Of a stretch of DNA of 64,000 bases, positions 1 through 64,000 are shown in pieces. The notes under the pieces are model-generated. The model saw nothing but the letters and a program-made list of their open reading frames with translations. It ran no database searches and was not told the DNA's origin. Origin of the DNA: Deltaproteobacteria bacterium. GTDB taxonomy: Bacteria; Desulfobacterota; Desulfobacteria; Desulfobacterales; G020354645. The translations under genes and the position numbers were made by a program. Position 1 is the first letter of the stretch. Each line of letters begins with the position of its first letter. The DNA lies in NCBI GenBank assembly GCA_020354645.1, contig CP070652.1, positions 4,192,629-4,256,628 of the forward strand, in the 5' to 3' direction.

Positions 1-116
1 GGTAATGGTGGTATACGGTTTTGACGTTTGTGACACGCGTTTTTCTCACCAAGGGACCAATGGATAAAAATGACAGGATTTCACCATACGTCTGCTCGAC
101 CGATAATTTTTAAACA

Positions 117-1682
117 TTATCTGTTCATTATATCATTATCAGCAAGTAGCGACACGCCGGTCATCTGTTTCGGTTGCTCAATCCCCATAATTTCAAGAAT
201 CGTGGGGGCAATATCACCCAAACAACCGGCTGCTCTTAGTTCAGCATCACGTCTTTTTTCATCGACCAGAATAAATGGAACGGGATTGAGAGTGTGCGCC
301 GTATAGATCTTTCCGTTTTCATCGATCATTCTCTCTGAGTTGCCGTGATCTGCTGTAATCAAAGCCACTCCGCCTTGCAAACGTACCTGAGAAACTATCC
401 GATTAAGACAGCTGTCGACAGTCTCACACGCCCGGATGGCAGCTTGAAGCACACCGGTATGTCCCACCATATCCATGTTGGCAAAATTGAGCACAATAAA
501 ATCATACTTTTTTGACTGCAATCGGGATAAGATTTCTTCCGTTACCAAATAGGCACTCATCTCCGGTTTCAGATCATAGGTGGGAATTTCACGCGGTGAT
601 GGGATTAAGCATCGCTCCTCCAAAGGGAAGGGTTTTTCTTGGCCACCATTGAAAAAGTAGGTTACATGGGCATATTTTTCGGTCTCTGCGATTCGGAGTT
701 GAGACAATCCCTTTCGACTGATAACCTCACCCAAAATCGCTTCCAGACGGATTGGTGGAAATGCAATCGGCAGCTTAAATTCCTGATCATAAAGCGTCAT
801 ACATACGAATTCACAAAGCTTCGGATAAGGATTCCGTTTGAAAAATTCAAATACCGGTTGGGTAAATACACGGGTAATCTCCCGCACACGGTCAGCACGG
901 AAGTTGAAACAGATAAGGCCGTCACCATTCTGAATGAGGCCCAGCGGGTTTCCCGCCGCCCCTGTTATAACAATCGGTTGAATGAATTCATCGGTTTCAT
1001 TCCGCAAGTAAGCCTTTTCTACCGCTGTTACCGGGTCCCTTGCCTTGATCCCGTCACCGCGGGTAAAGAGGTTAAAGGCTTTTTCTATTCGTTCCCAGCG
1101 ATTATCCCGATCCATGGCATAAAACCGTCCGCAAACCGTTGCAATGGTACCGGAATTCGTTGATTGGAGGTATTCATTCAAGCGTCTCAAAAATCCCACC
1201 CCACTGTCTGGAGCAGTATCGCGGCCATCCAGGATAGCATGAACGCATACATTGCCCAGATCCTTTTTTTTGGCCATATCCAGCAACGCCAGCAGATGAT
1301 TGAGTTGGCTGTGAACCCCTCCGTCGGATAACAGCCCCATCATATGAAGCGTTGTGCCGTTTGCTTTAATCCTGGCCATTGCAGAATTCAATACCTTGTT
1401 TCCAAAAAACGAGCCGTCCCGAATAGCCATGTCGATCCGCAATAGATCCTGGTATACCACCCTGCCGGCGCCGATATTGAGATGTCCGACTTCAGAGTTT
1501 CCCATAATGCCTTCTGGAAGCCCGACGGCCTCACCGGAACATAATAGCTGGGTGCTGGGGAAAGCACTATTGAGTTCATCCAGGGTGGGTGTCTCAGCAA
1601 GGTGTATAGCATTTCCCTCGTGGTTGGAACCTATCCCCCAACCGTCCAGAATAACCAGCATACAGGGTTGTGGCTGCGGCAT
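117..1682 (-). CDS. gpmI: 2,3-bisphosphoglycerate-independent phosphoglycerate mutase
   Basis: Cytoplasmic glycolytic/gluconeogenic enzyme interconverting 3- and 2-phosphoglycerate, a two-Mn alkaline-phosphatase-superfamily mutase. The 521-residue product is of normal family length. It opens with an ILDGWG metal-binding segment (residues 11-16) and has the phosphorylated serine in GNSEVGH (Ser63). Later come NMDMVGHTG and TADHGNSE, which supply further metal ligands. The ATG at 1682 is preceded by a TAGGAG-like ribosome site. It is the last gene of the rplU-to-gpmI series on this strand and is separated from rsfS by a repeat-rich 268-bp gap, so it may also have its own promoter. Identification rests on the motifs and full length and is secure. 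Confidence 0.96.
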   Translation of the reverse strand: MPQPQPCMLVILDGWGIGSNHEGNAIHLAETPTLDELNSAFPSTQLLCSGEAVGLPEGIMGNSEVGHLNIGAGRVVYQDLLRIDMAIRDGSFFGNKVLNSAMARIKANGTTLHMMGLLSDGGVHSQLNHLLALLDMAKKKDLGNVCVHAILDGRDTAPDSGVGFLRRLNEYLQSTNSGTIATVCGRFYAMDRDNRWERIEKAFNLFTRGDGIKARDPVTAVEKAYLRNETDEFIQPIVITGAAGNPLGLIQNGDGLICFNFRADRVREITRVFTQPVFEFFKRNPYPKLCEFVCMTLYDQEFKLPIAFPPIRLEAILGEVISRKGLSQLRIAETEKYAHVTYFFNGGQEKPFPLEERCLIPSPREIPTYDLKPEMSAYLVTEEILSRLQSKKYDFIVLNFANMDMVGHTGVLQAAIRACETVDSCLNRIVSQVRLQGGVALITADHGNSERMIDENGKIYTAHTLNPVPFILVDEKRRDAELRAAGCLGDIAPTILEIMGIEQPKQMTGVSLLADNDIMNR

Positions 1683-1716
1683 TGTCAGGCTAACGACTCC
1701 TATTTTTGTTTATTAG

Positions 1717-1913
1717 CGGTCTGTTGCCCAAATCATTTTGAGCGGTCATTAAAACATGTTTGTCCTTCAATCTTAGCGAAGTGGAATATCGGCGCTTTGA
1801 ACCTGTTTGAGTCCCGCGCTCGAGCGGGACGAATTTTCAAAGCGCCTGGAACGAGCTTTAGATTGATCAAAAAGGTTTTAGACAAAGCCAAAAGGGTTTT
1901 GGGCAACAGACCG
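1717..1913. repeat. MITE-like element with 16-bp terminal inverted repeats and nested hairpins
   Basis: A 197-bp non-coding segment lies between rsfS and gpmI. Its ends are perfect 16-bp inverted repeats (1717-1732 and 1898-1913, CGGTCTGTTGCCCAAA and its complement). Inside is a second inverted pair (CGGCGCTTTGAA near 1791 with TTCAAAGCGCC near 1839) around a central palindrome GTCCCGC-GCTCGA-GCGGGAC near 1811-1830. It holds no credible ORF. Nested symmetry of this kind fits a miniature inverted-repeat element or a large structured RNA. No target-site duplication longer than about 3 bp is evident, so mobility is inferred only. Confidence 0.55.
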
Positions 1914-1950
1914 TTAACTTTTGAATGCTATTGGTTGTAATACGGATATT

Positions 1951-2304
1951 TCATGAAATATTCGGCGTAATTCTTCTGGCATCAACCCAAAGGCCTTCGA
2001 GGTCATAAAATTGGCGTACCGGTTCGTAAAAAACGTGAATAACGACATGTCCATAATCGAGCAAAACCCAGTGCCCTTCTTTGATACCTTCTACGCTCAA
2101 AGGCATAATTTTATGCTTCTTTAAATCCCACTGTATGTGTTCGGCGATCGCCGAAACCTGTCGATTGGAACGGCCGCTGCAGATGATAAATGTATCGGCA
2201 ACCGACGTCAGTTCTCGGACGTCGAGAACCACAAGTTCGTGCGCTTTTTTACCGAGAACTGCATTAATATAAGGGTCAAGTGAGGGGTCTGAATTACTGG
2301 TCAT
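1951..2304 (-). CDS. rsfS: Ribosomal silencing factor RsfS (Iojap family)
   Basis: Binds ribosomal protein L14 and blocks 30S-50S joining, lowering translation in starvation or stationary phase. The 117-residue product covers the whole Iojap domain: the VVLDVREL strand, the conserved ADTFIICSG segment, SNRQVSAIAEHI, and the C-terminal GHWVLLDYGHVVIHVF block. The start ATG overlaps the nadD stop codon (ATGA), showing translational coupling. The nadD-rsfS pair is a very common bacterial arrangement and supports the call. Confidence 0.95.
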   Translation of the reverse strand: MTSNSDPSLDPYINAVLGKKAHELVVLDVRELTSVADTFIICSGRSNRQVSAIAEHIQWDLKKHKIMPLSVEGIKEGHWVLLDYGHVVIHVFYEPVRQFYDLEGLWVDARRITPNIS

Positions 2305-2966
2305 AAATAAAGTCCCTTTGATGTTATGTATTTTTCGACTTTTTCAGGTACCAGATATTGAATCGATCGTCCCGAATTAATTAATTTTCGTATGGTCGAG
2401 GATGATATGTCAATCAAAGTTACATTTGAAATATAGATCGGTTGTTTATTCGCATGGAAATAACCGGAGCGCGATGCAGAGAAAACATAACCTTTTGATA
2501 TTCGATCTTTGAGAAATTCTTCAACAACTTGACGCAACTTAGAGACAGTATTCCATTTTCCATTAGGCCGGACCATAATAATAAACGAAATAAGCCTTAA
2601 AAGATCACTGTATGATTTCCAGGTGTCAATTTCCAGGAAAGCATCCGATCCCATAATCAGATGAAAGCGGGTGTCTTGGGGAAAAGTTGATTTATAATGG
2701 TTGACGGTATCGATGGTAAACGAAGGGCCTGCCCGTTTAAGTTCGATATCAGAGACGACAAAACCTCGATAATCAGAAACAGCCAACCGAATCATTTCTA
2801 GTCGGTCAATGGCTTTTACCAACCCAATATTATTTTTATGCGGCGGGATGGCAGACGGAATGATATAGAGCGTGTCGAGAGAAAACGCCTCTTTAATTTC
2901 CAGAGCGGCTCTGAGATGTCCGAAGTGAATAGGATTAAAGGTACCGCCAAAAAGCCCGATGCGCAT
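2301..2966 (-). CDS. nadD: Nicotinate-nucleotide adenylyltransferase
   Basis: Cytoplasmic enzyme of NAD synthesis that adenylates nicotinate mononucleotide with ATP to deamido-NAD. The 221-residue product has the nucleotidyltransferase signature GGTFNPIHFGH (residues 8-18) near the N-terminus, PPHK at about 41-44, and the C-terminal ISSSTIRKLI motif that contacts the triphosphate. The length is normal. It sits 65 bp downstream of proA and overlaps rsfS by 4 bp, so it is co-transcribed with both. Confidence 0.95.
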   Translation of the reverse strand: MRIGLFGGTFNPIHFGHLRAALEIKEAFSLDTLYIIPSAIPPHKNNIGLVKAIDRLEMIRLAVSDYRGFVVSDIELKRAGPSFTIDTVNHYKSTFPQDTRFHLIMGSDAFLEIDTWKSYSDLLRLISFIIMVRPNGKWNTVSKLRQVVEEFLKDRISKGYVFSASRSGYFHANKQPIYISNVTLIDISSSTIRKLINSGRSIQYLVPEKVEKYITSKGLYL

Positions 2967-3031
2967 TGATTATAACCAGTTTTGGTAGGTAATTAAAGAA
3001 TATCTGTTGAATTAAATAATCAATCGGAAAC

Positions 3032-4288
3032 CTATTGCCTGATTTGGCCATCCCCATACACTACAAATTTTGTGGTCGTCAGCTCCTCAACGCCCATGGG
3101 ACCGAATGCATGCAATTTGGAAGTACTTATACCGATTTCGGCTCCCAAACCCAGCTGCCCACCGTCGTTAAAACGCGTGGATGCGTTTACCAGAACAACT
3201 GAAGAATCAACTTCGCGCACAAACCGTTTGGCCCGCTCATAATCCGATGTGATAATAGCTTCTGTGTGATCGGACCCGTATCTTGCGATATGTCCAATAG
3301 CCTGATCCATATTATCGACCACTTTCAGGGCAATAACAAGATCCAAATATTCTGCCGGCCAATCTTCCTCTGTTGCCGCTTTCGCACCGGTGATTAAACG
3401 ACAAGTTTCAGGGCATCCTCTGATTTCAACACCGGCCTTATCAAACCGTTCTGATATAATAGGTAAAAATTCTTTGGCGACCGATTTGTGCACCAGCATG
3501 GTTTCCATGGCATTGCACACCCCCGGGCGCTGTACTTTCGCATTAAAACAAATCTTTTCAGCTTTTTTCAGATCTGCACCTTCATCGACATACACATGGC
3601 AGACCCCCTTGTAATGTTTTAACACCGGTATCTTGGAATTATCCACTACAAACCGGATCAATCCTTCGCCGCCTCGCGGTATAATGAGATCAATATATTC
3701 CTCCTGCCTCAGAAGGGCATTGACAGCCGCTCTGTCTCGAATGGCGACAACCTGGACCGCCTTTTCCGGAAGGCCGGTTTCTTGCAGCGCCCGGTTGATG
3801 GCTCCGGCCAGGGCCTGATTTGAATGGAGTGCTTCTGATCCACCTCGAAGAATAACGGCATTGCCGGCTTTGAGACACAAGCTGGCGGCATCGATCGTAA
3901 CATTGGGTCTTGATTCATAAATAATACCAATTACCCCCAACGGAATGCGCATACGTGAAACTTGAAGTCCATTGGGCCGCAGCCATGTGTGACCCAGGGT
4001 GCCGACCGGATCCTCAAGCTGGGCCACTTCTTTTAAACCTTTAATCATGGCATCGATGGTTGCATCGCTGATTGTGAGCCGATCGATCATGGCCTCAGAA
4101 AGACCCAGTTCTTTGGCACGTAAGAGATCCTTCCTGTTCTCTTCATGGATGTATGAGGCTTTTTCCCGTATCTGGATTGCTATTTTTAGCAGCGCTTCAT
4201 TTTTTCGGGAAGATGAGCATTTGGCCATTTCCATTGAAGCACGCTTGGCAGCAATCGCCATTTCATGGATTGTTGATTCAATAGACAT
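3032..4288 (-). CDS. proA: Gamma-glutamyl phosphate reductase
   Basis: Second step of proline synthesis: NADPH-dependent reduction of gamma-glutamyl phosphate to glutamate semialdehyde. The 418-residue, full-length product belongs to the aldehyde dehydrogenase superfamily. Visible family segments include [16 protein letters not shown], the RGG nucleotide-binding turn, the catalytic cysteine in [10 protein letters not shown], and a C-terminal [19 protein letters not shown] block. It lies 251 bp downstream of proB, an unusually wide gap for this pair, and that gap contains a hairpin (4434-4480). Confidence 0.96.
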
Positions 4289-4433
4289 ATTTGGCTCCCT
4301 TCAGCGATCACGATTTTAACTGGCCACTGGATAACGGGTCAGAGGTATTATGGCTTTGTATCAAATTTGACAAACTCGTAAAAATTATTTTGTAAATGAC
4401 TTTGAGTATTTCGGGAAAGATTCGTTTGAGATG

Positions 4434-4480
4434 CCCAGGGTTAAAAATTTGTATCTTCGCAAGAATCTTTGCACCCTGGG
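4434..4480 (-). other. Inverted repeat in the proB-proA intergenic region
   Basis: CCCAGGGT at about 4434 pairs perfectly with ACCCTGGG ending at 4480. The inner bases on the minus strand contain a second small pairing, GCAA-GATTC-TTGC. No long U-tract follows, so a plain intrinsic terminator is unlikely. It could be an RNA processing or stability element inside the proBA transcript. Confidence 0.35.
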
Positions 4481-4539
4481 ATTCAAAAACGCTTTATCTC
4501 GTTTTTAGGCACACATTTATGTGAAGAGCCAAAAATTTT

Positions 4540-5682
4540 TCAGCCGCCGATTATCGCCAGGTTGTCTCTGTGGATTACCTCATCATAAGGTTTGTGTCCC
4601 AAGCATCCCATGATTTTTTTCGAATTAAGCCCTTTGATTTTAGATATCTCGAAAGCGCTGTAATTGACAAGGCCAATTCCATATGTTTCGTTTTTGCGGC
4701 CTTTAAATTCCACGGCTGCGCCGACATTAAAATCGCCTTTCACCTCCAATATTCCGCTGGGAAGTAAACTTTTGCCTTTTTTCAAAATTGCATTCGCCGC
4801 TCCGTCATCAATAATCAGGGCTCCCTGGGGCTTCAAGTTAAAAGCAATCCACCGCTTTCGGCTGGTCAATCTTTCTTTTTTGGGAACAAAAAAGGTACCG
4901 TGGTCCTTGCCGGAAAATAGCCTGATTAAAATATCCGGTTTTGAACCATTGGCGATAACCATGGGTATACCGGAGGTATTAACTTTTTTGGCGGCTTTAA
5001 TTTTGCTGAGCATCCCCCCGGTTCCAAGGGCACCCGGGATATGGCTAGCTAATTTCTCAATGTTTTTAGTTATGGTGGCGACCCATGGGATCAATTCAGC
5101 GGCAGGAAACTCCCGAGGATCCGTTGTGTATAGCCCATCAATATCGGTCAAATTGATGAGGACATCCGCATCCATGAGCAGGGTTATCATCGCCGCAAGA
5201 TGATCATTGTCGCCGAATTTGATTTCTTCAACCATAACCGTATCGTTTTCATTAATAATTGGTACAACTTGCCATGTCAGAAGTGTAAAAAGCGTGTTTC
5301 TTGCATTTAGATATCTTTGGCGATTGGAGAGATCATCGCTCGTCAGAAGGATTTGGGCCACCTTTTTTTTATACCTGGCAAAAGCTTTTTCATACTCCAG
5401 GATCAGTCCGGCTTGGCCAACGGCAGCAACCGCCTGCCGTTTGGGGATCTCATCCGGTCGTCGGGAAAGCCCCACCTTTTTTACGCCGGATGCCATTGCT
5501 CCTGATGTAACCAGGACAACTTCTACACCGCTATCGATCAGCCGGCAAATTTGCCGCGTAAGGGATCGAATGGCTTTTAAATTCAAACCATGGTTTTCGG
5601 TGAGAACGTTGCTGCCCACCTTGACTACCGCTCGTTTTGCAGAATCGAAACAGATTTTTCTGATGTTATTCATAAAGATCAT
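4540..5682 (-). CDS. proB: Glutamate 5-kinase with C-terminal PUA domain
   Basis: First step of proline synthesis: ATP-dependent phosphorylation of glutamate, usually feedback-inhibited by proline. The 380-residue protein has an amino-acid kinase domain (VVKVGSNVLT near residue 20, VTSGAMASG, INENDTV, FGDNDHLAAM) followed by a PUA domain (about 285-370) that includes VGAAVEFKG. The start is ambiguous: ATG at 5682 overlaps the obgE stop region by 17 bp, and an in-frame ATG at 5673 is equally plausible, since neither has a strong ribosome site. Co-transcribed with obgE. Confidence 0.95.
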   Translation of the reverse strand: MIFMNNIRKICFDSAKRAVVKVGSNVLTENHGLNLKAIRSLTRQICRLIDSGVEVVLVTSGAMASGVKKVGLSRRPDEIPKRQAVAAVGQAGLILEYEKAFARYKKKVAQILLTSDDLSNRQRYLNARNTLFTLLTWQVVPIINENDTVMVEEIKFGDNDHLAAMITLLMDADVLINLTDIDGLYTTDPREFPAAELIPWVATITKNIEKLASHIPGALGTGGMLSKIKAAKKVNTSGIPMVIANGSKPDILIRLFSGKDHGTFFVPKKERLTSRKRWIAFNLKPQGALIIDDGAANAILKKGKSLLPSGILEVKGDFNVGAAVEFKGRKNETYGIGLVNYSAFEISKIKGLNSKKIMGCLGHKPYDEVIHRDNLAIIGG

Positions 5683-6667
5683 CCAAAAGTTTTATGATTT
5701 GCGCTTTTAATTCCTCGATTCCCACTCCGGTTGCAGCCGATATTCGCAGGATGTTTCTTTGCTTTGCCGCAGACTCAAATTTATCGGCCGCTTCTTCGGT
5801 TCCCGGTAAATCCATCTTGGTGAGAACCACAATCTGCGGTTTGCGTGATAGCGCTTTGCTGTACATTTCCAGTTCATGGTTCACAGTGCTGAACCCGCTG
5901 AGCGGATTATCCGCAATGATGGTCGATGCATCCACAAGATGCAATAGTATCCGCGTGCGTTCAATGTGGCGCAGAAATTTAATACCCAAACCAACTCCAT
6001 TGTGAGCACCCTCAATCAAGCCGGGTATATCAGCCAGGACAATCGGTTCCGATCCCTCCCTCTGGATGACACCGAGATTGGGGGTCAATGTTGTAAACGG
6101 ATAATCCGCAATTTTGGGTTTCACTGAAGACAGGACACTGATTAGGGTGGATTTGCCGGCATTGGGAAGTCCGATAATACCAGTATCGGCAAGAAGTTTA
6201 AGCTCTAATTTAAGCTTGAGGGTTTGGCCGGTTTCGCCGGGTTGGGCAAAACGCGGCGCCCGGTTGGTAGATGTTTTGAATCGGCTGTTACCCTGGCCCC
6301 CTCTCCCGCCTTTAGCCAGTATGCAGGTTTCGCCGGGTTTGTTAAAGTCCTTTAGTATAAGGCCCGTATGGGCGTCACGGACCACTGTGCCCGGGGGAAT
6401 TTCGATAATAAGGTTCTGGCCGTTTCTTCCGGTCTTTTGCTTGCCTTCCCCGGGAGCGCCATTCTTGGCTTTAAACTGGTTGCGAAATTGAAATTGATAA
6501 AGAGTTCGCCTGCGAGATGTTGCCTTAAAAACGACATCGCCGCCTTTTCCGCCATCGCCGCCGTCCGGGCCTCCACGGGGTACAAATTTTTCACGTCTGA
6601 AGCTTACACAACCACTACCGCCATCACCGGACTGAACGGTAATAATCGCTTCGTCAATAAATTTCAC
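5666..6667 (-). CDS. obgE: GTPase ObgE/CgtA
   Basis: Essential ribosome-associated GTPase acting in 50S maturation and stress responses. The 333-residue protein has the glycine-rich Obg fold (residues 1-157; [21 protein letters not shown] region) followed by a G domain with G1 GLPNAGKST, the switch region around [10 protein letters not shown]3 DIPGLIEGA and G4 TKMD. It is a short-form Obg without a C-terminal OCT extension. It overlaps rpmA by 4 bp, continuing the conserved rplU-rpmA-obgE order. Confidence 0.97.
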
Positions 6668-6918
6668 TCTGCATAAACGCTCACTCTTTTACGGGAACGC
6701 CCCACCCGCTCATATGCAACGATTCCATCAATTTTTGCGAACAGCGTATAATCTTTACCAAGGCCAACGTTTTCACCGGGATGGAATTGGGTTCCCAGTT
6801 GGCGAACCAGTATATTACCGGCTTTCACCCGCTGCCCGCCGAATCGTTTGACACCGCGTCTTTGACCCATGCTATCACGGCCATTTTTTGAACTACCACC
6901 AGCTTTTTTATGTGCCAT
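6664..6918 (-). CDS. rpmA: 50S ribosomal protein L27
   Basis: The 84-residue L27 begins [16 protein letters not shown], the flexible N-terminal arm that reaches toward the peptidyl-transferase centre. Next come the GVKRFGG and NILVRQLGT blocks and a C-terminal RKRVSV. There is no N-terminal extension of the Firmicutes type, so no Prp-protease processing is expected. The start is preceded by a GGAGGGTTAAG-type ribosome site. It is followed directly by obgE with a 4-bp overlap. Confidence 0.97.
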
Positions 6919-6984
6919 CTTAACCCTCCAACCGAATCATAGGGGTAATTTTATGCTTTCGAGATTAATACTATTCCTGAAATC

Positions 6985-7060
6985 TAACAAATTGAATTCG
7001 AAGCTCGAATGTCGAAATCCGATACAAATTCGAATTTCAGATTTAGAGTTTCGATTTTTT
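6985..7060. repeat. AT-rich TTCGAA/AATCCGA-type intergenic repeat
   Basis: The rplU-rpmA spacer contains runs such as GAATTCGAAGCTCGAAT, TCGAAATCCGATACAAATTC and GAATTTCAGATTTAGA. The same words occur in both orientations at 46740-46930. This looks like a degenerate dispersed repeat family and not coding DNA. It sits inside a ribosomal-protein operon, so it must be transcribed. Confidence 0.4.
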
Positions 7061-7068
7061 GCGTTGCG

Positions 7069-7380
7069 TCAGGCTTTGATGCTGTCTATTTGAACTGCCG
7101 TATATTCCTGGCGATGCCCTTGCTTACGGCGGTATCTTTTGCGTCTTTTATACTTAAAAACGATAATTTTCTTGGCTTTTGCCTGTTGCACGATATGACC
7201 GCTAACGGTGGCTTTGTCTAAAACCGGCTTGCCGATATTAACGTTTTCACCGTCAGAAAACATGAGGATTTTATCGAAGGTCACCGGTGTGCCGACATCT
7301 CCCGGCATCTTTTCGACCTTTAAGATTTCACCTTCCTGTACCCTATATTGTTTTCCACCAGATTCGACTACCGCATACAT
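7069..7380 (-). CDS. rplU: 50S ribosomal protein L21
   Basis: The 103-residue L21 starts MYAVVESGGKQYRV, the classic N-terminus, at the ATG at 7380, behind an AAAGGAGG ribosome site. A longer frame reaches upstream to 7431 but would put that ribosome site inside the gene, so the shorter start is preferred. The C-terminal part has the basic KRRKRYRRKQGHRQ stretch that binds 23S rRNA. It is the first gene of the operon running to gpmI. Confidence 0.97.
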   Translation of the reverse strand: MYAVVESGGKQYRVQEGEILKVEKMPGDVGTPVTFDKILMFSDGENVNIGKPVLDKATVSGHIVQQAKAKKIIVFKYKRRKRYRRKQGHRQEYTAVQIDSIKA

Positions 7381-7433
7381 ATATACAGCCTCCTTTAACA
7401 CCGACGACGACAGATTATCATTTAAAAACAACT

Positions 7434-7462
7434 AATATTTATTTTTTTCTAAATTTTGTCAA
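7434..7462 (-). promoter_or_regulatory. Probable sigma-70 promoter of the rplU operon
   Basis: On the minus strand a perfect -35 TTGACA (7457-7462) is followed after 17 bp by AATATT (7434-7439), which matches 4 of 6 consensus -10 bases. It lies about 55 bp upstream of the rplU start, in the divergent gap with the MOSC gene. Confidence 0.55.
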
Positions 7463-7584
7463 GAAAAATTATATCATTTCGTATGAATATAGTTTTTCAT
7501 GGACTTATGGATAATTATTCATATATTAACACTGGTAATCTTGTAAGCACGACTAAAATAGACCCCTTCAATGGAAATACAATC

Positions 7585-8016
7585 ATGAAAATCGCATCCA
7601 TCGCTGTCAGCAAAAAAAAAGGCACTCGCAAACAATGTGTTGAGCAGGCATTACTTGTGAAGGATTTCGGTATTAAAGGAGACGCCCATGCCGGAAAATG
7701 GCACCGGCAAGTGAGCTTTCTGGCTACTGAAAGCATCGATCGATCGAAAAATATGGGCCTTGATGTAACCTTTGGTGATTTTGCCGAAAATATTGCAACA
7801 ACAGGGATCGAATGGAAACAAGTTCCCATCGGAACAAGATTTAGACTCGGCAAAGAAGTGCTGGTTGAAATTACCCAGATCGGCAAAGAATGCAAAAACA
7901 GATGTGCCATTTACTACCAGGCAGGTGATTGTATCATGCCGCGGGAAGGCGTATTTGCCAAAGTAGTTAAGGGCGGTATCATCCGTTGCGGTGATGAAAT
8001 CAAAGAATTAAAATAG
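7585..8016 (+). CDS. MOSC domain protein
   Basis: MOSC domains (molybdenum-cofactor sulfurase C-terminal) bind molybdenum cofactor or sulfur through a conserved cysteine. Small stand-alone members are common in anaerobes near molybdenum-enzyme genes. The 143-residue product has GIKGDAHAG, the FGDFAENIAT segment, an IGTRFRLG strand and the late cysteine motif IGKECKNRCAIY that matches the family active-site cysteine. The open frame extends upstream to 7456, but family similarity begins at MKIASIAVSKK, so the ATG at 7585 is chosen. A truncated fdhD follows, which also points to molybdenum enzyme maturation. The specific substrate is unknown. Confidence 0.85.
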   Translation: MKIASIAVSKKKGTRKQCVEQALLVKDFGIKGDAHAGKWHRQVSFLATESIDRSKNMGLDVTFGDFAENIATTGIEWKQVPIGTRFRLGKEVLVEITQIGKECKNRCAIYYQAGDCIMPREGVFAKVVKGGIIRCGDEIKELK

Positions 8017-8060
8017 TGAAGCTCCCCGCCCTGAAGGGCAGGGTTTTCCGTCAAGGAAAA
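8016..8060. repeat. GAAGCTCCCCGCCC hairpin repeat, copy A
   Basis: GTGAAGCTCCCCGCCC-TGAA-GGGCAGGG immediately follows the MOSC stop codon. It is the most degenerate of five copies in this window (others start near 19093, 40041, 47902 and 58464); the 3' flank shared by the better copies has decayed here. Confidence 0.6.
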
Positions 8061-8085
8061 TATCTATTTCAGCGAGGGGGCTCCG

Positions 8086-8388
8086 GTGAATATACTTCCG
8101 AAGTATCAGGTCATCTGCTGGAATAAAACCTCCAGAACGACTACCCATCGAGATCTTATTCGGAAAGAACCCTTGTCCATTTGGATTCAGGGGAAACCAT
8201 ACTCTGTTGTCCTGCGTACCCCCGGCGATGAAATCGCGCATGTGGCCGGTTTTTGCCTTTCAGAGGGGATCATTGACACGCTGGCTGATTGTGTCACCAT
8301 TGCATATTGTGACGAGACCGATACCAATGTGGTCACCATCACCCTGAAATCCACAAGATTAAAAAAAATATCCGATCATCTCGACTGA
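8086..8388 (+). pseudogene. fdhD: Truncated FdhD (formate dehydrogenase sulfurtransferase), N-terminal part only
   Basis: FdhD transfers sulfur from a cysteine desulfurase to the molybdenum cofactor of formate dehydrogenase. Intact proteins are about 260-280 residues. This frame gives only 100: a GTG start after a GAGGGGG ribosome site, RKEPLSIWIQGKPYSVVLRTPGDE, then the FCLSEGII motif typical of the family. It stops just before the CGxCG cysteine loop that carries out the chemistry. The sequence after the stop does not resume FdhD similarity in any frame seen, so this is a 3' truncation and not a single frameshift or a selenocysteine codon. A functional copy would be expected elsewhere in the genome. 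Confidence 0.8.
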
Positions 8389-8671
8389 GCTCGTCACAGG
8401 CGGGCCGAGGTCGAGTTCTTTTGATTTATCCCTGTGCAGTCCCGCTTTCAGCGGGATCCCCAAAATGGTCGCCGGCGCGAGCAAATGGCTTTCAAACCGC
8501 TGTAACACTTTTTAAACTTATTTGTGGGACATGACACTAGAAGTGGTTTCAAAATAACGTTCCAAAAAGTTACGGTACAAGGCAGCCCGGCTAAGGGCTA
8601 ATTCAATCGGAATATATTTTTGAGAATCACGCCAATCATTCTCTAGGGCCAACCGGCCCCGAAGAACACTC
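8389..8671. other. Gap between fdhD remnant and permease
   Basis: No convincing full gene. A GTCCCGC/GCGGGAT hairpin lies near 8438-8458. On the minus strand a stretch of roughly 50 codons is open and ends at a TAA at 8518-8520; its composition looks protein-like (contains LENDWRDSQKYIP and FLERYFETT). It has no clear start or recognised family. Part of this stretch (about 8552-8636) resembles 57128-57206 downstream of the tartrate-dehydrogenase-like gene. Confidence 0.35.
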
Positions 8672-9826
8672 TCAGGCAGGTCCGCAATCAGATATTTCGG
8701 TTACAGGTTCATTTTTTGGTGTTGGCGTGGGCCGGATATCGTGGCGGCCGGATTTTTTAAATTTGAAGCTTGCGGTGAGACTGGCAGCCACCGGCTTTAT
8801 TGACAGCAGTAACAGTATCAGAGTCCCGGCCAATGAAACCCAAGGGGGCATAATTTCGGATGCCTGGCCGATCATCGCCCGGGCAGAAATATTAAAGATC
8901 GCATAAACGTGATCCAAGACCAAGCCGAAAAAGACAGCTGAAACAGCAATGGCGGCCAGATAAATTGCAGTGGCACGCCGGCCAAGGATACCCAGCATTA
9001 CGGTGAGTGATGCAACGTTGGTAGCAGGACCGGCCAGTAAAAATACCAGCGCGGCCCCCGGACTGATTCCCTTGAGTATCAGCGCTGCAGCAATGGGGGT
9101 AGAGGCAGTCGCGCAAATATATAACGGAATACCGACGGCCAGCATCACCAGCATGGTCGGCAGACCACCGCCGAGGTACCGCGTGAAAATATCATCCGGA
9201 ATGATGGCTGTAATCAATCCGGCCAGCAGCAGACCCAGAAAAAACCAGCCTGCCAGATCGCTCCAAAAATCGGTAAAGGCATAGCGAACCCCGGAGGTCA
9301 CCCTTTCTGTAAAAGAGTGATGGCTTTTGTGGGTTTTAGGATCACAATTAATGCCATCGCAGCAACCGTCCACCGGGCAGGACAGATCCGGAATTGCAGG
9401 TTTTTCGGCCTCCTGATGATGAAAAACATTTTCGGCTATCCCGGCTGCCGCAGACGTGAAAAACGCTACAACGGGCCGGGCGATGGTCATAATGGGATCC
9501 AACAACGCATACGTGATGGCAATGGAATCCACCCCCGATTCCGGGGTGGAGATCAAAAACGCCGTCATGGCGCCCTTGTTGGCCCCCTGTTTCTGCAGCG
9601 ACACGGCCGCAGGCAGCACCCCGCAGGATCACAAGGGTATCGGTATGCCCAGCAAAGCCGCTTTAAAAACCGATCGGATCCGGCCTTGTCCCAGGTGCCG
9701 GGCCACGGAGTTCGGGTTGAGAAACACCCGCAGCAGGCCGCTGACCAACAACCCGAACAAAATATACACCGAAGACTCCAACAGCAGGTGCCAGGCTTCC
9801 AAGAAACTATCCAAAATAAACCCCAT
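8672..9826 (-). CDS. SO_0444-type Cu/Zn efflux permease, predicted selenoprotein (Sec66)
   Basis: Polytopic inner-membrane permease of the UPF0718/DUF318 type, whose SO_0444-like members are linked to Cu/Zn efflux. An in-frame UGA (9629-9631) splits the frame. Read as selenocysteine it gives a 384-residue protein in which the conserved CSCGVLPAAVSL motif becomes U-SCGVLPAAVSL. The downstream half continues with QGANKGAMTAFLISTPESGVDSI, the family signature. A Cys/His-rich loop (about residues 130-165: HHQE, CPVDGCCDGINC, HKSHH) looks metal-binding. The ATG at 9826 has a GAGGTGG ribosome site. It follows an ArsR-type regulator by 37 bp, so it is probably metal-induced. Alternative reading: a nonsense mutation, less likely because the frame is preserved, the UGA replaces a conserved cysteine, and a SECIS-like hairpin follows. 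Confidence 0.8.
9593..9631 (-). promoter_or_regulatory. UGA codon and bacterial SECIS-like hairpin in the metal permease gene
   Basis: On the minus strand the UGA (9631-9629) is followed, 17 nt later, by a 7-bp stem (9606-9612 with 9593-9599, one G-U pair) closing a 6-nt loop CGUGUC. A loop with G in its first two positions followed by U, 16-37 nt after UGA, fits the known bacterial SelB-binding element. Confidence 0.72.
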
Positions 9827-9863
9827 AACCACCTCAATATCAAAATCTAGTCAGAATAATCCG

Positions 9864-10238
9864 TTACTCCCTTACATGCTCGAGACCGATGTTCAGCAGT
9901 TGGGAAACATGTTCGTCGTCCAAAGCGTAATAAATTACCTGGCCATCACGGCGTTTTTTGACCAGGGCCAGATCTTTCAATCGGCGCAGTTGATGCGATA
10001 CGGCAGATTCACTCAACCCGAGAAAAGCGGCCAGGTCACACACACACATTTCAACGTTTCTGAGCGCCATCACGATTTTCAAACGGTTGGGGTCTCCCAT
10101 GACTTTATAAGTCAGCGCCAGACGGTCCAGCTCATTTTCTGAGATGGTTTTTTTGCGGGCCTGCTCAACGCGATCCAGGTGAACAACCCGCACCCGACAA
10201 CCGTCTTCTTCCAGAAACTTGGCCTTCGCCGAACTCAC
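9864..10238 (-). CDS. ArsR/SmtB-family metal-responsive repressor
   Basis: Winged-helix DNA-binding repressor of 124 residues. It contains the ArsR-family ELCVCDLA-like metal site as EMCVCDLA, then the recognition helix SESAVSHQLRRLKDLALV and the beta-wing KKRRDGQVIYYAL. An extra N-terminal cysteine (GCRVRVVH) resembles CadC-type sensors that combine an N-terminal ligand with CxC in helix alpha-3, suggesting soft or thiophilic metal ions (Cd, Pb, Zn or similar). It is transcribed 37 bp ahead of the metal permease and almost certainly controls it and itself. Confidence 0.9.
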   Translation of the reverse strand: MSSAKAKFLEEDGCRVRVVHLDRVEQARKKTISENELDRLALTYKVMGDPNRLKIVMALRNVEMCVCDLAAFLGLSESAVSHQLRRLKDLALVKKRRDGQVIYYALDDEHVSQLLNIGLEHVRE

Positions 10239-10253
10239 GGTACCCTCCTTGAT

Positions 10254-10278
10254 TATATGAACATATGATCAGATATTA
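10254..10278. promoter_or_regulatory. Candidate ArsR operator upstream of the regulator
   Basis: An imperfect palindrome, ATATGAACAT followed by ATGATCAGATAT, lies about 20 bp upstream of the arsR-like start. ArsR/SmtB proteins bind such AT-rich inverted repeats over their own promoters. Autorepression is inferred from position. Confidence 0.45.
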
Positions 10279-10343
10279 CAACAATAAATTGGTCCGGTCA
10301 AGAATTTATTTTACGGCAACTTCCTCACAATTTGCTGCCTGCC

Positions 10344-10378
10344 AAAAAAGGGGCTCACCCTGAGGGTGAGCCCCTTTT
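10344..10378 (-). terminator. Intrinsic terminator after dsrP
   Basis: A near-perfect hairpin, AAAAGGGGCTCACC-CTGA-GGGTGAGCCCCTTTT, sits 20 bp beyond the dsrP stop and is followed on the minus strand by a T-run. It separates the dsr operon from the arsR-permease unit. Because of the flanking A and T runs it may act in both directions. Confidence 0.88.
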
Positions 10379-10398
10379 AATGACAGCGTCGTTTTTGC

Positions 10399-11556
10399 TT
10401 ATGCGCGAACTTCTTCCTTCACCGATACGGCAATCTTGAAAAGGGCTGTCAAAACAAAAAATCCTGTGGCCCATACACCCAGGGAAATCAAAATTTCGGG
10501 GATTGTCGGGATATATTCATTGACATGATGTAAGGGGTTGGGAACAAACCCTCCGGAAATCATTCCCAGTCCTTTGTCGATCCAGGTGCCGGCAAAAACG
10601 GTCACGCAGGCTACTGCCAGTACACCTTCATTTTTGCGCGTAATCGGATTGATCAGCAGGATAATACTCAATACCATCAGTGCCAGAGAGATCCACATCC
10701 AGCCCACATAAGCACCCTGGCCGTAAAGTCCGGTAAAAAGGTATTTGAAATGGTCCATGTGTTCCGGGATCTGGCTGTAAAAAACGGTGAAAATCTCACA
10801 CAAAAAGAAAAAGACATTCAAGCAGATGGCATACGCAATAATTTTAGCGAGGGTTTGTATCTGCTCTTTACCCGGATCAAAATTGGTCGTCTTGCGGATA
10901 ATCAGGCAAATAAGTACCAGCAAGGCCGGACCGGATGCAAAAGCTGAAGAAAGAAAGCGGGGGGCCATAATGGCCGTCAGCCAAAATCCCCTGCCGGGCA
11001 ATCCGGAGTACAAATAGGCGGTAACCGTATGAATACTGATGGCCCATGGAATCGATATATAAATAAGCGGTTTTAACCAGGATTGATAATGGATATTGTT
11101 GCGCTCTGCTTCCAATACATTCCAACCGATAACGATATTTAAAAACAGGTAACCGTTAAGAACAATTGCATCCCAGAAGAGAACCGAATTCGGGGTCGGG
11201 TACAATAAAATGTTGATAGCCCGCATCGGCTGACCAAGGTCTACAATAATGAACAGCCCGCACATAACAACGGCGGCAATGGCCAGAAATTCCCCCAGAA
11301 TGGTCACCTTGCCGAATGCTTTGTAGTCATGCAGGTAATAAGGCAAGACCACCATGACTCCTCCGGCGGCCACACCGACTAAAAAGGTGAACTGGGCGAT
11401 ATAAAATCCCCACGAGACATCTCTGCTCATGCCGGTGATTCCCAGCCCGAAGCTCAACTGTTTTAAATAGAACCCTAAGCCGATGGTGATGACAATGAGC
11501 AGAGCTGTTATCCATCCGTAGTATTTCTTGCTTCCTTTTAGCGCTAGTTCAAGCAT
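10399..11556 (-). CDS. dsrP: DsrP, NrfD-family integral membrane subunit of DsrMKJOP
   Basis: Membrane subunit of the sulfite-reduction-associated electron transfer complex, thought to exchange electrons between menaquinol and DsrO/DsrJ on the periplasmic side. The 385-residue protein has about ten hydrophobic segments typical of NrfD/PsrC proteins. The N-terminus MLELALKGSKKYYGW matches DsrP. The ATG at 11556 is chosen over an upstream GTG because GAGGT lies at correct spacing. It is the last gene of the operon, 7 bp after dsrO, and is followed by a strong terminator. Confidence 0.93.
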   Translation of the reverse strand: MLELALKGSKKYYGWITALLIVITIGLGFYLKQLSFGLGITGMSRDVSWGFYIAQFTFLVGVAAGGVMVVLPYYLHDYKAFGKVTILGEFLAIAAVVMCGLFIIVDLGQPMRAINILLYPTPNSVLFWDAIVLNGYLFLNIVIGWNVLEAERNNIHYQSWLKPLIYISIPWAISIHTVTAYLYSGLPGRGFWLTAIMAPRFLSSAFASGPALLVLICLIIRKTTNFDPGKEQIQTLAKIIAYAICLNVFFFLCEIFTVFYSQIPEHMDHFKYLFTGLYGQGAYVGWMWISLALMVLSIILLINPITRKNEGVLAVACVTVFAGTWIDKGLGMISGGFVPNPLHHVNEYIPTIPEILISLGVWATGFFVLTALFKIAVSVKEEVRA

Positions 11557-11563
11557 AACCACC

Positions 11564-12355
11564 TCACACTATGTAGTAAACAGCCGGATCGGTTCCCAAT
11601 GCCTGTTTACGTCGAATGGTGTAGTTCGTTTTTATTAGCTTCCTGACTTCCGACTCGGGATCGTACAGATCTCCGAACATCAAGGCGCCGTTGGATGCCT
11701 CCACGCAGGCAGGCATTTGACCCACAGCCAACCGCTCCGCACAGAAATTGCACTTTTCGACCACGCCTTTCATGCGCGTGGGAAATTGTTTATTTATCTT
11801 GGTAATGAACGGTCGCGGATCTCTGAAATTAAAACTCCTGGCACCAAAGGGACAGGCCGCCATACAGAACCTGCATCCGATGCACCGGTGAAAATCCATC
11901 AATACAATACCGTCGCTTTCTCGTTTAAAGGTTGCCTTGGTCGGGCAGGCACGCACACAAGGGGGGTTTTCACAATGATTGCAAAGTACCAGGAAGGGTG
12001 TGTGCTCGACTTTCTCACTGATAAATTTGGATGCTTTCATAGGAAAAGCATTGTGGTATTCTTCCTCCCAGATCCATTTGATTTCATGCCGCTTATTTTC
12101 AAATTTGGGAACATTATGTATTTTATGGCAGGCCTTGATAAGCGGCACCATATCTTCTGCTGAATTGAACTTCCGTGTATCGATCACCATGGCCCATTGT
12201 CTTGCGATCAGGGCCTCAGCACCTTTTTGGGTTTGAGGCTCGGGCAGGGTATCCTGCGCTTGCTCTTTGGCAAAGGCATCCAGAACCGGCTTGGTGCTCA
12301 AACCCAACGCTGAAAGCCCGGCGATTTTAAAAAAAATTCTTCGGCTGCTTTCCAT
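11564..12355 (-). CDS. dsrO: DsrO, periplasmic Fe-S subunit of DsrMKJOP
   Basis: Ferredoxin-like subunit with several 4Fe-4S clusters working with DsrP and DsrJ at the periplasmic face. The 263-residue protein opens with a twin-arginine signal (SSRRIFFKIAGL), so it is exported folded by Tat. Cluster motifs include CNHCENPPCVRACP, CIGCRFCMAACP and CNFCAERL with a distant cysteine (PACVEA). The ATG at 12355 overlaps the dsrJ stop (TGATG); a GTG one codon upstream is an alternative start. Confidence 0.93.
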   Translation of the reverse strand: MESSRRIFFKIAGLSALGLSTKPVLDAFAKEQAQDTLPEPQTQKGAEALIARQWAMVIDTRKFNSAEDMVPLIKACHKIHNVPKFENKRHEIKWIWEEEYHNAFPMKASKFISEKVEHTPFLVLCNHCENPPCVRACPTKATFKRESDGIVLMDFHRCIGCRFCMAACPFGARSFNFRDPRPFITKINKQFPTRMKGVVEKCNFCAERLAVGQMPACVEASNGALMFGDLYDPESEVRKLIKTNYTIRRKQALGTDPAVYYIV

Positions 12356-12756
12356 CACTCTTTCTCCTTCGGGTTATCAATATGACAATCCCAGCAGTAG
12401 GGTCTGACCGAGGCATAGTTGTGGCATCGGTCGCAAAATTCAGCCTTGTTTGAGTGACAATCCAAGCAGGTGTTGGAAAGACTCATCGTAAATTCCTTCC
12501 CCTTGCTGTTGACGTATATCCTCTCGGCATTTCGCACAACCGAATGCCGCCAGAGATCAAGGACCCTCATATGCTCGGCTGTCATATAATCCGTTGAGCG
12601 CACACACTCTTTGGCCGCTTTGGCTTTCTCGGTCAGCACGAGTTCGGGAGCCGGCTGCGCTGACCCCGCATTAACAAATATGTTGTAGAGAAAAGGAGAA
12701 AACAAAATGATAAGAAAAATTAGTAAACCTGCAATAATGATTTTTTTATCCTTCAT
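12355..12756 (-). CDS. dsrJ: DsrJ, membrane-anchored triheme cytochrome c
   Basis: Small periplasmic cytochrome of the DsrMKJOP complex. The 133-residue product has one N-terminal membrane anchor (residues 5-27) and three CxxCH heme sites: CLDCH, CDRCH and CWDCH. Family DsrJ proteins are known for unusual heme ligation (His/Met, His/His and a His/Cys type heme), and a candidate cysteine ligand is present in KECVRS. The open frame runs upstream to 12801, but the ATG at 12756 follows GGAGGAAG and overlaps the dsrK end, so it is preferred. Confidence 0.92.
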   Translation of the reverse strand: MKDKKIIIAGLLIFLIILFSPFLYNIFVNAGSAQPAPELVLTEKAKAAKECVRSTDYMTAEHMRVLDLWRHSVVRNAERIYVNSKGKEFTMSLSNTCLDCHSNKAEFCDRCHNYASVRPYCWDCHIDNPKEKE

Positions 12757-14389
12757 CAGCTTCTTCCTCCGTCTGACCCTCGATTCCCGGCAGCGGTTCA
12801 CCGCGCAGGTCCGTATCTCGTTCGTTTTGCCCGGGCAGGTTCAAGGCATTGGCCACCATCTCGTGAATGCCGGTGACATCGACACCGGGAACCCAATAAT
12901 CCATAAGGTCCGGCAGCACGGCTCTGTCAATGGCACAAATGCAGGCAAGCATATTTACGCCATGTTTTTCATGAACGTATTTGACCGCATTGGCCCGCGG
13001 CAACCCCCCCGCCATCCGCAGTTCCATATTCTCACCGGCATTCAGTCCTGATCCACTGCCGCAGCAAAAGGTCGATTCCCGGATAGTATTTCTCGGCATC
13101 TCATAAAAATGATTACACACGTTTTGAATTACATAACGGGGTTCTTCAAAGATTCCCATACCGCGCGATGTATTGCAGGAATCATGAAAGGTTACTTTGA
13201 GATGGTCGTTCCGGCTGGGATCGAGGTCGAGTTTGCCGTGCTTGATAAGATCAGACGTAAATTCGGTAATATGAACCATCTTGGTGGATTTGGCGTTTTC
13301 AAATTTAGTACCGGTAATCGGCGAAACCGGTTCTTCCAAAAAATCAGCCGGACCGTTCATGGTATCCATGTACTGATGGATGACCCGCCACATGTGCCCG
13401 CATTCACCGCCCAGGATCCATTTCACCCCGAGTCGCTTGGCTTCGGCATACATCTTGGCGTTAAGCCGTTTCATCATCTCATGGGAAGTAAAAAACCCGA
13501 AATTCCCTCCCTCGGAAGCGTAAGTACTCCAGGTGATGTCGAATCCGTAATTCTCCTTTAAAAAGTGAAATAACATCATGTATCCCATACACGTGTAAGT
13601 CCCCGGATCGGCAAAAACATCACCGGAAGGGGTAACGAACAGGATGTCGGCACCCTTCTTGTTAATTTGAGGCTCCAGCCTGACGCCGGTAATATCTTCG
13701 ATTTCATCTGCGAAGAAGTCGAGCATATCCTTGTACGCATGGGGCTGGATGCCCAAATGGTTGCCGGTTCGGAAACAATTTGCCACGGGGGTTATTATCC
13801 AGTCGATGTTAAGCCCTAATAAATTCAATAATTCGCGACCCATAATGGTGATTTCGGCAGTATCGATGCCATAGGGGCAAAAAACAGAACAGCGCCGACA
13901 TTCCGAACACTGAAACAGATAAGACCACCACTCTTTGAGCACGTCTATGGTCATCGGCCGGGCACCGTTTAGCTTGCCCAGAATTTTACCGATTTTCGAA
14001 AAATCATTTCGATACACCGAGCGCAGCAGCTCAGCCCTCAGCACCGGCATATTCTTAGGATCCCCGGTACCGATAAAATAATGACACTTGTCGGCACAAG
14101 CCCCGCATCTTACGCAGATATCCATGAAAACCCTGAAAGATCTGAATCTTTCCAGTCGTTCTTTGAAGCCCTCATGAAGAATCTCCTGCCAGTTTTCAGG
14201 AAGCTGCCAGTCTTCATCAAAACAGCTCCAGGTTCGCGGGTTGGGAAATCCCACTGCTTCAAGGCTTTTGGGATTCCCGGCATAACAGGCAATCCCCTTT
14301 CTGATTTCAACCGGTGAATCCATCCAACCCGCTGAGGGCGGACGATGATCTACCTTTAGCATTTCTTCAGGTGTTGGAAGGTCTGACAT
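12746..14389 (-). CDS. dsrK: DsrK, HdrD-like catalytic Fe-S subunit
   Basis: Cytoplasmic subunit related to heterodisulfide reductase HdrD, proposed to reduce the DsrC trisulfide or disulfide using quinol electrons from DsrM. The 547-residue protein has two N-terminal 4Fe-4S motifs (CVRCGACADKC, CSECRRCSVFC) and the C-terminal CCG-type motifs CHDSCN and CCGSGSG that bind the noncubane-type cluster. It lies 3 bp after dsrM, and its end overlaps dsrJ by 11 bp. Full length with all cysteine ligands visible. Confidence 0.95.
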   Translation of the reverse strand: MSDLPTPEEMLKVDHRPPSAGWMDSPVEIRKGIACYAGNPKSLEAVGFPNPRTWSCFDEDWQLPENWQEILHEGFKERLERFRSFRVFMDICVRCGACADKCHYFIGTGDPKNMPVLRAELLRSVYRNDFSKIGKILGKLNGARPMTIDVLKEWWSYLFQCSECRRCSVFCPYGIDTAEITIMGRELLNLLGLNIDWIITPVANCFRTGNHLGIQPHAYKDMLDFFADEIEDITGVRLEPQINKKGADILFVTPSGDVFADPGTYTCMGYMMLFHFLKENYGFDITWSTYASEGGNFGFFTSHEMMKRLNAKMYAEAKRLGVKWILGGECGHMWRVIHQYMDTMNGPADFLEEPVSPITGTKFENAKSTKMVHITEFTSDLIKHGKLDLDPSRNDHLKVTFHDSCNTSRGMGIFEEPRYVIQNVCNHFYEMPRNTIRESTFCCGSGSGLNAGENMELRMAGGLPRANAVKYVHEKHGVNMLACICAIDRAVLPDLMDYWVPGVDVTGIHEMVANALNLPGQNERDTDLRGEPLPGIEGQTEEEADEG

Positions 14390-14392
14390 TTC

Positions 14393-15472
14393 TTACTCCT
14401 TTTCCTCTGATTCTTCTGGAGTCGCTTCAGCAGGCTGTGTATCGACGGGTTGTCTATCAACCGGCAGTCCAGCCTCAATCATTTTCTCTCTGAATTCATC
14501 TTCATACTCATCGTATGTGTGAACCTTAACCGGATAATTCCAGGGATTAACGTGCCTTCTAGCCCGGGTATCCGTGGTCATGTTTCTGGTTGGACTCAGG
14601 AAAATCCCTCCCAGGTGCATCAACTTACTGAACGGAAAGTAGGCCAGCAGTATACTGACAAAAAATACATGGACATAAAAAATGGGGCTGACCCCTTCCG
14701 GAATTGTAGGCCTAAAAGAAACAAGACCCATCGTGAGTTCTTTGGCTGCCGTAACATCAATTTTAGCGTAATAACGCATTAGGACCCCGGTAAAGGCAAT
14801 GCCGAAAATCAAGAAGAGAGGGAAATAGTCGGAAGCCAGCGATATATATTTAACATTCGAAACGAAAATTCTTCTCAGAAAAAGATAGGTTACCGCCAGC
14901 AGTAGAACCAGGCCGGATAGATATACGCCCGGCACCCCAATTTGGATAATATCCGTCAAAAATTCTACCCGGAAGAAACTATCCACATTTTCCACCAGCT
15001 GAACAACAACCGGCACCGGATTTGTAAAAAAGCGCAAATGCCTGAACAGCACCGTGAAAAAAGCCCAGTGAAATGCCAATGCTCCCAACCATAGAAAAAT
15101 TTCCAGCTGATAGGAAAGCTTGGTTCCCTCCTTTATTTTCATGCGGGTATTTCTAAACAAAGAACGGAAAAACGCAATTTCAAGAATCATCCGTAAAACA
15201 ACCCCGCCGCTGGTGGACGGACAATCCACCTTGTCATCAGTGATCCAGGGCAATGATTTTTGTTGGCCGGCCGTCGTGGTTATACGGAATGGTACTGCTG
15301 AACGCGACCAGTCCATGATGCGGTATATGAAACCAGTAATGAAAGTGACAAAGGCCAGGTAGGGGATGATGATTCCAAAAACGACTTGAAGTCCGGCCGC
15401 CTCAACTCCTACATAGGCAAGCAAAAACAACACCACAACCGCTAGGAGTGAAACAATATACTTTGCATTCAT
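14393..15472 (-). CDS. dsrM: DsrM, NarI-like cytochrome b membrane subunit
   Basis: Diheme cytochrome b that oxidises menaquinol and passes electrons to DsrK. The 359-residue protein has an N-terminal hydrophobic hairpin (about 1-50), a soluble linker, then four further membrane segments of the NarI/HdrE type with histidines placed in the helices (HWAFFTVLFRHLRF region and later FYVHVFFVSIL). The tail is acidic and proline-rich. The start is preceded by GAGGTG. It is the first dsr gene, 180 bp downstream of the RsbRD_N-like gene. Confidence 0.94.
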   Translation of the reverse strand: MNAKYIVSLLAVVVLFLLAYVGVEAAGLQVVFGIIIPYLAFVTFITGFIYRIMDWSRSAVPFRITTTAGQQKSLPWITDDKVDCPSTSGGVVLRMILEIAFFRSLFRNTRMKIKEGTKLSYQLEIFLWLGALAFHWAFFTVLFRHLRFFTNPVPVVVQLVENVDSFFRVEFLTDIIQIGVPGVYLSGLVLLLAVTYLFLRRIFVSNVKYISLASDYFPLFLIFGIAFTGVLMRYYAKIDVTAAKELTMGLVSFRPTIPEGVSPIFYVHVFFVSILLAYFPFSKLMHLGGIFLSPTRNMTTDTRARRHVNPWNYPVKVHTYDEYEDEFREKMIEAGLPVDRQPVDTQPAEATPEESEEKE

Positions 15473-15651
15473 GTATCAGCACCTCATTCGTGGCTCCCAA
15501 GACAAAGCGCGGAAAAATCCAGGATGGCTTTAGTAATACCCGGACGACAAGGCAAAGAAAAATGGTTCAGTGCCGAACGCCTTCTGATAAACCATTGAGC
15601 CAGCTTGAAAAACCCAACGCGTTGTCTGGAGTCCTCATCATATGATTATGT

Positions 15652-16188
15652 TTAGCTTCGCTGAAGACCCGGATCCGGTTCCGATGTCTCAGTTAACAAA
15701 CCTGCGCGTTCGAATGCTTTATAGACTTTATTTCTTTCTGTATTTGTTTTGAGATCGTAAATTTTTTCTTTGCACGCCATATAGATATCAAAAGCAACCA
15801 GGCTCAAGGCATCGATTTTTGACTCAAATTGCAACAACTCATTGGCCGTTTGACTATCCTGGAGTTCATTTTTTATATTCTCTCTGACGATGTTTTTCAG
15901 AATCAGGATAAATGCCGTGGCTTGGGAAGGGGAATAATCTTGGACCGCGCGGATTCTGATAATAGGATCCAGAGATCTTTTCACAGTTTCAGAATCCGGA
16001 TTCGTCAAGAGTTGGTCAAACAGAACCGCGAGTCCTTTTGATAAAACACTTCCGAAAGGATTGGAAAAAGGGTCTTTTTGATTTTTTATAAATTGAGCGG
16101 TGTCGGGAGCATAGGATTTAATAACCCGCTCAAACCATTGATCGATAATAGGTCTTTTTCTCAGCTCCAATAATTTTTTCAGCCTCAT
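15652..16188 (-). CDS. RsbRD_N-domain protein upstream of dsrMKJOP
   Basis: An all-alpha protein of 178 residues resembling the N-terminal domain of the RsbT co-antagonist RsbRD. It contains LKKLLELRKRPIIDQWFERVI and FSNPFGSVLSKGLAVLFDQLL, which match that family. Stand-alone RsbRD_N proteins are often found next to dsrM in Desulfobacterota, suggesting a role in assembly or regulation of the complex, but no function is established. The frame can also start at GTG 16206, whose AAGGAG is too close; the ATG at 16188 is preferred. It is co-directional with the dsr genes and shares their probable promoter. Confidence 0.8.
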   Translation of the reverse strand: MRLKKLLELRKRPIIDQWFERVIKSYAPDTAQFIKNQKDPFSNPFGSVLSKGLAVLFDQLLTNPDSETVKRSLDPIIRIRAVQDYSPSQATAFILILKNIVRENIKNELQDSQTANELLQFESKIDALSLVAFDIYMACKEKIYDLKTNTERNKVYKAFERAGLLTETSEPDPGLQRS

Positions 16189-16292
16189 AGGGGGACCGGC
16201 TCTCACACTCCTTCATTCTGGCCAGTGATTCTCAGGCCAACTCAACCTTGTAGAATCGGCACATGCCTGATCGATATTTTTAGACTGAAAAG

Positions 16293-16321
16293 CCTATAAT
16301 CAACTTGCAAAATCCTGTCAA
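16293..16321 (-). promoter_or_regulatory. Probable sigma-70 promoter of the RsbRD_N-dsrMKJOP unit
   Basis: On the minus strand, perfect -35 TTGACA (16316-16321), a 17-bp spacer and -10 TATAGG (16293-16298) lie about 105 bp upstream of the first gene. No other promoter this good is seen before dsrM. Confidence 0.65.
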
Positions 16322-17010
16322 GAATAAATGGAAAAAAGCCCTACATCACAATTTTGCCGAGTCGGGATCAGGACCGCCACAACAGTAATAGCAATTGCAA
16401 TATATTATTTTGAATTGGTTTAGATAATTTGCTGCTTTATCCAGGGAGATCATTTTGCAGGCTTGGGGCACATGGTGTCAACCTCCAAATGCAGACGACA
16501 AATTTTAGACGCTGATTGACACTTTAGGGCACATAAGTGACATTTATTGTAAAAATTTTCCTCAAAACCTGAAATTTTTATTTTTAACTTTTTGATATTA
16601 CTGAATTTATATTCGGCAGGTCTGTTGGCATGAATGTTGTATTACATTTCGCACGCCTTTTAATTTAAAGGGCTTAAAGTTTCACTTCGCCATTTAAATC
16701 TTTGTTATTATATGATATGTTTTAGGACGAAAATTTTAAATTCTAAATTGCAATTCCCAAATTCAACATTGTATAAATCGAAAGTATCTTTTAATAATTT
16801 TCCAAGCCTTTTTTAAGATCCAATCCGAGTCGTGAACCAGAATAGCAATTACCGCTTACCTCAAAAAGCCTATTTTGTCGATGCTGCCTGAACCAAACGC
16901 TAAAGCACTTAAAAGGTCTCTGGCCTTTTTGCACCAACTCTTGGCGATGACGAAGATAGAGCGATAATCATAATTTCTAATGTGTTTGGTCGGACACCCA
17001 GACCGGACAA
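16322..17010. other. Divergent intergenic region, about 690 bp, no gene seen
   Basis: AT-rich DNA between the dsr unit and the lipoprotein cluster. It has many stops in all frames, and a low-complexity stretch (TTTTAAATTCTAAATTGC and similar, 16733-16772) related in style to the other AT-rich intergenic repeats. It should hold the promoter of the plus-strand cluster, but none stands out. Confidence 0.5.
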
Positions 17011-17028
17011 ATTTAGAGGAGGTCAAAA

Positions 17029-17643
17029 ATGAAGCGTTTTGGAATTATCTTTACGACTTTGCTTTTGGGCGTTGTGCTGTTGCTGTCAGGCTGTTCAACA
17101 GCGCCTACAGTTGAACGAAAGGAGGTGGATACAACCATAGATCTCAGCGGGCGCTGGAATGATGCTGATTCGCGCATGGTATCCGAAGAAATGATTCAGG
17201 ATTGCCTGAACAGGCCATGGTTGCAAAGGTACACGATCAGACACGACGGCCAAATTCCGACCGTCATCGTCGGCAGGATTAAAAATCGCAGCCACGAACA
17301 TATTAATGTCCAGACGTTCGTTAAAGATCTGGAAAGGGCCCTGATCAATTCAGGGGAAGTTCAATTCGTTGCCTCCAGTGGAGAACGAACGGGAGTCCGT
17401 GAGGAAAGAAAGGACCAGGCCGAACACGCTTCGGAAGAAACCATGAAAGGGCCGGGTCAGGAAATCGGTGCCGACTTCATGTTGATCGGAAGTATCAATA
17501 CTATCCGGGATGATATTGGTGGCAAGGCGGTGATGTATTATCAAACAAACCTCGAACTGATCGATATGTCTACGAATATCAAAGTTTGGATTGGCGAAAA
17601 GAAAATCAAGAAGCTAATAAAAAAACCAAAAGTGAAATGGTAA
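17029..17643 (+). CDS. LpoB-like lipoprotein (penicillin-binding protein activator family)
   Basis: Predicted outer-membrane lipoprotein of 204 residues. The lipobox is LLSGC (Cys22) after a hydrophobic signal. The mature part matches the LpoB family (PF13036): PTVIVGRIKNRSHEHINVQTFVKDLERALINSGEVQFV, then EIGADFMLIGSI and a late beta segment with NLELIDMSTNIKVW. In gamma-proteobacteria LpoB activates PBP1b; here the target is unknown. A GAGGAGGT ribosome site precedes the ATG. It starts a plus-strand lipoprotein cluster, 31 bp ahead of the COG3014 gene. Confidence 0.87.
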   Translation: MKRFGIIFTTLLLGVVLLLSGCSTAPTVERKEVDTTIDLSGRWNDADSRMVSEEMIQDCLNRPWLQRYTIRHDGQIPTVIVGRIKNRSHEHINVQTFVKDLERALINSGEVQFVASSGERTGVREERKDQAEHASEETMKGPGQEIGADFMLIGSINTIRDDIGGKAVMYYQTNLELIDMSTNIKVWIGEKKIKKLIKKPKVKW

Positions 17644-17674
17644 TGCAAATGGTTTAGTCTAAGGAGGGCAGCGT

Positions 17675-19069
17675 ATGGCGCATTTTTCAGGTAAAACTCT
17701 AAAACAACCATGCAAAACTGCAAAAATTCTTAATCTTATCTTGGCACTAGCACTTTGCGGGCTGCTAATTTTTTCGTGTGCCCCTCCCGTCAAACATTAC
17801 GTCAAGTTAAATCAGTGTCTGGTCCAGCAGGATTACGCTTCAGCCATAACAGAGTTAAAAAAAAACAAACCAGATTATAAGGAAAGGAACGCAGCCCTTT
17901 ACTATCTGGAAGAAGGGCTTCTTTACCATTATGCCTCGGAACATCAGCAAAGCACTCAGAGCCTAACCAAAGCCGAGGGGATTATGGACGAGCTGTATAC
18001 CAAATCAATCTCAAAGGAAGCCGCCTCTTTCCTTATTAACGACAACACCGTCCCATACAGCGGTGAAGATTTCGAAAATGCCCTGGTCAACCTTTTCATG
18101 GCCTTAAACTATACGGCTGCCGGCATGCGGGAGGATGCCCTGGTTGAAGCCAGAAAAGTGGATAACAAACTCAATGTGATCAACAGTCGATATGACGACG
18201 ACAAAAAGAACGTTTACAACGAGGATGCCTTTATCCGCTTTTTAATGGGTGTCCTCTATGAGGCTAGCGGTGAGGTGAATGACGCCTTTATTTCCTATCG
18301 GAAAGCAGAGGAAACATACCGAACCGGCTATGCCGGCAATTACGGCCTTTCCGCTCCCACGTTATTGATTGAAAATCTTCTGATTTCCGCCAAGGAATTG
18401 AGCTTTAATGAGGAAATTGCCGAAATTCAGGCAGCCTACCCCGGGGTAACTTACATGAATCCGGCTGAAAAAAAGGAAATAGCAGAGATTTACTTCATCC
18501 ACTATAATGGCATGGGACCGGAAAAGGTTGAAAAACAGTGGATTATCCCCATGGCGGACGGTTATCTGGCCAAAATCGCTTATCCTGAATTTCAAAGGAA
18601 AAATTACCAGATACACCATGGTGATGTGTTCATGCGCAACATAGCAACCGGTCAGGCCTATCAGTTTCAGACCGTCTTGATGGAAGATATCGGCGCCATT
18701 GCCGTCATGAATCTGGAAAACCGTTTAACGCGAATTAAGGTCAAAGCCATCGCACGGGCCACCGCCAAATACCTGGCCACTAAAGCAGCAAGCAAGGTGG
18801 CTCAAGACCAGGGCGGCACCCTGGCCGGACTGCTGGTGCAGGTGGCGGGTAATGTTGCCGCGGCCGCAACCGAGAACGCAGATTTGCGGCACTGGAGAAT
18901 GTTGCCGGCTGAAATCAGGATCGGCAGAGCGGTGGTCCCACCCGGGGAATATGAGGGGGATATTCGATATGTCAACGCCAGCGGTCTCGAGATCTGCAAA
19001 CGACTGCTACAAAAATTCACCGTCCAGGCCGGGGAAAAGAAATTCTTGAATGACCAGACGATGCAATAA
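17675..19069 (+). CDS. COG3014-family lipoprotein
   Basis: Predicted lipoprotein of 464 residues, signal with lipobox LIFSC near residue 35. The N-terminal half is TPR-like and helical (QQDYASAITELKKNKP, ALYYLEEGLLYHYASEHQQSTQSLTKAE, NALVNLFMALNYTAAGMREDALVEARKV). The C-terminal half is more beta-rich with an alanine-rich helical segment (IARATAKYLATKAASKVAQ). This domain order matches the uncharacterised COG3014 family, which often travels with LpoB-like and LPP20 lipoproteins. Role unknown; an envelope assembly or cell-wall accessory function is inferred from neighbours. Confidence 0.82.
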   Translation: MAHFSGKTLKQPCKTAKILNLILALALCGLLIFSCAPPVKHYVKLNQCLVQQDYASAITELKKNKPDYKERNAALYYLEEGLLYHYASEHQQSTQSLTKAEGIMDELYTKSISKEAASFLINDNTVPYSGEDFENALVNLFMALNYTAAGMREDALVEARKVDNKLNVINSRYDDDKKNVYNEDAFIRFLMGVLYEASGEVNDAFISYRKAEETYRTGYAGNYGLSAPTLLIENLLISAKELSFNEEIAEIQAAYPGVTYMNPAEKKEIAEIYFIHYNGMGPEKVEKQWIIPMADGYLAKIAYPEFQRKNYQIHHGDVFMRNIATGQAYQFQTVLMEDIGAIAVMNLENRLTRIKVKAIARATAKYLATKAASKVAQDQGGTLAGLLVQVAGNVAAAATENADLRHWRMLPAEIRIGRAVVPPGEYEGDIRYVNASGLEICKRLLQKFTVQAGEKKFLNDQTMQ

Positions 19070-19092
19070 ACTCGTTTGCAACTCTACATCAA

Positions 19093-19144
19093 GCGAAGCT
19101 CCCCGCCCTGATGGGGCGGGGCTTGCAGGGAAGCGAACCGGCCC
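19093..19144. repeat. GAAGCTCCCCGCCC hairpin repeat, copy B
   Basis: GCGAAGCTCCCCGCCC-TGAT-GGGGCGGGG, followed by the shared flank GCAGGGAAGCGAACCGG. It lies between two lipoprotein genes of the same strand, so it is transcribed. Confidence 0.7.
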
Positions 19145-19241
19145 ACCCAGGCCATTTTGGCACCGCCCTGTCGGGTTAAAATAGCCCGGGCCGCCAAAAC
19201 AAGGTTTTCAAAAAGTCTTTCATAATCAAGGGGAAACAACA

Positions 19242-20456
19242 GTGACTCGAAATTGGAAACAAATATCGAAATTGGTTATCCCTATTGCACTGATGATCAT
19301 CGCAGGATGTGCAGCACCGCAACCGGGAATCCAACAGGAGAAGATCCGAGCGAATGCGGATCAAGCCTTTGAGGATTTAAGCGCTGAAGAAGACCCCTCC
19401 AGGCCGAAAGCCAGCCACCAAAGACAGAGCCGCGAAACAACACCCCAGCCGTCATACAGAACACAGACCGAGGCAGTTAAAGCTACTAAGGGTAAGCGCC
19501 CGGACTGGATTGACAGTGAAAGTCGGCAGTATCCAGCGGACCTGTATCTAACGGGTGTAGGCTATGCCCCTGACCGCCAAACAGCCGAAGATAGATCCCG
19601 GGCCGAGATCGCTAAAATATTTCACAGCAAAATCGATGCAAAGACCCGAACCTATCAGGAATATTTGCAGACCATATCCGGCAGTAAAACCAAAACCTCC
19701 GACCGCATCGCGATTGAGGACTTAACTAAAGTTTCAACCCAAAAGGTCCTGTCGGGCGTCCGTATCGTTGAGGTCTACCAACAAACTAAGCCGGAGCCTC
19801 TTTTTTACGCGCTGGCAGCACTTGATCGCCGTCAAGCACAAGAAATCCTGCAAAGCAAAATACGAGAACTGGATCAGGATATCCAGAAACTGATCGCCCT
19901 CAGTAACCGCCAAACAGATAAACTCAGCAAAATAAAAAACCTCAAAACGAGTGTGGGGGAATATATTTTAAGAGATGCCTATAACACGGAACTTCGAATC
20001 ATAAATCCCGCTGGACAGGGAATTCCCCCCCAGGTTAGTTTCAGCGCAATGAAAAAACAGTTGTCAGATGCGCTTCTTAGAGATTTTTTCATAGTCGTAT
20101 CCGTAAAGGGCAGCAGAGCGGGCGAAATCCGGCAATCTCTCATCGAAGCACTAAATCAAGAAGGGTTTTCGGTATCAGACGATCTGAGTCGCGCCAGTGT
20201 CCTGGCAAGGGGAACTATAGAAATCCATCCCATTGAACAGAAAACCTCGGAGTGGAAGTATGTCCGATGGAAAGCTTATTTCGATCTGGTCGATCAGCAG
20301 GGCGGCGCTGTTTTCGGCAGTGTCAAAAAGACTGGTAAAGAAGGACATCTGACCTTTCCAGAGGCTGAGGAGCGGGCTGTTCGGAAAATGCGAAAACTCC
20401 TGGCAGCTGAAATTGCCCAGGACATGACAAAATTTATTTTCTCTCAAGGTCAATGA
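19242..20456 (+). CDS. LPP20-family lipoprotein with C-terminal extension
   Basis: Predicted lipoprotein of 404 residues from a GTG start behind AAGGGG. Lipobox IIAGC (Cys23). A low-complexity linker (about 40-85) leads to the LPP20 core: RPDWIDSESRQYPADLYLTGVGYAPDRQTAEDRSRAEIAKIF and LSGVRIVEVYQQ...FYALAALDR. A further domain of about 200 residues follows (SAMKKQLSDALLRDFFIVVSV, RASVLARGTIEI, WKAYFDLVDQQG). The related, smaller LPP20 protein at 21657-22229 covers the core only. LPP20 proteins are outer-membrane antigens or flagellar/OMP accessory factors in other bacteria; the function here is unassigned. Confidence 0.82.
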   Translation: MTRNWKQISKLVIPIALMIIAGCAAPQPGIQQEKIRANADQAFEDLSAEEDPSRPKASHQRQSRETTPQPSYRTQTEAVKATKGKRPDWIDSESRQYPADLYLTGVGYAPDRQTAEDRSRAEIAKIFHSKIDAKTRTYQEYLQTISGSKTKTSDRIAIEDLTKVSTQKVLSGVRIVEVYQQTKPEPLFYALAALDRRQAQEILQSKIRELDQDIQKLIALSNRQTDKLSKIKNLKTSVGEYILRDAYNTELRIINPAGQGIPPQVSFSAMKKQLSDALLRDFFIVVSVKGSRAGEIRQSLIEALNQEGFSVSDDLSRASVLARGTIEIHPIEQKTSEWKYVRWKAYFDLVDQQGGAVFGSVKKTGKEGHLTFPEAEERAVRKMRKLLAAEIAQDMTKFIFSQGQ

Positions 20457-20533
20457 TGTGGTAAGATACCGGCTAAATTTTACGGTAAGATGTGAAAAAC
20501 CAGAACACCCCCATAGAAAGGAGGTAAGAAGCA

Positions 20534-21646
20534 ATGAACACGCGCAAATTACGAATCGCGCTCACGGCTGTCATTGCAATCATTTTTTGCCTGGTCAGTT
20601 TCCCGGCAGTTGCTGCTTCGCCCAAACAGATCTATAAAAAGGCCGGACCCGGTGTTGTTTTCATTTTAGCTTCCGAGGGCTCGCAAATGGGAAGCGTCGG
20701 CACAGGTTCCATCATTCGCACAGACGGACTTGTTATAACGAATGCTCACGTCTTTGCCAAACCCAATTCATCGAGATTGAAATCCGACATTGCAGTTTTC
20801 TTGAAGCCCGGGCGGGTGACCGGAAACCACAAAAGAGACTTGTCTCATCGATATAAAGGTACAATTCTGGCATACGATACGCCTTTGGACCTTGCACTGC
20901 TAAAAATTACGGGCGTTGAGGCACCGCTCACCACCGTAGAATTTGCCGACTCGGACGAAGTTGATATTGGCGATAAGGTATATGCCATCGGCCATCCCGA
21001 GCAGGGCGGTTTATGGAGCCTGACATCCGGTGTCATCAGCGCTTACCGAGCGGATTTTGGCGGGGTAACGGGAAAAAATCTGTTTCAGACCGATGCCAGT
21101 ATTAATCGGGGCAATTCCGGGGGTCCTCTCTTGGATGAACAAGGGGATATGGTCGGGATTAACTCCATGATCGCAAGAAAAGCAGCGAACGGTCTGACCA
21201 TAACTGATGTAAATTATTCGATCATGTCCAATGTGGCCGTCAACTGGTTGGCCGGTTTAGGGTACACCCTCCCGGTAAACCGTCAAACCACACCCGAACC
21301 CAGTGGAGAAGCTGCCGACACCCCAAAACAGACCGAGGAAAAATCTATTCAGCCCAAAACAGAGGAAAAAGTTCAACCATCACAAGACCAACCGGTTAAA
21401 GAAAAAGTCACACCCCAAAAAGAGGTGGTGACCAGCCCGGAAAAGACTGAAGAAAAATCGACACAACCCAAAGAATATAAACCGGTAAAAGAAGCCAAAA
21501 AGACTCAGAAATCAGGTGGCGGTAAAATTTTGACCAAGAAAAAACCATACAAGATGAGTAAGTTGCTTCGCGACATACAGGAAATGGAAGATATGATGGA
21601 AGAAATGCGTGGAAAAATAAAGCGACAAAAAGAAAAAAAATGGTAA
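20534..21646 (+). CDS. Secreted trypsin-like serine protease (DegP/S1C type) with charged C-terminal tail
   Basis: Exported 370-residue protein; Sec signal cleaved near AVAA-SP (about residue 28). The protease core has His in TNAHVF, Asp in PLDLALLK and Ser in NRGNSGGPL, the complete DegP-like triad. There is no PDZ domain after the core. Instead a 130-residue low-complexity tail rich in Pro, Glu, Lys and Gln with repeated TEEKS.QPK units ends in a basic helical segment (LLRDIQEMEDMMEEMRGK). The tail may span the periplasm or bind peptidoglycan or partners. It lies between the two LPP20 genes in the same operon, behind an AAAGGAGGT ribosome site. Confidence 0.9.
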   Translation: MNTRKLRIALTAVIAIIFCLVSFPAVAASPKQIYKKAGPGVVFILASEGSQMGSVGTGSIIRTDGLVITNAHVFAKPNSSRLKSDIAVFLKPGRVTGNHKRDLSHRYKGTILAYDTPLDLALLKITGVEAPLTTVEFADSDEVDIGDKVYAIGHPEQGGLWSLTSGVISAYRADFGGVTGKNLFQTDASINRGNSGGPLLDEQGDMVGINSMIARKAANGLTITDVNYSIMSNVAVNWLAGLGYTLPVNRQTTPEPSGEAADTPKQTEEKSIQPKTEEKVQPSQDQPVKEKVTPQKEVVTSPEKTEEKSTQPKEYKPVKEAKKTQKSGGGKILTKKKPYKMSKLLRDIQEMEDMMEEMRGKIKRQKEKKW

Positions 21647-21656
21647 GGAGGTAACC

Positions 21657-22229
21657 ATGAAAGCAAAACATCTACTGGTTTTCAGCGTTCTTTTGTCTAT
21701 GGCGATGGTATTAGTGACAGCTTGTGCCACACCTGAGAAGACCGCCGACACGGCCGAGAAGGGTCCGGAGTGGGTTTTGAAAGGCAGCGGGGCATTTGAT
21801 GTGGAAGGAAGCAAAGTCTTTTACGGAGTCGGCGCGGCTTCTGGTATCAAAAACAAAGCCCTTCTGCGCAAAACCGCCGATAACCGAGCTCGGGCCGAAA
21901 TTGCTCAGACTTTGGAGACTTATGTAGCCTACCTGGCCAAAGATTACATGGCATCCACCACTGCCGGTGACATGTCAAAATCTTCGGAAGAACAGCATGT
22001 GGAGCAGGCGCTGAAAACTTTTACCAAAGCCACCCTGCACGGGGCCCAAATCGTTGATCGCTGGCAGGATCCCGCCGACGGAACTTATTACGCCCTGTGC
22101 GAACTCGATATGCTTACTTTCAAGGAAGCCCTGGATGACTATAAGGAACTGGATGCCAAAGTACGGGATTACGTCAGGGAGAATGCTGAAAAAATGCACG
22201 ACGAATTGGAAGAGTTAGAGAACCAATGA
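21657..22229 (+). CDS. Small LPP20-family lipoprotein
   Basis: Predicted lipoprotein of 190 residues; lipobox VTAC (Cys23). The core GPEWVLKGSGAF, KVFYGVGAASGIKN, RKTADNRARAEIAQTLETYV and ATLHGAQIVDRWQDP...YYALCELDM matches LPP20. The C-terminus is acidic and helical. It is a paralogue of the core of the 19242-20456 product. Separated from the protease gene by 10 bp with AAGGAGG overlapping the spacer, so translated from the same transcript. A terminator follows. Confidence 0.85.
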   Translation: MKAKHLLVFSVLLSMAMVLVTACATPEKTADTAEKGPEWVLKGSGAFDVEGSKVFYGVGAASGIKNKALLRKTADNRARAEIAQTLETYVAYLAKDYMASTTAGDMSKSSEEQHVEQALKTFTKATLHGAQIVDRWQDPADGTYYALCELDMLTFKEALDDYKELDAKVRDYVRENAEKMHDELEELENQ

Positions 22230-22311
22230 TTAACAAAATTACAGACAACTGAGAGGTCTTGACACGTTTCTCGGGGTCCATATATGAAGCCAAGATTTCT
22301 CTGGCAATAAT

Positions 22312-22345
22312 AAAAGGCAGCATTATAAATGCTGCCTTTTTGTTT
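22312..22345 (+). terminator. Intrinsic terminator after the lipoprotein cluster
   Basis: AAAAGGCAGCAT-TATAA-ATGCTGCCTTTTTGTTT forms a 12-bp stem followed by a T-tract, about 80 bp past the LPP20 stop. It marks the end of the transcript that starts before 17029. Confidence 0.87.
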
Positions 22346-22678
22346 AAGGACAAGCGTGGAGTTCTTATTTCGATAGAAATGTTTTAAGAAACCCTTCCGT
22401 CAATTCGCCCCCCAGATAATCCAAGGCCTAGTCCGGTGAAGAATATCGAGGCGTTAGTTTTTTGAATTGAACCGCTTCAGGTTGTCGCTAAAATAACTAT
22501 CCTTACCCAGGCCAAAATCAATCGAAAAGATTTTTGAAAAGCACGCTTGGTCTGATTGCCCTTGATCACATACAAATATATATGGGATAATGAGTCGTTT
22601 TTTAAGATCGGACAAATTACCCCAAGGGTTAATTTTTACAAATATAGCTTTGAACAAATAAACGCAAAGGAGATCAGC

Positions 22679-23683
22679 ATGAAAGCCATTAGGCTGCTAA
22701 CAATCAGTATCGTGATTGCTTTGACTCTTAGTGGCTGCGTAGTCACTAAAAAAAGCTATACCCAGCTGCTGAGTGAAAAGACCGCCCTTGATCTTGAGAA
22801 GCAAAAAGTTGAATTAGAACTGGCGGACACCCGGGCGGAAGATGAAAAGAAAATCGCCGAGCAGAAAAACCGTATCACAAAACTGGAACAAGAGGTTGTG
22901 GATCTCCAGGCCAAATATGATCAGGATATTGCGGCAGCCGCCTCGAGACAAACGGAATTGTCAAAAAGCCTGGAAGTTCTAAAAGAAGAATCATCTGAAG
23001 AAACCCAGGATTTATTACAGCAAATCACTGAACTGCAGGACAAATACGACACAGACTTAAGTATAAAAAACGACACAATCGATACGTTAAAAAACGAACA
23101 GCGGGAGAAAATCGAAGAGTTGAACAACCGGCTGGATCATGAAATTCAGTCCAATAAGCTCGTGGTTGAGAGGCTGCTGAGTGAAATTGAAAAATTGGAA
23201 GCTTTGACGGCCGAACAGGAAAAAGCGATGAAAGAATTGGCGGATCAGGCCGATCAGCTGGAACATCAGCTAAAAGATGAAATCGAAAAAGGTGAAATCC
23301 GCCTAAAACGTTACAAAACCAAGACCATCATCAATATTGACAACAGCATCCTATTTGATTCCGGTAAGGCGGAAGTGAAAGAGGGGGTCAAAAAATCCCT
23401 TTCAAAAATCGCAATAGCGCTCAACAATTTTCCGGAAAATAATATCCAGATTGAAGGGCATACGGATGATGTTCCTATCCATACAGCCAAATTCCCATCC
23501 AACTGGGAGCTTTCCGCGGCACGCGCCTTGGCGGTACTTAAATTTTTTGTGGATAAAACTGATGCAGATCCCCGGAAGTTGTCAGCGGTTGGGCACGGAG
23601 AGTACCACCCCCTTGTCCCCAATGATACTCCTGAAAACAGACGGTTAAACCGCAGAGTGGACATTGTAATTTTACCCAAATAA
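22679..23683 (+). CDS. OmpA-family lipoprotein with long coiled coil
   Basis: Predicted 334-residue envelope protein: lipobox LSGC (Cys19 region), a long heptad-rich coiled coil (about 35-210, rich in Glu, Lys, Leu, Gln), then a C-terminal OmpA/MotB peptidoglycan-binding domain. The last shows the strand ILFDSGKAEVK, the binding motif IQIEGHTDDVPI, and NWELSAARA and NRRLNRRVDIVI. The architecture suggests a spacer anchoring the outer membrane to the cell wall. The ATG at 22679 follows AAAGGAG; the longer upstream frame to 22556 lacks signal-peptide character and is rejected as start. It has its own transcript after the terminator at 22312. Confidence 0.9.
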   Translation: MKAIRLLTISIVIALTLSGCVVTKKSYTQLLSEKTALDLEKQKVELELADTRAEDEKKIAEQKNRITKLEQEVVDLQAKYDQDIAAAASRQTELSKSLEVLKEESSEETQDLLQQITELQDKYDTDLSIKNDTIDTLKNEQREKIEELNNRLDHEIQSNKLVVERLLSEIEKLEALTAEQEKAMKELADQADQLEHQLKDEIEKGEIRLKRYKTKTIINIDNSILFDSGKAEVKEGVKKSLSKIAIALNNFPENNIQIEGHTDDVPIHTAKFPSNWELSAARALAVLKFFVDKTDADPRKLSAVGHGEYHPLVPNDTPENRRLNRRVDIVILPK

Positions 23684-23841
23684 GCCACCGCGCGACAAAT
23701 AAACTGTTGGTATTTTTCCGGCAAGGTTCTTACATCGATTTACGGAAAAAGGCAGAGGTGCGGAATCTTTACGGCCAAAAAGACAAAAATAGATACGCTT
23801 TCAATTAGGTGGAAAGTGCCAGCGTTGGGATAAACTAACGT

Positions 23842-24522
23842 TTATGTGGAGCCCAGCAAGCGACGTTTGACACTCCGATAAACACGCTTGATCCAGTGTG
23901 ACACTTGTTCAACAACGGTGCGGTTATAATATTGCCGGTCTTCTTCGGAAATATTTTCGAGCTTTCGGTTGTACTTTAATTTTGCCCAGGCGTTATAATC
24001 AAATTTTTTCGCAAGTTTATACAAATAATGATTCAAGGGCGCAAAGCCTGATTTTCTCACGATCGCGGCGCCAAAATCGATCAGATAAGGGTTTTGTCCA
24101 TTAACCACGAGAATGTTATCCTTTTTTTTGAGGTCAGTGTGGGCAACCCCGAGATCGTGCATGCCTTTAATCAGATTCAAAAGAGTTTCAAAAAACAAAT
24201 CGCGATTCTCAATCTGGGCGGATCTCATCGGAGTCCCATCGATAAATTCAAGAATCAGGTAGCGTCTCTCAAAAAACCCATAACATGCAGGGATGCCATT
24301 CAGACCGGAGAGACGGGTGTATACCCTGTATTCATTGCGCAGCATCCATCGACGAACAAGTTTTCCGAATCCCCATCCCATGGGCGCTTTTATGATAAGC
24401 CGCTTGTCCTTACCCTCATATCTGTAAGTATGTCCCTGATATCCGCGCCTAAAAATATTTGACCTATACCTGACGCTGCTTTTTATCCATTTCAGGATCT
24501 CGCCCTCATTGAGTCCAGCCAT
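23842..24522 (-). CDS. Small protein-kinase-like / WaaP-like lipopolysaccharide kinase family protein
   Basis: 226-residue cytoplasmic kinase-fold protein. Visible elements: a glycine-containing N-lobe with the lysine strand RLIIKAP, catalytic loop VAHTDLKKKDN (HxDxxxxN), and metal-binding DFG in YLIDFGAAIV. The basic C-terminus (IKRVYRSVKRRLLG) could be membrane-associated. The length and HTDLKKxN loop resemble the Kdo/WaaP or RIO-like group that phosphorylates LPS or small molecules; the substrate is unknown. It lies 21 bp downstream of the methyltransferase gene, likely one transcript. Confidence 0.75.
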   Translation of the reverse strand: MAGLNEGEILKWIKSSVRYRSNIFRRGYQGHTYRYEGKDKRLIIKAPMGWGFGKLVRRWMLRNEYRVYTRLSGLNGIPACYGFFERRYLILEFIDGTPMRSAQIENRDLFFETLLNLIKGMHDLGVAHTDLKKKDNILVVNGQNPYLIDFGAAIVRKSGFAPLNHYLYKLAKKFDYNAWAKLKYNRKLENISEEDRQYYNRTVVEQVSHWIKRVYRSVKRRLLGST

Positions 24523-24543
24523 GTTTTTAAGTCGAGATGCCTC

Positions 24544-25113
24544 TTAAAGCTTTAAATACAGATAATAAAGACAAAAGAGCAGAAAAACAGCGATGAGAGG
24601 TTCACCATTTTGCCGCAAGCTTTGCCAGAAGGACCAACTGCCGCGTTGGTCACTGCCAAGGGGCTTAAAGCGTGGAATAAGTGCCTTGGTTTGCTGACGC
24701 CATGATTCCCAGTCTTCTTTGAATAGACGATGAAGTTTATCGTCTTCACGTCTGATAGCGGGCGGGTAAAAGCATATCAAAATGAGTATAAACAAAGGCA
24801 AACTCCACCACAAACCAGAGGCAAGGGTAAAGCCAGTTCCCAGCAAAATGTTGCCGACATAAAGCGGATGCCGGACATAAACATAGGGACCGTTGGTTGC
24901 GAGAACTTCGTCTTTTTTAATATGCCCCGATGCCCACATCCGCACGGCAATACCGAGCAATACAAACCCTGCGCCCCCTCCCCACAAAATGAGTTTCGGA
25001 TTTCCTGCCGCACTGATAAGAACAATATAGGCTATACCAATGAACTGCCGATACCGCTGGCGGCGATATCGAACATTATAAAAAAATTGTTGTAATCCGG
25101 ATGCTTTTTCCAT
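24544..25113 (-). CDS. Isoprenylcysteine-methyltransferase-type membrane methyltransferase
   Basis: 189-residue membrane protein with about four hydrophobic segments and the ICMT/phospholipid methyltransferase signature GPYVYVRHPLYVGNILLGTG followed by RREDDKLHRLFKEDWESWRQ. Members use SAM to methylate lipids or protein carboxyl groups; bacterial substrates are mostly unknown. A TTG start at 25140 is possible, but the ATG at 25113 is preferred because it begins near the family N-terminus. It may act on an envelope lipid with the neighbouring WaaP-like kinase (inference from adjacency). Confidence 0.82.
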   Translation of the reverse strand: MEKASGLQQFFYNVRYRRQRYRQFIGIAYIVLISAAGNPKLILWGGGAGFVLLGIAVRMWASGHIKKDEVLATNGPYVYVRHPLYVGNILLGTGFTLASGLWWSLPLFILILICFYPPAIRREDDKLHRLFKEDWESWRQQTKALIPRFKPLGSDQRGSWSFWQSLRQNGEPLIAVFLLFCLYYLYLKL

Positions 25114-25239
25114 TAGGGACCACTTTCTTTTGAACTTCAATTACACAAGTGAATGGATATTATTTGATCCGGGCGAAGTATGTATGAATGGCGGTAAGGT
25201 GTCAAGCGGATATTATCCTCCGCCAATTTGAAAAAAAAA

Positions 25240-25266
25240 GGCTAACCGGGCTACCAACGGTTAGCC
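25240..25266 (+). promoter_or_regulatory. Hairpin before a putative small ORF
   Basis: GGCTAACCG-GGCTACCAA-CGGTTAGCC forms a 9-bp perfect stem flanked by A-runs on both sides, immediately upstream of an AAAAAGGAGGGG ribosome site. It could be a transcript end, a protective 5' stem or a ribosome-site regulator. Confidence 0.5.
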
Positions 25267-25283
25267 AAAAAGGAGGGGTACAG

Positions 25284-25403
25284 ATGAAGGAAGAAAAGGA
25301 CTTACGTGTTATGTTGTTCAAAGATCATGCCAAAAACAATATGAGCCTTGGGAATTATAAAATTAATTTTAAGTGTCTGAATTTTTTAAATTATTTTTTG
25401 TGA
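25284..25403 (+). CDS. Putative 39-residue small protein
   Basis: An ATG follows a strong GGAGGGG ribosome site at 9-nt spacing and opens a 39-codon frame beginning MKEEKDLRVMLFKDHAKN, with a hydrophobic, asparagine-rich end. Support is only the ribosome site and the preceding hairpin. The rest of the 25404-25760 gap is AT-rich with no other gene. It may be a false positive. Confidence 0.3.
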   Translation: MKEEKDLRVMLFKDHAKNNMSLGNYKINFKCLNFLNYFL

Positions 25404-25760
25404 TAGCTTGAAAGCAATCGTAATTTTTTAAAGCCGTCACGTTTTTTCCCCGCATAAGGTTCAGATTCGTTAACCAATCAACCTAAAATCCAATAAACCG
25501 CTTGATTTTAATAGCTATATTTATTAGTTAAAGCGGTTCAAAATTTTGAACTTTAACTCGCAACTATGGATCCTTTTAATAAAACATACTGTTATCAATA
25601 CAAATAATTAAGTTTATAGTTCTGAACAATCGATTCCGAATTATACTACGAAACCGCCAGTCAAATCCCAGAAAAGTTTCCCGCTAATGGTCCGGTTAAA
25701 GCCAAACCCCATATATCGCTATTCATTCTCTCCATTAGCTCATCAAAAAAATGATAATCC

Positions 25761-26774
25761 CTACATACCGACACCATCGATGACGGAACCGCAATGTTTG
25801 CACTGGCCGTTATTGATAAGGTAGCGACTAATTTGAAACCCCCACCGGTCAATGAGTACGTTACCACAGCTAAAACAAAATGTTTTTTCGCCCATGTCCC
25901 CCGGAACATTGCCGGTATAAACATATTTCAACCCGGCTTTGATACCAATTTCACGTGCTGCTACAAGGGTTTGTCGTGGTGTTGATGGGCGGTCAATGAG
26001 TTTGTAGGTCGGATGAAACCGACTGATATGCCAAGGAATTTCGGGGCCTAAGGATTCTGCCAGAAAAGAGGCCAGTTTCTCAAGCTCGGAAGGGGCATCG
26101 TTCAAACCCGGAACAATAAGCGTCGTCACCTCCAGCCAAATACCCTGAGACTTCATAAGTTTTAAAGTCTCTTTGACGTGAGCCAGTCTCGCGCCGCACA
26201 GTTCTTTATAGTATTTATCACTAAACGCCTTCAAATCGACATTGGCCGCGTCCAGGTAAGGGGTGATCATCTCAACCGCCTCTGGGGTCATGTAACCATT
26301 GGTTACAAATACATTCCGAATACCTTTTGCGCTAGCGAGTTTGGCAGTATCGTAGGCAAACTCAAAAAATACGGTCGGTTCGGTATATGTATAGGAAATA
26401 CTTCGGCAATTGCCCCTTTCCGCTGCGTCCACAACCCACTGCGGATCGGCCTCATCGCCCATAATCATACCCTGATGATCCGACGGCATCTGCGCAATGT
26501 CTGCGTTTTGACAAAACAAACATTTAAAATTGCAGCCAACAGTGGCGATGGAATATGAAAGACTGCCGGGTAAAAAATGGAAAAGCGGTTTTTTTTCAAT
26601 CGGATCAATATGTCGGGCGATTAATTTTCCGTAGACCAATGTCTCCAATACACCGGATTTGTTTTCCCTCACGTTGCACTTTCCGCGCCGTCCCTCTTTT
26701 ACGATACACCGATGACTGCAGAGATTACATTTAATTTTATTATCCTCAAAAGAATCCCAAAGATAGGCTTTCAT
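25761..26774 (-). CDS. amrS: AmmeMemoRadiSam-system radical SAM enzyme
   Basis: Radical SAM protein of 337 residues related to pyruvate formate-lyase activases and assigned to the uncharacterised AmmeMemoRadiSam system. The N-terminal CNLCSHRCIVKEGRRGKC is a first cysteine-rich motif, then GCNFKCLFCQN is the radical SAM CxxxCxxC loop (about residue 80). SYTYTEPTVFFEF and the GLND loop are typical. The C-terminal CFSCG...QCKHCGSVI forms a likely zinc or Fe-S site. The usual Memo and AMMECR1 partners are not adjacent here; they would have to be elsewhere. Confidence 0.9.
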   Translation of the reverse strand: MKAYLWDSFEDNKIKCNLCSHRCIVKEGRRGKCNVRENKSGVLETLVYGKLIARHIDPIEKKPLFHFLPGSLSYSIATVGCNFKCLFCQNADIAQMPSDHQGMIMGDEADPQWVVDAAERGNCRSISYTYTEPTVFFEFAYDTAKLASAKGIRNVFVTNGYMTPEAVEMITPYLDAANVDLKAFSDKYYKELCGARLAHVKETLKLMKSQGIWLEVTTLIVPGLNDAPSELEKLASFLAESLGPEIPWHISRFHPTYKLIDRPSTPRQTLVAAREIGIKAGLKYVYTGNVPGDMGEKTFCFSCGNVLIDRWGFQISRYLINNGQCKHCGSVIDGVGM

Positions 26775-26897
26775 GATCGTTTCCGTTTAATTTAATAAGG
26801 TCGAAAAACTTCAGATTACAAACAACAAAGGTGATTCTGGTAAAGGGTGTCAATCGAATGGTGCTGTAATCAGATATATTTCTACCGAAATCTTGAA

Positions 26898-27644
26898 TCA
26901 TCCGGATAGTGCACCGGTTGTATGTTTCGGCTGATATCGTAGGGCCAGGGGCCGGGTTCTAAACCGGGGAACAAGAGTAATAACCATGCCGACATAAGCA
27001 CCGAATGGACATCGCTGTATGAGTTTTGACTGTTCCAGACTTTGGGTAAAATTCCCGGAGGGATCGGGGATCTGGCAGACTGTGCGCCAAGAAACCGGGA
27101 CCTGCCCCAAAATGCTCCGAACGGCTTTTTTCAGTTCCCAGATGCCGTAAAACCTTGCATGATTATAGATAGACCTTGTTAACATGCCCCTCAGGCGACG
27201 CTGGATTCCTTTTATGGCGTAACGGTTGAACACACCAATAAATACCCGGTCCTTTGCTACCCGGCAGGCCTCTTCAATTGCTTTGTGGGGATTGTCAACA
27301 AACTCCAGAGTTGTCGAAAAAATCGCATGATTAAAAGAATTGTCGTCAAACGGAAGATCTTCAGCAAAGCCGCGATAAAGACCCACCCGATCTCCCAATT
27401 TTTTTAATGTGATATCGAGCATATACGGAGATGGATCAATCCCTGTCGCCTGAAGACCCAGGTCAACGAATTGTTGCAGCTTTTCTCCAATCCCGCAGCC
27501 AATGTCAATCACAGTCTCCCCGGACACCGGTTTGAGCATATCGAGCATAAGCTGGTTTTCAAGATCAACTTCAAATCTGTTACGCTGATTGTTATACCAC
27601 TGCTCGTAAGCTTTAGCATCTTTGAAATCGAAGACATAGCCCAT
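26898..27644 (-). CDS. Class I SAM-dependent methyltransferase
   Basis: 248-residue cytoplasmic methyltransferase. Motif I is VIDIGCGIGEKL (about 45-56), followed by the acidic GIDPSPYML, motif II-like DLPFDDNSFNHAIFSTTLEFV and a motif III region. This is the UbiE/COQ5-like Methyltransf_11 type. The C-terminal third is basic and less conserved. Substrate cannot be read from sequence. It has a normal ATG; there is no close operon partner. Confidence 0.85.
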   Translation of the reverse strand: MGYVFDFKDAKAYEQWYNNQRNRFEVDLENQLMLDMLKPVSGETVIDIGCGIGEKLQQFVDLGLQATGIDPSPYMLDITLKKLGDRVGLYRGFAEDLPFDDNSFNHAIFSTTLEFVDNPHKAIEEACRVAKDRVFIGVFNRYAIKGIQRRLRGMLTRSIYNHARFYGIWELKKAVRSILGQVPVSWRTVCQIPDPSGNFTQSLEQSKLIQRCPFGAYVGMVITLVPRFRTRPLALRYQPKHTTGALSG

Positions 27645-27834
27645 AATTTGTAATTTAAGGAAAAAATATAGCTATTTCAAGGGGAAAACCACTGTTGTCC
27701 GGCTCTTTCCGCCAAATAACCTCTGCCCCGTTCCCAACAAAAGATGAGCAAATATAAGGCAGGGACTGGATCGCCGGTGCTTAGACGAAGGTTTATTTTT
27801 GTTTAATCGTTACATGTCTTTTTTCAACAAACAT

Positions 27835-29268
27835 TTATTTTTGCCGACGCCGCCTTCTTTTCGGAGCTGATTTATTTGTGCCTTTTTTCAGCTGCGATCC
27901 TGAGCGCGTATTTTGCTCTGGTGGAAAACCGAAAAAAGCGCCCGGGTGGGTTTGTTTCCATGATTTTTCAACCTTATTCAGACGCGTCAATCTTTTTTTT
28001 ACCCGCCCCCGGCCGCGGGCGGTCCTGCCTTTCCGACCCATGGCGGCAATGCAGACCGATCCGCACTTATCCTCGCCGAACCAGTCATCCTCCGGCCAGA
28101 TAACTGGAAGCTTGTACCCCAGCATCTCTTCCAAGGGTTCGAGATGGTACACATATCGTTCACAGGCCAGTGAAATCGCATTACCGGTCTTCCCCGCCCG
28201 GGCGGTTCTGCCGATACGGTGGATGTAATTTTCTGAATCCTCAGGCAGATCATAATTGATCACATGGCTGATGTCTTCGACATGTATTCCTCTTGAAGCC
28301 ACATCCGTGGCAACCAGTATTTTGATGCTCCCATTTTTAAATTGACTCATTAGTTTGAACCGTTTGCGTTGTGGCAGATCGCCGGTAAGCCCTTCAGCAG
28401 GCCACCCGTTGCCCTTCAGTTTCAGAGCGAGCCATTCCACCCCGGCCTTAGTATTTACAAAAATAAGAACCCGAACCCAATCTTCCCTTGTCAATAATCC
28501 CAGAAGAAGTGGCAGCTTTTTATCAAGGCCAATATGAAACAGTGACTGCTCGATACCTTCCACCGTCACTTCTTCCGGTGTAATCGCAATAAACTCTGGC
28601 ACATTCATGTAATCATAAGTGAGTTCCATCACCCGATAGGAAAGCGTGGCAGAGAAAAGCATGGATTGCCGTTTGTCGTAGGAAGGGAGTTGGCGCAAAA
28701 TGTAACGCATATCCTTGGCAAAACCGAGATCCAGAAGACGGTCGGCTTCATCGATGACCACAATCTGGATAGCATCGGTTTTAAACACACCCTGCTTATA
28801 AAAATCAATAATCCGTCCAGGGGTACAGATGACAATATCCACGCCCTTGCTTAGAGTCTTGGCCTGCTTTTGGTAATCGACACCACCGACCACCTGGATT
28901 ATTTTAAAATCGGTGTACCGCCCGAGGGTCGCGGCTTCCTGATAGATTTGGTGGGCCAACTCACGGGTTGGTGCGACAATAACAGCAGCGGGCAGCCCTG
29001 ATTTTCGAGTAGACATCGACAACAGTCGCGTAAAAACCGTTACCAGGAAAGCTGCTGTTTTGCCGGTGCCGGTCTGGGCTTGACCGGCTACATCGCGGCC
29101 GGACAGGGAAACCGCTAAAGTCTGGGCCTGAATAGGGGTGCAATATTTGAAACCGGCGTCTTTCAGCCCTCTCAAAATCCCTGCTGGTAGGCTGAACTCC
29201 TTAAAAAGGGTCCGGGTGAGGAATTTCGGTTTTTCAGCTCGCCGAACAGGTGGTTGTGATTCGGGCAT
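27835..29268 (-). CDS. DEAD-box RNA helicase
   Basis: ATP-dependent RNA helicase of 477 residues. Motifs in order: Q motif FKYCTPIQAQ, I AQTGTGKTA, Ia PTRELA, Ib TPGRI, II DEAD, III SAT, then helicase C with LVATDVASRGIHV and VI HRIGRTARAG. The C-terminal 90 residues are basic and low-complexity (GRKGRTARGRGRVKKR, PKRRRRRQK), an RNA-binding tail. The family is RhlB/RhlE-like; likely roles are RNA decay or ribosome assembly, not resolvable here. AAAGGA precedes the ATG at short spacing. Confidence 0.94.
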   Translation of the reverse strand: MPESQPPVRRAEKPKFLTRTLFKEFSLPAGILRGLKDAGFKYCTPIQAQTLAVSLSGRDVAGQAQTGTGKTAAFLVTVFTRLLSMSTRKSGLPAAVIVAPTRELAHQIYQEAATLGRYTDFKIIQVVGGVDYQKQAKTLSKGVDIVICTPGRIIDFYKQGVFKTDAIQIVVIDEADRLLDLGFAKDMRYILRQLPSYDKRQSMLFSATLSYRVMELTYDYMNVPEFIAITPEEVTVEGIEQSLFHIGLDKKLPLLLGLLTREDWVRVLIFVNTKAGVEWLALKLKGNGWPAEGLTGDLPQRKRFKLMSQFKNGSIKILVATDVASRGIHVEDISHVINYDLPEDSENYIHRIGRTARAGKTGNAISLACERYVYHLEPLEEMLGYKLPVIWPEDDWFGEDKCGSVCIAAMGRKGRTARGRGRVKKRLTRLNKVEKSWKQTHPGAFFGFPPEQNTRSGSQLKKGTNKSAPKRRRRRQK

Positions 29269-29460
29269 ACATTCCTTTATTGTGCGTGCGGGGTGCCGGA
29301 TCCTGAGTGACGGGGCTAACCCGTAAGCAAACTATCTATTTCAAATCTGTTTTTGTAAATAGATCAATTATACATTCTCTCAAAGATTTTTCAAGCGCTA
29401 GCCATCTCCCATTGAAAGGTGCAACTGTGGCCACACTCTCTTTCTATCAAGGAGGACTGC

Positions 29461-29508
29461 ATGCATCCCAATTACTTGCGCTGTCATAACCTTTATGCTA
29501 CCAATTAG
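29461..29508 (+). CDS. Possible 15-codon leader ORF upstream of moeA
   Basis: A strong AAGGAGGA site 5 nt before an ATG opens a 15-codon frame (MHPNYLRCHNLYATN) ending 76 bp before the moeA start. Support is only the ribosome site and location. It could be a leader peptide or accidental. Confidence 0.25.
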   Translation: MHPNYLRCHNLYATN

Positions 29509-29584
29509 GGAAGCCTTCCTGCGGCAAACGGATGAGAAGAATATTTTATTATACAATTCAAAATTCAGCTTTTTTATCACTATC

Positions 29585-30814
29585 ATGACAGAATTTTTCA
29601 AAGTAACCGAACTATCAAAAGTTCTTGAGTACGCTTCGGCCTTCTCCCGCGTTGAAATCGAGGAAGTCCCATTACTGGATACGACGGAACGATTCCTTGC
29701 CGCCGACATTGTTTGCGATCATGATTTGCCGGATTTCCCCCGGTCTACCATGGACGGATATGCTGTGCGGGGATCATCTACTTTTGGCGCCAGTGAGGGA
29801 AATCCTGCCTATCTCAACATCGTCGGCTCTGTGAACATGGGTCAATCTCCGGACTTTACCATCGGACCCGGTGAAGCCTGCCGGATATCAACCGGCGGTA
29901 TGCTGCCTGCTGGTTCGGACAGCGTCGTCATGATTGAGCACACCGAAGCTCTTGATGACACCACCATTGAGGTATACCGAAGTGTTGCCCCCGGCCAACA
30001 TGTAGTGGCGGTAGGCGAGGATATCAAAGAAGGTGAAACCATTCTTTTCAGAGGCAAGAAAATCAGACCTCAGGAAACAGGTTTGCTCGCAGCCCTTGGC
30101 AAAACCACCGTTAAAGTATACAAAAGACCGATAATCGGTATCATTTCATCCGGCGATGAAGTCGTACCGGTGGAAGATATCCCCGGACCGGCTCAGATTC
30201 GCGACATTAACAGCTATTCCCTAGCCAGTCAGATACAGCAAACGGGCGGCATCCCGGTCTTGTATGGCATCGTTCGAGACGATTATACCTTACTTTATGA
30301 TAAATGTGTTCAGGCCCTGACTCAATCCGACATGGTCATAATCTCTGGTGGAAGTTCTGTCGGCGCCCGTGATTTTACGATAGAGGTACTCTCAAATTTG
30401 CCGCAGTCAAGCATACTCGTTCACGGCATATCGATAAGTCCCGGCAAACCGACAATTCTTGCCAAGGCTCAAAACAAAGCCGTCTGGGGAATGCCCGGTC
30501 ATGTGGTTTCGGCCATGATCGTATTTAAGGCAATTGTTCAAATTTTTATTGAACACATTGCCGGCCGCCGTGAGCATCAGCACCCAAAATTAAAACTCTC
30601 CGCTCGTCTCAGCCGAAATCTTTCATCTGCCCAGGGACGGGTCGACTATATCCGTGTCCGTTTAACTGAAAAAGAAGGCCAGCGTTGGGCCGAACCAATT
30701 CTTGGCAAATCCGGACTCATCAACACAATGGTCAAGGCTGACGGATTGATTGCCATCGATATCAATACGGAAGGACTGGACAAAGGTTCGGTGGTGGAAG
30801 TTATACCACTGTGA
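29585..30814 (+). CDS. moeA: Molybdopterin molybdotransferase MoeA
   Basis: Inserts molybdate (or tungstate) into adenylated molybdopterin, the last step of Mo/W cofactor synthesis. The 409-residue product has the four MoeA domains, including FPRSTMDGYAVRG, ACRISTGGMLPAGSDSVVMIEHT, IGIISSGDEVVPV and the MoCF-binding SGGSSVGARDFT segment. The ATG at 29585 matches family N-termini; an upstream extension to 29495 is not supported. The downstream paralogue begins 64 bp after this stop, so the pair is probably co-transcribed. Confidence 0.95.
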   Translation: MTEFFKVTELSKVLEYASAFSRVEIEEVPLLDTTERFLAADIVCDHDLPDFPRSTMDGYAVRGSSTFGASEGNPAYLNIVGSVNMGQSPDFTIGPGEACRISTGGMLPAGSDSVVMIEHTEALDDTTIEVYRSVAPGQHVVAVGEDIKEGETILFRGKKIRPQETGLLAALGKTTVKVYKRPIIGIISSGDEVVPVEDIPGPAQIRDINSYSLASQIQQTGGIPVLYGIVRDDYTLLYDKCVQALTQSDMVIISGGSSVGARDFTIEVLSNLPQSSILVHGISISPGKPTILAKAQNKAVWGMPGHVVSAMIVFKAIVQIFIEHIAGRREHQHPKLKLSARLSRNLSSAQGRVDYIRVRLTEKEGQRWAEPILGKSGLINTMVKADGLIAIDINTEGLDKGSVVEVIPL

Positions 30815-30878
30815 CCTTTTTCTGATGTATGCAAAAATTTATAGCAGTATTCGCAGAACGGCTGGAGTGATTAGAACC

Positions 30879-32813
30879 ATGGATCGTAATGTGTATCTCA
30901 AAATGAAGACGCTTAAGGAAGCTCGGGAAATCCTTTTTCGCCAATTCTCGGACCTCCGAATTTCGTCTTCTGAAATCATCGCTGTTCCAGAAGCTGTGGG
31001 ACGCGTTCTGGCCGAGCCGGTTACGGCCAAGCTTTCTTGCCCTAATTTTCATGCAGCCGCAATGGATGGAATCGCAGTAAAAGCGGATACAACTTTCGGT
31101 GCCAGCGAGGCGAGGCCCAAGGAATTAATTATCGGTCAGGATGCTTTTTTTCTGAATACCGGACATGCAATGCCACAACACACCGATGCTGTCATCATGA
31201 TTGAACACGTCAATATCCTCGATGAGAAACACGTCCAGATTGAGGCTCCAGCATTTCCCTGGCAAAACGTACGTAAAATAGGAGAGGATATTGTGGCAAC
31301 CGAACTTCTCTTTCCTCAAAAACACCGCATCACCCCCTATTGTATCGGCGCCTTACTTTCCGGGGGCATACTTACTGTTTCCGTACTGAAAAAGCCTCAC
31401 CTTTTAATTATCCCCACCGGTTCAGAACTGGTTGATTGGCGTGAATGTGATCTCGATGCCATGCGACCCGGGCAAGTCCTTGAAACCAATTCATTTGTCC
31501 TTGGAAAACTCGTTGAATCGTGCGGCGCAACGTATACTCGCGCCAGTATGTTGCAAGATGATCTAGCCAGTATCAAAGAAGCGGTTGCCAAAGCAGTAAA
31601 AAATGAATTCGACATTGTATTGATTATCGGTGGATCTTCAGCCGGTTCAGAGGATTATGCCAAGGCTGTTATAACCGAACTCGGTGACGTTATTGTCCAC
31701 GGCGTGACTATTATGCCGGGAAAACCGATCCTCATTGGCAATATCAGTAACAAGCCGATCTTCGGGATACCGGGATACCCGGTTTCAGCCATCATTGCTT
31801 TTGAACAGTTTGTGCGCTCCCTGATACACATGATGCAGGGTCAACCGGATGAAGCGCGAACTACTGTTCAGGTTGAACCAACACGAAAGATTGCCTCAAA
31901 GCTCGGTGTTGAGGAATTTCTACGCGTAAAATTGGGTAAAGTGGGCAACCGTATCGTTGCCACCCCATTGCCCAGGGGTGCCGGGTCTATCACTTCGATT
32001 ACAGAAGCGGATGGCATCATCCGGATACCCAATCATATAGAAGGAATTAAAGACCAGGATGTAGTCACGGCTGAACTCTTGCGACCTGTGGAGTCGATCC
32101 GCAATACTATCGTTATTGTAGGCAGTCATGATAACACGCTGGATGTTTTAGCTGATCAACTACGTGCAACATACGGTGCGCTGACGCTTTCCTCCAGCCA
32201 CGTCGGAAGCATGGGCGGACTGATGGCCATTAAAAGGGGGGTATGTCACTTGGCAGGGTCTCATCTGCTGGATACCCAGGACGGTTCATACAATATTTCA
32301 TATATCAAACGATATTTGCCGGAGTTGAGTGCCGATAACCACATACGATTGGTTAATCTTGTTTTTCGGGATCAGGGCCTCATTGTAGGCCGGGGTAATC
32401 CGAAAGGCATCAAAGGGATAGAAGATCTCAGCCGAAAGGATGTCACGTTTATCAACCGCCAAGGTGGGTCCGGTACCAGAATTCTACTCGATTATCGCTT
32501 AAATCAGTTGGGAATGGATCCGGCAACGATTAGGGGCTACGATGCGGAAGAATTTACCCACATGTCGGTGGCCGTTGCTGTAAAGAGCCAGACGGTGGAT
32601 GTAGGCTTGGGAATTTATGCCGCTGCAAAAGCCTTAAATCTCGATTTTATTCCCGTCGTTACCGAACAGTACGATCTGATTATCCCTCAGAAGTATTTTG
32701 AAACAGACAATATCCAACATCTTCTAAAAACCATCAAAACGAAGGAATTTAAAAAACAGGTAGCAGCGCTGGGTGGGTACAGTACTGAAAGGACCGGTAA
32801 AATTATTTTATAG
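30879..32813 (+). CDS. MoeA-like protein fused to a periplasmic-binding-protein-like domain
   Basis: 644-residue fusion. Residues 1-410 are MoeA-like (FHAAAMDGIAVKA, INTGHAMP-type FLNTGHAMPQHTDAVIMIEHV, PTGSELV, GGSSAGSEDYAK). Residues 430-640 match the PBP-like_2 domain used for small-ligand sensing: IVIVGSHDNTLDVLADQL, GGLMAIKRGVCHLAGSHLLD, GLIVGRGNPKGIKGIEDL and FINRQGGSGTR. This architecture is known in archaea and anaerobic bacteria, where it is thought to help select or deliver molybdate versus tungstate. No signal peptide, so the binding domain is cytoplasmic. The start at 30879 is chosen after a stop-rich overlap with moeA. Confidence 0.9.
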   Translation: MDRNVYLKMKTLKEAREILFRQFSDLRISSSEIIAVPEAVGRVLAEPVTAKLSCPNFHAAAMDGIAVKADTTFGASEARPKELIIGQDAFFLNTGHAMPQHTDAVIMIEHVNILDEKHVQIEAPAFPWQNVRKIGEDIVATELLFPQKHRITPYCIGALLSGGILTVSVLKKPHLLIIPTGSELVDWRECDLDAMRPGQVLETNSFVLGKLVESCGATYTRASMLQDDLASIKEAVAKAVKNEFDIVLIIGGSSAGSEDYAKAVITELGDVIVHGVTIMPGKPILIGNISNKPIFGIPGYPVSAIIAFEQFVRSLIHMMQGQPDEARTTVQVEPTRKIASKLGVEEFLRVKLGKVGNRIVATPLPRGAGSITSITEADGIIRIPNHIEGIKDQDVVTAELLRPVESIRNTIVIVGSHDNTLDVLADQLRATYGALTLSSSHVGSMGGLMAIKRGVCHLAGSHLLDTQDGSYNISYIKRYLPELSADNHIRLVNLVFRDQGLIVGRGNPKGIKGIEDLSRKDVTFINRQGGSGTRILLDYRLNQLGMDPATIRGYDAEEFTHMSVAVAVKSQTVDVGLGIYAAAKALNLDFIPVVTEQYDLIIPQKYFETDNIQHLLKTIKTKEFKKQVAALGGYSTERTGKIIL

Positions 32814-32885
32814 TACCCTTATTACCTGATAGTAAACCGAAACGGGGAATAGTTTCCGGCCTGTTCATGATAGAGATAGTGCATC

Positions 32886-33299
32886 TTGAAGTACAAACTG
32901 ATTGACCATACTGCCGATTTGGGCATTCATGTCTTTGGCAAAGATGCCGGCGATCTTTTTGCCAATGCTGCCCGGGCAATGTTTGATCAGATAACTGATA
33001 TCAAAAAAGTAAAAGGCGTTGATAAACATAGCATCCGGGTAAAAGGTTCGGATTGGGCGGATTTAATGGTGAACTGGTTAAGAGAGCTCCTTTATTTTTG
33101 GACGGTGAAAGAAAAGCTGGTAAAATCCGTTGATATTGTTTCCATTTCAGAAGCAAAGCTTTCGGCCGTAATAACCACGGAAACATTTGACACGGCCCGT
33201 CATTCGATAAGGAATGAAATAAAAGCGGTGACTTACCACCAGATTAACGTGGAATATTCAACAACAGGCTGGGAAGCGCAAGTGATATTTGATGTATGA
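32886..33299 (+). CDS. Archease
   Basis: Partner of the RNA ligase RtcB that promotes guanylylation and multiple turnover. The 137-residue product has the family N-terminus YKLIDHTADLGIHVFGKD, a central DWADLMVNWLRELLYFW helix and C-terminal IKAVTYHQINVEYSTTGWEAQVIFDV, including the metal-binding Asp/His residues. The start must be TTG 32886 because an in-frame stop lies three codons upstream. It precedes rtcB by 72 bp, the usual pairing. Confidence 0.93.
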   Translation: MKYKLIDHTADLGIHVFGKDAGDLFANAARAMFDQITDIKKVKGVDKHSIRVKGSDWADLMVNWLRELLYFWTVKEKLVKSVDIVSISEAKLSAVITTETFDTARHSIRNEIKAVTYHQINVEYSTTGWEAQVIFDV

Positions 33300-33371
33300 T
33301 TGGCTTTAATGTTTGAATCTCAGGAATCCGTTAGAAAAAGAAACCCCAACAAAAATTATACGGGCAAGGTA

Positions 33372-34805
33372 ATGGAAATAAAGCAGATAGACAAATATCA
33401 TTGGGAGATTCCCAAAACAGGTAATATGCGGGTACCGGGAATTGTTTATTGCACGGCGGCCATGCTCAAAGGCCCCAAACAAGAGGAACCTTTGAAACAG
33501 GTGGCAAATGTGGCAACGCTACCAGGCATCCAAAAAGCCTCGCTGGCTATGCCGGACATGCACTGGGGATATGGATTTCCCATAGGGGGAGTTGCAGCTT
33601 TTGACTGGAATTCAGGAATCATATCCCCGGGCGGGGTCGGGTATGATATCAACTGCGGTGTCCGGCTGGCAGGAACTGCGCTCACCGAAAGTGAAGTCAG
33701 GTCCAAACTTGAAAATCTGGTCAATTCCCTCTACCGAAACATTCCCTCAGGGTTGGGCTCAAAGGGTTCACTGAAACTTTCTGTTTCCGAGGAGAAAAAG
33801 GTGTTGACCGAAGGTAGCCGGTGGGCGCTGCAACTGGGATTTGGCGAAGAAGCCGATATCGACCACACAGAAGACGGCGGATGCATGCCGCATGCAGATC
33901 CGTTGCTTGTGAGTAATCGTGCCTTGGAAAGGGGTCAAAGACAATTGGGAACTTTGGGATCCGGTAATCATTTTCTTGAAGTAGGCGTGGTAGAGGCGAT
34001 CTATGATGCCAATGTTGCCGCCGTGTTCGGGCTTTTCGAAGGACAGGTTACGCTGATGATTCACTGCGGCTCCCGGGGATTCGGATACCAGGTTTGCGAT
34101 GATTTTCTGGCTGCTATGACCCGCCATGTGCAAAAACTGGATATCGATCTTCCGGATCGGCAGCTTGCCTGTGCCATGATCCGCTCTGAAATGGGAAGGC
34201 GCTATCGAAATGCCATGGCTTGCGCCGCAAATTATGCCTGGGCAAACCGACAGATCCTCCTGCATAAGTCCCGTGATGTTTTCCAGCAAGTATTCGGCAT
34301 TGGGCCACGGGATTTGCAAATGAATCTTGTTTACGACGTATGTCATAACATTGCAAAAAAGGAAGAACATATTATCGACGGTCAGAAAAAAGTAGTGTGC
34401 GTGCACCGCAAGGGTGCCACTCGCTCTTTTCCGCCGGGACATCCATCACTATGTGAAAAATATCGTAATGTTGGCCAACCTGTAATCATACCCGGAGATA
34501 TGGGTACGGCCTCGTATGTGCTGGCGGGCACCGAAAAAGCGATGGATAAAACATTTGGTTCCACCTGTCACGGTGCCGGACGGGTCTTAAGCAGAAAAGC
34601 AGCCAAAAAGGCCAGCAAGGGGCGGGCGATTCACCGCGAATTGGAGGATAAGGGCATCATGGTTCGCTGGACCGGTAAGGGGACGCTGGCCGAAGAGATG
34701 CCGGATGCCTATAAGAATGTTTCCGAAGTGGTGGAAGTCGTCCACGGCGCCGGAATTTCAAAAAAAGTGGCTAGGTTGAAGCCGATAGCGGTAGTAAAAG
34801 GTTAA
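33372..34805 (+). CDS. rtcB: RNA-splicing ligase RtcB
   Basis: GTP- and Mn-dependent ligase joining RNA 2',3'-cyclic phosphate or 3'-phosphate to 5'-OH ends, used for RNA repair. The 477-residue protein has MPDMHWGYGFPIGGVAAFD, the metal ligands in YDINCGVRL and GSGNHFLEVG, HCGSRGFG, and the guanylylated histidine in FGSTCHGAGR. Full family length. An upstream extension to 33300 exists but the ATG at 33372 fits homologues. It converges with the kinase-membrane gene 10 bp downstream. Confidence 0.96.
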   Translation: MEIKQIDKYHWEIPKTGNMRVPGIVYCTAAMLKGPKQEEPLKQVANVATLPGIQKASLAMPDMHWGYGFPIGGVAAFDWNSGIISPGGVGYDINCGVRLAGTALTESEVRSKLENLVNSLYRNIPSGLGSKGSLKLSVSEEKKVLTEGSRWALQLGFGEEADIDHTEDGGCMPHADPLLVSNRALERGQRQLGTLGSGNHFLEVGVVEAIYDANVAAVFGLFEGQVTLMIHCGSRGFGYQVCDDFLAAMTRHVQKLDIDLPDRQLACAMIRSEMGRRYRNAMACAANYAWANRQILLHKSRDVFQQVFGIGPRDLQMNLVYDVCHNIAKKEEHIIDGQKKVVCVHRKGATRSFPPGHPSLCEKYRNVGQPVIIPGDMGTASYVLAGTEKAMDKTFGSTCHGAGRVLSRKAAKKASKGRAIHRELEDKGIMVRWTGKGTLAEEMPDAYKNVSEVVEVVHGAGISKKVARLKPIAVVKG

Positions 34806-34815
34806 GGCCGAATCG

Positions 34816-37323
34816 TTAGATTCTATTTTCCGTATCGGGCCATTTCAACTCCAGAATAACTGCCCCAATAATGGAAAAGATCGCAAAGACAAACATTCTC
34901 CACATACCAATTGCCGCAATTTCGCCAGGGGGGATACTGCTGCCATTGCCTTGAAGAATTGCAGACACCGCAGCGTAAAATACGCCGATTGAAACACCGC
35001 ACACAGCTGCCCCAATAATCCGCTCCCGCAACGTGGCGCCACCGCAACCCAGGGTCACCGCTGCACCGCATAACATCGGTACCAATATCGCCAGCCACCA
35101 TATTTCCTTCAGCCCTGGAAGTTGTCCCGTAATGCGGAGAGAAATAAAATCTGCTAATCCGAATATCCCCGTTGCAGCAAGAACACATAAACCGATATGC
35201 CAATATCGCTTCTTGACCGAGGCCCGCAATTTCAACCGCTTCCGGATCCGCCGACGTATTGTCAACGGCCAGTTGTAAAACAAACGAAACACCCAGTGCT
35301 CCAGCAAGGCTCCCCTTTCACCAAATACCGGAACAACGTGCACCGATTCATTGGCCCAGTGACAGGCCATAAATCGCGCCAGCACCGGATAGCGATACGC
35401 CATCTGAATCGGAAAAGCCAGGTAGCCGATATACTTGAAAAAGCCTAAAAACACAGCAATATTGTAATCTTTAAAGTTTTTTTCCCTGATGACCAAATAT
35501 ACCACGTAGAATCCCCGAACCAGTGAGCCCGGCGATATCGGTACCACTTGAAACAGGGCAATAATTCCGATTCCTATCGCCCAGGCCTGGGTTGCGGACA
35601 TCTCTGGATTCATCGCTATATAAATAATCGCCACCAGCACGGAAACAATTTGAGTTACCGGTAATGTGCAGACATGTACCGCTAAACATTTCAGATATTT
35701 CTGTATAAACGGCTCCTGAATCTGAGAGAGGATTACAATAGCGTCCTCATCACTCAGGTAACGATCATTTTGACCCTCGGTCACCATTTCTCGCAGCCAT
35801 AGCTCTCGTGATTCGGCCTTAAAATACAATCGAATCGGCCGCACAAATAAAAAATCGAGCTTATCTTTTGCATACCGACGATCTGTTAAAAAGCGGTGCA
35901 GACCAACCGGCAACCATGACAGCAGCCAGTGACCCATGAAACGCCAGAACGACCCGGCGACTTTTAAGGCGACCGACTGATCAACTCTGACGGCCCGGTG
36001 CCAGACAATCACTTTTTCGGCCATCCGGGCGCTGAGAGCTCTTTTAAAATAATCCCAACTCGATAACAGGTTTCGGTAATGTTTGCGCCAATCTGCCCGG
36101 CACAAAATTCGCCGAAAGGTAATGCCCAAAATGGGAAACAACCCAATCCCGGCAAATAAAATTGTCATAATTCTGCTGTGAGCAAGCCTTCGCGCCCATG
36201 CATCATCGACGATCTGTCTTACTTTCCAACCTGTTACGGCACTATCCAGCATCGTCGTCCATAGCTGCCGGCTGTAGAAAAGTCGAAATAAATTGTGACT
36301 CACATCAGGCACTGCATCTCGGTACAACCGCTCAACATCTTTCAGTTCGTCGAGCATGCCCTGCATATCCGCAAATTCGGCGGGGTGCACCTCTATAAAA
36401 CGTTCCAGCCGGGTTATACTGCCCCGATCAAACTGAACCAAACTTCCTCGCCAAATTCCTTTGAAAATAAGCGCAAAATCGCCGGGGCTCATGGGTAAAA
36501 ACGGCAACAGTGTCAAACCCGCCCTGAAATCTACCGCCACCAGCCCTCCTAACGGATCATCCTCAGTATCAGTCCGCTTCAGGCAATTGGGCTGACTTTT
36601 GCAGGTGGACCACTCATATTGTCTGGCAAACTCGTGTCCTCCCAGGTCATGCAACAGCTCCACAAATTTTGTCATGAAATCATACTTTGAACGATATTCG
36701 GGAGACCCGAGTCGCGCTGTGTCAACCGCTTTACCCTTGCGCCAACGTTTCAATAAATCCAAACGATCATCAACCTCCAGCCGCCAGTTGCGACCGTCTA
36801 CCCACTCGCTCAGCTCACCGCAACTACCTAAGATATCGTCAACAAATGTTGCATAGATATCCACCACTGCAGTATCATCACCGAATCGAATTTTGGCCCC
36901 CCGTCGGAAAAACTTTTGCCACAACGCACCGGCCCGGGCCGCCGCCGGATTTACCTGAAGCTGAAACGGTCCCTGAAACCCAATCCAGTAAAGCGCATTA
37001 CGAAAAAAGCGGGAAAAACTTGAAGGTGGGATGAGAATCTTGATTGCATAAATTCCCCCCTTTTCAATTTCTCCCAAAGATCCATGGGGGGTATCAATCT
37101 CTACCACCCTCACCCGATACACCTGTCCGGCAAATCCGCCGCCGACAAAACTCTCGACTACCACCCGAACCCGCCCTTCATCTACTCCTGTAACCGCTCT
37201 CATATGATAGACAAGTTCAGCGCCGGTATCATACCGCTCTGTCCGCATCGCCCGATGTAATCCGGCGCTCCGAAAAATCGTTTCCAGTTTCTGACACATC
37301 TCAACAGAATATTCTTCGGCCAT
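34816..37323 (-). CDS. Large membrane protein with N-terminal ABC1/protein-kinase-like domain
   Basis: 835-residue protein of no recognised characterised family. The first 300 residues look like an ABC1/UbiB-type kinase: glycine loop GGGFAGQVYRV, lysine strand YAIKIL, a CGELSEWVDGRNW hinge region, catalytic-loop-like ARQYEWSTCKSQPNCLKR and metal-binding AVDFRAG. The middle is a basic helical region with two to three hydrophobic segments. The C-terminal 300 residues carry about seven membrane helices, with VVPISPGSLVRGFYVVYLVI resembling the flippase-like UPF0104/MprF membrane domain. GGAGG precedes the ATG at 37323. It lies 187 bp downstream of the PLD-like gene on the same strand. A lipid-related role is inferred only. 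Confidence 0.75.
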   Translation of the reverse strand: MAEEYSVEMCQKLETIFRSAGLHRAMRTERYDTGAELVYHMRAVTGVDEGRVRVVVESFVGGGFAGQVYRVRVVEIDTPHGSLGEIEKGGIYAIKILIPPSSFSRFFRNALYWIGFQGPFQLQVNPAAARAGALWQKFFRRGAKIRFGDDTAVVDIYATFVDDILGSCGELSEWVDGRNWRLEVDDRLDLLKRWRKGKAVDTARLGSPEYRSKYDFMTKFVELLHDLGGHEFARQYEWSTCKSQPNCLKRTDTEDDPLGGLVAVDFRAGLTLLPFLPMSPGDFALIFKGIWRGSLVQFDRGSITRLERFIEVHPAEFADMQGMLDELKDVERLYRDAVPDVSHNLFRLFYSRQLWTTMLDSAVTGWKVRQIVDDAWARRLAHSRIMTILFAGIGLFPILGITFRRILCRADWRKHYRNLLSSWDYFKRALSARMAEKVIVWHRAVRVDQSVALKVAGSFWRFMGHWLLSWLPVGLHRFLTDRRYAKDKLDFLFVRPIRLYFKAESRELWLREMVTEGQNDRYLSDEDAIVILSQIQEPFIQKYLKCLAVHVCTLPVTQIVSVLVAIIYIAMNPEMSATQAWAIGIGIIALFQVVPISPGSLVRGFYVVYLVIREKNFKDYNIAVFLGFFKYIGYLAFPIQMAYRYPVLARFMACHWANESVHVVPVFGERGALLEHWVFRLFYNWPLTIRRRIRKRLKLRASVKKRYWHIGLCVLAATGIFGLADFISLRITGQLPGLKEIWWLAILVPMLCGAAVTLGCGGATLRERIIGAAVCGVSIGVFYAAVSAILQGNGSSIPPGEIAAIGMWRMFVFAIFSIIGAVILELKWPDTENRI

Positions 37324-37509
37324 CCATACCTCCGAAATCAATTCTTAAGCCGCTCGGATTAGTTGATACTTTTAAGAAAAAAAGACTGCAGATGAACCGG
37401 GTAAGGTTCAGGTGGTGCGAATTTTGGGAAATTGATGGAAATGTAATGATCGACGATGAAGCCGCAATGATTGGCAAGTTCCGGGAACCTTTCTCGTACA
37501 GCACAGCTA

Positions 37510-38376
37510 CTACTTTTTTAAAAAACCGAACAGGGAAGACCGTTTTTTTTCAGAGGCCACTGTGCTCTCCGAGTCATCGAAAAGTTGGTCGCTTCCCTTT
37601 TTTTGCGCTTCACGTTTGCCGCCATCAGCCGTAAAGAAGTCTAAAGCTTCACCCCATTTGCGGGCTATTTCTTTTAAGATTAGTTGCTTATTATCTCTAA
37701 TCTCAATTAAGTTTAGTGTGGTTGTGCCTGCATCTTTAATTGAAGCACCGGCCAACCAGCATTTTTCATTAAACACGATGAAACGATCCTGCAGTGGCTT
37801 GTATAGCCGTATGGAAATATTGGGGATTTTTGATCGAAACCGTTTCATCGTTGCTTCAAATCCTTTGTCAAAAGAATCTGGGGGTTTTCCGGTAAGAAGG
37901 CGAATTTGAGATTTAACGCCGACAACACAATCAAGCGTACCGACACCTATCCACGGATCCACGATGATTACATCTGTCTTGGCCCTGCTGAAAAAAGTTT
38001 GGACTTCAGATTTGACAGAAAGAATATAACTGCCGGGGGTTTTCACTTTTGCTTCTCCCTTTTGTTCTCGAAGGAGCAACTGAAACCCTTCAATCTGGCG
38101 GATCATCTGCTGGTGATAAATTAGATCTTCGGAGGTGCTGTTGGCGATTCGTTCGTTACATCTTTTTAGCAGATCTGGTATGAGCGTTTTCAGAAAACGT
38201 TGGGTGCTCTGATGACTGGTGGATGTTGTAATAGTTCGGGCGAGTTTCATATAGTCAGGATCGGCACCTTGATAGTCGATCTCGATATCAAATTGATTGC
38301 AAAAGTCATCGAGTTCATAATTGGTGTAATACTCTTTAATCGCATCTGCGAGCATTTCTGTGCTTTCGTTTTTCAT
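37510..38376 (-). CDS. PLD-like protein with N-terminal effector-associated-domain-like region
   Basis: 288-residue cytoplasmic protein. The N-terminal 80 residues are all-helical (MLADAIKEYYTNYELDDFCNQFDIEI) and resemble effector-associated domains (EAD/death-like adaptors) of bacterial conflict systems. Residues 120-235 resemble a PLDc-like fold: FFSRAKTDVIIVDPWIG, then LQDRFIVFNEKCWLAGASIKDAG, where the usual H-D-R-F is Q-D-R-F. The catalytic His is therefore replaced in the only visible HKD-type position, so nuclease or lipase activity is uncertain. The tail is low-complexity and basic. The ATG at 38376 follows GGGGAGG. It may partner the neighbouring kinase-membrane protein. Domain assignments are by eye. 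Confidence 0.6.
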   Translation of the reverse strand: MKNESTEMLADAIKEYYTNYELDDFCNQFDIEIDYQGADPDYMKLARTITTSTSHQSTQRFLKTLIPDLLKRCNERIANSTSEDLIYHQQMIRQIEGFQLLLREQKGEAKVKTPGSYILSVKSEVQTFFSRAKTDVIIVDPWIGVGTLDCVVGVKSQIRLLTGKPPDSFDKGFEATMKRFRSKIPNISIRLYKPLQDRFIVFNEKCWLAGASIKDAGTTTLNLIEIRDNKQLILKEIARKWGEALDFFTADGGKREAQKKGSDQLFDDSESTVASEKKRSSLFGFLKK

Positions 38377-38394
38377 GTCGGTATGCCTCCCCAT

Positions 38395-38881
38395 TGGGAA
38401 ATGTGAGCATAAAACATTTGATTAATTAACCGCACAATGATTATTCAAGTATATAATCTAATTGAAAATCTCAAAAAAGTCAACTTTTATTAAATATATC
38501 AACGTCTTGGAAATATTATAGCCCGCAATTCTTTCCGATCATTAAACCGGAGTGTGTAAATACCCTCAAAATCCTGAAAAATGGTGCGGTAAATCTTTCC
38601 CGAATATTGTCGATCTTGATATTCAAAATTTCTTCAAACCTACTTATGGTGAAGTCGAGACGAACTTTATGATCCTTTAGGCCGATGGGATTTAGGCATA
38701 CGATTTCAGCAATATTATCGTTCACAATAAAATATTAATATAGTTTATAAGAACAGGTATCATCCAACAGTACAATCGACCTGTCGGGATGATGGAAAGT
38801 AAACATAATACCCCTAGCGATAAAGGAGGTTTTGTTAAAACCCGTTGCTATGATATCAGCCTGGTCATAATCCAACGGTGA
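38395..38881. other. Intergenic region before the Nudix gene, no gene seen
   Basis: AT-rich 490 bp between divergent genes. One 69-codon minus-strand frame (38516-38725) lacks a ribosome site and family resemblance and is not called. An AAAGGAGG sequence near 38823 is not followed by a useful ORF. Confidence 0.45.
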
Positions 38882-38893
38882 TTGGTAAATTAT

Positions 38894-39313
38894 ATGGTAT
38901 TGTCAGCCGGAATCGTAATTGTTAGAAAACATAATGATGAATGGAAGTATTTATTCCTCAGAGCCTATCGGAACTGGGATTTTCCCAAAGGCATGGTCGA
39001 ATCCGATGAACACCCCTTAGAAACAGCCAAAAGAGAGGTGAAAGAGGAAACCGGACTTGCGGAGTTGAATTTCCGTTGGGGTGAAATCTTTAAAGAAACA
39101 GCACCTTATGCCGGTGGAAAAAAAGTCGCCCGATATTATATCGCCGAAACTTCAGAGACCATCATTAGGTTTTCGATTAATCCTGAAATTGGCAAGCCGG
39201 AACATCATGAATACCGCTGGCTGTCATATAACGAGATTAAAAAGTTATCACCTGCGAGAATTTTATCAATAATAGAATGGGCGAATACAGTTATTCAACG
39301 CATGAAACCATAA
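38894..39313 (+). CDS. Nudix hydrolase (Ap4A-hydrolase-like)
   Basis: 139-residue pyrophosphohydrolase. The Nudix box is complete at residues 40-62: GMVESDEHPLETAKREVKEETGL, with the REVKEE core. Flanking segments FLRAYRNWDFPKG and HHEYRWLSYNEIKKL match the bis(5'-nucleosyl)-tetraphosphatase-like subgroup. Substrate is inferred by similarity only. A TTG at 38882 is an alternative start. A terminator follows immediately. Confidence 0.9.
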   Translation: MVLSAGIVIVRKHNDEWKYLFLRAYRNWDFPKGMVESDEHPLETAKREVKEETGLAELNFRWGEIFKETAPYAGGKKVARYYIAETSETIIRFSINPEIGKPEHHEYRWLSYNEIKKLSPARILSIIEWANTVIQRMKP

Positions 39314-39322
39314 AATGACTGT

Positions 39323-39353
39323 AAGCACAATTGACTCCAGCTTGTGCTTTTTG
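39323..39353 (+). terminator. Intrinsic terminator after the Nudix gene
   Basis: AAGCACAA-(11 nt)-TTGTGCTT forms an 8-bp stem ending in TTTTT, 10 bp past the stop codon. Confidence 0.75.
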
Positions 39354-39567
39354 ATTATACGGTCTCCCTTCGAAAATCACTCCTGTTTCAACCAATGTCC
39401 GTCAATCCGACGGCGTGTATCAATCATGCTGCAATTTTGAACCGGGATGGACTTTTAAGGGGTCGAGATTATTTCATAGAATGGGTTTGGATCTGATGAA
39501 TGTAAAGGCATTTGATGACTTCATTATGTCATCGGTTTACATCCATTGTTAAACGGAATTGGGTTCT

Positions 39568-39675
39568 CTAGAGTCTTTCTTTTTTTGACCAGAATTTTTC
39601 TAAAGTCAAAATAAAAACAATAACCACAAGGATACTAATAGTTAAAAATAAACCATACGCCGCAGCGCTCAACAT
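39568..39675 (-). CDS. 35-residue single-helix membrane microprotein
   Basis: The ATG at 39675 follows AGGAGG at ideal spacing and opens a 35-residue protein: a short N-terminus, one strongly hydrophobic helix (about residues 6-25) and a charged end EKFWSKKERL, a standard positive-inside orientation. Its size and form resemble small accessory subunits of transporters or oxidases, but no family is recognised. A perfect 10-bp hairpin lies 30 bp upstream. Confidence 0.55.
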   Translation of the reverse strand: MLSAAAYGLFLTISILVVIVFILTLEKFWSKKERL

Positions 39676-39704
39676 AGTTTGCCTCCTGGATCGAAAGGTG
39701 TCGT

Positions 39705-39730
39705 GGGCGGTTCTTTCCCAAGAACCGCCC
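39705..39730 (-). promoter_or_regulatory. Hairpin upstream of the membrane microprotein
   Basis: GGGCGGTTCT-(6 nt)-AGAACCGCCC is a perfect 10-bp stem in the leader of the 35-residue ORF, with A-rich sequence on its far side. It may be a 5' stability stem or the terminator of an upstream transcript. Confidence 0.5.
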
Positions 39731-40040
39731 CATGCGAAAAAAATCTCCATGTGCTCTCCAACACACACCACTTTTTTAGCAGCAAACATTATGCCAACTG
39801 TAATCCGAACTTTTCTGTTAATAATATCAATTGGTTAGTTACAACACACCGAAAAGTAAGTTAATTATCCCACAATATTATGAAAAATATTTCACACCGA
39901 TTATGAAAACGTTTTCCTACCATCTAGTAAATTCCATGTTTGGAAGGCTTGAACAGCACTTGAGAAAGAACTGCCAAGTTTGTCTTGGTTGATATCGCAT
40001 GCAACCTCCGTATTTAAGCAAAGTAGTATATTTTATATAT

Positions 40041-40093
40041 GTGAAGCTCCCCGCCCTGAAGGGCGGGGTTACAGGGAAGCGAACCGGTCAAAG
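40041..40093. repeat. GAAGCTCCCCGCCC hairpin repeat, copy C
   Basis: GTGAAGCTCCCCGCCC-TGAA-GGGCGGGG followed by ACAGGGAAGCGAACCGGTCAAA. This is the best-preserved copy and, with B and E, defines the 50-nt consensus. Confidence 0.72.
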
Positions 40094-40276
40094 CTTGGTA
40101 CGAATAATCCTACCCGTCTTTTGGTGCAGTAGTGGTTTGCTATTTGAGCTGTGCAAGCGCCTATTTTCTTGACTTCTTGACGCATTTCTTGATAATGACG
40201 AACTGTCTATTTAAAGATATATGCATCCAACCAAATGATCTTCTTTGGGAGAACACCCAAAATGATTTAGTAATGG

Positions 40277-40321
40277 TAAAAACCCCTGATTCTCATAATG
40301 AGATCGGGGTTTTACTTTTTT
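40277..40321 (+). terminator. Intrinsic terminator or attenuator before the EF-Tu-like gene
   Basis: AAAACCCCTGATTCTC-ATAAT-GAGATCGGGGTTTT followed by a T-run, 45 bp upstream of the next start. There is no clear gene before it, so it may be an attenuator in the leader of the EF-Tu-like gene, or insulate it. Confidence 0.7.
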
Positions 40322-40365
40322 AGTTCGAATTTTCCAACCTCAAACGATGAAAAGGAGGTAAAACC

Positions 40366-40623
40366 ATGCCTGAAGAAGAAGTAGGTATCGTGTTAAAATT
40401 TTTCGCCCAACCCAGTGTAGCTGCCGTGAAGGTGACTCGCGGAAGTATAAAAAAAGGCGACCTGTTGCGGTACAGAGGTCATACCACCGACTTCACGGAA
40501 GAAGTGACCAGCATGGAGATTGACAGGCAACCAATAGAGGAGGCCAAGGTAGGAGATATGGTCGGGTTGAAAGTGAAAGAAAGAGTACGAGAAAACGATA
40601 AAATTTATAAAGTCGAAGAGTAA
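40366..40623 (+). CDS. EF-Tu domain-II-like small protein
   Basis: 85-residue beta-barrel protein resembling domain 2 of translational GTPases without any G domain (VGIVLKFFAQPSVAAVKVTRGSIKKGDLLRYRGH, then MEIDRQPIEEAKVGDMVGLKV). Small stand-alone proteins of this type, called translation elongation factor-like, occur in sulfate reducers and archaea; their function is unknown. An AAAAGGAGG site precedes the ATG. A partial second copy lies at 52570-52713. Confidence 0.85.
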   Translation: MPEEEVGIVLKFFAQPSVAAVKVTRGSIKKGDLLRYRGHTTDFTEEVTSMEIDRQPIEEAKVGDMVGLKVKERVRENDKIYKVEE

Positions 40624-40777
40624 AATAGTACCTCTACCTAGAAAAGTGCCTGCCCGGTTGTATCAAAGGGAGGTTCCTTGCCCTGTCGAACCGCCTTCCA
40701 CATGGGTTTATGATTAGATTGTTGTACTCACGGGCGAGTGGGTTTCTTGAAGTGCTGACGATTGTGTAACCATATGC

Positions 40778-42073
40778 TCAAACCTCTCTGTCACCACGAA
40801 ATAACTTCAGCCATATCGGACCGCTTATCTCTAAGAGTCCCAGAGTTGCAAATGCCAGACCCCATCCATATATTCCGCCGCCGATAGCATCCAGCACCCC
40901 GCCCACGGTGAGCGGTGCCAAAAATGCCATTAAAAATCCTATAAACGAGTATAGCCCCATCGTGCGGCCGCGCCCCTCATCTGGTGAGGCGGATACCAGC
41001 CCGGCCGTCAGGGAACCACTATCTGCCATCACAGAAATCAAATATAGGAAACAGAGCACGACGACAAATATAAACGGTAAACCGGCACTAAATCCGATTA
41101 GACAGCCGATAAGACCTGAAATGAGCATGGTGGTAGTAATGAAAAGTCGACGCCTCCAACGCAGCGCTCCTTCATTGCCAAGTATGCTGGCGGGAACGCC
41201 AGTAAGGAGAATTACCGTTGCAATATCTTGTGGGCTGAACTGTAACAGCGTCCCGGGCTGCAGACTTAGGCTAAAAAACAGAAACGCCACCATCCAGGAT
41301 CGGAAACCGAAAAGTCCCCAACAATGGACCGCATACCCCAGCATATAGCCGATGACTTGTCGGTTGTGCACGGCTGGCCGGAAATCTAAAAAAGATTGCC
41401 TGGCTGATAAATTAAATGTTTGGACTCTTGGCTCTATTGCCAGAGCGAAGAGCGCAATTGCGGCAAGCGGACCTAAAGCCATTAATCCGGCCGCCCAGCG
41501 CCAGCCGAACCTGTTCGCCAGCCAGCCGGCTAGAAATACAGACAAGGCTGTTCCGACAGTTATGGAAGAAGTGTAAAAGGAGACCGCCCGACTTTGACTT
41601 GGCCCGGTGATTCTTTCGCTCAACGCTTTCAATCCCGGCATATATGTGCCAGCAAAGCTTATACCCGCCAAGAGGCGAAAGGCGGCTGCTGTCCAAGTAC
41701 CCTTGGCTAACCACCCAAAACCAAGCATAGACAATGCGCCCAAAGTTGCTGAAAGCAGATAAATTCTGCGCGGGTCTACCCGATCGGTTAAACCGACCAG
41801 GATTGGTACCGAAACAGCATATCCCCCGTAATATATGCCATTAATCCAACCGGCTTCTGTATTGGTAAGCCCCCATTCGGCCTGAAAACTTGGCAAAAGT
41901 GCCGGAAAGTACATAATGGCTGTGATGGAAAATAATTCCGCAGCACAGACACAAAAAATTAACGGACCCATAAAAAATACCCTGATCTCTGATTTCAGCG
42001 GAATTATGTATTTAATATTTGAAATTGAGGTGTTTTTCTTGCCATTGTAAAAGACATGCTTTTTTTGAGACAC
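40778..42073 (-). CDS. MFS transporter
   Basis: 431-residue major facilitator with about twelve membrane segments. The loop 2-3 motif appears as GLTDRVDPRRIYL, and WINGIYYGGYAVSVPILVG is typical of the first bundle. Substrate unknown; linkage suggests a carboxylate or a related metabolite. It follows the MmgE/PrpD gene by 3 bp, so the two are co-translated. The frame opens at GTG 42073; a later start near residue 35 is possible because the first 30 residues are hydrophilic. Confidence 0.88.
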   Translation of the reverse strand: MSQKKHVFYNGKKNTSISNIKYIIPLKSEIRVFFMGPLIFCVCAAELFSITAIMYFPALLPSFQAEWGLTNTEAGWINGIYYGGYAVSVPILVGLTDRVDPRRIYLLSATLGALSMLGFGWLAKGTWTAAAFRLLAGISFAGTYMPGLKALSERITGPSQSRAVSFYTSSITVGTALSVFLAGWLANRFGWRWAAGLMALGPLAAIALFALAIEPRVQTFNLSARQSFLDFRPAVHNRQVIGYMLGYAVHCWGLFGFRSWMVAFLFFSLSLQPGTLLQFSPQDIATVILLTGVPASILGNEGALRWRRRLFITTTMLISGLIGCLIGFSAGLPFIFVVVLCFLYLISVMADSGSLTAGLVSASPDEGRGRTMGLYSFIGFLMAFLAPLTVGGVLDAIGGGIYGWGLAFATLGLLEISGPIWLKLFRGDREV

Positions 42074-42076
42074 CTT

Positions 42077-43456
42077 TTAGTCTTTTAATAACAGCAGTGA
42101 AAATGAATCGAGGTCATTTTCTTGGTCAAGTGATCGGACCTTGTTAATTATTTGATTTTGCTGGGATCCAGAATATACCGGTGAAGTTAGATTTCTAAAT
42201 TTGTTGATAAGCTCATCCCATGTAATCGGGTTTTGCGGGTCTCCTTTCGGATAATCTATTTTGATGGTGAAATCATGCCCAGCTTTGGTCAAAATATTAA
42301 CAAACGCGGGCCATTTCTTTGGAAATTCTTTTTCAAGATCAGGATCCATTACACAATGAATTCTATTCATCATCTCTTTGACCGGAAATGAATTAATGGT
42401 TTCAATGGTATATTCGTCCAATGTGGCCTTACCAAACAAAATTGCCACTGCTGCGCCAAACGGCATGCTAAATTGCGCATCTACGACTGACCTTGGATTG
42501 ACTTTCAGCTTCTTCGGTTCCGCAACCAACGGAAATCCAGCCTTAAGTATACCCAAGGTGACCTTTTCAATATCCGAACCTTTCAACTTGTTTTCCCACA
42601 TTATCTTCAATATGCCGTCAATCGGTCCCTGTTTGTATCTACAGCAGGCATGTGGTTTTATACTCGTATTCATCACCTCATAGGGTTGACCCCAATCCCT
42701 AAGAACCTTGCCGGCATCCGAGACCGGTGAGTAGGCATGTAAAAAACCGAATTTCCCCTCGATGATGGTTGCCGGACCGTTAAAGTTTTCTTGCGCAAGC
42801 AAAGCAGCAACAATACCGCAATGTCCAGCCCAGCCCGGATGAAATCGTTTGGTATATGCCCCATCCGATAAAAATTCCATGGATCCCGCCGCCTGGCTCC
42901 CTGCAATCCCCAGAGCGCTTGTCAGTGCTTTCTGTTTGAGTTTAAGTATTTTTGCCGCAGTAACTGCGGCTCCCAAGGTTCCACAGGTTCCGGTGGGATG
43001 AAATCCCTGTGCGTAATGCGAAGCCGGATCCAAGGCAACGCCGAGCTTGATGGCAACCTCGTAACCGGACACGATCGCCGCTATTAAGTCTTTCCCGGAA
43101 CAACCTGTCATCTGGGCCGTGGCCAGGGCGGCCGGCATAATTGCTACGGCCGGGTGAAGCGAAGCTTCGTTAACAACATCATCCAGTTCTAGAGAATGAG
43201 CCGCTGTACCGTTGGCAAGTGCCGCATATGGCGGCGTAATCTTTAGGTTAGTACCGATAACCACCGCACCATGCCTCCCGTTTTCTAGTTTCAATATAAA
43301 ATTGTATACTGAGCGGCTGGAATCACTCAATGCGCCCCGAGCAGCAACTCCGATATAGTCAAGTAGAAGATATTTAACTCGGTCGATGACATCCTCCGAC
43401 AACGTCTTGTAATCCAAATCATGGCACCTTTGAGATAATTCTTTTGTTATTTCCAT
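42077..43456 (-). CDS. MmgE/PrpD family protein
   Basis: 459-residue member of the MmgE/PrpD family, which includes 2-methylcitrate dehydratase, cis-aconitate decarboxylase and iminodisuccinate epimerase. Visible family features: LLLDYIGVAARGA, NGTAAHSLELDDV with the conserved acidic pair, HPAVAIMPAALA, GYEVAIKLG, HPTGTCGTLGAA and CCRYKQGPIDG. The chemistry is hydration, decarboxylation or epimerisation of a small tri- or dicarboxylate; the exact substrate cannot be told. Lies in the dicarboxylate region with CitE- and SucCD-like genes. Confidence 0.9.
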   Translation of the reverse strand: MEITKELSQRCHDLDYKTLSEDVIDRVKYLLLDYIGVAARGALSDSSRSVYNFILKLENGRHGAVVIGTNLKITPPYAALANGTAAHSLELDDVVNEASLHPAVAIMPAALATAQMTGCSGKDLIAAIVSGYEVAIKLGVALDPASHYAQGFHPTGTCGTLGAAVTAAKILKLKQKALTSALGIAGSQAAGSMEFLSDGAYTKRFHPGWAGHCGIVAALLAQENFNGPATIIEGKFGFLHAYSPVSDAGKVLRDWGQPYEVMNTSIKPHACCRYKQGPIDGILKIMWENKLKGSDIEKVTLGILKAGFPLVAEPKKLKVNPRSVVDAQFSMPFGAAVAILFGKATLDEYTIETINSFPVKEMMNRIHCVMDPDLEKEFPKKWPAFVNILTKAGHDFTIKIDYPKGDPQNPITWDELINKFRNLTSPVYSGSQQNQIINKVRSLDQENDLDSFSLLLLKD

Positions 43457-43491
43457 CTCTTTAAATCTATCCTTTTCTATATTCTATATTA

Positions 43492-43523
43492 TTGAGGGAT
43501 CGGGGTGTTTTTTTGATCCATTG
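43492..43523. repeat. Dispersed 31-32-nt repeat, copy 1
   Basis: TTGAGGGATCGGGGTG, a seven-T run, then GATCCATTG. The same sequence with a six-T run and one substitution ends the window at 63970-64000. Both sit just upstream of minus-strand gene starts. The remainder of 43524-43725 holds no gene. Confidence 0.75.
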
Positions 43524-43725
43524 TCGTAAGTCTTTTTTTTTCTGCAATCCGGCAGCGGGGGAGACCGCAGCCACTCAAGCAAAGCGCAGGTGGAATGCGG
43601 AGGGGCAGGAATGCCCCCCTTGCCAAATCATAGGAAAAACAAGGGACGCAGACATCACAATAAGGCCACCTCCTGAATACATATGATTATCTTTGCGTCT
43701 GCTTTTCTCCCTTTTTTCGTTACAG

Positions 43726-44121
43726 TTACTCGACCTGTAAATTTTTATAAATAGAGACCTCAATTAGATTTTGATCAGGGTCTCGAAAATAAACTGAAGT
43801 AATTGGGCCCATGGCGCCTGTTCTTTCCACCGGACCGGCAATTATCTCAACGGCGCAAGCCCGTAAATGACTTATAACCTCAGGCAAGGGGTCATTTGTT
43901 ACAAAGCAAAGGTCGATTGAGCCCGGTGTTGGTCGTAAAGCTTTAGGCCCAAACTCCTCGCCCTGTTGATGAAAGTTTAATTTCTGATCACCAAAAATAA
44001 CGGCTTTACGTTCGCCCTCAAAGGTAACTTCTTTCATACCCAAATCCCTGGTATAAAAAGCACAACTTGATTTAATATCTTTGACAGTTAAAACGAGATG
44101 ATCAATATTATTAACTTTCAT
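43726..44121 (-). CDS. VOC-superfamily protein (glyoxalase/epimerase fold)
   Basis: 131-residue vicinal-oxygen-chelate protein with paired beta-alpha-beta modules: NNIDHLVLTVKDIKSSCAFYTRDLGM, then SIDLCFVTNDPLPEVISHL and VYFRDPDQNLIEVS with the metal-ligand His and Glu. The family includes methylmalonyl-CoA epimerases, lyases and dioxygenases. In this setting a CoA-ester or keto-acid isomerase is possible but unproven. A TTG sits one codon upstream of the chosen ATG at 44121. Confidence 0.87.
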   Translation of the reverse strand: MKVNNIDHLVLTVKDIKSSCAFYTRDLGMKEVTFEGERKAVIFGDQKLNFHQQGEEFGPKALRPTPGSIDLCFVTNDPLPEVISHLRACAVEIIAGPVERTGAMGPITSVYFRDPDQNLIEVSIYKNLQVE

Positions 44122-44160
44122 CAAAGTATCTTTCTGTTAAAAAGCTATTCAGAAATACAA

Positions 44161-44904
44161 TCAACTTTTGAGTTTCGTAATTCTTCCCTCTTTGGCCAAA
44201 GCAATAAAATGGGCCACATCAATTTCTTTCGGGCAGACAAAGGAACAGGCGCGAGACGAATGACATCGGCATACACCCTGATAGCCGTAAAGAATTTTTA
44301 ATCTCTGTTCTTTTTCCTGTTCGCGGGGATCCATCACCCTCACGATACTGTTCAGCATGGCATTGGGCCCAAGAAAAGTCTCATGACTGCTGATGCATGC
44401 GGCAGCACAGCAAAAACAGTTAATACATCGAGTGGCATTGACGTAGCGTTCCAGTTCCTGTGGGGTTATCGGAAACTCGTCTCCTTCTGACCGGGGCAAT
44501 ACCGGTTTGATGATATACGGTTTGACCTGGTCCACCCTATCATAAGCCTTGGTGAAATCCACTATCAGATCACGAATCACAGGCGCCACGTTCAGGGGTT
44601 CAATGTAAAAGGTGTCTGTCCTAAAGTAGTATATGGCATTTTCGACGAGAAGTTCACAGGCAAGAAGAGGCTTTCCATTGACTTTCATCGAACACGTTCC
44701 GCATTGTCCATGTTCGCACGAGGAGACCCAGGCTAAGGTTGGGTCTTGCTCATCGTTGATTTTGCGTAAAAGATCCACGAACCGCATGATCCGGCTTGCT
44801 TCCAAGGTGTACTTTTGAATCCAAGATCGATTCTCATCGGGATCGAAGCGACGAATCTTCAAGTTGATCATAAAGACTTGCGTTTGTGGATTTTCGCGGC
44901 TCAC
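44161..44904 (-). CDS. sdhB: Succinate dehydrogenase/fumarate reductase iron-sulfur subunit
   Basis: 247-residue electron-transfer subunit. 2Fe-2S ligands in SCEHGQCGTCSMKVNGKPLLAC; the C-terminal cluster motifs are CINCFCCAAAC and CRCHSSRACSFVCPKEID, giving one 4Fe-4S and one 3Fe-4S-type site as in this family. The start may be the GTG at 44904 or the internal ATG 12 codons in. It is 17 bp after sdhA. Whether the complex oxidises succinate or reduces fumarate, or acts on a related dicarboxylate, is not decidable from sequence. Confidence 0.9.
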   Translation of the reverse strand: MSRENPQTQVFMINLKIRRFDPDENRSWIQKYTLEASRIMRFVDLLRKINDEQDPTLAWVSSCEHGQCGTCSMKVNGKPLLACELLVENAIYYFRTDTFYIEPLNVAPVIRDLIVDFTKAYDRVDQVKPYIIKPVLPRSEGDEFPITPQELERYVNATRCINCFCCAAACISSHETFLGPNAMLNSIVRVMDPREQEKEQRLKILYGYQGVCRCHSSRACSFVCPKEIDVAHFIALAKEGRITKLKS

Positions 44905-44921
44905 TTTATTTTGTTTCCCTC

Positions 44922-46718
44922 TCAGTATTTTCTTTCGATAACATCGAACTTATCGTAAAACTGACCCCCTTCATTATAAATACTCATATCAATATCACGG
45001 CTGCCGAACTCAACTGTTCCAAATTGTTCCATGGATATTAACGTATGATAGTTAAACTCATCTTTTCTTTCGGGAAAATCTTCGCGAAAATGGGCGCCTC
45101 TAGACTCTCTTCTATATAACGCAGCCTGGGCAATGACCATTGAGACAGCCAACAGGTTGTCCAGTTCCCAGTGTTGAACCAGCTCCTGATTCATGCGGAG
45201 GCTCTTTGCGGATAAAGCCGTGTGATCCGCTCGATGTCTTAGGATTTTCAAGACATCAATTGCTTTGGAAATTCCTTCGTCGGTTCTGAAGATACCGACA
45301 CTTTCGGTCATCAGGGTTCTCATTTCGTCACGAATTTGTCCGATGTTGTCGCCACCACGGGATTCCAGGTAACGAGAAAATCGGGCAACGGAAATATCTC
45401 CCTCAGCTTCTGGAAATTTTTCAGGGGTATCCTTTAGATATGCCAGAATCCTATCACCGGCAAATTTTCCCATGGTGATCAGTTCCAATATTGAGTTTGT
45501 TCCAAGACGGTTGAAACCGTGAAAGCTGGCTGACGCGCATTCGCCGACTGCATACAGACCGAAGACGGTTTTCTGTGTGCTGTCCTGAACTTCACCAAAG
45601 ACATTGGTGGGTATGCCGCCCATCTGATAGTGGTTGCTCGGGTGAACCGGACAAAGTTCCTCTTTCGGGTCAAGATTGAGATATTTTCTGAAAAATCCGG
45701 TGACCTCGGGAATTTGTTTTTCATGGACAGCATCAGAAAGGTGCCGTAAATCGATCCAAATATGCTCAACATTGTGATCGGGATTTAAAATTCCCTTTCC
45801 ATTGCGAATTTCTGATGCAATCGCCCGTGAGACCAAATCGCGGGGAGCCAGCTCTTTCATTTTGGGTGCATAGTGTTCCATAAAAGCGTCCATATCTTTG
45901 TTGCGCAGAATACCTCCTACCGAACGCAGCGTTTCGCTGGCCAATATGCCGGGACCCACGATGCCGGTGGGATGAAACTGGACAGCTTCAGGATCCATCA
46001 CGGGCAGCCCTGCCTGGAGAATGAGTGCCAGCCCGTCACCTGTATTTTGACGGCAATTGGTTGTGACTTTATAGACTTGCCCGCTTCCACCCGTAGCCAA
46101 AACTGTGGCTCTAGACAAAATACGGATAAATTCACCTTCCTTTTGCTTAAAAACAATGCAGCCCACGCATTGGTCATCTTTAAAAAGAAGCTCTACGGCA
46201 ATTGCTTGGTTGATAAAAGAAATGTTTCTTTTCAAGGATTCTCCCCAGCAGGTATCCATAATTCCCTTTCCGGTTCGATCAGCTTCAAATACAGCCCGAT
46301 AAGCCGAGGATTCACCAAAATTGAGCGTATGGCCGCCAAATGTTCGCTTGCTGAGTTTCCCTGTTTGGTCACGGCTAAAATGCATCCCCCTGTTTTCCAA
46401 CCACAGGATCTGTTCCCAAGCCGCCTGGCAGATTTTCCGGACCACGTTTTGATCGGCAGTACAATCAGATCCTTTCCAAGTGTCAAACATATGATAAATG
46501 ATTTTGTCCGCCGGATCCTTAGGGTCAACAGCCGCTAATCCACCCTGGGCAGTGGACGTGTGTGATTTTTGCGGATGGAGTCCCTTGGTGATGGCAATGA
46601 TCCGGCTTTGGGGCCTGGATTCAAGCACCTCGACAGCACAACGCAAACCAGCACCACCGGAACCTATAATAAGCAAGTCGCATTCAAGTGTTGAGTCTAT
46701 TCTCAGTCTTTTATTCAC
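44922..46718 (-). CDS. sdhA: Succinate dehydrogenase/fumarate reductase flavoprotein subunit
   Basis: 598-residue covalently flavinylated subunit. FAD-binding GSGGAGLRCAVEVLE at the N-terminus, KSHTSTAQGG with the flavin-linking His, TFGGHTLNFGESSAYR, NHYQMGGIPTN with catalytic His and GECASASFHGFNRLGTNSILEL. All expected dicarboxylate-binding residues seem present. It follows sdhC-like by 261 bp of repeat-rich DNA, so separate transcription from the anchor is possible. Part of an SdhCAB-type set in the dicarboxylate region. Confidence 0.93.
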   Translation of the reverse strand: MNKRLRIDSTLECDLLIIGSGGAGLRCAVEVLESRPQSRIIAITKGLHPQKSHTSTAQGGLAAVDPKDPADKIIYHMFDTWKGSDCTADQNVVRKICQAAWEQILWLENRGMHFSRDQTGKLSKRTFGGHTLNFGESSAYRAVFEADRTGKGIMDTCWGESLKRNISFINQAIAVELLFKDDQCVGCIVFKQKEGEFIRILSRATVLATGGSGQVYKVTTNCRQNTGDGLALILQAGLPVMDPEAVQFHPTGIVGPGILASETLRSVGGILRNKDMDAFMEHYAPKMKELAPRDLVSRAIASEIRNGKGILNPDHNVEHIWIDLRHLSDAVHEKQIPEVTGFFRKYLNLDPKEELCPVHPSNHYQMGGIPTNVFGEVQDSTQKTVFGLYAVGECASASFHGFNRLGTNSILELITMGKFAGDRILAYLKDTPEKFPEAEGDISVARFSRYLESRGGDNIGQIRDEMRTLMTESVGIFRTDEGISKAIDVLKILRHRADHTALSAKSLRMNQELVQHWELDNLLAVSMVIAQAALYRRESRGAHFREDFPERKDEFNYHTLISMEQFGTVEFGSRDIDMSIYNEGGQFYDKFDVIERKY

Positions 46719-46739
46719 TAAAATATTCCCAGTAACCTA

Positions 46740-46930
46740 TAATAAACTCGAAATTCGAAGCACGAAATCCGAAACAAATTCAAAATACGAATATTCAAAT
46801 GTTCAAATAGATAAATTCACTTAAAACCCTTCTTAAAAGAAAAACGACAGCGTTGATCATCTTTTTGCGATTTAGAATTTTGGTCATCCGAAATTGTTTC
46901 GTGCTTCGATATTCGGATTTCGAATTTATG
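46740..46930. repeat. AT-rich TTCGAA repeats in inverted orientation between sdhC and sdhA
   Basis: AAATTCGAAGCACGAAATCC at about 46749 reappears inverted near 46901-46930 (GGATTTCGAATTTA), with GAAGCACGAAAC also inverted. The same words occur at 6985-7060. The copies can fold into a long imperfect hairpin inside the sdh transcript. Confidence 0.55.
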
Positions 46931-46979
46931 TCGATTAAAATGCACGCACTTTTTCTTGTCTAAAATTATTTTTTTAAAA

Positions 46980-47807
46980 CTATAGTGTCAGCGTCAATCT
47001 TATGCCGATCCATCCAAAAACAGCCATCATTAAGAAAATTAGAATAGTTAAACCATTTTGCAGCAGCCTGAATTTTAAATAATCCTTAAGGATGGACATC
47101 AGGCCATAGCCGGCGTGATAAAGTACAGCGATAACAAGCGTCAGGTCCACGAATTTGATAAATTTAGATTGCATTCTGGTAATCACAACATTGGACTCGT
47201 GACCGATGGCAGGTTGAAGATGCATGAACAGAAGATGGGCCGGAATAATAATCAATAAAAAAACGCCACTGATTCTTTGCAGTTTCCAGGCAAGGGAACT
47301 TGCGGTGTTCCAGATTTTCGATGCGACCAGATAACCGGGGCTGACACTGAAAATCAGACTGGTAAGCCAGAAAAAAATTGGCGATACTGACTGGTTACCC
47401 ATGATCATCAGCAATCCAAGCAGCAAAACATACGTAACGGCAAGACCGAATACCCAGCGAATCATGGATTCATCGTTTCGCGTCGCGAATATTTCGTACA
47501 GTATCAGTCGACCGCCATTAAGGGCGTGGAAGATGACCGGCACAGCCAAAAGCCACTCGAGAAAAGAGATAAAAACAAACCCGAAATATTTCATTTTTGC
47601 ATCATACTCGGAGGGTATCGCAAGAGAAGAGAGCGTCAAAATATGAAACCAAATGTAAACAACCATGAAGATACCGGTCAGGCGATGAATCCAGGCAATG
47701 ACAAATGGCCATCCTCGCGTTTTGGCATAAAACGCCGCAACCGGCAAACTTTCCAGCGCTGAAAGAATCAACCGTTCAAATGGTCTTTTGACGACGGGTG
47801 AAGTCAT
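46980..47807 (-). CDS. Fused SdhC-SdhD-like cytochrome b membrane anchor
   Basis: 275-residue membrane protein with two similar three-helix halves. Half one has AWIHRLTGIFMVVYIWFHIL and VIFHALNGGRLILYEI; half two has WKLQRISGVFLLIIIPAHLL and LYHAGYGLMSILKDYL. Each carries the R-x-(T/S)-G and paired histidines of Sdh/Frd anchors. Separate SdhC and SdhD proteins are about 120-130 residues each, so this reads as a fusion or an ancient duplication forming a six-helix heme b and quinone-binding anchor. It is the first gene before sdhA and sdhB on this strand. Confidence 0.85.
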   Translation of the reverse strand: MTSPVVKRPFERLILSALESLPVAAFYAKTRGWPFVIAWIHRLTGIFMVVYIWFHILTLSSLAIPSEYDAKMKYFGFVFISFLEWLLAVPVIFHALNGGRLILYEIFATRNDESMIRWVFGLAVTYVLLLGLLMIMGNQSVSPIFFWLTSLIFSVSPGYLVASKIWNTASSLAWKLQRISGVFLLIIIPAHLLFMHLQPAIGHESNVVITRMQSKFIKFVDLTLVIAVLYHAGYGLMSILKDYLKFRLLQNGLTILIFLMMAVFGWIGIRLTLTL

Positions 47808-47901
47808 TTATGACGAACTCCTGCTATCCGTGTGTCGGACAAATGGTCATCTTTGAGGTGAAAAAATTTTTCCAAAAATTCTTTGTTGATTGCCTCTAAA
47901 A

Positions 47902-47944
47902 GTGAAGCCTCCCCGCGGCAAGCCGCGGGGCATTCTGGCGAAGG
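47902..47944. repeat. GAAGCTCCCCGC-type hairpin repeat, copy D
   Basis: GTGAAGCCTCCCCGCGG-CAAG-CCGCGGGGCATTCTGGCG: same layout and flanks but with compensating stem changes, so the structure is kept while the sequence differs. It lies between the GntR gene and sdhC. Confidence 0.55.
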
Positions 47945-47963
47945 AGAGTAAAAGGGGGTGTCT

Positions 47964-48707
47964 TTAATTTCGGGGAGGTGAGGGGCCCCCGTTTTCTTGT
48001 TCATCTAAGTAAGCCAGAAACTTCTGATGGGCTTCCTGAATATGATTTTGCACCAGGTTTCCGATCGTCTGTTTATCTACATCCTGATCTCTAAAATGAT
48101 TAAATATCCTTTGATGCACTGCCAAAGATCCGGGCAAATCTTCCTGATAATACTGGTAGGAAAATCGGTACCATAAACTATGCATCCTCAAAGTTTTCAA
48201 TATTTTTACCAGGATATCATTACCCGAAGCATTTATGAAGACGTCGTGAAATTCGAGATGGTTTTTCCAGTATGCTTTCGTGTCCTTTTCTTTAACCGCC
48301 ATTGCCATCTTATCAAGGGATTGCAACATCTCATCAAGCACTTTTCCGGTAATTTTTTGATAAGCTTCCTGGGCGGCCAACCCCTCAAGCAGCGCTCGCA
48401 CAGGAAAGTTTTCTTCAATATCTTTACGGTTGATGCGTTTGACGAAAGCTCCTTTTCTTGGAATGATGACCACCAAACCCTTTTTCTCAAGATCCCGGAA
48501 AGCCTCCCGAAGCGGGGACCGGCTGATGCCGAACTGTTTCTGCAGGTCGACCTCTACAAGCTGGTCACCCCCTGTCAAAACGCCCTCAAGAATCGCTTCC
48601 GCAAGGATGCGCGAAACTTGTTCCCCAAGAACATGGGGGCTGAAATTCAGATCCTTGATTTTGCCGGTGAGATTTTTTGATTCCATAACCGAGTTTTCAT
48701 TGCTCAT
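47964..48707 (-). CDS. GntR-family transcriptional regulator (FCD type)
   Basis: 247-residue regulator: N-terminal winged helix (GVLTGGDQLVEVDLQKQFGISRSPLREAFRDLEKKGLVVIIPRKGAFV) and a helical FCD ligand domain (about 105-230) with EFHDVFINASGN. FCD regulators usually sense small organic acids, fitting local control of the carboxylate genes. The ATG at 48707 overlaps the ferredoxin stop; other in-frame starts lie at 48731 and 48683. Confidence 0.88.
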   Translation of the reverse strand: MSNENSVMESKNLTGKIKDLNFSPHVLGEQVSRILAEAILEGVLTGGDQLVEVDLQKQFGISRSPLREAFRDLEKKGLVVIIPRKGAFVKRINRKDIEENFPVRALLEGLAAQEAYQKITGKVLDEMLQSLDKMAMAVKEKDTKAYWKNHLEFHDVFINASGNDILVKILKTLRMHSLWYRFSYQYYQEDLPGSLAVHQRIFNHFRDQDVDKQTIGNLVQNHIQEAHQKFLAYLDEQENGGPSPPRN

Positions 48708-48915
48708 ATAGCCTGTGAATAGTGACGGCACCGGTGGGAAATGCTTCTACGCAAAGCATACACAAAGTACATTCATCCTCGTTTTCTTTGACCACCACTG
48801 GCTGGTTGGCCTCGATTGTAAAAATATTTACCGGACATACCTGAACCCAGTTGGCAGTTTCCTCCTCCCCCGCAAACTTAGCTAGATCAATTTCTACTTT
48901 TATGAACTCTCCCAT
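48697..48915 (-). CDS. Single-cluster ferredoxin-like protein
   Basis: 72-residue acidic ferredoxin, similar to FixX-like or single 4Fe-4S proteins. Ligands: VCPVNIF (one Cys) plus CTLCMLC (three Cys), enough for one 4Fe-4S cluster. The fourth Cys of the usual CxxCxxCxxxCP is Phe (EAFPTGAV), consistent with loss of a second cluster, and the change is one base from Cys (TTT versus TGT). It overlaps the GntR start by 11 bp. Confidence 0.85.
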   Translation of the reverse strand: MGEFIKVEIDLAKFAGEEETANWVQVCPVNIFTIEANQPVVVKENEDECTLCMLCVEAFPTGAVTIHRLYEQ

Positions 48916-49073
48916 GCATTATAGCCTTTTTGAAATAAGACGTTTAGTGAACTGATGTGAGATAAATAAATCTAAAGCCGCTTTAGACAAGGTATGGCCC
49001 TTGGCCTGTTTTGCCGGTTTGCCTGTTAAATAACGTAAACCGGTCACGTTCTCTGGGTCAACAGGTGAACCCG

Positions 49074-49958
49074 CTAGGATATCTTCGCTGCCATTTTTAA
49101 TATGCGTCTTGAATTTTCCACTACCGGATAGTCTATAAATTTACCGTCTAATTGGATAGCTGCCTTACCGCCGGCTTCCGCCTGTTCAAAAGTTTGAATC
49201 ACTTTGCGGGCATATTCGATTTCTTCTTTCGTCGGTGAAAATATCCTGTTGCACACATCCACCTGATTGGGTTGGATACACAATTTTCCCTGAAACCCGA
49301 TTTGACGGGCTTTTTTAACGTCGGCTTCAAGTGCCTCACGGTCTTTGAGATCAATCATAAAGGGCGTATCCAGGGGCGGCTTCACCCCGGCGGCCCGGCA
49401 GGCAACCGCTATTCTCGCACGCGGATAGAATAGCTCCTCTCCGGTTACGGTGATCTCAAATCCCATATCCAAGGCAAAATCAGCCGCACCAAAGGCGACC
49501 GTAAATAGCCGCTCCGGATCGGTTCGTTGCGCAACAATCTGGAAAGCATTTTGAACTGCCAGGGCTGTTTCGATTAACGGTATGACTGAAATGCAACCCG
49601 GTGGAACTTTATTATACTGTTCCGCAATTAGCAGAAGCCGGTTTATTTTTCGAATGTGAGCGGGGCTTTCAATTTTTGGAAAAATAATACCGGAAAGACT
49701 CTCCATCACCACTGCCTCCAGATCCTGATGCACAAATTCAGAATCCAAAGCGTTCACACGCACAAAGACCTGCCGGTCCTGGTGCTGGCGAATTTTTTCT
49801 TGCACCAAAGACCTGGCTTGCTTTTTCTGCTTATAGGGCACAGCATCTTCAAGATCTATAAGAACAGCATCAGCAGCCGTGTTTACGGCTTTATCTACAC
49901 GATCCGGCCTATTCCCAGGAACAAAAAGGGCTGTTCGTATGAATTCGATCTCACTCAT
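49074..49958 (-). CDS. CitE/HpcH-family CoA-ester lyase (malyl- or citramalyl-CoA lyase type)
   Basis: 294-residue TIM-barrel lyase. Signature segments: FVPGNRPDRVDKAVNTAADAVLIDLEDAVP, VFVRVNALDSEF, IIFPKIESPAHI, IPLIETALAV (metal Glu) and FGAADFALDMG (metal Asp). Members split malyl-CoA, citramalyl-CoA or citryl-CoA into acetyl-CoA plus glyoxylate, pyruvate or oxaloacetate. The ATG directly abuts the SucD-like stop, so the ligase product is likely its substrate. Which acid is used is not decidable. Confidence 0.9.
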   Translation of the reverse strand: MSEIEFIRTALFVPGNRPDRVDKAVNTAADAVLIDLEDAVPYKQKKQARSLVQEKIRQHQDRQVFVRVNALDSEFVHQDLEAVVMESLSGIIFPKIESPAHIRKINRLLLIAEQYNKVPPGCISVIPLIETALAVQNAFQIVAQRTDPERLFTVAFGAADFALDMGFEITVTGEELFYPRARIAVACRAAGVKPPLDTPFMIDLKDREALEADVKKARQIGFQGKLCIQPNQVDVCNRIFSPTKEEIEYARKVIQTFEQAEAGGKAAIQLDGKFIDYPVVENSRRILKMAAKIS

Positions 49959-50852
49959 TCAAAGACACTCCCTGGTAAGTGCAACAATCTCTGAAAACAC
50001 TTTTGCCACCCGAATACCGGCCTTCTGGAACCGGGCAACCTTGCTTTTGGTTGTCCCCTTATCCCCTTCAACAATGGTTGCTGCATGACCGAATCGCACA
50101 CCAGGCATTTTGTCCACGAACCGTCCGGCAATGAAAGCGATAATGGGTAACGATAATTTTTCGGATATTACAAAGTCGGCAAGCTTTTCCTCGATGATTC
50201 CACCAGGCTCACAAAAAAGCACGACTACCCGGGTATCGGGGTCTTGATCAAATAGAGGGATTAAATCCAAAAAATTTGATCCCACTACCGGATCGCCGCC
50301 GACGCCAACACAGGTACTCTGTCCGATGCCGTTGGTAGTCAGCAGATTCGCAATCTCGGTCGTCATCCCGCCGCTTCTGGATGCGATACCGACCGGGCCC
50401 GGCATATAAGCCTTTTTGACGTCCGTCATTGGTCCTCCGGCCATGCCCAGTTTTAAACTGTGGGGTGAAATAAGCCCAAGCGTATTGGGGCCAATGACTC
50501 TCGCATCTTTCTCCCGGGCCACCTCTAGAAATTCAATTGTGTCTTTTCTGGGAACGCGCTCGGATACGACGATCACGAGCTTGATTTCATTATCGAGCGC
50601 TTCCAGCACCGCACCATTGACAAGGGTGGGTGGCACGGAAATAACGGAAGCCTCAGCAGGGTGTTTTTTCAGTGCTTGACGCACCGTATCGTAGACAGGA
50701 ATTCCATGGACCTGATGGCCGTGCTTGCCCGGGGTGACGCCGGCCACAACCGCTGTCCCATAATCCAACATATCTTTGGTAAAGGTGGTTGCCTCACGCC
50801 CGGTAATACCCTGAACGATGACTCTGGTATTTTGATCCGCTAAGATTGCCAC
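49959..50852 (-). CDS. SucD-like acid-CoA ligase alpha subunit
   Basis: 297-residue alpha subunit of a succinate/malate-CoA ligase. CoA-binding Rossmann segment VIVQGITGREATTFTKDMLDYGTAVVAGVTPGKHG; SRSGGMTTEIANLL; and the phosphohistidine loop RFGHAATIVEGDKGTT, all needed for catalysis. The GTG at 50852 is chosen because AAAGGAG lies 4 nt before it; the longer frame to 50993 lacks similarity. It sits between the broken beta subunit and the CitE-like lyase, a malate-CoA ligase/malyl-CoA lyase style arrangement. Confidence 0.9.
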   Translation of the reverse strand: MAILADQNTRVIVQGITGREATTFTKDMLDYGTAVVAGVTPGKHGHQVHGIPVYDTVRQALKKHPAEASVISVPPTLVNGAVLEALDNEIKLVIVVSERVPRKDTIEFLEVAREKDARVIGPNTLGLISPHSLKLGMAGGPMTDVKKAYMPGPVGIASRSGGMTTEIANLLTTNGIGQSTCVGVGGDPVVGSNFLDLIPLFDQDPDTRVVVLFCEPGGIIEEKLADFVISEKLSLPIIAFIAGRFVDKMPGVRFGHAATIVEGDKGTTKSKVARFQKAGIRVAKVFSEIVALTRECL

Positions 50853-51019
50853 AGCACTCCTTTTCTTGTTCTTAAAAGCGGTTTCATAGGCCCCTCTAAT
50901 GCCCGATAGCTGTTCTAAAAGCGGCTTGGCCGACCTCGTTGCGGGCCGACTCAAGCTGCTCATAGCGGCAACGTCAAAGTGACGACAGTTCAAATACGGA
51001 TTAATTCCGTTTTTTATTT

Positions 51020-52430
51020 TTAGGCAATTTTATTGACATTTTCGACAGCTATCCGGGCGGCCTCATCAATAGATACCGCACGATCACAATATGGCACTCC
51101 ATACTTGGACAATATCTTAAAGCCTTCCTCTTCCCATGCACCGGGTATACGGAAAACAGCAACCGTTTCGGAAGGCACTTTGCCTGCCTCCAGGATTCCC
51201 TTAATGATACCTCGCGCCACCAGATCAACCCGTGTGTTGCTGACCACATTCATAATGACTGCAATTTTTGTGACATTCGGTTTTGAAAGAATCAGGCGGG
51301 TCAACTCTTTGACCTTTCGAACCGAGGGATTTCCACCTATTTCACAATAGTTTGCCGGTTCTCCGCCATGGGACCGCACGGCATCAAAAGCGGTCAGTGA
51401 AGCACCGCCACCGCCAATGATCAGTCCCAGGGTGCCGTCGAACTCTATCACCCGTCCGGCTACGCCCCTGTGGTCGAGCTGATCGATCTCAGACGCCTTG
51501 CGCTCGAATGCTGTCATTTTACTCGCTGCTTCGAAGCGACTTTCATCTCTCATGATCTCGGTGATGTCCTTATGCCGGTTCTCCGCCATGGGACCTGACG
51601 GCATCAAAGGCGGTCAGCGAAGCACCGCCACCGCCAATGATCAGGCCCATGGTGCCGTCGAACTCTATCACCCGTCCGGCTACTCCCCTGTGGTCGAGCT
51701 GATCGATCTCAGACGCCCTGCGCTCGAATGCCGTCATTTTAGACGCTGCTTCGAAGCGACTTTCATTGCTCATGATTTCGGTGATGTCCTTATGCCGGAA
51801 GACAGCATCATCATCGATTTCGAGATGACAATCCAAGGCAATAAATCTGCCGTCTCCAGTCACGGCTAACGGGTTGATTTCAGCCAGCGTTGCGTCGTAT
51901 TCAACAAAAACATCCGCCAGCCTGGAAAGTATCGCCGCCAAACCGAGCAGTTGCTTACCGGAAATACCTGTTTCAGCAATAATATCTCTGGCACGATATT
52001 GGGGTAATCTTGACCGTATCGAAAAATGCTCTCGCCTCACCTTTTCCGGTTCATGCAGCACAATCGCTTCGATATCTACCCCCCCCTCTCTGGAGAAAAC
52101 AGCGATAGGGGCCTTTGCCACGGTATCGTAAGCAATGGCCAAAAAAAACTCTTGGTCAATCTCGAGCATTTCTTCAATGAGTATCTTTTTGGCTTTGTAT
52201 CCGTTGATTTCGGTTGAAAAAAGATACCCCATTTTAGTCTTCGCTTCTTCACGGGTGGCCGCCTCCAAAATTCCACCGGCCTTACTACGGCCACCGACAG
52301 GTAACTGTGGTTTCAAAACCACCGGATTTTTAATTTCGAAAGGATCTGATGGCGAGACAAGGATTCCGGAAGGCGCAGGGATTCGGTATTTTTTTAAAAT
52401 TTCTTTTGACTCAAACTCCAGTAATCTCAC
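51020..52430 (-). pseudogene. SucC-like acid-CoA ligase beta subunit, disrupted by a 220-bp tandem duplication
   Basis: ATP-grasp beta subunit partner of the SucD-like protein. The N-terminal piece (51570-52430, GTG start after AAGGAG) runs to LIIGGGGASLTAFDAVRSH and stops at GGEPA. The C-terminal piece (51020-51607) repeats about 73 residues and continues through PANYCEIGGNPSVRKVKEL to the end. A 220-bp duplication, not a multiple of three, shifts the frame. Removing one unit restores 1191 bp, 396 residues, normal for the family. ATP-grasp (LEFESKEILKKYRIPAPSG, DATLAEINPLAV) and ligase domains are otherwise intact. Unless the C-terminal piece is translated from its own ATG at 51607, the enzyme is inactive. 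Confidence 0.85.
51355..51794. repeat. Imperfect 220-bp tandem duplication
   Basis: Units 51355-51574 and 51575-51794 are about 95% identical by eye, with scattered substitutions (for example CGCACGG versus TGACGG near the start). Both are bordered by TGCCGG, a 6-bp microhomology typical of a slippage or illegitimate duplication. Confidence 0.88.
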
Positions 52431-52569
52431 AAATATCTCCTTATTCGGTCGATTGTCGACTATATACATACCCATTTTCAGTGTCAAGCAAAATAAAAGG
52501 TCATGCAACCCTCCAAGATTGAATCGAGTCATTTTTCCGGCACTGATTGGCCTTTTACCCATGCCGGGA

Positions 52570-52713
52570 GGTGCCGTGAAAGTGGCTCGCGGAAGTATAA
52601 AGAAAAATGACCGATTGCGGTATAGAGGGCATACCACCGATTTCACGGAAGAAGTAACCAGCATGGAGATTGACAGGCAGCCGATATACGATGGCCACGG
52701 ACGTCCATCATGA
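52570..52713 (+). pseudogene. Fragment of the EF-Tu-domain-II-like gene
   Basis: A partial copy of 40366-40623: AVKVARGSIKKNDRLRYRGH and TTDFTEEVTSMEIDRQPI are kept on the plus strand, with silent and few amino-acid changes, but both ends are missing and the frame closes at an unrelated stop. It lies antisense between the SucC-like gene and the TRAP permease. Confidence 0.82.
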
Positions 52714-54768
52714 GGCAGGTGCCTGTGCTTCAGCGGTCAGCGTAGACAAGTTTCGAGGGGTGTGGAACTTTTGTACAAGAATCACAGCCACTAAGGCAAC
52801 CAGTCCGACCAGATCGGCCCAATATGCCGGCCAAAAAAGACCGGCGGCGGCCAACCAGAACAGGATGGTTTCCGGCCAGGTGGTCCGGCGCAGAAAAAAG
52901 CGTTCCAGTGCGGAGGCAAAGGCCACCAGACCCAGGGTAGTGGCTATTATGGTCAGGCCCACCTGCCAGTTAAGCAATTCATACCCTTTGCCCATACCCA
53001 GCAGCGGGCGATAGGCCATGATGATTGGAATAATATAGAGCCCCTTGGCCAGTTTCCAGGAGGTAAAAGCGGTTCGCATGGGGTTGGCCCCGGCCACTCC
53101 GGCACCGGCAAAGCTGGCCAGACTTACCGGTGGCGTGACGTTGGCATCCTGTGAATACCAGAATACGATCATGTGGGATACCAACAGCGGAATTCCCATG
53201 TCCAACAGGGCAGGACCAGCCAGAGTGGCCAGCACGATATAGCTGGCCGTTACCGGAAGGCCCATGCCCAGCACTAGCGAAGCTGCGCCAATCAAGAGGA
53301 TAGCGAGGGCCTTTATACCGAAGCTCAGATCCAGAACCAGGCTGGAAAATTTAAGCCCCATACCGGTGAGTGTCACCATACCCACGATAATGCCTGCCGC
53401 AGCGCAGGCCACTGAGACCATGATGGCGTTGCGCGCGCCTCTCTCAAGGGCGCCAACAATCAGCTTAAATTCCGTGAGAGCGAATCTGGCCAGACTGATG
53501 CGCTGTGAATCGCCGGCGGGCAGACGGGTGGTGTTTACTGCCCAGCGCACAGCGTTGGCAATCAGGCTGGTGATCAAAGTGCTCATTACAGCGACAAATC
53601 CGGCCATCATGGGCGAGAAGTGAGCCAACAGCACGTAAATCAGAATTGCCACCGGAATAATGAAGTGCAGCCCTTCTTTGATGACATTCCAGACCCGGGG
53701 CAGGCTCTCTTTGGGTTGCCCTTCCAAACCGAATTTTTTAGCCTCATAGTGCACGAACAACAGCACCGTTACGTAGTACATGATAGCCGGTACCAGTGCT
53801 ACCTTAATAATTGTCAGGTAGCTGGTATTGGTGAACTCGGCCATTAAGAATGCGCCTGCCCCCATAATGGGCGGCATCAGTTGACCGCCTGTGGATGCGG
53901 CCGCTTCGATGGCCCCGGCAACGTGGGCCCGGTAACCGACTTTTTTCATCATGGGTATGGTAAAAGAACCCGTGGCCACAACGTTGCCCACAGCCGAACC
54001 GGAAACTGAGCCCATGAATCCCGATGCCACCACCGCTGTTTTGGCCGGACCGCCCGAGAAGCGTCCAGTAAGCGCATAAGCCAGCTCGATGAAAAAGTTT
54101 CCCCCGCCCGTCGATTCCAGAATTGCACCGAAGAGTACAAAAACAAAGACAAAAGTAGCGGCCACGCCAATAGGAAGTCCGAAGATGCCTTCGGTGGTGA
54201 GCCACAATGTCGTGGTAATTCGTTCGATGCTGTAGCCCTTGTGGATGATCAGCTCGGGCATGTAAGGACCGAAATAGGCGTATAATATGGCCGCCAGACA
54301 GATACCGGTCATGATCACACCGATCACCCGGCGGCAGGCTTCCAGCACCAGGATGGTGCCGATAATGCTCACCACCAGGTCGCTGGTCAGCCAGTCTCCC
54401 TGGCGTTCAAAGATAGCGGTAAGGTTGTAACATATATAAATGACACAGCAGACTGCTGCTAAAACCAGTATCCAGTCCAGCAACAGCCAAAAAGTCAACC
54501 TGTCCTTGCGCGCACCCTTGAAAGGAGGTCTGAGCAGAAAGGTTAACGAGAGAATGGCGCCGAGGTGAAGGGAACGCTGGATCAGGGCGGTCAGGGCGGC
54601 AATTCCCGCCGTATAAAGCTGGTACAGACTTAAGCTGACAGCCAGAACCATCACCACCCAAGCTGTCACCGCTACCAGCGTCTTGTGGCTGTCAGCCGGA
54701 GGTGTGCTGCTCGTGGGAGTTATTTCTGCTTGCTCGGATGGGTCCTCCGGCAGATTGTTCTCGGACAT
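52708..54768 (-). CDS. TRAP transporter fused permease (DctQ-DctM type, TAXI system)
   Basis: 686-residue membrane protein with about sixteen to eighteen hydrophobic segments: a small four-helix DctQ-like part (about 30-190) joined to a large DctM-like part. Family segments include FGAILESTGGGNFFIELAYALTGRFSGGPAKTAVVASGFMGSVSGSAVGNVVATGSFTIP, TGGQLMPPIMGAGAFLMAEF and MGLPVTASYIVLATLAGPALL. It imports organic acids using an ion gradient with the TAXI binding protein encoded upstream. Starts 3 bp after the DUF1850 gene. Confidence 0.93.
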   Translation of the reverse strand: MSENNLPEDPSEQAEITPTSSTPPADSHKTLVAVTAWVVMVLAVSLSLYQLYTAGIAALTALIQRSLHLGAILSLTFLLRPPFKGARKDRLTFWLLLDWILVLAAVCCVIYICYNLTAIFERQGDWLTSDLVVSIIGTILVLEACRRVIGVIMTGICLAAILYAYFGPYMPELIIHKGYSIERITTTLWLTTEGIFGLPIGVAATFVFVFVLFGAILESTGGGNFFIELAYALTGRFSGGPAKTAVVASGFMGSVSGSAVGNVVATGSFTIPMMKKVGYRAHVAGAIEAAASTGGQLMPPIMGAGAFLMAEFTNTSYLTIIKVALVPAIMYYVTVLLFVHYEAKKFGLEGQPKESLPRVWNVIKEGLHFIIPVAILIYVLLAHFSPMMAGFVAVMSTLITSLIANAVRWAVNTTRLPAGDSQRISLARFALTEFKLIVGALERGARNAIMVSVACAAAGIIVGMVTLTGMGLKFSSLVLDLSFGIKALAILLIGAASLVLGMGLPVTASYIVLATLAGPALLDMGIPLLVSHMIVFWYSQDANVTPPVSLASFAGAGVAGANPMRTAFTSWKLAKGLYIIPIIMAYRPLLGMGKGYELLNWQVGLTIIATTLGLVAFASALERFFLRRTTWPETILFWLAAAGLFWPAYWADLVGLVALVAVILVQKFHTPRNLSTLTAEAQAPAS

Positions 54769-54771
54769 CGA

Positions 54772-55260
54772 TCACTCCTGGGTTGGGGTGGCGGTATGAG
54801 GAAAAAGGCGACGTCGCAACCGGTAAAGCAGGCTCACCGACTGTGCGGAAAACTTTACCGCTGCATGCGGAGCCACCGCAGAAAGGTTTGAGCTGACACC
54901 GCGCCAGATGACGGTATGGTTTACACCGGGGCCGCCCACACGCAAAACGAAATCTCCAGTGGGCATGTGCATATTCTCGATAACCTCGTAAGGTCCTCGC
55001 CGAACCATACGTCCCACACCTGGCATACGGCCCATTCCGGCCCCGAATTTCAGATAACGTTCCTCCTCTATGTAAATGCGCCCGCTTTCATCCAGGCTGT
55101 GTTCTTCCCATATGGGAGCGTTTTCCACCGAATGATAGTAGTGCAAGGTAAAGCGCTCCCCCGGCTCCAGGGGTAGAACCAGCAGCGGCCCTCCGCCTTT
55201 CACCGGTGTTACCCGAAGCTCGAGGCCGCCGGGCGTGAGCCCGGCAGCTAAAAGCGACAA
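54772..55260 (-). CDS. DUF1850 protein associated with TAXI-TRAP transporter
   Basis: 162-residue protein of unknown function regularly encoded with TAXI-TRAP permeases. The signature is RFTLHYYHSVENAPIWEEHSL (HSVE motif) and KFGAGMGRMPG. It has an N-terminal stretch that may be membrane-associated and a C-terminal basic region. Probable TTG start; no ATG lies upstream before the SBP stop. It probably helps assembly or regulation of the transporter. Confidence 0.82.
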   Translation of the reverse strand: MSLLAAGLTPGGLELRVTPVKGGGPLLVLPLEPGERFTLHYYHSVENAPIWEEHSLDESGRIYIEEERYLKFGAGMGRMPGVGRMVRRGPYEVIENMHMPTGDFVLRVGGPGVNHTVIWRGVSSNLSAVAPHAAVKFSAQSVSLLYRLRRRLFPHTATPTQE

Positions 55261-55320
55261 AAAACCAGACCGGCAGCCGTCAAAATGGTAACCTGCGCCG
55301 GCCTGGTCAATGTTTCGCTC

Positions 55321-56286
55321 CTATGGCATCAGTCTGGCCGGCACATCAATGCCCTTTTCTTTCAGATACTTGATAGTGCCCGGATGCAAGGGGATCGGTG
55401 AAAATTTTACTGCGTTCTCAGGCGTTGTGTAGGAAGCCGAAGGATGAATCTTGCGCAGGTAATCGTTATGCTCGTAAAGCGTCTTGGCCAGCTTGTAGAC
55501 CAGGTCCGTGTCCAGCGATGCCTGGCATATCATCACATTCCATACGCCGATAGTGGGTATAGCCTTATCAACACCCCGGTACACGCCGCCGGCCAGTTCC
55601 ACCGCTGAATAGGTTTTGTTAAACATCTGAGCCTTTTTGATTTGCTCAGGTGTGAAGCTAAGAATATGGATGTCGTGGGTAGTGGCCAGGTCCAGGATGG
55701 AGCTGGTACCAGGTCCTACTGACCAGGTGCCCAATTCGATGGTACCGTCCCTAAGGGCGTTTGCGCTTTCAGTAAACGATAACCGGGTGTCTTTATAAGA
55801 GTCCAGGGGGATGCCCAGGGCTTTGAAGACAGTCTCGGCCATGAAGTTAGTGCCACTGCCCGGGCTGCCGGTGCTGATATTTTTGCCCTTGACCTGTTCG
55901 ACGTTAGTGATGCCACTCTTTTTAAGGGTCACCATTTGCAGCAGGTTGGGATACATGATGGCCAGGGAAAGAATGTTGTGCTTCTTGCCCTTGAACTTGG
56001 ACAGCCCTTGGAGGCCGGCCACGGCCACGTCAGCCATGACTTCGCCGATAACAGTCTCACCCTTGTGAGCCAATTTGACGTTCTCCACACTGGCGCCAGT
56101 AACTTCAGCTACCGCTTTTACGCCTTTGGCGTACTTGGACCAGATCTCAGCCACACCACCGCCATAGGGATAATAAATGCCACCGGTGCCGCCGGTACCG
56201 ATGCTGATAAATGTGGTTTTAGCAGCCACAGGTCCTGCTAAAGCCAGGGCAATACAGAGAAACAAAATAATGCTTGTCCGTTTCAT
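55321..56286 (-). CDS. TAXI-family TRAP solute-binding protein
   Basis: 321-residue periplasmic binding protein; Sec signal cleaved after VAA-KT (about residue 22). The mature start FISIGTGGTGGIYYPYGGG is the TAXI signature, followed by GEVMADVAVAG, ISTGSPGSGTNFMAETV and WNVMICQASLDTDLVYKLAKTLYEH. It delivers an organic acid (unknown; glutamate, dicarboxylates and others are used by relatives) to the fused permease. Preceded by GGGAGG. Confidence 0.92.
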   Translation of the reverse strand: MKRTSIILFLCIALALAGPVAAKTTFISIGTGGTGGIYYPYGGGVAEIWSKYAKGVKAVAEVTGASVENVKLAHKGETVIGEVMADVAVAGLQGLSKFKGKKHNILSLAIMYPNLLQMVTLKKSGITNVEQVKGKNISTGSPGSGTNFMAETVFKALGIPLDSYKDTRLSFTESANALRDGTIELGTWSVGPGTSSILDLATTHDIHILSFTPEQIKKAQMFNKTYSAVELAGGVYRGVDKAIPTIGVWNVMICQASLDTDLVYKLAKTLYEHNDYLRKIHPSASYTTPENAVKFSPIPLHPGTIKYLKEKGIDVPARLMP

Positions 56287-56316
56287 ATTGATAACCTCCC
56301 GTTAGCTTGTCTGGCC

Positions 56317-56751
56317 CTAAGGGCCAATCGTACCAATCTTTAGGATTATGGCTTTGGGTTGTTTGGGCATCTGTGCCACAGGATAGACCGCTTTGGCAGT
56401 CTCGCCGGGTTTAACCAGACCTTTTCCGGTCTTCCGAGGAATCAGACCGCCTACGGCTTTGCCGTTATCCAAAAAGATGTTCACCCTGTAACGTTGAGGC
56501 GTACTGCTTACATTTTTGATGGCAACATTAAAATGTAAGGTCTCCATACTTTCCCACCGCTTAAAAGAGCAGGAAAGATCCGCCAACTCAGCCTCGACAG
56601 CCACAGTTTTGTCCAACTTGTCTTCGGCCACGCAAGGGAATGACTCGGGCGCATTTTGGGGCGTGTATCCTCCGGCGCAACCAGCCAGGGTCAGGCCGGT
56701 TGTCGCCAGGATTACCGCCAACCAGGTCGATACCCCTTTATATTTCTTCAT
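56317..56751 (-). CDS. Small lipoprotein of unknown function
   Basis: 144-residue predicted lipoprotein; lipobox LAGC (Cys25). The mature part is beta-rich with an immunoglobulin-like pattern (LHFNVAIKNVSSTPQRYRVNIFLDN, LVKPGETAKAVYPVAQMPKQP), similar in shape to DUF1425/YcfL-type proteins. It lies 30 bp upstream of the TAXI binding-protein gene and may be co-transcribed. No function can be given. Confidence 0.7.
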   Translation of the reverse strand: MKKYKGVSTWLAVILATTGLTLAGCAGGYTPQNAPESFPCVAEDKLDKTVAVEAELADLSCSFKRWESMETLHFNVAIKNVSSTPQRYRVNIFLDNGKAVGGLIPRKTGKGLVKPGETAKAVYPVAQMPKQPKAIILKIGTIGP

Positions 56752-57190
56752 GACTCTGTCCTCCTCTGTTTGGTTGATAAGAAGCCGCTATCTATAAGGC
56801 AACCAAAAAACACACCAACACCTTGATGTCAACCCATTTTTTCTCTGCTACCTTAGCCGGTTTTATTTTTCATGAACCCGCCGACGAATCCCATCGCCGA
56901 GGGTACCATACCAACTACAAACCCGATGTAAATCATTTATGACATATTGAAAATTTGAATTTCATCTCAGTGACTGATAGGCACCCGCTTGAATGATTTG
57001 ACCAAGGTGATGATCCTGAATTCTGCCGCTTGAACCTAGAGGCAAAAAATTATCTTCTGGGAATTCAGGGCAATTCCTTCCCACAACACCAATCTGAAAC
57101 ATTTATATAACCGGACTTATGGTGACTCTCAAAATAACGTTCCGATAAAATATTGCTTTTAAACCGGCCCCGGCCAAGGGGGCATATTTT
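56752..57190. other. Intergenic region before the TRAP genes, no gene seen
   Basis: About 440 bp with no gene. It includes at 57128-57206 a stretch resembling 8552-8636 (shared TCAAAATAACGTTCC and a terminal AAGAATCACGC). The TRAP promoter should lie here but no clean sigma-70 pair stands out. Confidence 0.4.
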
Positions 57191-58261
57191 TTAAGAATCA
57201 CGCTTGATGGCTTCAGCAATTGCCGTGCCGAGCTCCACAGTTGTCGCTTTGCCGCCCATATCGGGAGTCCGCAGGGCTGCATCCAGCAATACCACCTCGA
57301 TGGCTTCCTCGATCGCTGACGCGGCTTCCGGGTGACCGAGATGGTCCAGCATCATAGCTCCCGACCAGATTTGCCCAATGGGATTGGCAATGCCTCTTCC
57401 GGCAATATCAGGCGCCGAGCCATGCACCGGTTCAAACATTGAGGGATATTCTCTCATCGGATTGATATTGGCCGAGGGCGCAACGCCGATGGTACCTGCG
57501 ATGGCAGGACCCAGATCAGAAAGGATATCACCGAAGAGGTTACTGCCAACCACCACATCGAACCAATCCGGATGCAATACAAAGTTGGCGCTAAGTATAT
57601 CGATGTGGTATTGATCGGTTCGAATATCAGGATACTCAAGGCTTATGGCGGCAAAGCGTTCGTCCCAGTATGGCATGGTGTGAATAATGCCGTTTGATTT
57701 GGTCGCAGAAGTAACGTGCTTGGCCACCCTTTCTCCGGCACGTTCAAAAGCATACCGTAAGACGCGGTCGACACCTTTGCGGGTGAACACCGTTTCCTGC
57801 ACAACCATCTCGGCCTCGGTCCCGGAATAAATGCGTCCGCCGATCTCCGAATATTCACCCTCATTATTTTCCCGTACCACGATAAAATTGATGTCTTCCG
57901 GGTCCCGATCCCGCAGAGGTGAGGCCATACCCTTTAACATACGCACGGGACGCAAGTTGATGTATTGCCGCATTTGTCTGCGGATGGGTATCAGCAGCCC
58001 CCACAGGGATACGTGATCCGGCACGCCGGGGAAACCGACGGCACCAAGAAAGATTGCATCATGCTCCCGAAGTTGTTGAATCCCATCTTCAGGCATCATA
58101 CGGCCAGTTCGCAAATAGGTCTCGCAGCTCCACGAAAACATATTCCATTTATAATTGATGTCAAACCGCCGACCGATCGCTTCCAGCACCCGGAGGCCTT
58201 CCGGAACCACTTCCTTTCCGATTCCATCACCAGGGATCACCGCGATACTGTATTTTGTCAT
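57191..58261 (-). CDS. D-malate/tartrate dehydrogenase-like decarboxylating enzyme
   Basis: 356-residue NAD-dependent beta-hydroxyacid oxidative decarboxylase of the isocitrate/isopropylmalate superfamily, closest by eye to E. coli DmlA and Pseudomonas tartrate dehydrogenase (PDHVSLWGLLIPIRRQ, YINLRPVR, RRGVDR-type VFTRKGVDRVLRYAFE, TSATKSNG, GSNLFGDILSDL). Substrate candidates are D-malate, tartrate or related 2-hydroxydicarboxylates. It sits upstream of the TRAP genes on the same strand, 440 bp away, so it belongs to the same catabolic region but may have its own transcript. Confidence 0.9.
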   Translation of the reverse strand: MTKYSIAVIPGDGIGKEVVPEGLRVLEAIGRRFDINYKWNMFSWSCETYLRTGRMMPEDGIQQLREHDAIFLGAVGFPGVPDHVSLWGLLIPIRRQMRQYINLRPVRMLKGMASPLRDRDPEDINFIVVRENNEGEYSEIGGRIYSGTEAEMVVQETVFTRKGVDRVLRYAFERAGERVAKHVTSATKSNGIIHTMPYWDERFAAISLEYPDIRTDQYHIDILSANFVLHPDWFDVVVGSNLFGDILSDLGPAIAGTIGVAPSANINPMREYPSMFEPVHGSAPDIAGRGIANPIGQIWSGAMMLDHLGHPEAASAIEEAIEVVLLDAALRTPDMGGKATTVELGTAIAEAIKRDS

Positions 58262-58463
58262 AGGCTACCTCCCGTTCGTGCATTTCCTAATAGGCAATGT
58301 TTATAACTGATTTCTTAACCCTTTAGGGAATCGTATCTGTGTGGGATAGCTGAAATATCCATCAATAACTTACCTCACGCCAGTTTTATATCTAGGAAAT
58401 TAATGTTGTTCAAGGCTCAAAGGCATCTGCACCTTCTCTTATGCCATCAGTGTACCTTAATGG

Positions 58464-58516
58464 GTGAAGTTCCTCGCCCTGAAGGGCGGGGCTTGCGGGC
58501 AAGCAGGCCGGTCAAA
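58464..58516. repeat. GAAGCTCCCCGCCC hairpin repeat, copy E
   Basis: GTGAAGTTCCTCGCCC-TGAA-GGGCGGGGCTTGCGGGCAAGCAGGCCGGTCAAA. It retains the CCGGTCAAA flank of copy C. The rest of the 58262-58674 gap holds no gene. Confidence 0.7.
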
Positions 58517-58674
58517 ATTTACCCGGTGACACCTGCTTTTCACCAAAACAGAAGTTAGGGTTTAACTTCGATTTGACACCCTATTATATTTTTGTCATAT
58601 TTTGCGCGGAAAACGATTCCTTTCGGCAACTCTTCCAAAAACAAATTCACACCTTTTTGAAAAGAGGTAAAGCG

Positions 58675-58875
58675 ATGGAAAAAACTTTTTGGTTTTGGGT
58701 TGGTTGGTTTCTATTTCTTTTCTGTTTAGATTTTTTCATTCCATTTTATACCCTGAAAGATATACCAAAGCTTACGGGAAGTTTTTTATTCTGGATAATC
58801 TGGGTTCTTGTGGCCATCATCAGTATGTTTGTCATATTCCTGCGATGGCAAGAGCCAGATAATAAAAAAACTTAA
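58675..58875 (+). CDS. Small two-helix membrane protein before the symporter
   Basis: 66-residue membrane protein with two hydrophobic helices (FWFWVGWFLFLFCLDFF and LFWIIWVLVAIISMFVIFL), similar in layout to small accessory proteins encoded just before sodium/solute symporters (DUF3311-like). GAGGTAA precedes the ATG. The symporter gene begins 11 bp after its stop, so they are likely one unit. Exact role unknown. Confidence 0.75.
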   Translation: MEKTFWFWVGWFLFLFCLDFFIPFYTLKDIPKLTGSFLFWIIWVLVAIISMFVIFLRWQEPDNKKT

Positions 58876-58886
58876 GGGGGTGAGTT

Positions 58887-60383
58887 TTGAGCGCAAGCCT
58901 TTATGCCTGGCTAACCATTTCGGTTTATATAATTCTTGGAATTGCCGTTGCAGTTATTGCCAGAAAAAAAATGGGTGCCGGAATGAACGAATTTTTTCTG
59001 GCCAATCGTCAGTTGGGAGGATTTGTCTCGGCCCTCACATATGCGGCAACCACCTATAGCGCTTTCATGATGGTCGGCCTTGCGGGTCTTACCTATAAAC
59101 TCGGCGTGGGGGCCTTAGGTTTTGAGTTGACCTATCTTTGCGGCCTTGTGCTGGTCGTTTTTTTCGGACCCCGGTTTTGGCTCGTCGGTCGGAAATTTGA
59201 CTACCTCACTCATGCTCAACTTCTGGCCGACCGCTATGAAAATCGGGCGGTGGGCGTCGTGGCCGCGATTCTGTGTCTTATCTTTCTCATTCCCTATGCT
59301 GCCATACAGTTGATGGGCATTGGTTATCTGCTTTCGGTTGTCTCAAAAGGTGCGATTTCGTTGATGGCCGCAATGATTGTTGCCACGTTTTTGGCTGTTA
59401 TCTGGTCTAATATGGCGGGGTTGCGCTCTGTGGCCTGGACTGACGCCCTGCAAGCAATGATTATGCTGGTAACGTCTATGGTGACGCTTTGCATTGTAGT
59501 TTACAGAGGATTTGGCGGTTTTGATAAGTTTTTTGTGCAAATGAATCAAGAAATACCACAATTACTGGCCGGCCCGGGATTATTCAAATTTAATGTTTTT
59601 TTGGGCCTTTCTTTGCCCTGGCTGTTTTTTCCCCTCTCCAATCCCCAGGTCACCCAGCGACTTTTTGTCCCCAACTCGGTAACGGCTTTCAAGCAAATGA
59701 TCGGAGGATTCCTTATCTTCGGTTTCATATACACACTGGTCTCAGTACTTTGGGGTTTTTGTGCAAAATTGTTGATCCCCGGATTAGAAGCTGCAGATTT
59801 AGCCACACCCTCATTGTTAGCACTCCCAATTGTTCCAAAGTTGATCGCCCTATTCGTTATGGTCGGCATATTGTCAGCGGCCATATCAACCATTGACTCC
59901 ATCTTGTTGAGTCTATCCTCTATGTGCACCCGTGACCTTTTTAAAATCGGATTCAGGGCAAAAATTTCTGAAACAACAGAGCTCCGAGTTGGGAAATTCA
60001 TTATCCCGATTCTGGCGGCCACATTTTTCATCTTTGCTTACTGGGTGGCCGGAAAAACCGGTTTGGCATTTATGATAGCGCCGCTTTCATCGGCTGCTTC
60101 AGCCGGGCTATTGATGGCAGTGCCGGCAATTGTCGGTGCTTTCTTTTGGAAACGAGCCACCGCCACCGGTGCACTCTGCAGCATGATAATTGGTGCTATT
60201 CTGGTGCTGGCACTGCAGCTCACGGGATACAAACCTTTCGGGGTATGGCCGGGAGTATGGGGATTTATTGCTTGTGTGATTCTTTATATCGGTACTAGTT
60301 TGTTCACGAAGGCCCCCATTCAAAAGGCCGAAGATTTCATCGGCTATTTGGAAAAAAACCTTCCTGAACATAAATTCCTTTAA
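58887..60383 (+). CDS. Sodium/solute symporter (SSS family)
   Basis: 498-residue transporter with about thirteen membrane segments. SSS features: NEFFLANRQLGGFVSALTYAATTYSAFMMVGLAG, DALQAMIMLV and LSAAISTIDSILLSLSSMCTRDLFK (the sodium-site serines). Substrate is unknown; linkage to the carboxylate region suggests an organic acid or amino acid. TTG start after AAGGGGG. It follows the two-helix partner by 11 bp. Confidence 0.9.
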   Translation: MSASLYAWLTISVYIILGIAVAVIARKKMGAGMNEFFLANRQLGGFVSALTYAATTYSAFMMVGLAGLTYKLGVGALGFELTYLCGLVLVVFFGPRFWLVGRKFDYLTHAQLLADRYENRAVGVVAAILCLIFLIPYAAIQLMGIGYLLSVVSKGAISLMAAMIVATFLAVIWSNMAGLRSVAWTDALQAMIMLVTSMVTLCIVVYRGFGGFDKFFVQMNQEIPQLLAGPGLFKFNVFLGLSLPWLFFPLSNPQVTQRLFVPNSVTAFKQMIGGFLIFGFIYTLVSVLWGFCAKLLIPGLEAADLATPSLLALPIVPKLIALFVMVGILSAAISTIDSILLSLSSMCTRDLFKIGFRAKISETTELRVGKFIIPILAATFFIFAYWVAGKTGLAFMIAPLSSAASAGLLMAVPAIVGAFFWKRATATGALCSMIIGAILVLALQLTGYKPFGVWPGVWGFIACVILYIGTSLFTKAPIQKAEDFIGYLEKNLPEHKFL

Positions 60384-60503
60384 TTCGAATATCCAAGTTC
60401 TAAGTATGAAATCACCGACAGCAAGATTGACCGGACAATAGAATACTGTTATACTTTGTTAGTGTAAAATCTTGGTGATTATAAATCAAAAAGGAAAAAT
60501 ACG

Positions 60504-60704
60504 ATGCGCGGCGTACTGATATTTTTAGTCGCCATTGCCATGTTGGTTGTGGGGATTCTGGTGATAAAAAATTTGCAGACGGATCCTTCAGAGAGCATCG
60601 ATAGTGAAAGAAAAACGGAAATTATCGACCGCGCCGAAGATGCAGCCGATGCTGCGGAACAAAAAATAGGAGAAATTAATCAGCGACTGCAGCAGTCTGA
60701 ATGA
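60504..60704 (+). CDS. Small membrane-anchored protein with helical tail
   Basis: 66-residue protein: one N-terminal hydrophobic helix (about 4-22) and a charged, alanine-rich amphipathic tail (EIIDRAEDAADAAEQKIGEINQRL). AAAAAGGAAAAA precedes the ATG. No family recognised. It lies 120 bp after the symporter gene. Confidence 0.6.
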   Translation: MRGVLIFLVAIAMLVVGILVIKNLQTDPSESIDSERKTEIIDRAEDAADAAEQKIGEINQRLQQSE

Positions 60705-60843
60705 TTACCTCTCTTACAAACCCATTAAAAATCTCACCATACCTGGTAGTCCTTATCAATGTTCGAATCTTTTTCTGAACCAGCGCTTAAAGAAAATAGA
60801 CAGGATAATAAGATCCCGCCTTTTAACCATCGGAAGTTATTTG

Positions 60844-61038
60844 TTAGAATATGGCTCTGAATACGCGCCGGCGCTCCAGATGACCTTTTACCCTGACCTG
60901 CTGAACACTTCGTCGGTCAAGCCCACTTCTGCGATCATTGCCGGATCTGCGCTCCGGAATAACAAGTGCATAAGAAAATTTGCGCCGGTCAATCCCCGAT
61001 CGCCTCCCTCTGTTATCAGGACATAGATAAGGAACCAT
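60844..61038 (-). CDS. Small RRSGxDRR-repeat protein
   Basis: 64-residue basic protein with two near-identical motifs, GRRSGIDRRKF and ERRSGNDRRSGLDRRSV. Short proteins with repeated (R)RSGxDRR are common in Desulfobacterota; function unknown, nucleic-acid or membrane-phosphate binding is only suggested by charge. An AGCAGG-like site precedes the ATG at 61038. The 61039-61365 gap holds nothing else clear. Confidence 0.5.
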   Translation of the reverse strand: MVPYLCPDNRGRRSGIDRRKFSYALVIPERRSGNDRRSGLDRRSVQQVRVKGHLERRRVFRAIF

Positions 61039-61365
61039 GACAACCTGCTTTAAAAGGAACATCCAAACGGTTAATTGATCAACTCAAAAAAATAAGGGGA
61101 TGCAAAATTCATGCAGGGTTGTTCTGGTAAGTAATTTTGTGAGGTATTGCAGGGCTGTTAAAGGTTTAACGAAAAGAGCAGTATATCCTGTTTGAGCCGT
61201 GTGTGAAAAACACTACTTAAATTATGGGTAATGAATTTCTTAATTTAGAGAATATTTTTTCGCAGACCTTATTCCCACGCCGCTTTTTTAACATAAGTCC
61301 TGTCTGCCTTTAACCGAGCAAAAGAATCTCGTGTGAACATCCCGCCACGGATCCTTGCCCAAAGG

Positions 61366-63930
61366 TTAAGCGTTTTTTCGCAACCAGCGTATGCTGTTGG
61401 ATTTGCACTCAGCGCAAGTGCGTTCGGTCTCAACATTGAAAATACCGGCCCAGCTGTGACCGCATCTAAGGCACACAAAATCAGCTTCTTGATTCTCATT
61501 GATGTCTTTATCGGTGCGGGGTCTGGGGACCCGGGCCTTGGCTAACAGGGTACGGGTTTGCTCCAGCTCTTCACGTGTGACTGTTTTGCGCTTATTGTCT
61601 GTCTCCTTCATAATGGCCTGCCAGCGGAGACCTTCTGCAGCGGAGCACCATTCGAGAAGCAGCCGCTGCGGACGAATCCCGGACTTCTCCAAACCGTCCC
61701 AAAGCCCTTCGACTCGCCGAACGGTGTTGCGGTTGGCGTCAATATAATGACAATCAGCATAGTGGCATCCGGAAACCAGTACAACCGGTGCGCCTTTTTG
61801 GAAGGCGTACCACACAAACTCAGGGTTGACACGTGCAGAGCACATGGTGCGAATGATGCGGGCACTGGGCGGATATTCCATACGGCTGACACCGGCCGTA
61901 TCGGCACCGGCATACGAGCACCAATTACAGGCAAACGTCACAACCTTTTCATGCGGATCTTTTTCTAGAATGGCGTCTATCTGAGCGTAAATCGCTTGAT
62001 CCGAGAAGTGTCTCATTCCAATAGCGCCATATTTGCACTCGGCAGCGCAACAGCCGCAACCGGAACATGCGGCACTGATTACTTTAGGGGCCTGTTTCTT
62101 TTGCCAGGTTATTGCGCCAAATGGACATGCCCTTGCACACAGCCCGCATTTGGAGCATTGTTCGTCAAAGACCACTGCAGTTATGGCTTCAACCGAGAAC
62201 TCTCCTTTGTTCAGCAGAATGGATGCACGAGAACTTGCAGCGCTGGCCTGAGTTACGCTTTGCCGCACATCTTTAGGGCTTTCAACTGCTCCTGCAATAA
62301 AGACACCTTTGGTCGGTGTATCAACCGGACGCAACTTCGCATGGGCCTCCTTCAGAAAACCGTCGGGTGACTTTGAAAGACTTACCATCTGCCGGATCGA
62401 TTCGGTTGCTATGGCCGATGTGGCACCAACAGCCAAAACCAGCATGTCAAACTCATAGTTTTCAATGCGTTTATCGGTGGTGTTCTCAACCGTTACCAAC
62501 AAATTACCGCTCGAGGCGTCCTCGCGCACCTCACCCGGCAGGCCTCTGACGTAACGGACGCCGCGACTTCTGGTCCGCATTAACAGTTCTTCAAACCCTT
62601 TTCCGTAGGCTCGCAAGTCAATGTAAAAGACCATAATGTCAGAGTCCGGATAATTATCCATCAAATACTGCGCATCCTTGATGGTATTCATGCAGCAAAT
62701 ATTGGAGCAATAGGGGTTGCCCCGCTGTGGATCCTGAGTTCGCGAACCGACGCATTGAACAAAGCCGATGCGTCGGGGTCGCTTTAAATCGCTGGGTCTT
62801 GCCAGATGTCCCTCCAGAGGACCACCGGTTGAGATCAATCGTTCAAACTCCAAACTGGTGACTACGTTGGTAAAGCGAGTGTAACCATATTCATCCAGAG
62901 CGCTGGGGTCGTATACATCCATTCCGGTTGCAACAATGATTGCTCCCACATCTACCTCAATATGTTCGTCTTTCATGTCAAAGTTGATGCACTGTTTCTC
63001 GCAGGCTTCCAGGCATTTTCCGCAGGCGATTGGATTCAGCCCCAGACAATCCTCGGCCGAAACAACATAAGCAGATGGCACGGCTTGGGGAAACGGGATG
63101 TAAATTGCCCGGCGACTGCTCAAGCCCATCTGATATTCATCGGGTAATACCACCGGACAGACACTGACACAATCACCGCAAGCGGTGCACTCTGCTTCAT
63201 TGACATAACGCGCTTTTTTACGAATACGGGCTTTGAAATTACCAACATAGCCCGAGACATCCTCAAGTTCCGCATTGGTCAGAAGTTCTATTTTGGGATG
63301 CCGACCGACATCCATCATTTTGGGGCCAAGGATTCAGATGCTGCACTCTATGTCGGGATAAACTTTGTCGAGCTGAGCCATGATGCCGCCAATGGACGGC
63401 TTTTGCTCCACCAAGTAAACTTGGTGCCCGGCATCGGCTAGATCAAGGGCGGCTTGCATACCGGCTACACCGCCACCGATGACCAGTGCTGCATCTGTCA
63501 CTGTTATCTGCTCCTCATCCTGCGGATAAAGCCATCGCGCCCTCGACACCGCCACTTTAAGAATGTCTTTTGCTTTCCAGGTAGCGGCCTCCCGATCCGG
63601 AGTCACCCATGAGCAGTGCTCACGGAGGTTGGCCATCTCCAGCAGATAGGGGTTGAGTCCGGCACCCTGAATACACTGGCGAAAAATCGGTTCGTAAGAC
63701 GCGGGGGAACAAGAGGCCACCACAATCCGGTTCAACTTCTTTTCAAATATCGTTCGCTGGATTTCCTGCTGACCGGGATCGGAACAGGTGTATTTATTTT
63801 TCACCGACACGACCACATCGGGTAAAGTCTCGGCGAACTCCCGCACTGTCTCGGTATTCACAAAGCCGGCGATGTTCGATCCGCAATCGCACACAAATAC
63901 CCCGATACGCAAATCTTCTTTGGTCAACAT
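61366..63930 (-). CDS. hdrA: Heterodisulfide reductase HdrA-MvhD fusion, predicted selenoprotein (Sec199)
   Basis: FAD- and Fe-S-containing subunit of the electron-bifurcating Hdr family, 854 residues when the in-frame UGA (63334-63336) is read as selenocysteine. Residues 148-190 hold the FAD motif VIGGGVAGMQAALDLADAG; the UGA falls in the conserved C-S-I-C site (CSI-U-ILGPKMM). Four-cysteine clusters follow (CTACGDCVSVCP at about 248; CGKCLEAC; CSKCGLCARACP; CSGCGCCAAEC). The tail (about 665-800) is an MvhD domain (ACNWCSYAGADT, GCHYADCHY) and ends in a zinc-ribbon-like CLRCG...CAECKS. AAGGAGG precedes the ATG. Hydrogenase-linked or formate-linked partners are outside the window. Confidence 0.92.
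63296..63336 (-). promoter_or_regulatory. UGA codon and bacterial SECIS-like hairpin in hdrA
   Basis: On the minus strand the UGA (63336-63334) is followed, 21 nt later, by a 7-bp stem (63307-63313 with 63296-63302; one G-U pair) closing a GGUC loop. The distance and the G-U-containing loop match the bacterial SelB-binding SECIS. Confidence 0.82.
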
Positions 63931-63969
63931 TTACCTCCTTTTTCAAGGTCAAATATTTTAACTAATTAC

Positions 63970-64000
63970 TTGAGGGGTCGGGGTGTTTTTTGATCCATTG
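63970..64000. repeat. Dispersed 31-32-nt repeat, copy 2
   Basis: TTGAGGGGTCGGGGTG, six T, then GATCCATTG, cut by the window edge. It matches 43492-43523 with one substitution and a T-run length change. It lies about 40 bp upstream of the hdrA start. Confidence 0.7.

Follow-up and report, generated by a model that had tools for sequence, protein, structure and literature searches.

We report an export permease of the SO_0444 family, linked to an ArsR/SmtB gene in a Deltaproteobacteria genome, that is in all likelihood translated with two selenocysteine (Sec, U) residues and would work as a U-x-C soft-metal exporter, a reading built on sequence comparison and a structural model, from which we infer Sec insertion, metal binding and the direction of transport. 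One Sec would sit in the membrane at codon 66 and the other in the C-terminal tail at codon 385, where the UGA has the appearance of the gene's stop codon. A preliminary description of this DNA was aware of no described selenoprotein in this transporter family, but one is on record: a review of 2026 (PMC13188914) lists an 'SO_0444 family Cu/Zn efflux transporter' (NF033936, UxC, 1 Sec, WP_014809615.1, GenBank annotated) and mentions it in the running text as well. Sec in the family is thus not new; the second Sec, at the apparent stop, is very likely, judging from the sequences, and seems undescribed in the literature searched. Compared at the level of the catalogue entry, the listed protein shares its family and U-x-C motif type with ours, but has one Sec where ours has two (membrane and tail) and where relatives offer a third site.

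The permease gene and its setting

Within the window, by which we mean the whole 64,000-nucleotide stretch analysed, the locus comprises the following features.

8639..9826, minus strand: coding frame of the permease (NF033936/ArsP_1) with both UGAs read as sense, 396 codons long and closed by the UGA stop at 8638-8636
9629..9631, minus strand: UGA codon 66, near-certain Sec in GIPIPL-U-SCGVLP, transmembrane site 1, a U or C column in relatives
9593..9612, minus strand: site 1 hairpin resembling a SECIS, CUGCGGC-CGUGUC-GCUGCAG, its loop 23 nt downstream of the UGA
9113..9115, minus strand: invariant Cys238 codon, GIPLYI-C-ATASTP, aligned counterpart of Sec66 within the internal repeat (coordinate derived from the frame)
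8672..8674, minus strand: UGA codon 385, apparent stop and probable second Sec, SDCGPA-U-ECSS, C-terminal tail, Cys in some relatives
8638..8667, minus strand: tail SECIS-like hairpin, inner stem GGGGCC-GGUU-GGCCCU with a lower-stem extension, from folding and covariation
8636..8638, minus strand: probable true stop (UGA) of the permease gene, from the read-on frame
9864..10238, minus strand: ArsR/SmtB metalloregulator gene directly upstream, probably in the same operon, from profile matches and relatives

The frame from 9826 to 8672 (1155 nt) is open throughout save for one internal UGA. With U read as C, its product scores 419.6 bits against NF033936 (SO_0444 Cu/Zn efflux, residues 12-344), above the curated cut-off of 300 for membership, and 154.2 bits against PF03773 (ArsP_1). 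The profile of SaoE (NF040736), like that of ArsP_1, matches over most of the length, and its score of 187 bits lies below the cut-off of 325; SaoE and ArsP permeases belong to the same superfamily. The genome, a single 5.57-Mb contig, holds one copy of the permease. In 98 of 135 relatives, an ArsR/SmtB gene precedes the permease on its strand, with a median of 32 nt between the end of the ArsR/SmtB match and the permease start.

Just upstream of the arsR-permease pair, at 10399-15472 on the minus strand, are DsrP (NF045798) and neighbours resembling the DsrMKJOP complex, which mark the host as a predicted sulfate reducer. On the other side, a truncated-looking fdhD at 8086-8388 on the plus strand encodes an FdhD/NarQ fragment of 100 aa that covers only profile positions 3-65 of 237 and adjoins a MOSC-domain gene at 7456-8016. 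An Rfam scan of the window at gathering cut-offs gave no match.

The profile matches bear on what is transported. As in ArsP/SaoE relatives, the substrate could be an organic metal or metalloid compound (methylmercury or methylarsenite, for instance) in place of Cu/Zn; this would agree with the ArsP_1 match, the weaker SaoE match and the strong binding of Hg by Sec, but we consider it rather unlikely, given that the NF033936 equivalog cut-off is exceeded and that of SaoE is not. Export of Cu/Zn is favoured by mutant fitness in Shewanella, which requires SO_0444 when stressed with Zn or Cu (PMC3219624), and by Cd/Cu induction in Nitratiruptor (PMC10092412).

Profile searches found no redox domain in the permease, and all three Sec positions considered here fall within Cys motifs of a metal-export family encoded beside an ArsR/SmtB gene. 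Both observations speak against Sec being used for redox chemistry, as a selenenylsulfide switch or in the repair of oxidised thiols, instead of as a metal ligand. Most selenoproteins are nonetheless redox proteins and a U-x-C motif is able to form a Se-S bond, and we keep a redox role as a minority possibility.

Predicted selenocysteine at codon 66

The single in-frame UGA pointed out in the preliminary description lies, as stated there, at the first Cys of the CSCGVLP motif of an SO_0444-type permease (9631-9629, codon 66). A class-wide search returned many family members that read through one TGA. In 111 aligned sequences, the column holds U in 31, C in 80 and no other residue, which answers the homologue alignment proposed as a check (U or C in 111/111), and on a FastTree phylogeny of 135 relatives this site must have switched between Sec and Cys no fewer than 14 times.

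The 7-bp stem with a CGUGUC loop that had been described 17 nt after the UGA was located at 9612-9593, the stem starting at the 17th nt and the loop lying 23 nt after the UGA. Its energy came out at -11.3 kcal/mol (z -2.6) in one calculation and -10.2 kcal/mol in another, and the suggested RNA fold bears it out in part: within a longer 56-nt stretch the hairpin is the centroid structure, yet not the minimum free energy structure. The bacterial SECIS (bSECIS) model of PMC13188914 specifies a loop of 3-9 nt with G in the first two positions, a stem of 4-16 bp, a loop 16-37 nt after the UGA and an energy of at most -7.5 kcal/mol, and the hairpins of both site 1 and the tail lie within these limits. 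Among distinct relatives, bSECIS-type hairpins at or below -7.5 kcal/mol occur in 37 of 45 UGA versions as against 31 of 126 Cys versions; the site 1 hairpin is beyond chance and tied to UGA versions. In the UGA versions it comes in two designs: in CUGC[AG]GC-CGUGUC-GCUGC[AG]G the loop lies 23 nt downstream of the UGA, and in GUGCUGCC-GGC-GGCAGCAU, found for example in Desulfopila aestuarii DSM 18488, it lies 17 nt downstream.

All four genes of the Sec machinery whose presence was to be checked are in the same genome: profile searches found selA (609 bits), selB (377 bits) and selD (362 bits), and the tRNA-Sec gene selC scores 76 bits, with the anticodon tca in ARAGORN. The selD gene (L237, C1:2058837-2059754, minus strand) itself reads through one TGA and probably encodes a Sec form of selenophosphate synthetase. 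Across the class, selB is near-universal, genomes with Cys-only permeases included, so the machinery does not discriminate between versions; the presence of selB was tried as a discriminator and rejected, with 72 of 80 genomes over the cut-off and Sec and Cys versions not separated. Because the machinery is present, Sec and Cys alternate at the exact column and the hairpin is tied to UGA, Sec at site 1, as first proposed, is strongly supported and in our reading of the sequences near certain.

A probable second selenocysteine at the apparent stop

Reading past the UGA at 8674-8672 yields ...SDCGPA-U-ECSSGPVGPRE, followed by UGA at 8638-8636, 11 residues after UGA 385. The frame to 8672 stands as first described, but its final codon, taken as a stop, probably specifies a second Sec. 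Some 34 distinct tails have a C-x(n)-U-x-C pattern in common, a cultured relative, strain NaphS2 (L133), being among those with the predicted tail Sec, and codon +2 is TGY in 31 of 34, compared with 44 of 605 other TGA-ended open reading frames in the same loci. Cys takes the place of the tail U in, among others, L028 (CGPDCDCSS), L035 (CCPTCDCSS), L105 and L030. A few tails (L058, L065) have no Cys at +2, and there the UGA may be a real stop.

Under a strict rule (5 bp or more of stem without mismatch and an [N]G[GU] loop, 16-21 nt after the UGA), 28 of the 34 tails have a hairpin, against 1.3 expected by shuffling, and six miss the rule; it is found in 1 of 10 Cys tails and 38 of 605 control ends. 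In the window, the loop of the tail hairpin is GGUU and lies 17 nt downstream of the UGA; the stem has 6 bp plus a lower part, the energy is -16.7 kcal/mol, and the stretch folds with z -4.0. An alignment of 24 tails shows 84% pairing in the inner stem, with both sides altered at four of its five pairs and a covariation score of 0.456 as against 0.236 in shuffles (0/500). The tail SECIS is stronger than that of site 1 and has the textbook bSECIS form. Seven relatives (L052, L042, L029, L034, L023, L027 and L040) have the hairpin beyond a TAG or TAA stop, so its conservation there cannot stem from coding.

These data also address whether Sec is confined to site 1, in which case UGA 8674-8672 would simply end the gene and the hairpin would be a terminator or some other 3' element. 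UGA normally acts as a stop, a T-rich stretch follows the hairpin in some relatives (L034) and the catalogued family has one Sec; against this stand the Cys at +2 in 31/34 tails, the substitution of Cys for U in relatives, the near absence of the hairpin from Cys tails (1/10), a loop and spacing that fit bSECIS, and stems that covary, which together make an ordinary stop improbable.

Sec near the C terminus is familiar from thioredoxin reductase, which ends in GCUG. Thioredoxin reductase and SaoC, which has a CU end, resemble the window permease in placing Sec beside Cys in a C-terminal tail, but they are not permeases, and the permease tail differs in its U-x-C form and in having its SECIS past the stop codon in some relatives. 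Separately, the tails of L183 and L165 end in TC-U-GA or SSC-U-AG..., with adjacent Cys-Sec near the C terminus and not U-x-C, and L165 has an 8-bp hairpin with a GGA loop.

A third site in relatives and a second gene in the window

In some relatives, site 1 is Cys and a UGA occurs in a cytoplasmic Cys-rich loop, as GG-U-GC. There are 31 distinct cases of this loop-site UGA, 24 of them with a SECIS-like hairpin, compared with 2.5 expected. Three non-redundant relatives, L047 and L227 among them, have Sec at both site 1 and the loop; L048 likewise combines a membrane USC site with a loop UGA in one permease. The loop motif is PGCG-U-P, unlike GG-U-GC, in L208, L209, L222 and L223, which come from genomes of other phylum groups.

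Across 199 non-redundant sequences, predicted Sec occurs at site 1 only in 28, at site 1 and the tail in 17, at the tail only in 16, at the loop only in 34, at site 1 and the loop in 3 and at none of them in 101, counts that are not frequencies, as the searches partly favoured TGA members and missed tails without a +2 Cys. The same UGA codon in many genomes, conservation that persists beyond it and a SECIS that tracks it leave a decaying pseudogene or sequencing error, suggested by the one in-frame stop, with next to no probability.

Other TGA-interrupted frames in a scan of the window were mostly antisense or at gene junctions, and only an HdrA2-like gene (NF040770) stood out, at 61367-63927 on the minus strand (1111 bits, cut-off 1100). 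It has an in-frame UGA at 63336-63334, in the context ECSI-U-ILGPKM, and is split by standard open reading frame calling. A hairpin, GGAUGUC-GGUC-GGCAUCC (-8.8 kcal/mol), places its loop 27 nt after the UGA, and this GGUC loop matches permease tail loops. HdrA is a known CxxU selenoprotein (PMC13188914). As a second selenoprotein gene, in all probability, within the window, it lends independent support to the reading of the permease.

Structure and proposed mechanism

AlphaFold2 with 146 sequences gave pLDDT 86 and pTM 0.84, after a poor first model built on 23 (pLDDT 57). In the later model, residue 66 falls in the break that separates helices 51-60 and 67-79; a second break, separating helices 222-235 and 239-251, holds Cys238. 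Aligned with each other, the two halves of the permease score 117 (shuffles: mean 34, highest 81), Sec66 falling on Cys238, and C66, S67, C68 and C238 are invariant in relatives when U is read as C. Confidence is low for the tail, about 360-396, which is probably disordered. A sequence search of the PDB found no homologue of the permease, and the hits from a comparison of folds (best E 0.05; TRAP/Pho90-like, TM about 0.3) are too weak to classify it.

In the mechanism we propose, SelB and tRNA-Sec would decode UGA 66 by means of the hairpin at 9612-9593, and UGA 385 by means of that at 8667-8638, with the protein ending 11 residues on. Sec66 and Cys68, at a membrane helix break and with Cys238 as repeat-symmetric partner, would form together with it a soft-metal site (Cu, Zn/Cd, perhaps Hg or As) in the transport pathway, Sec being a putative metal contact. 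The U-x-C of the disordered tail would be the intake ligand, taking metal in the cytoplasm and handing it on. More tentatively, the family may run a selenium relay, in which the U-x-C of a mobile tail, or in other clades of a cytoplasmic loop, captures soft metal for an intramembrane Sec-x-Cys site, with Sec and Cys alternating time and again at three positions of the one family and a C-terminal SECIS that can lie past the stop; we infer this relay, like Sec insertion, metal binding and export direction, from the features above. MerT, YeeE/YedE and SaoB/SaoX/SaoP (PMC13188914) also use Sec in the transport of soft metals or sulfur species, and are different protein families.

Standard annotation would end such permeases at the second UGA, and Sec codons near a C terminus are readily mistaken for stops. 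An exporter with two or three Sec sites, in every one of which Sec opens a C-x-C-type motif, would suggest that Sec can serve to bind metal and not to catalyse, and the tail SECIS that lies past TAG or TAA in some relatives offers a natural test of bacterial SECIS action outside the coding region.
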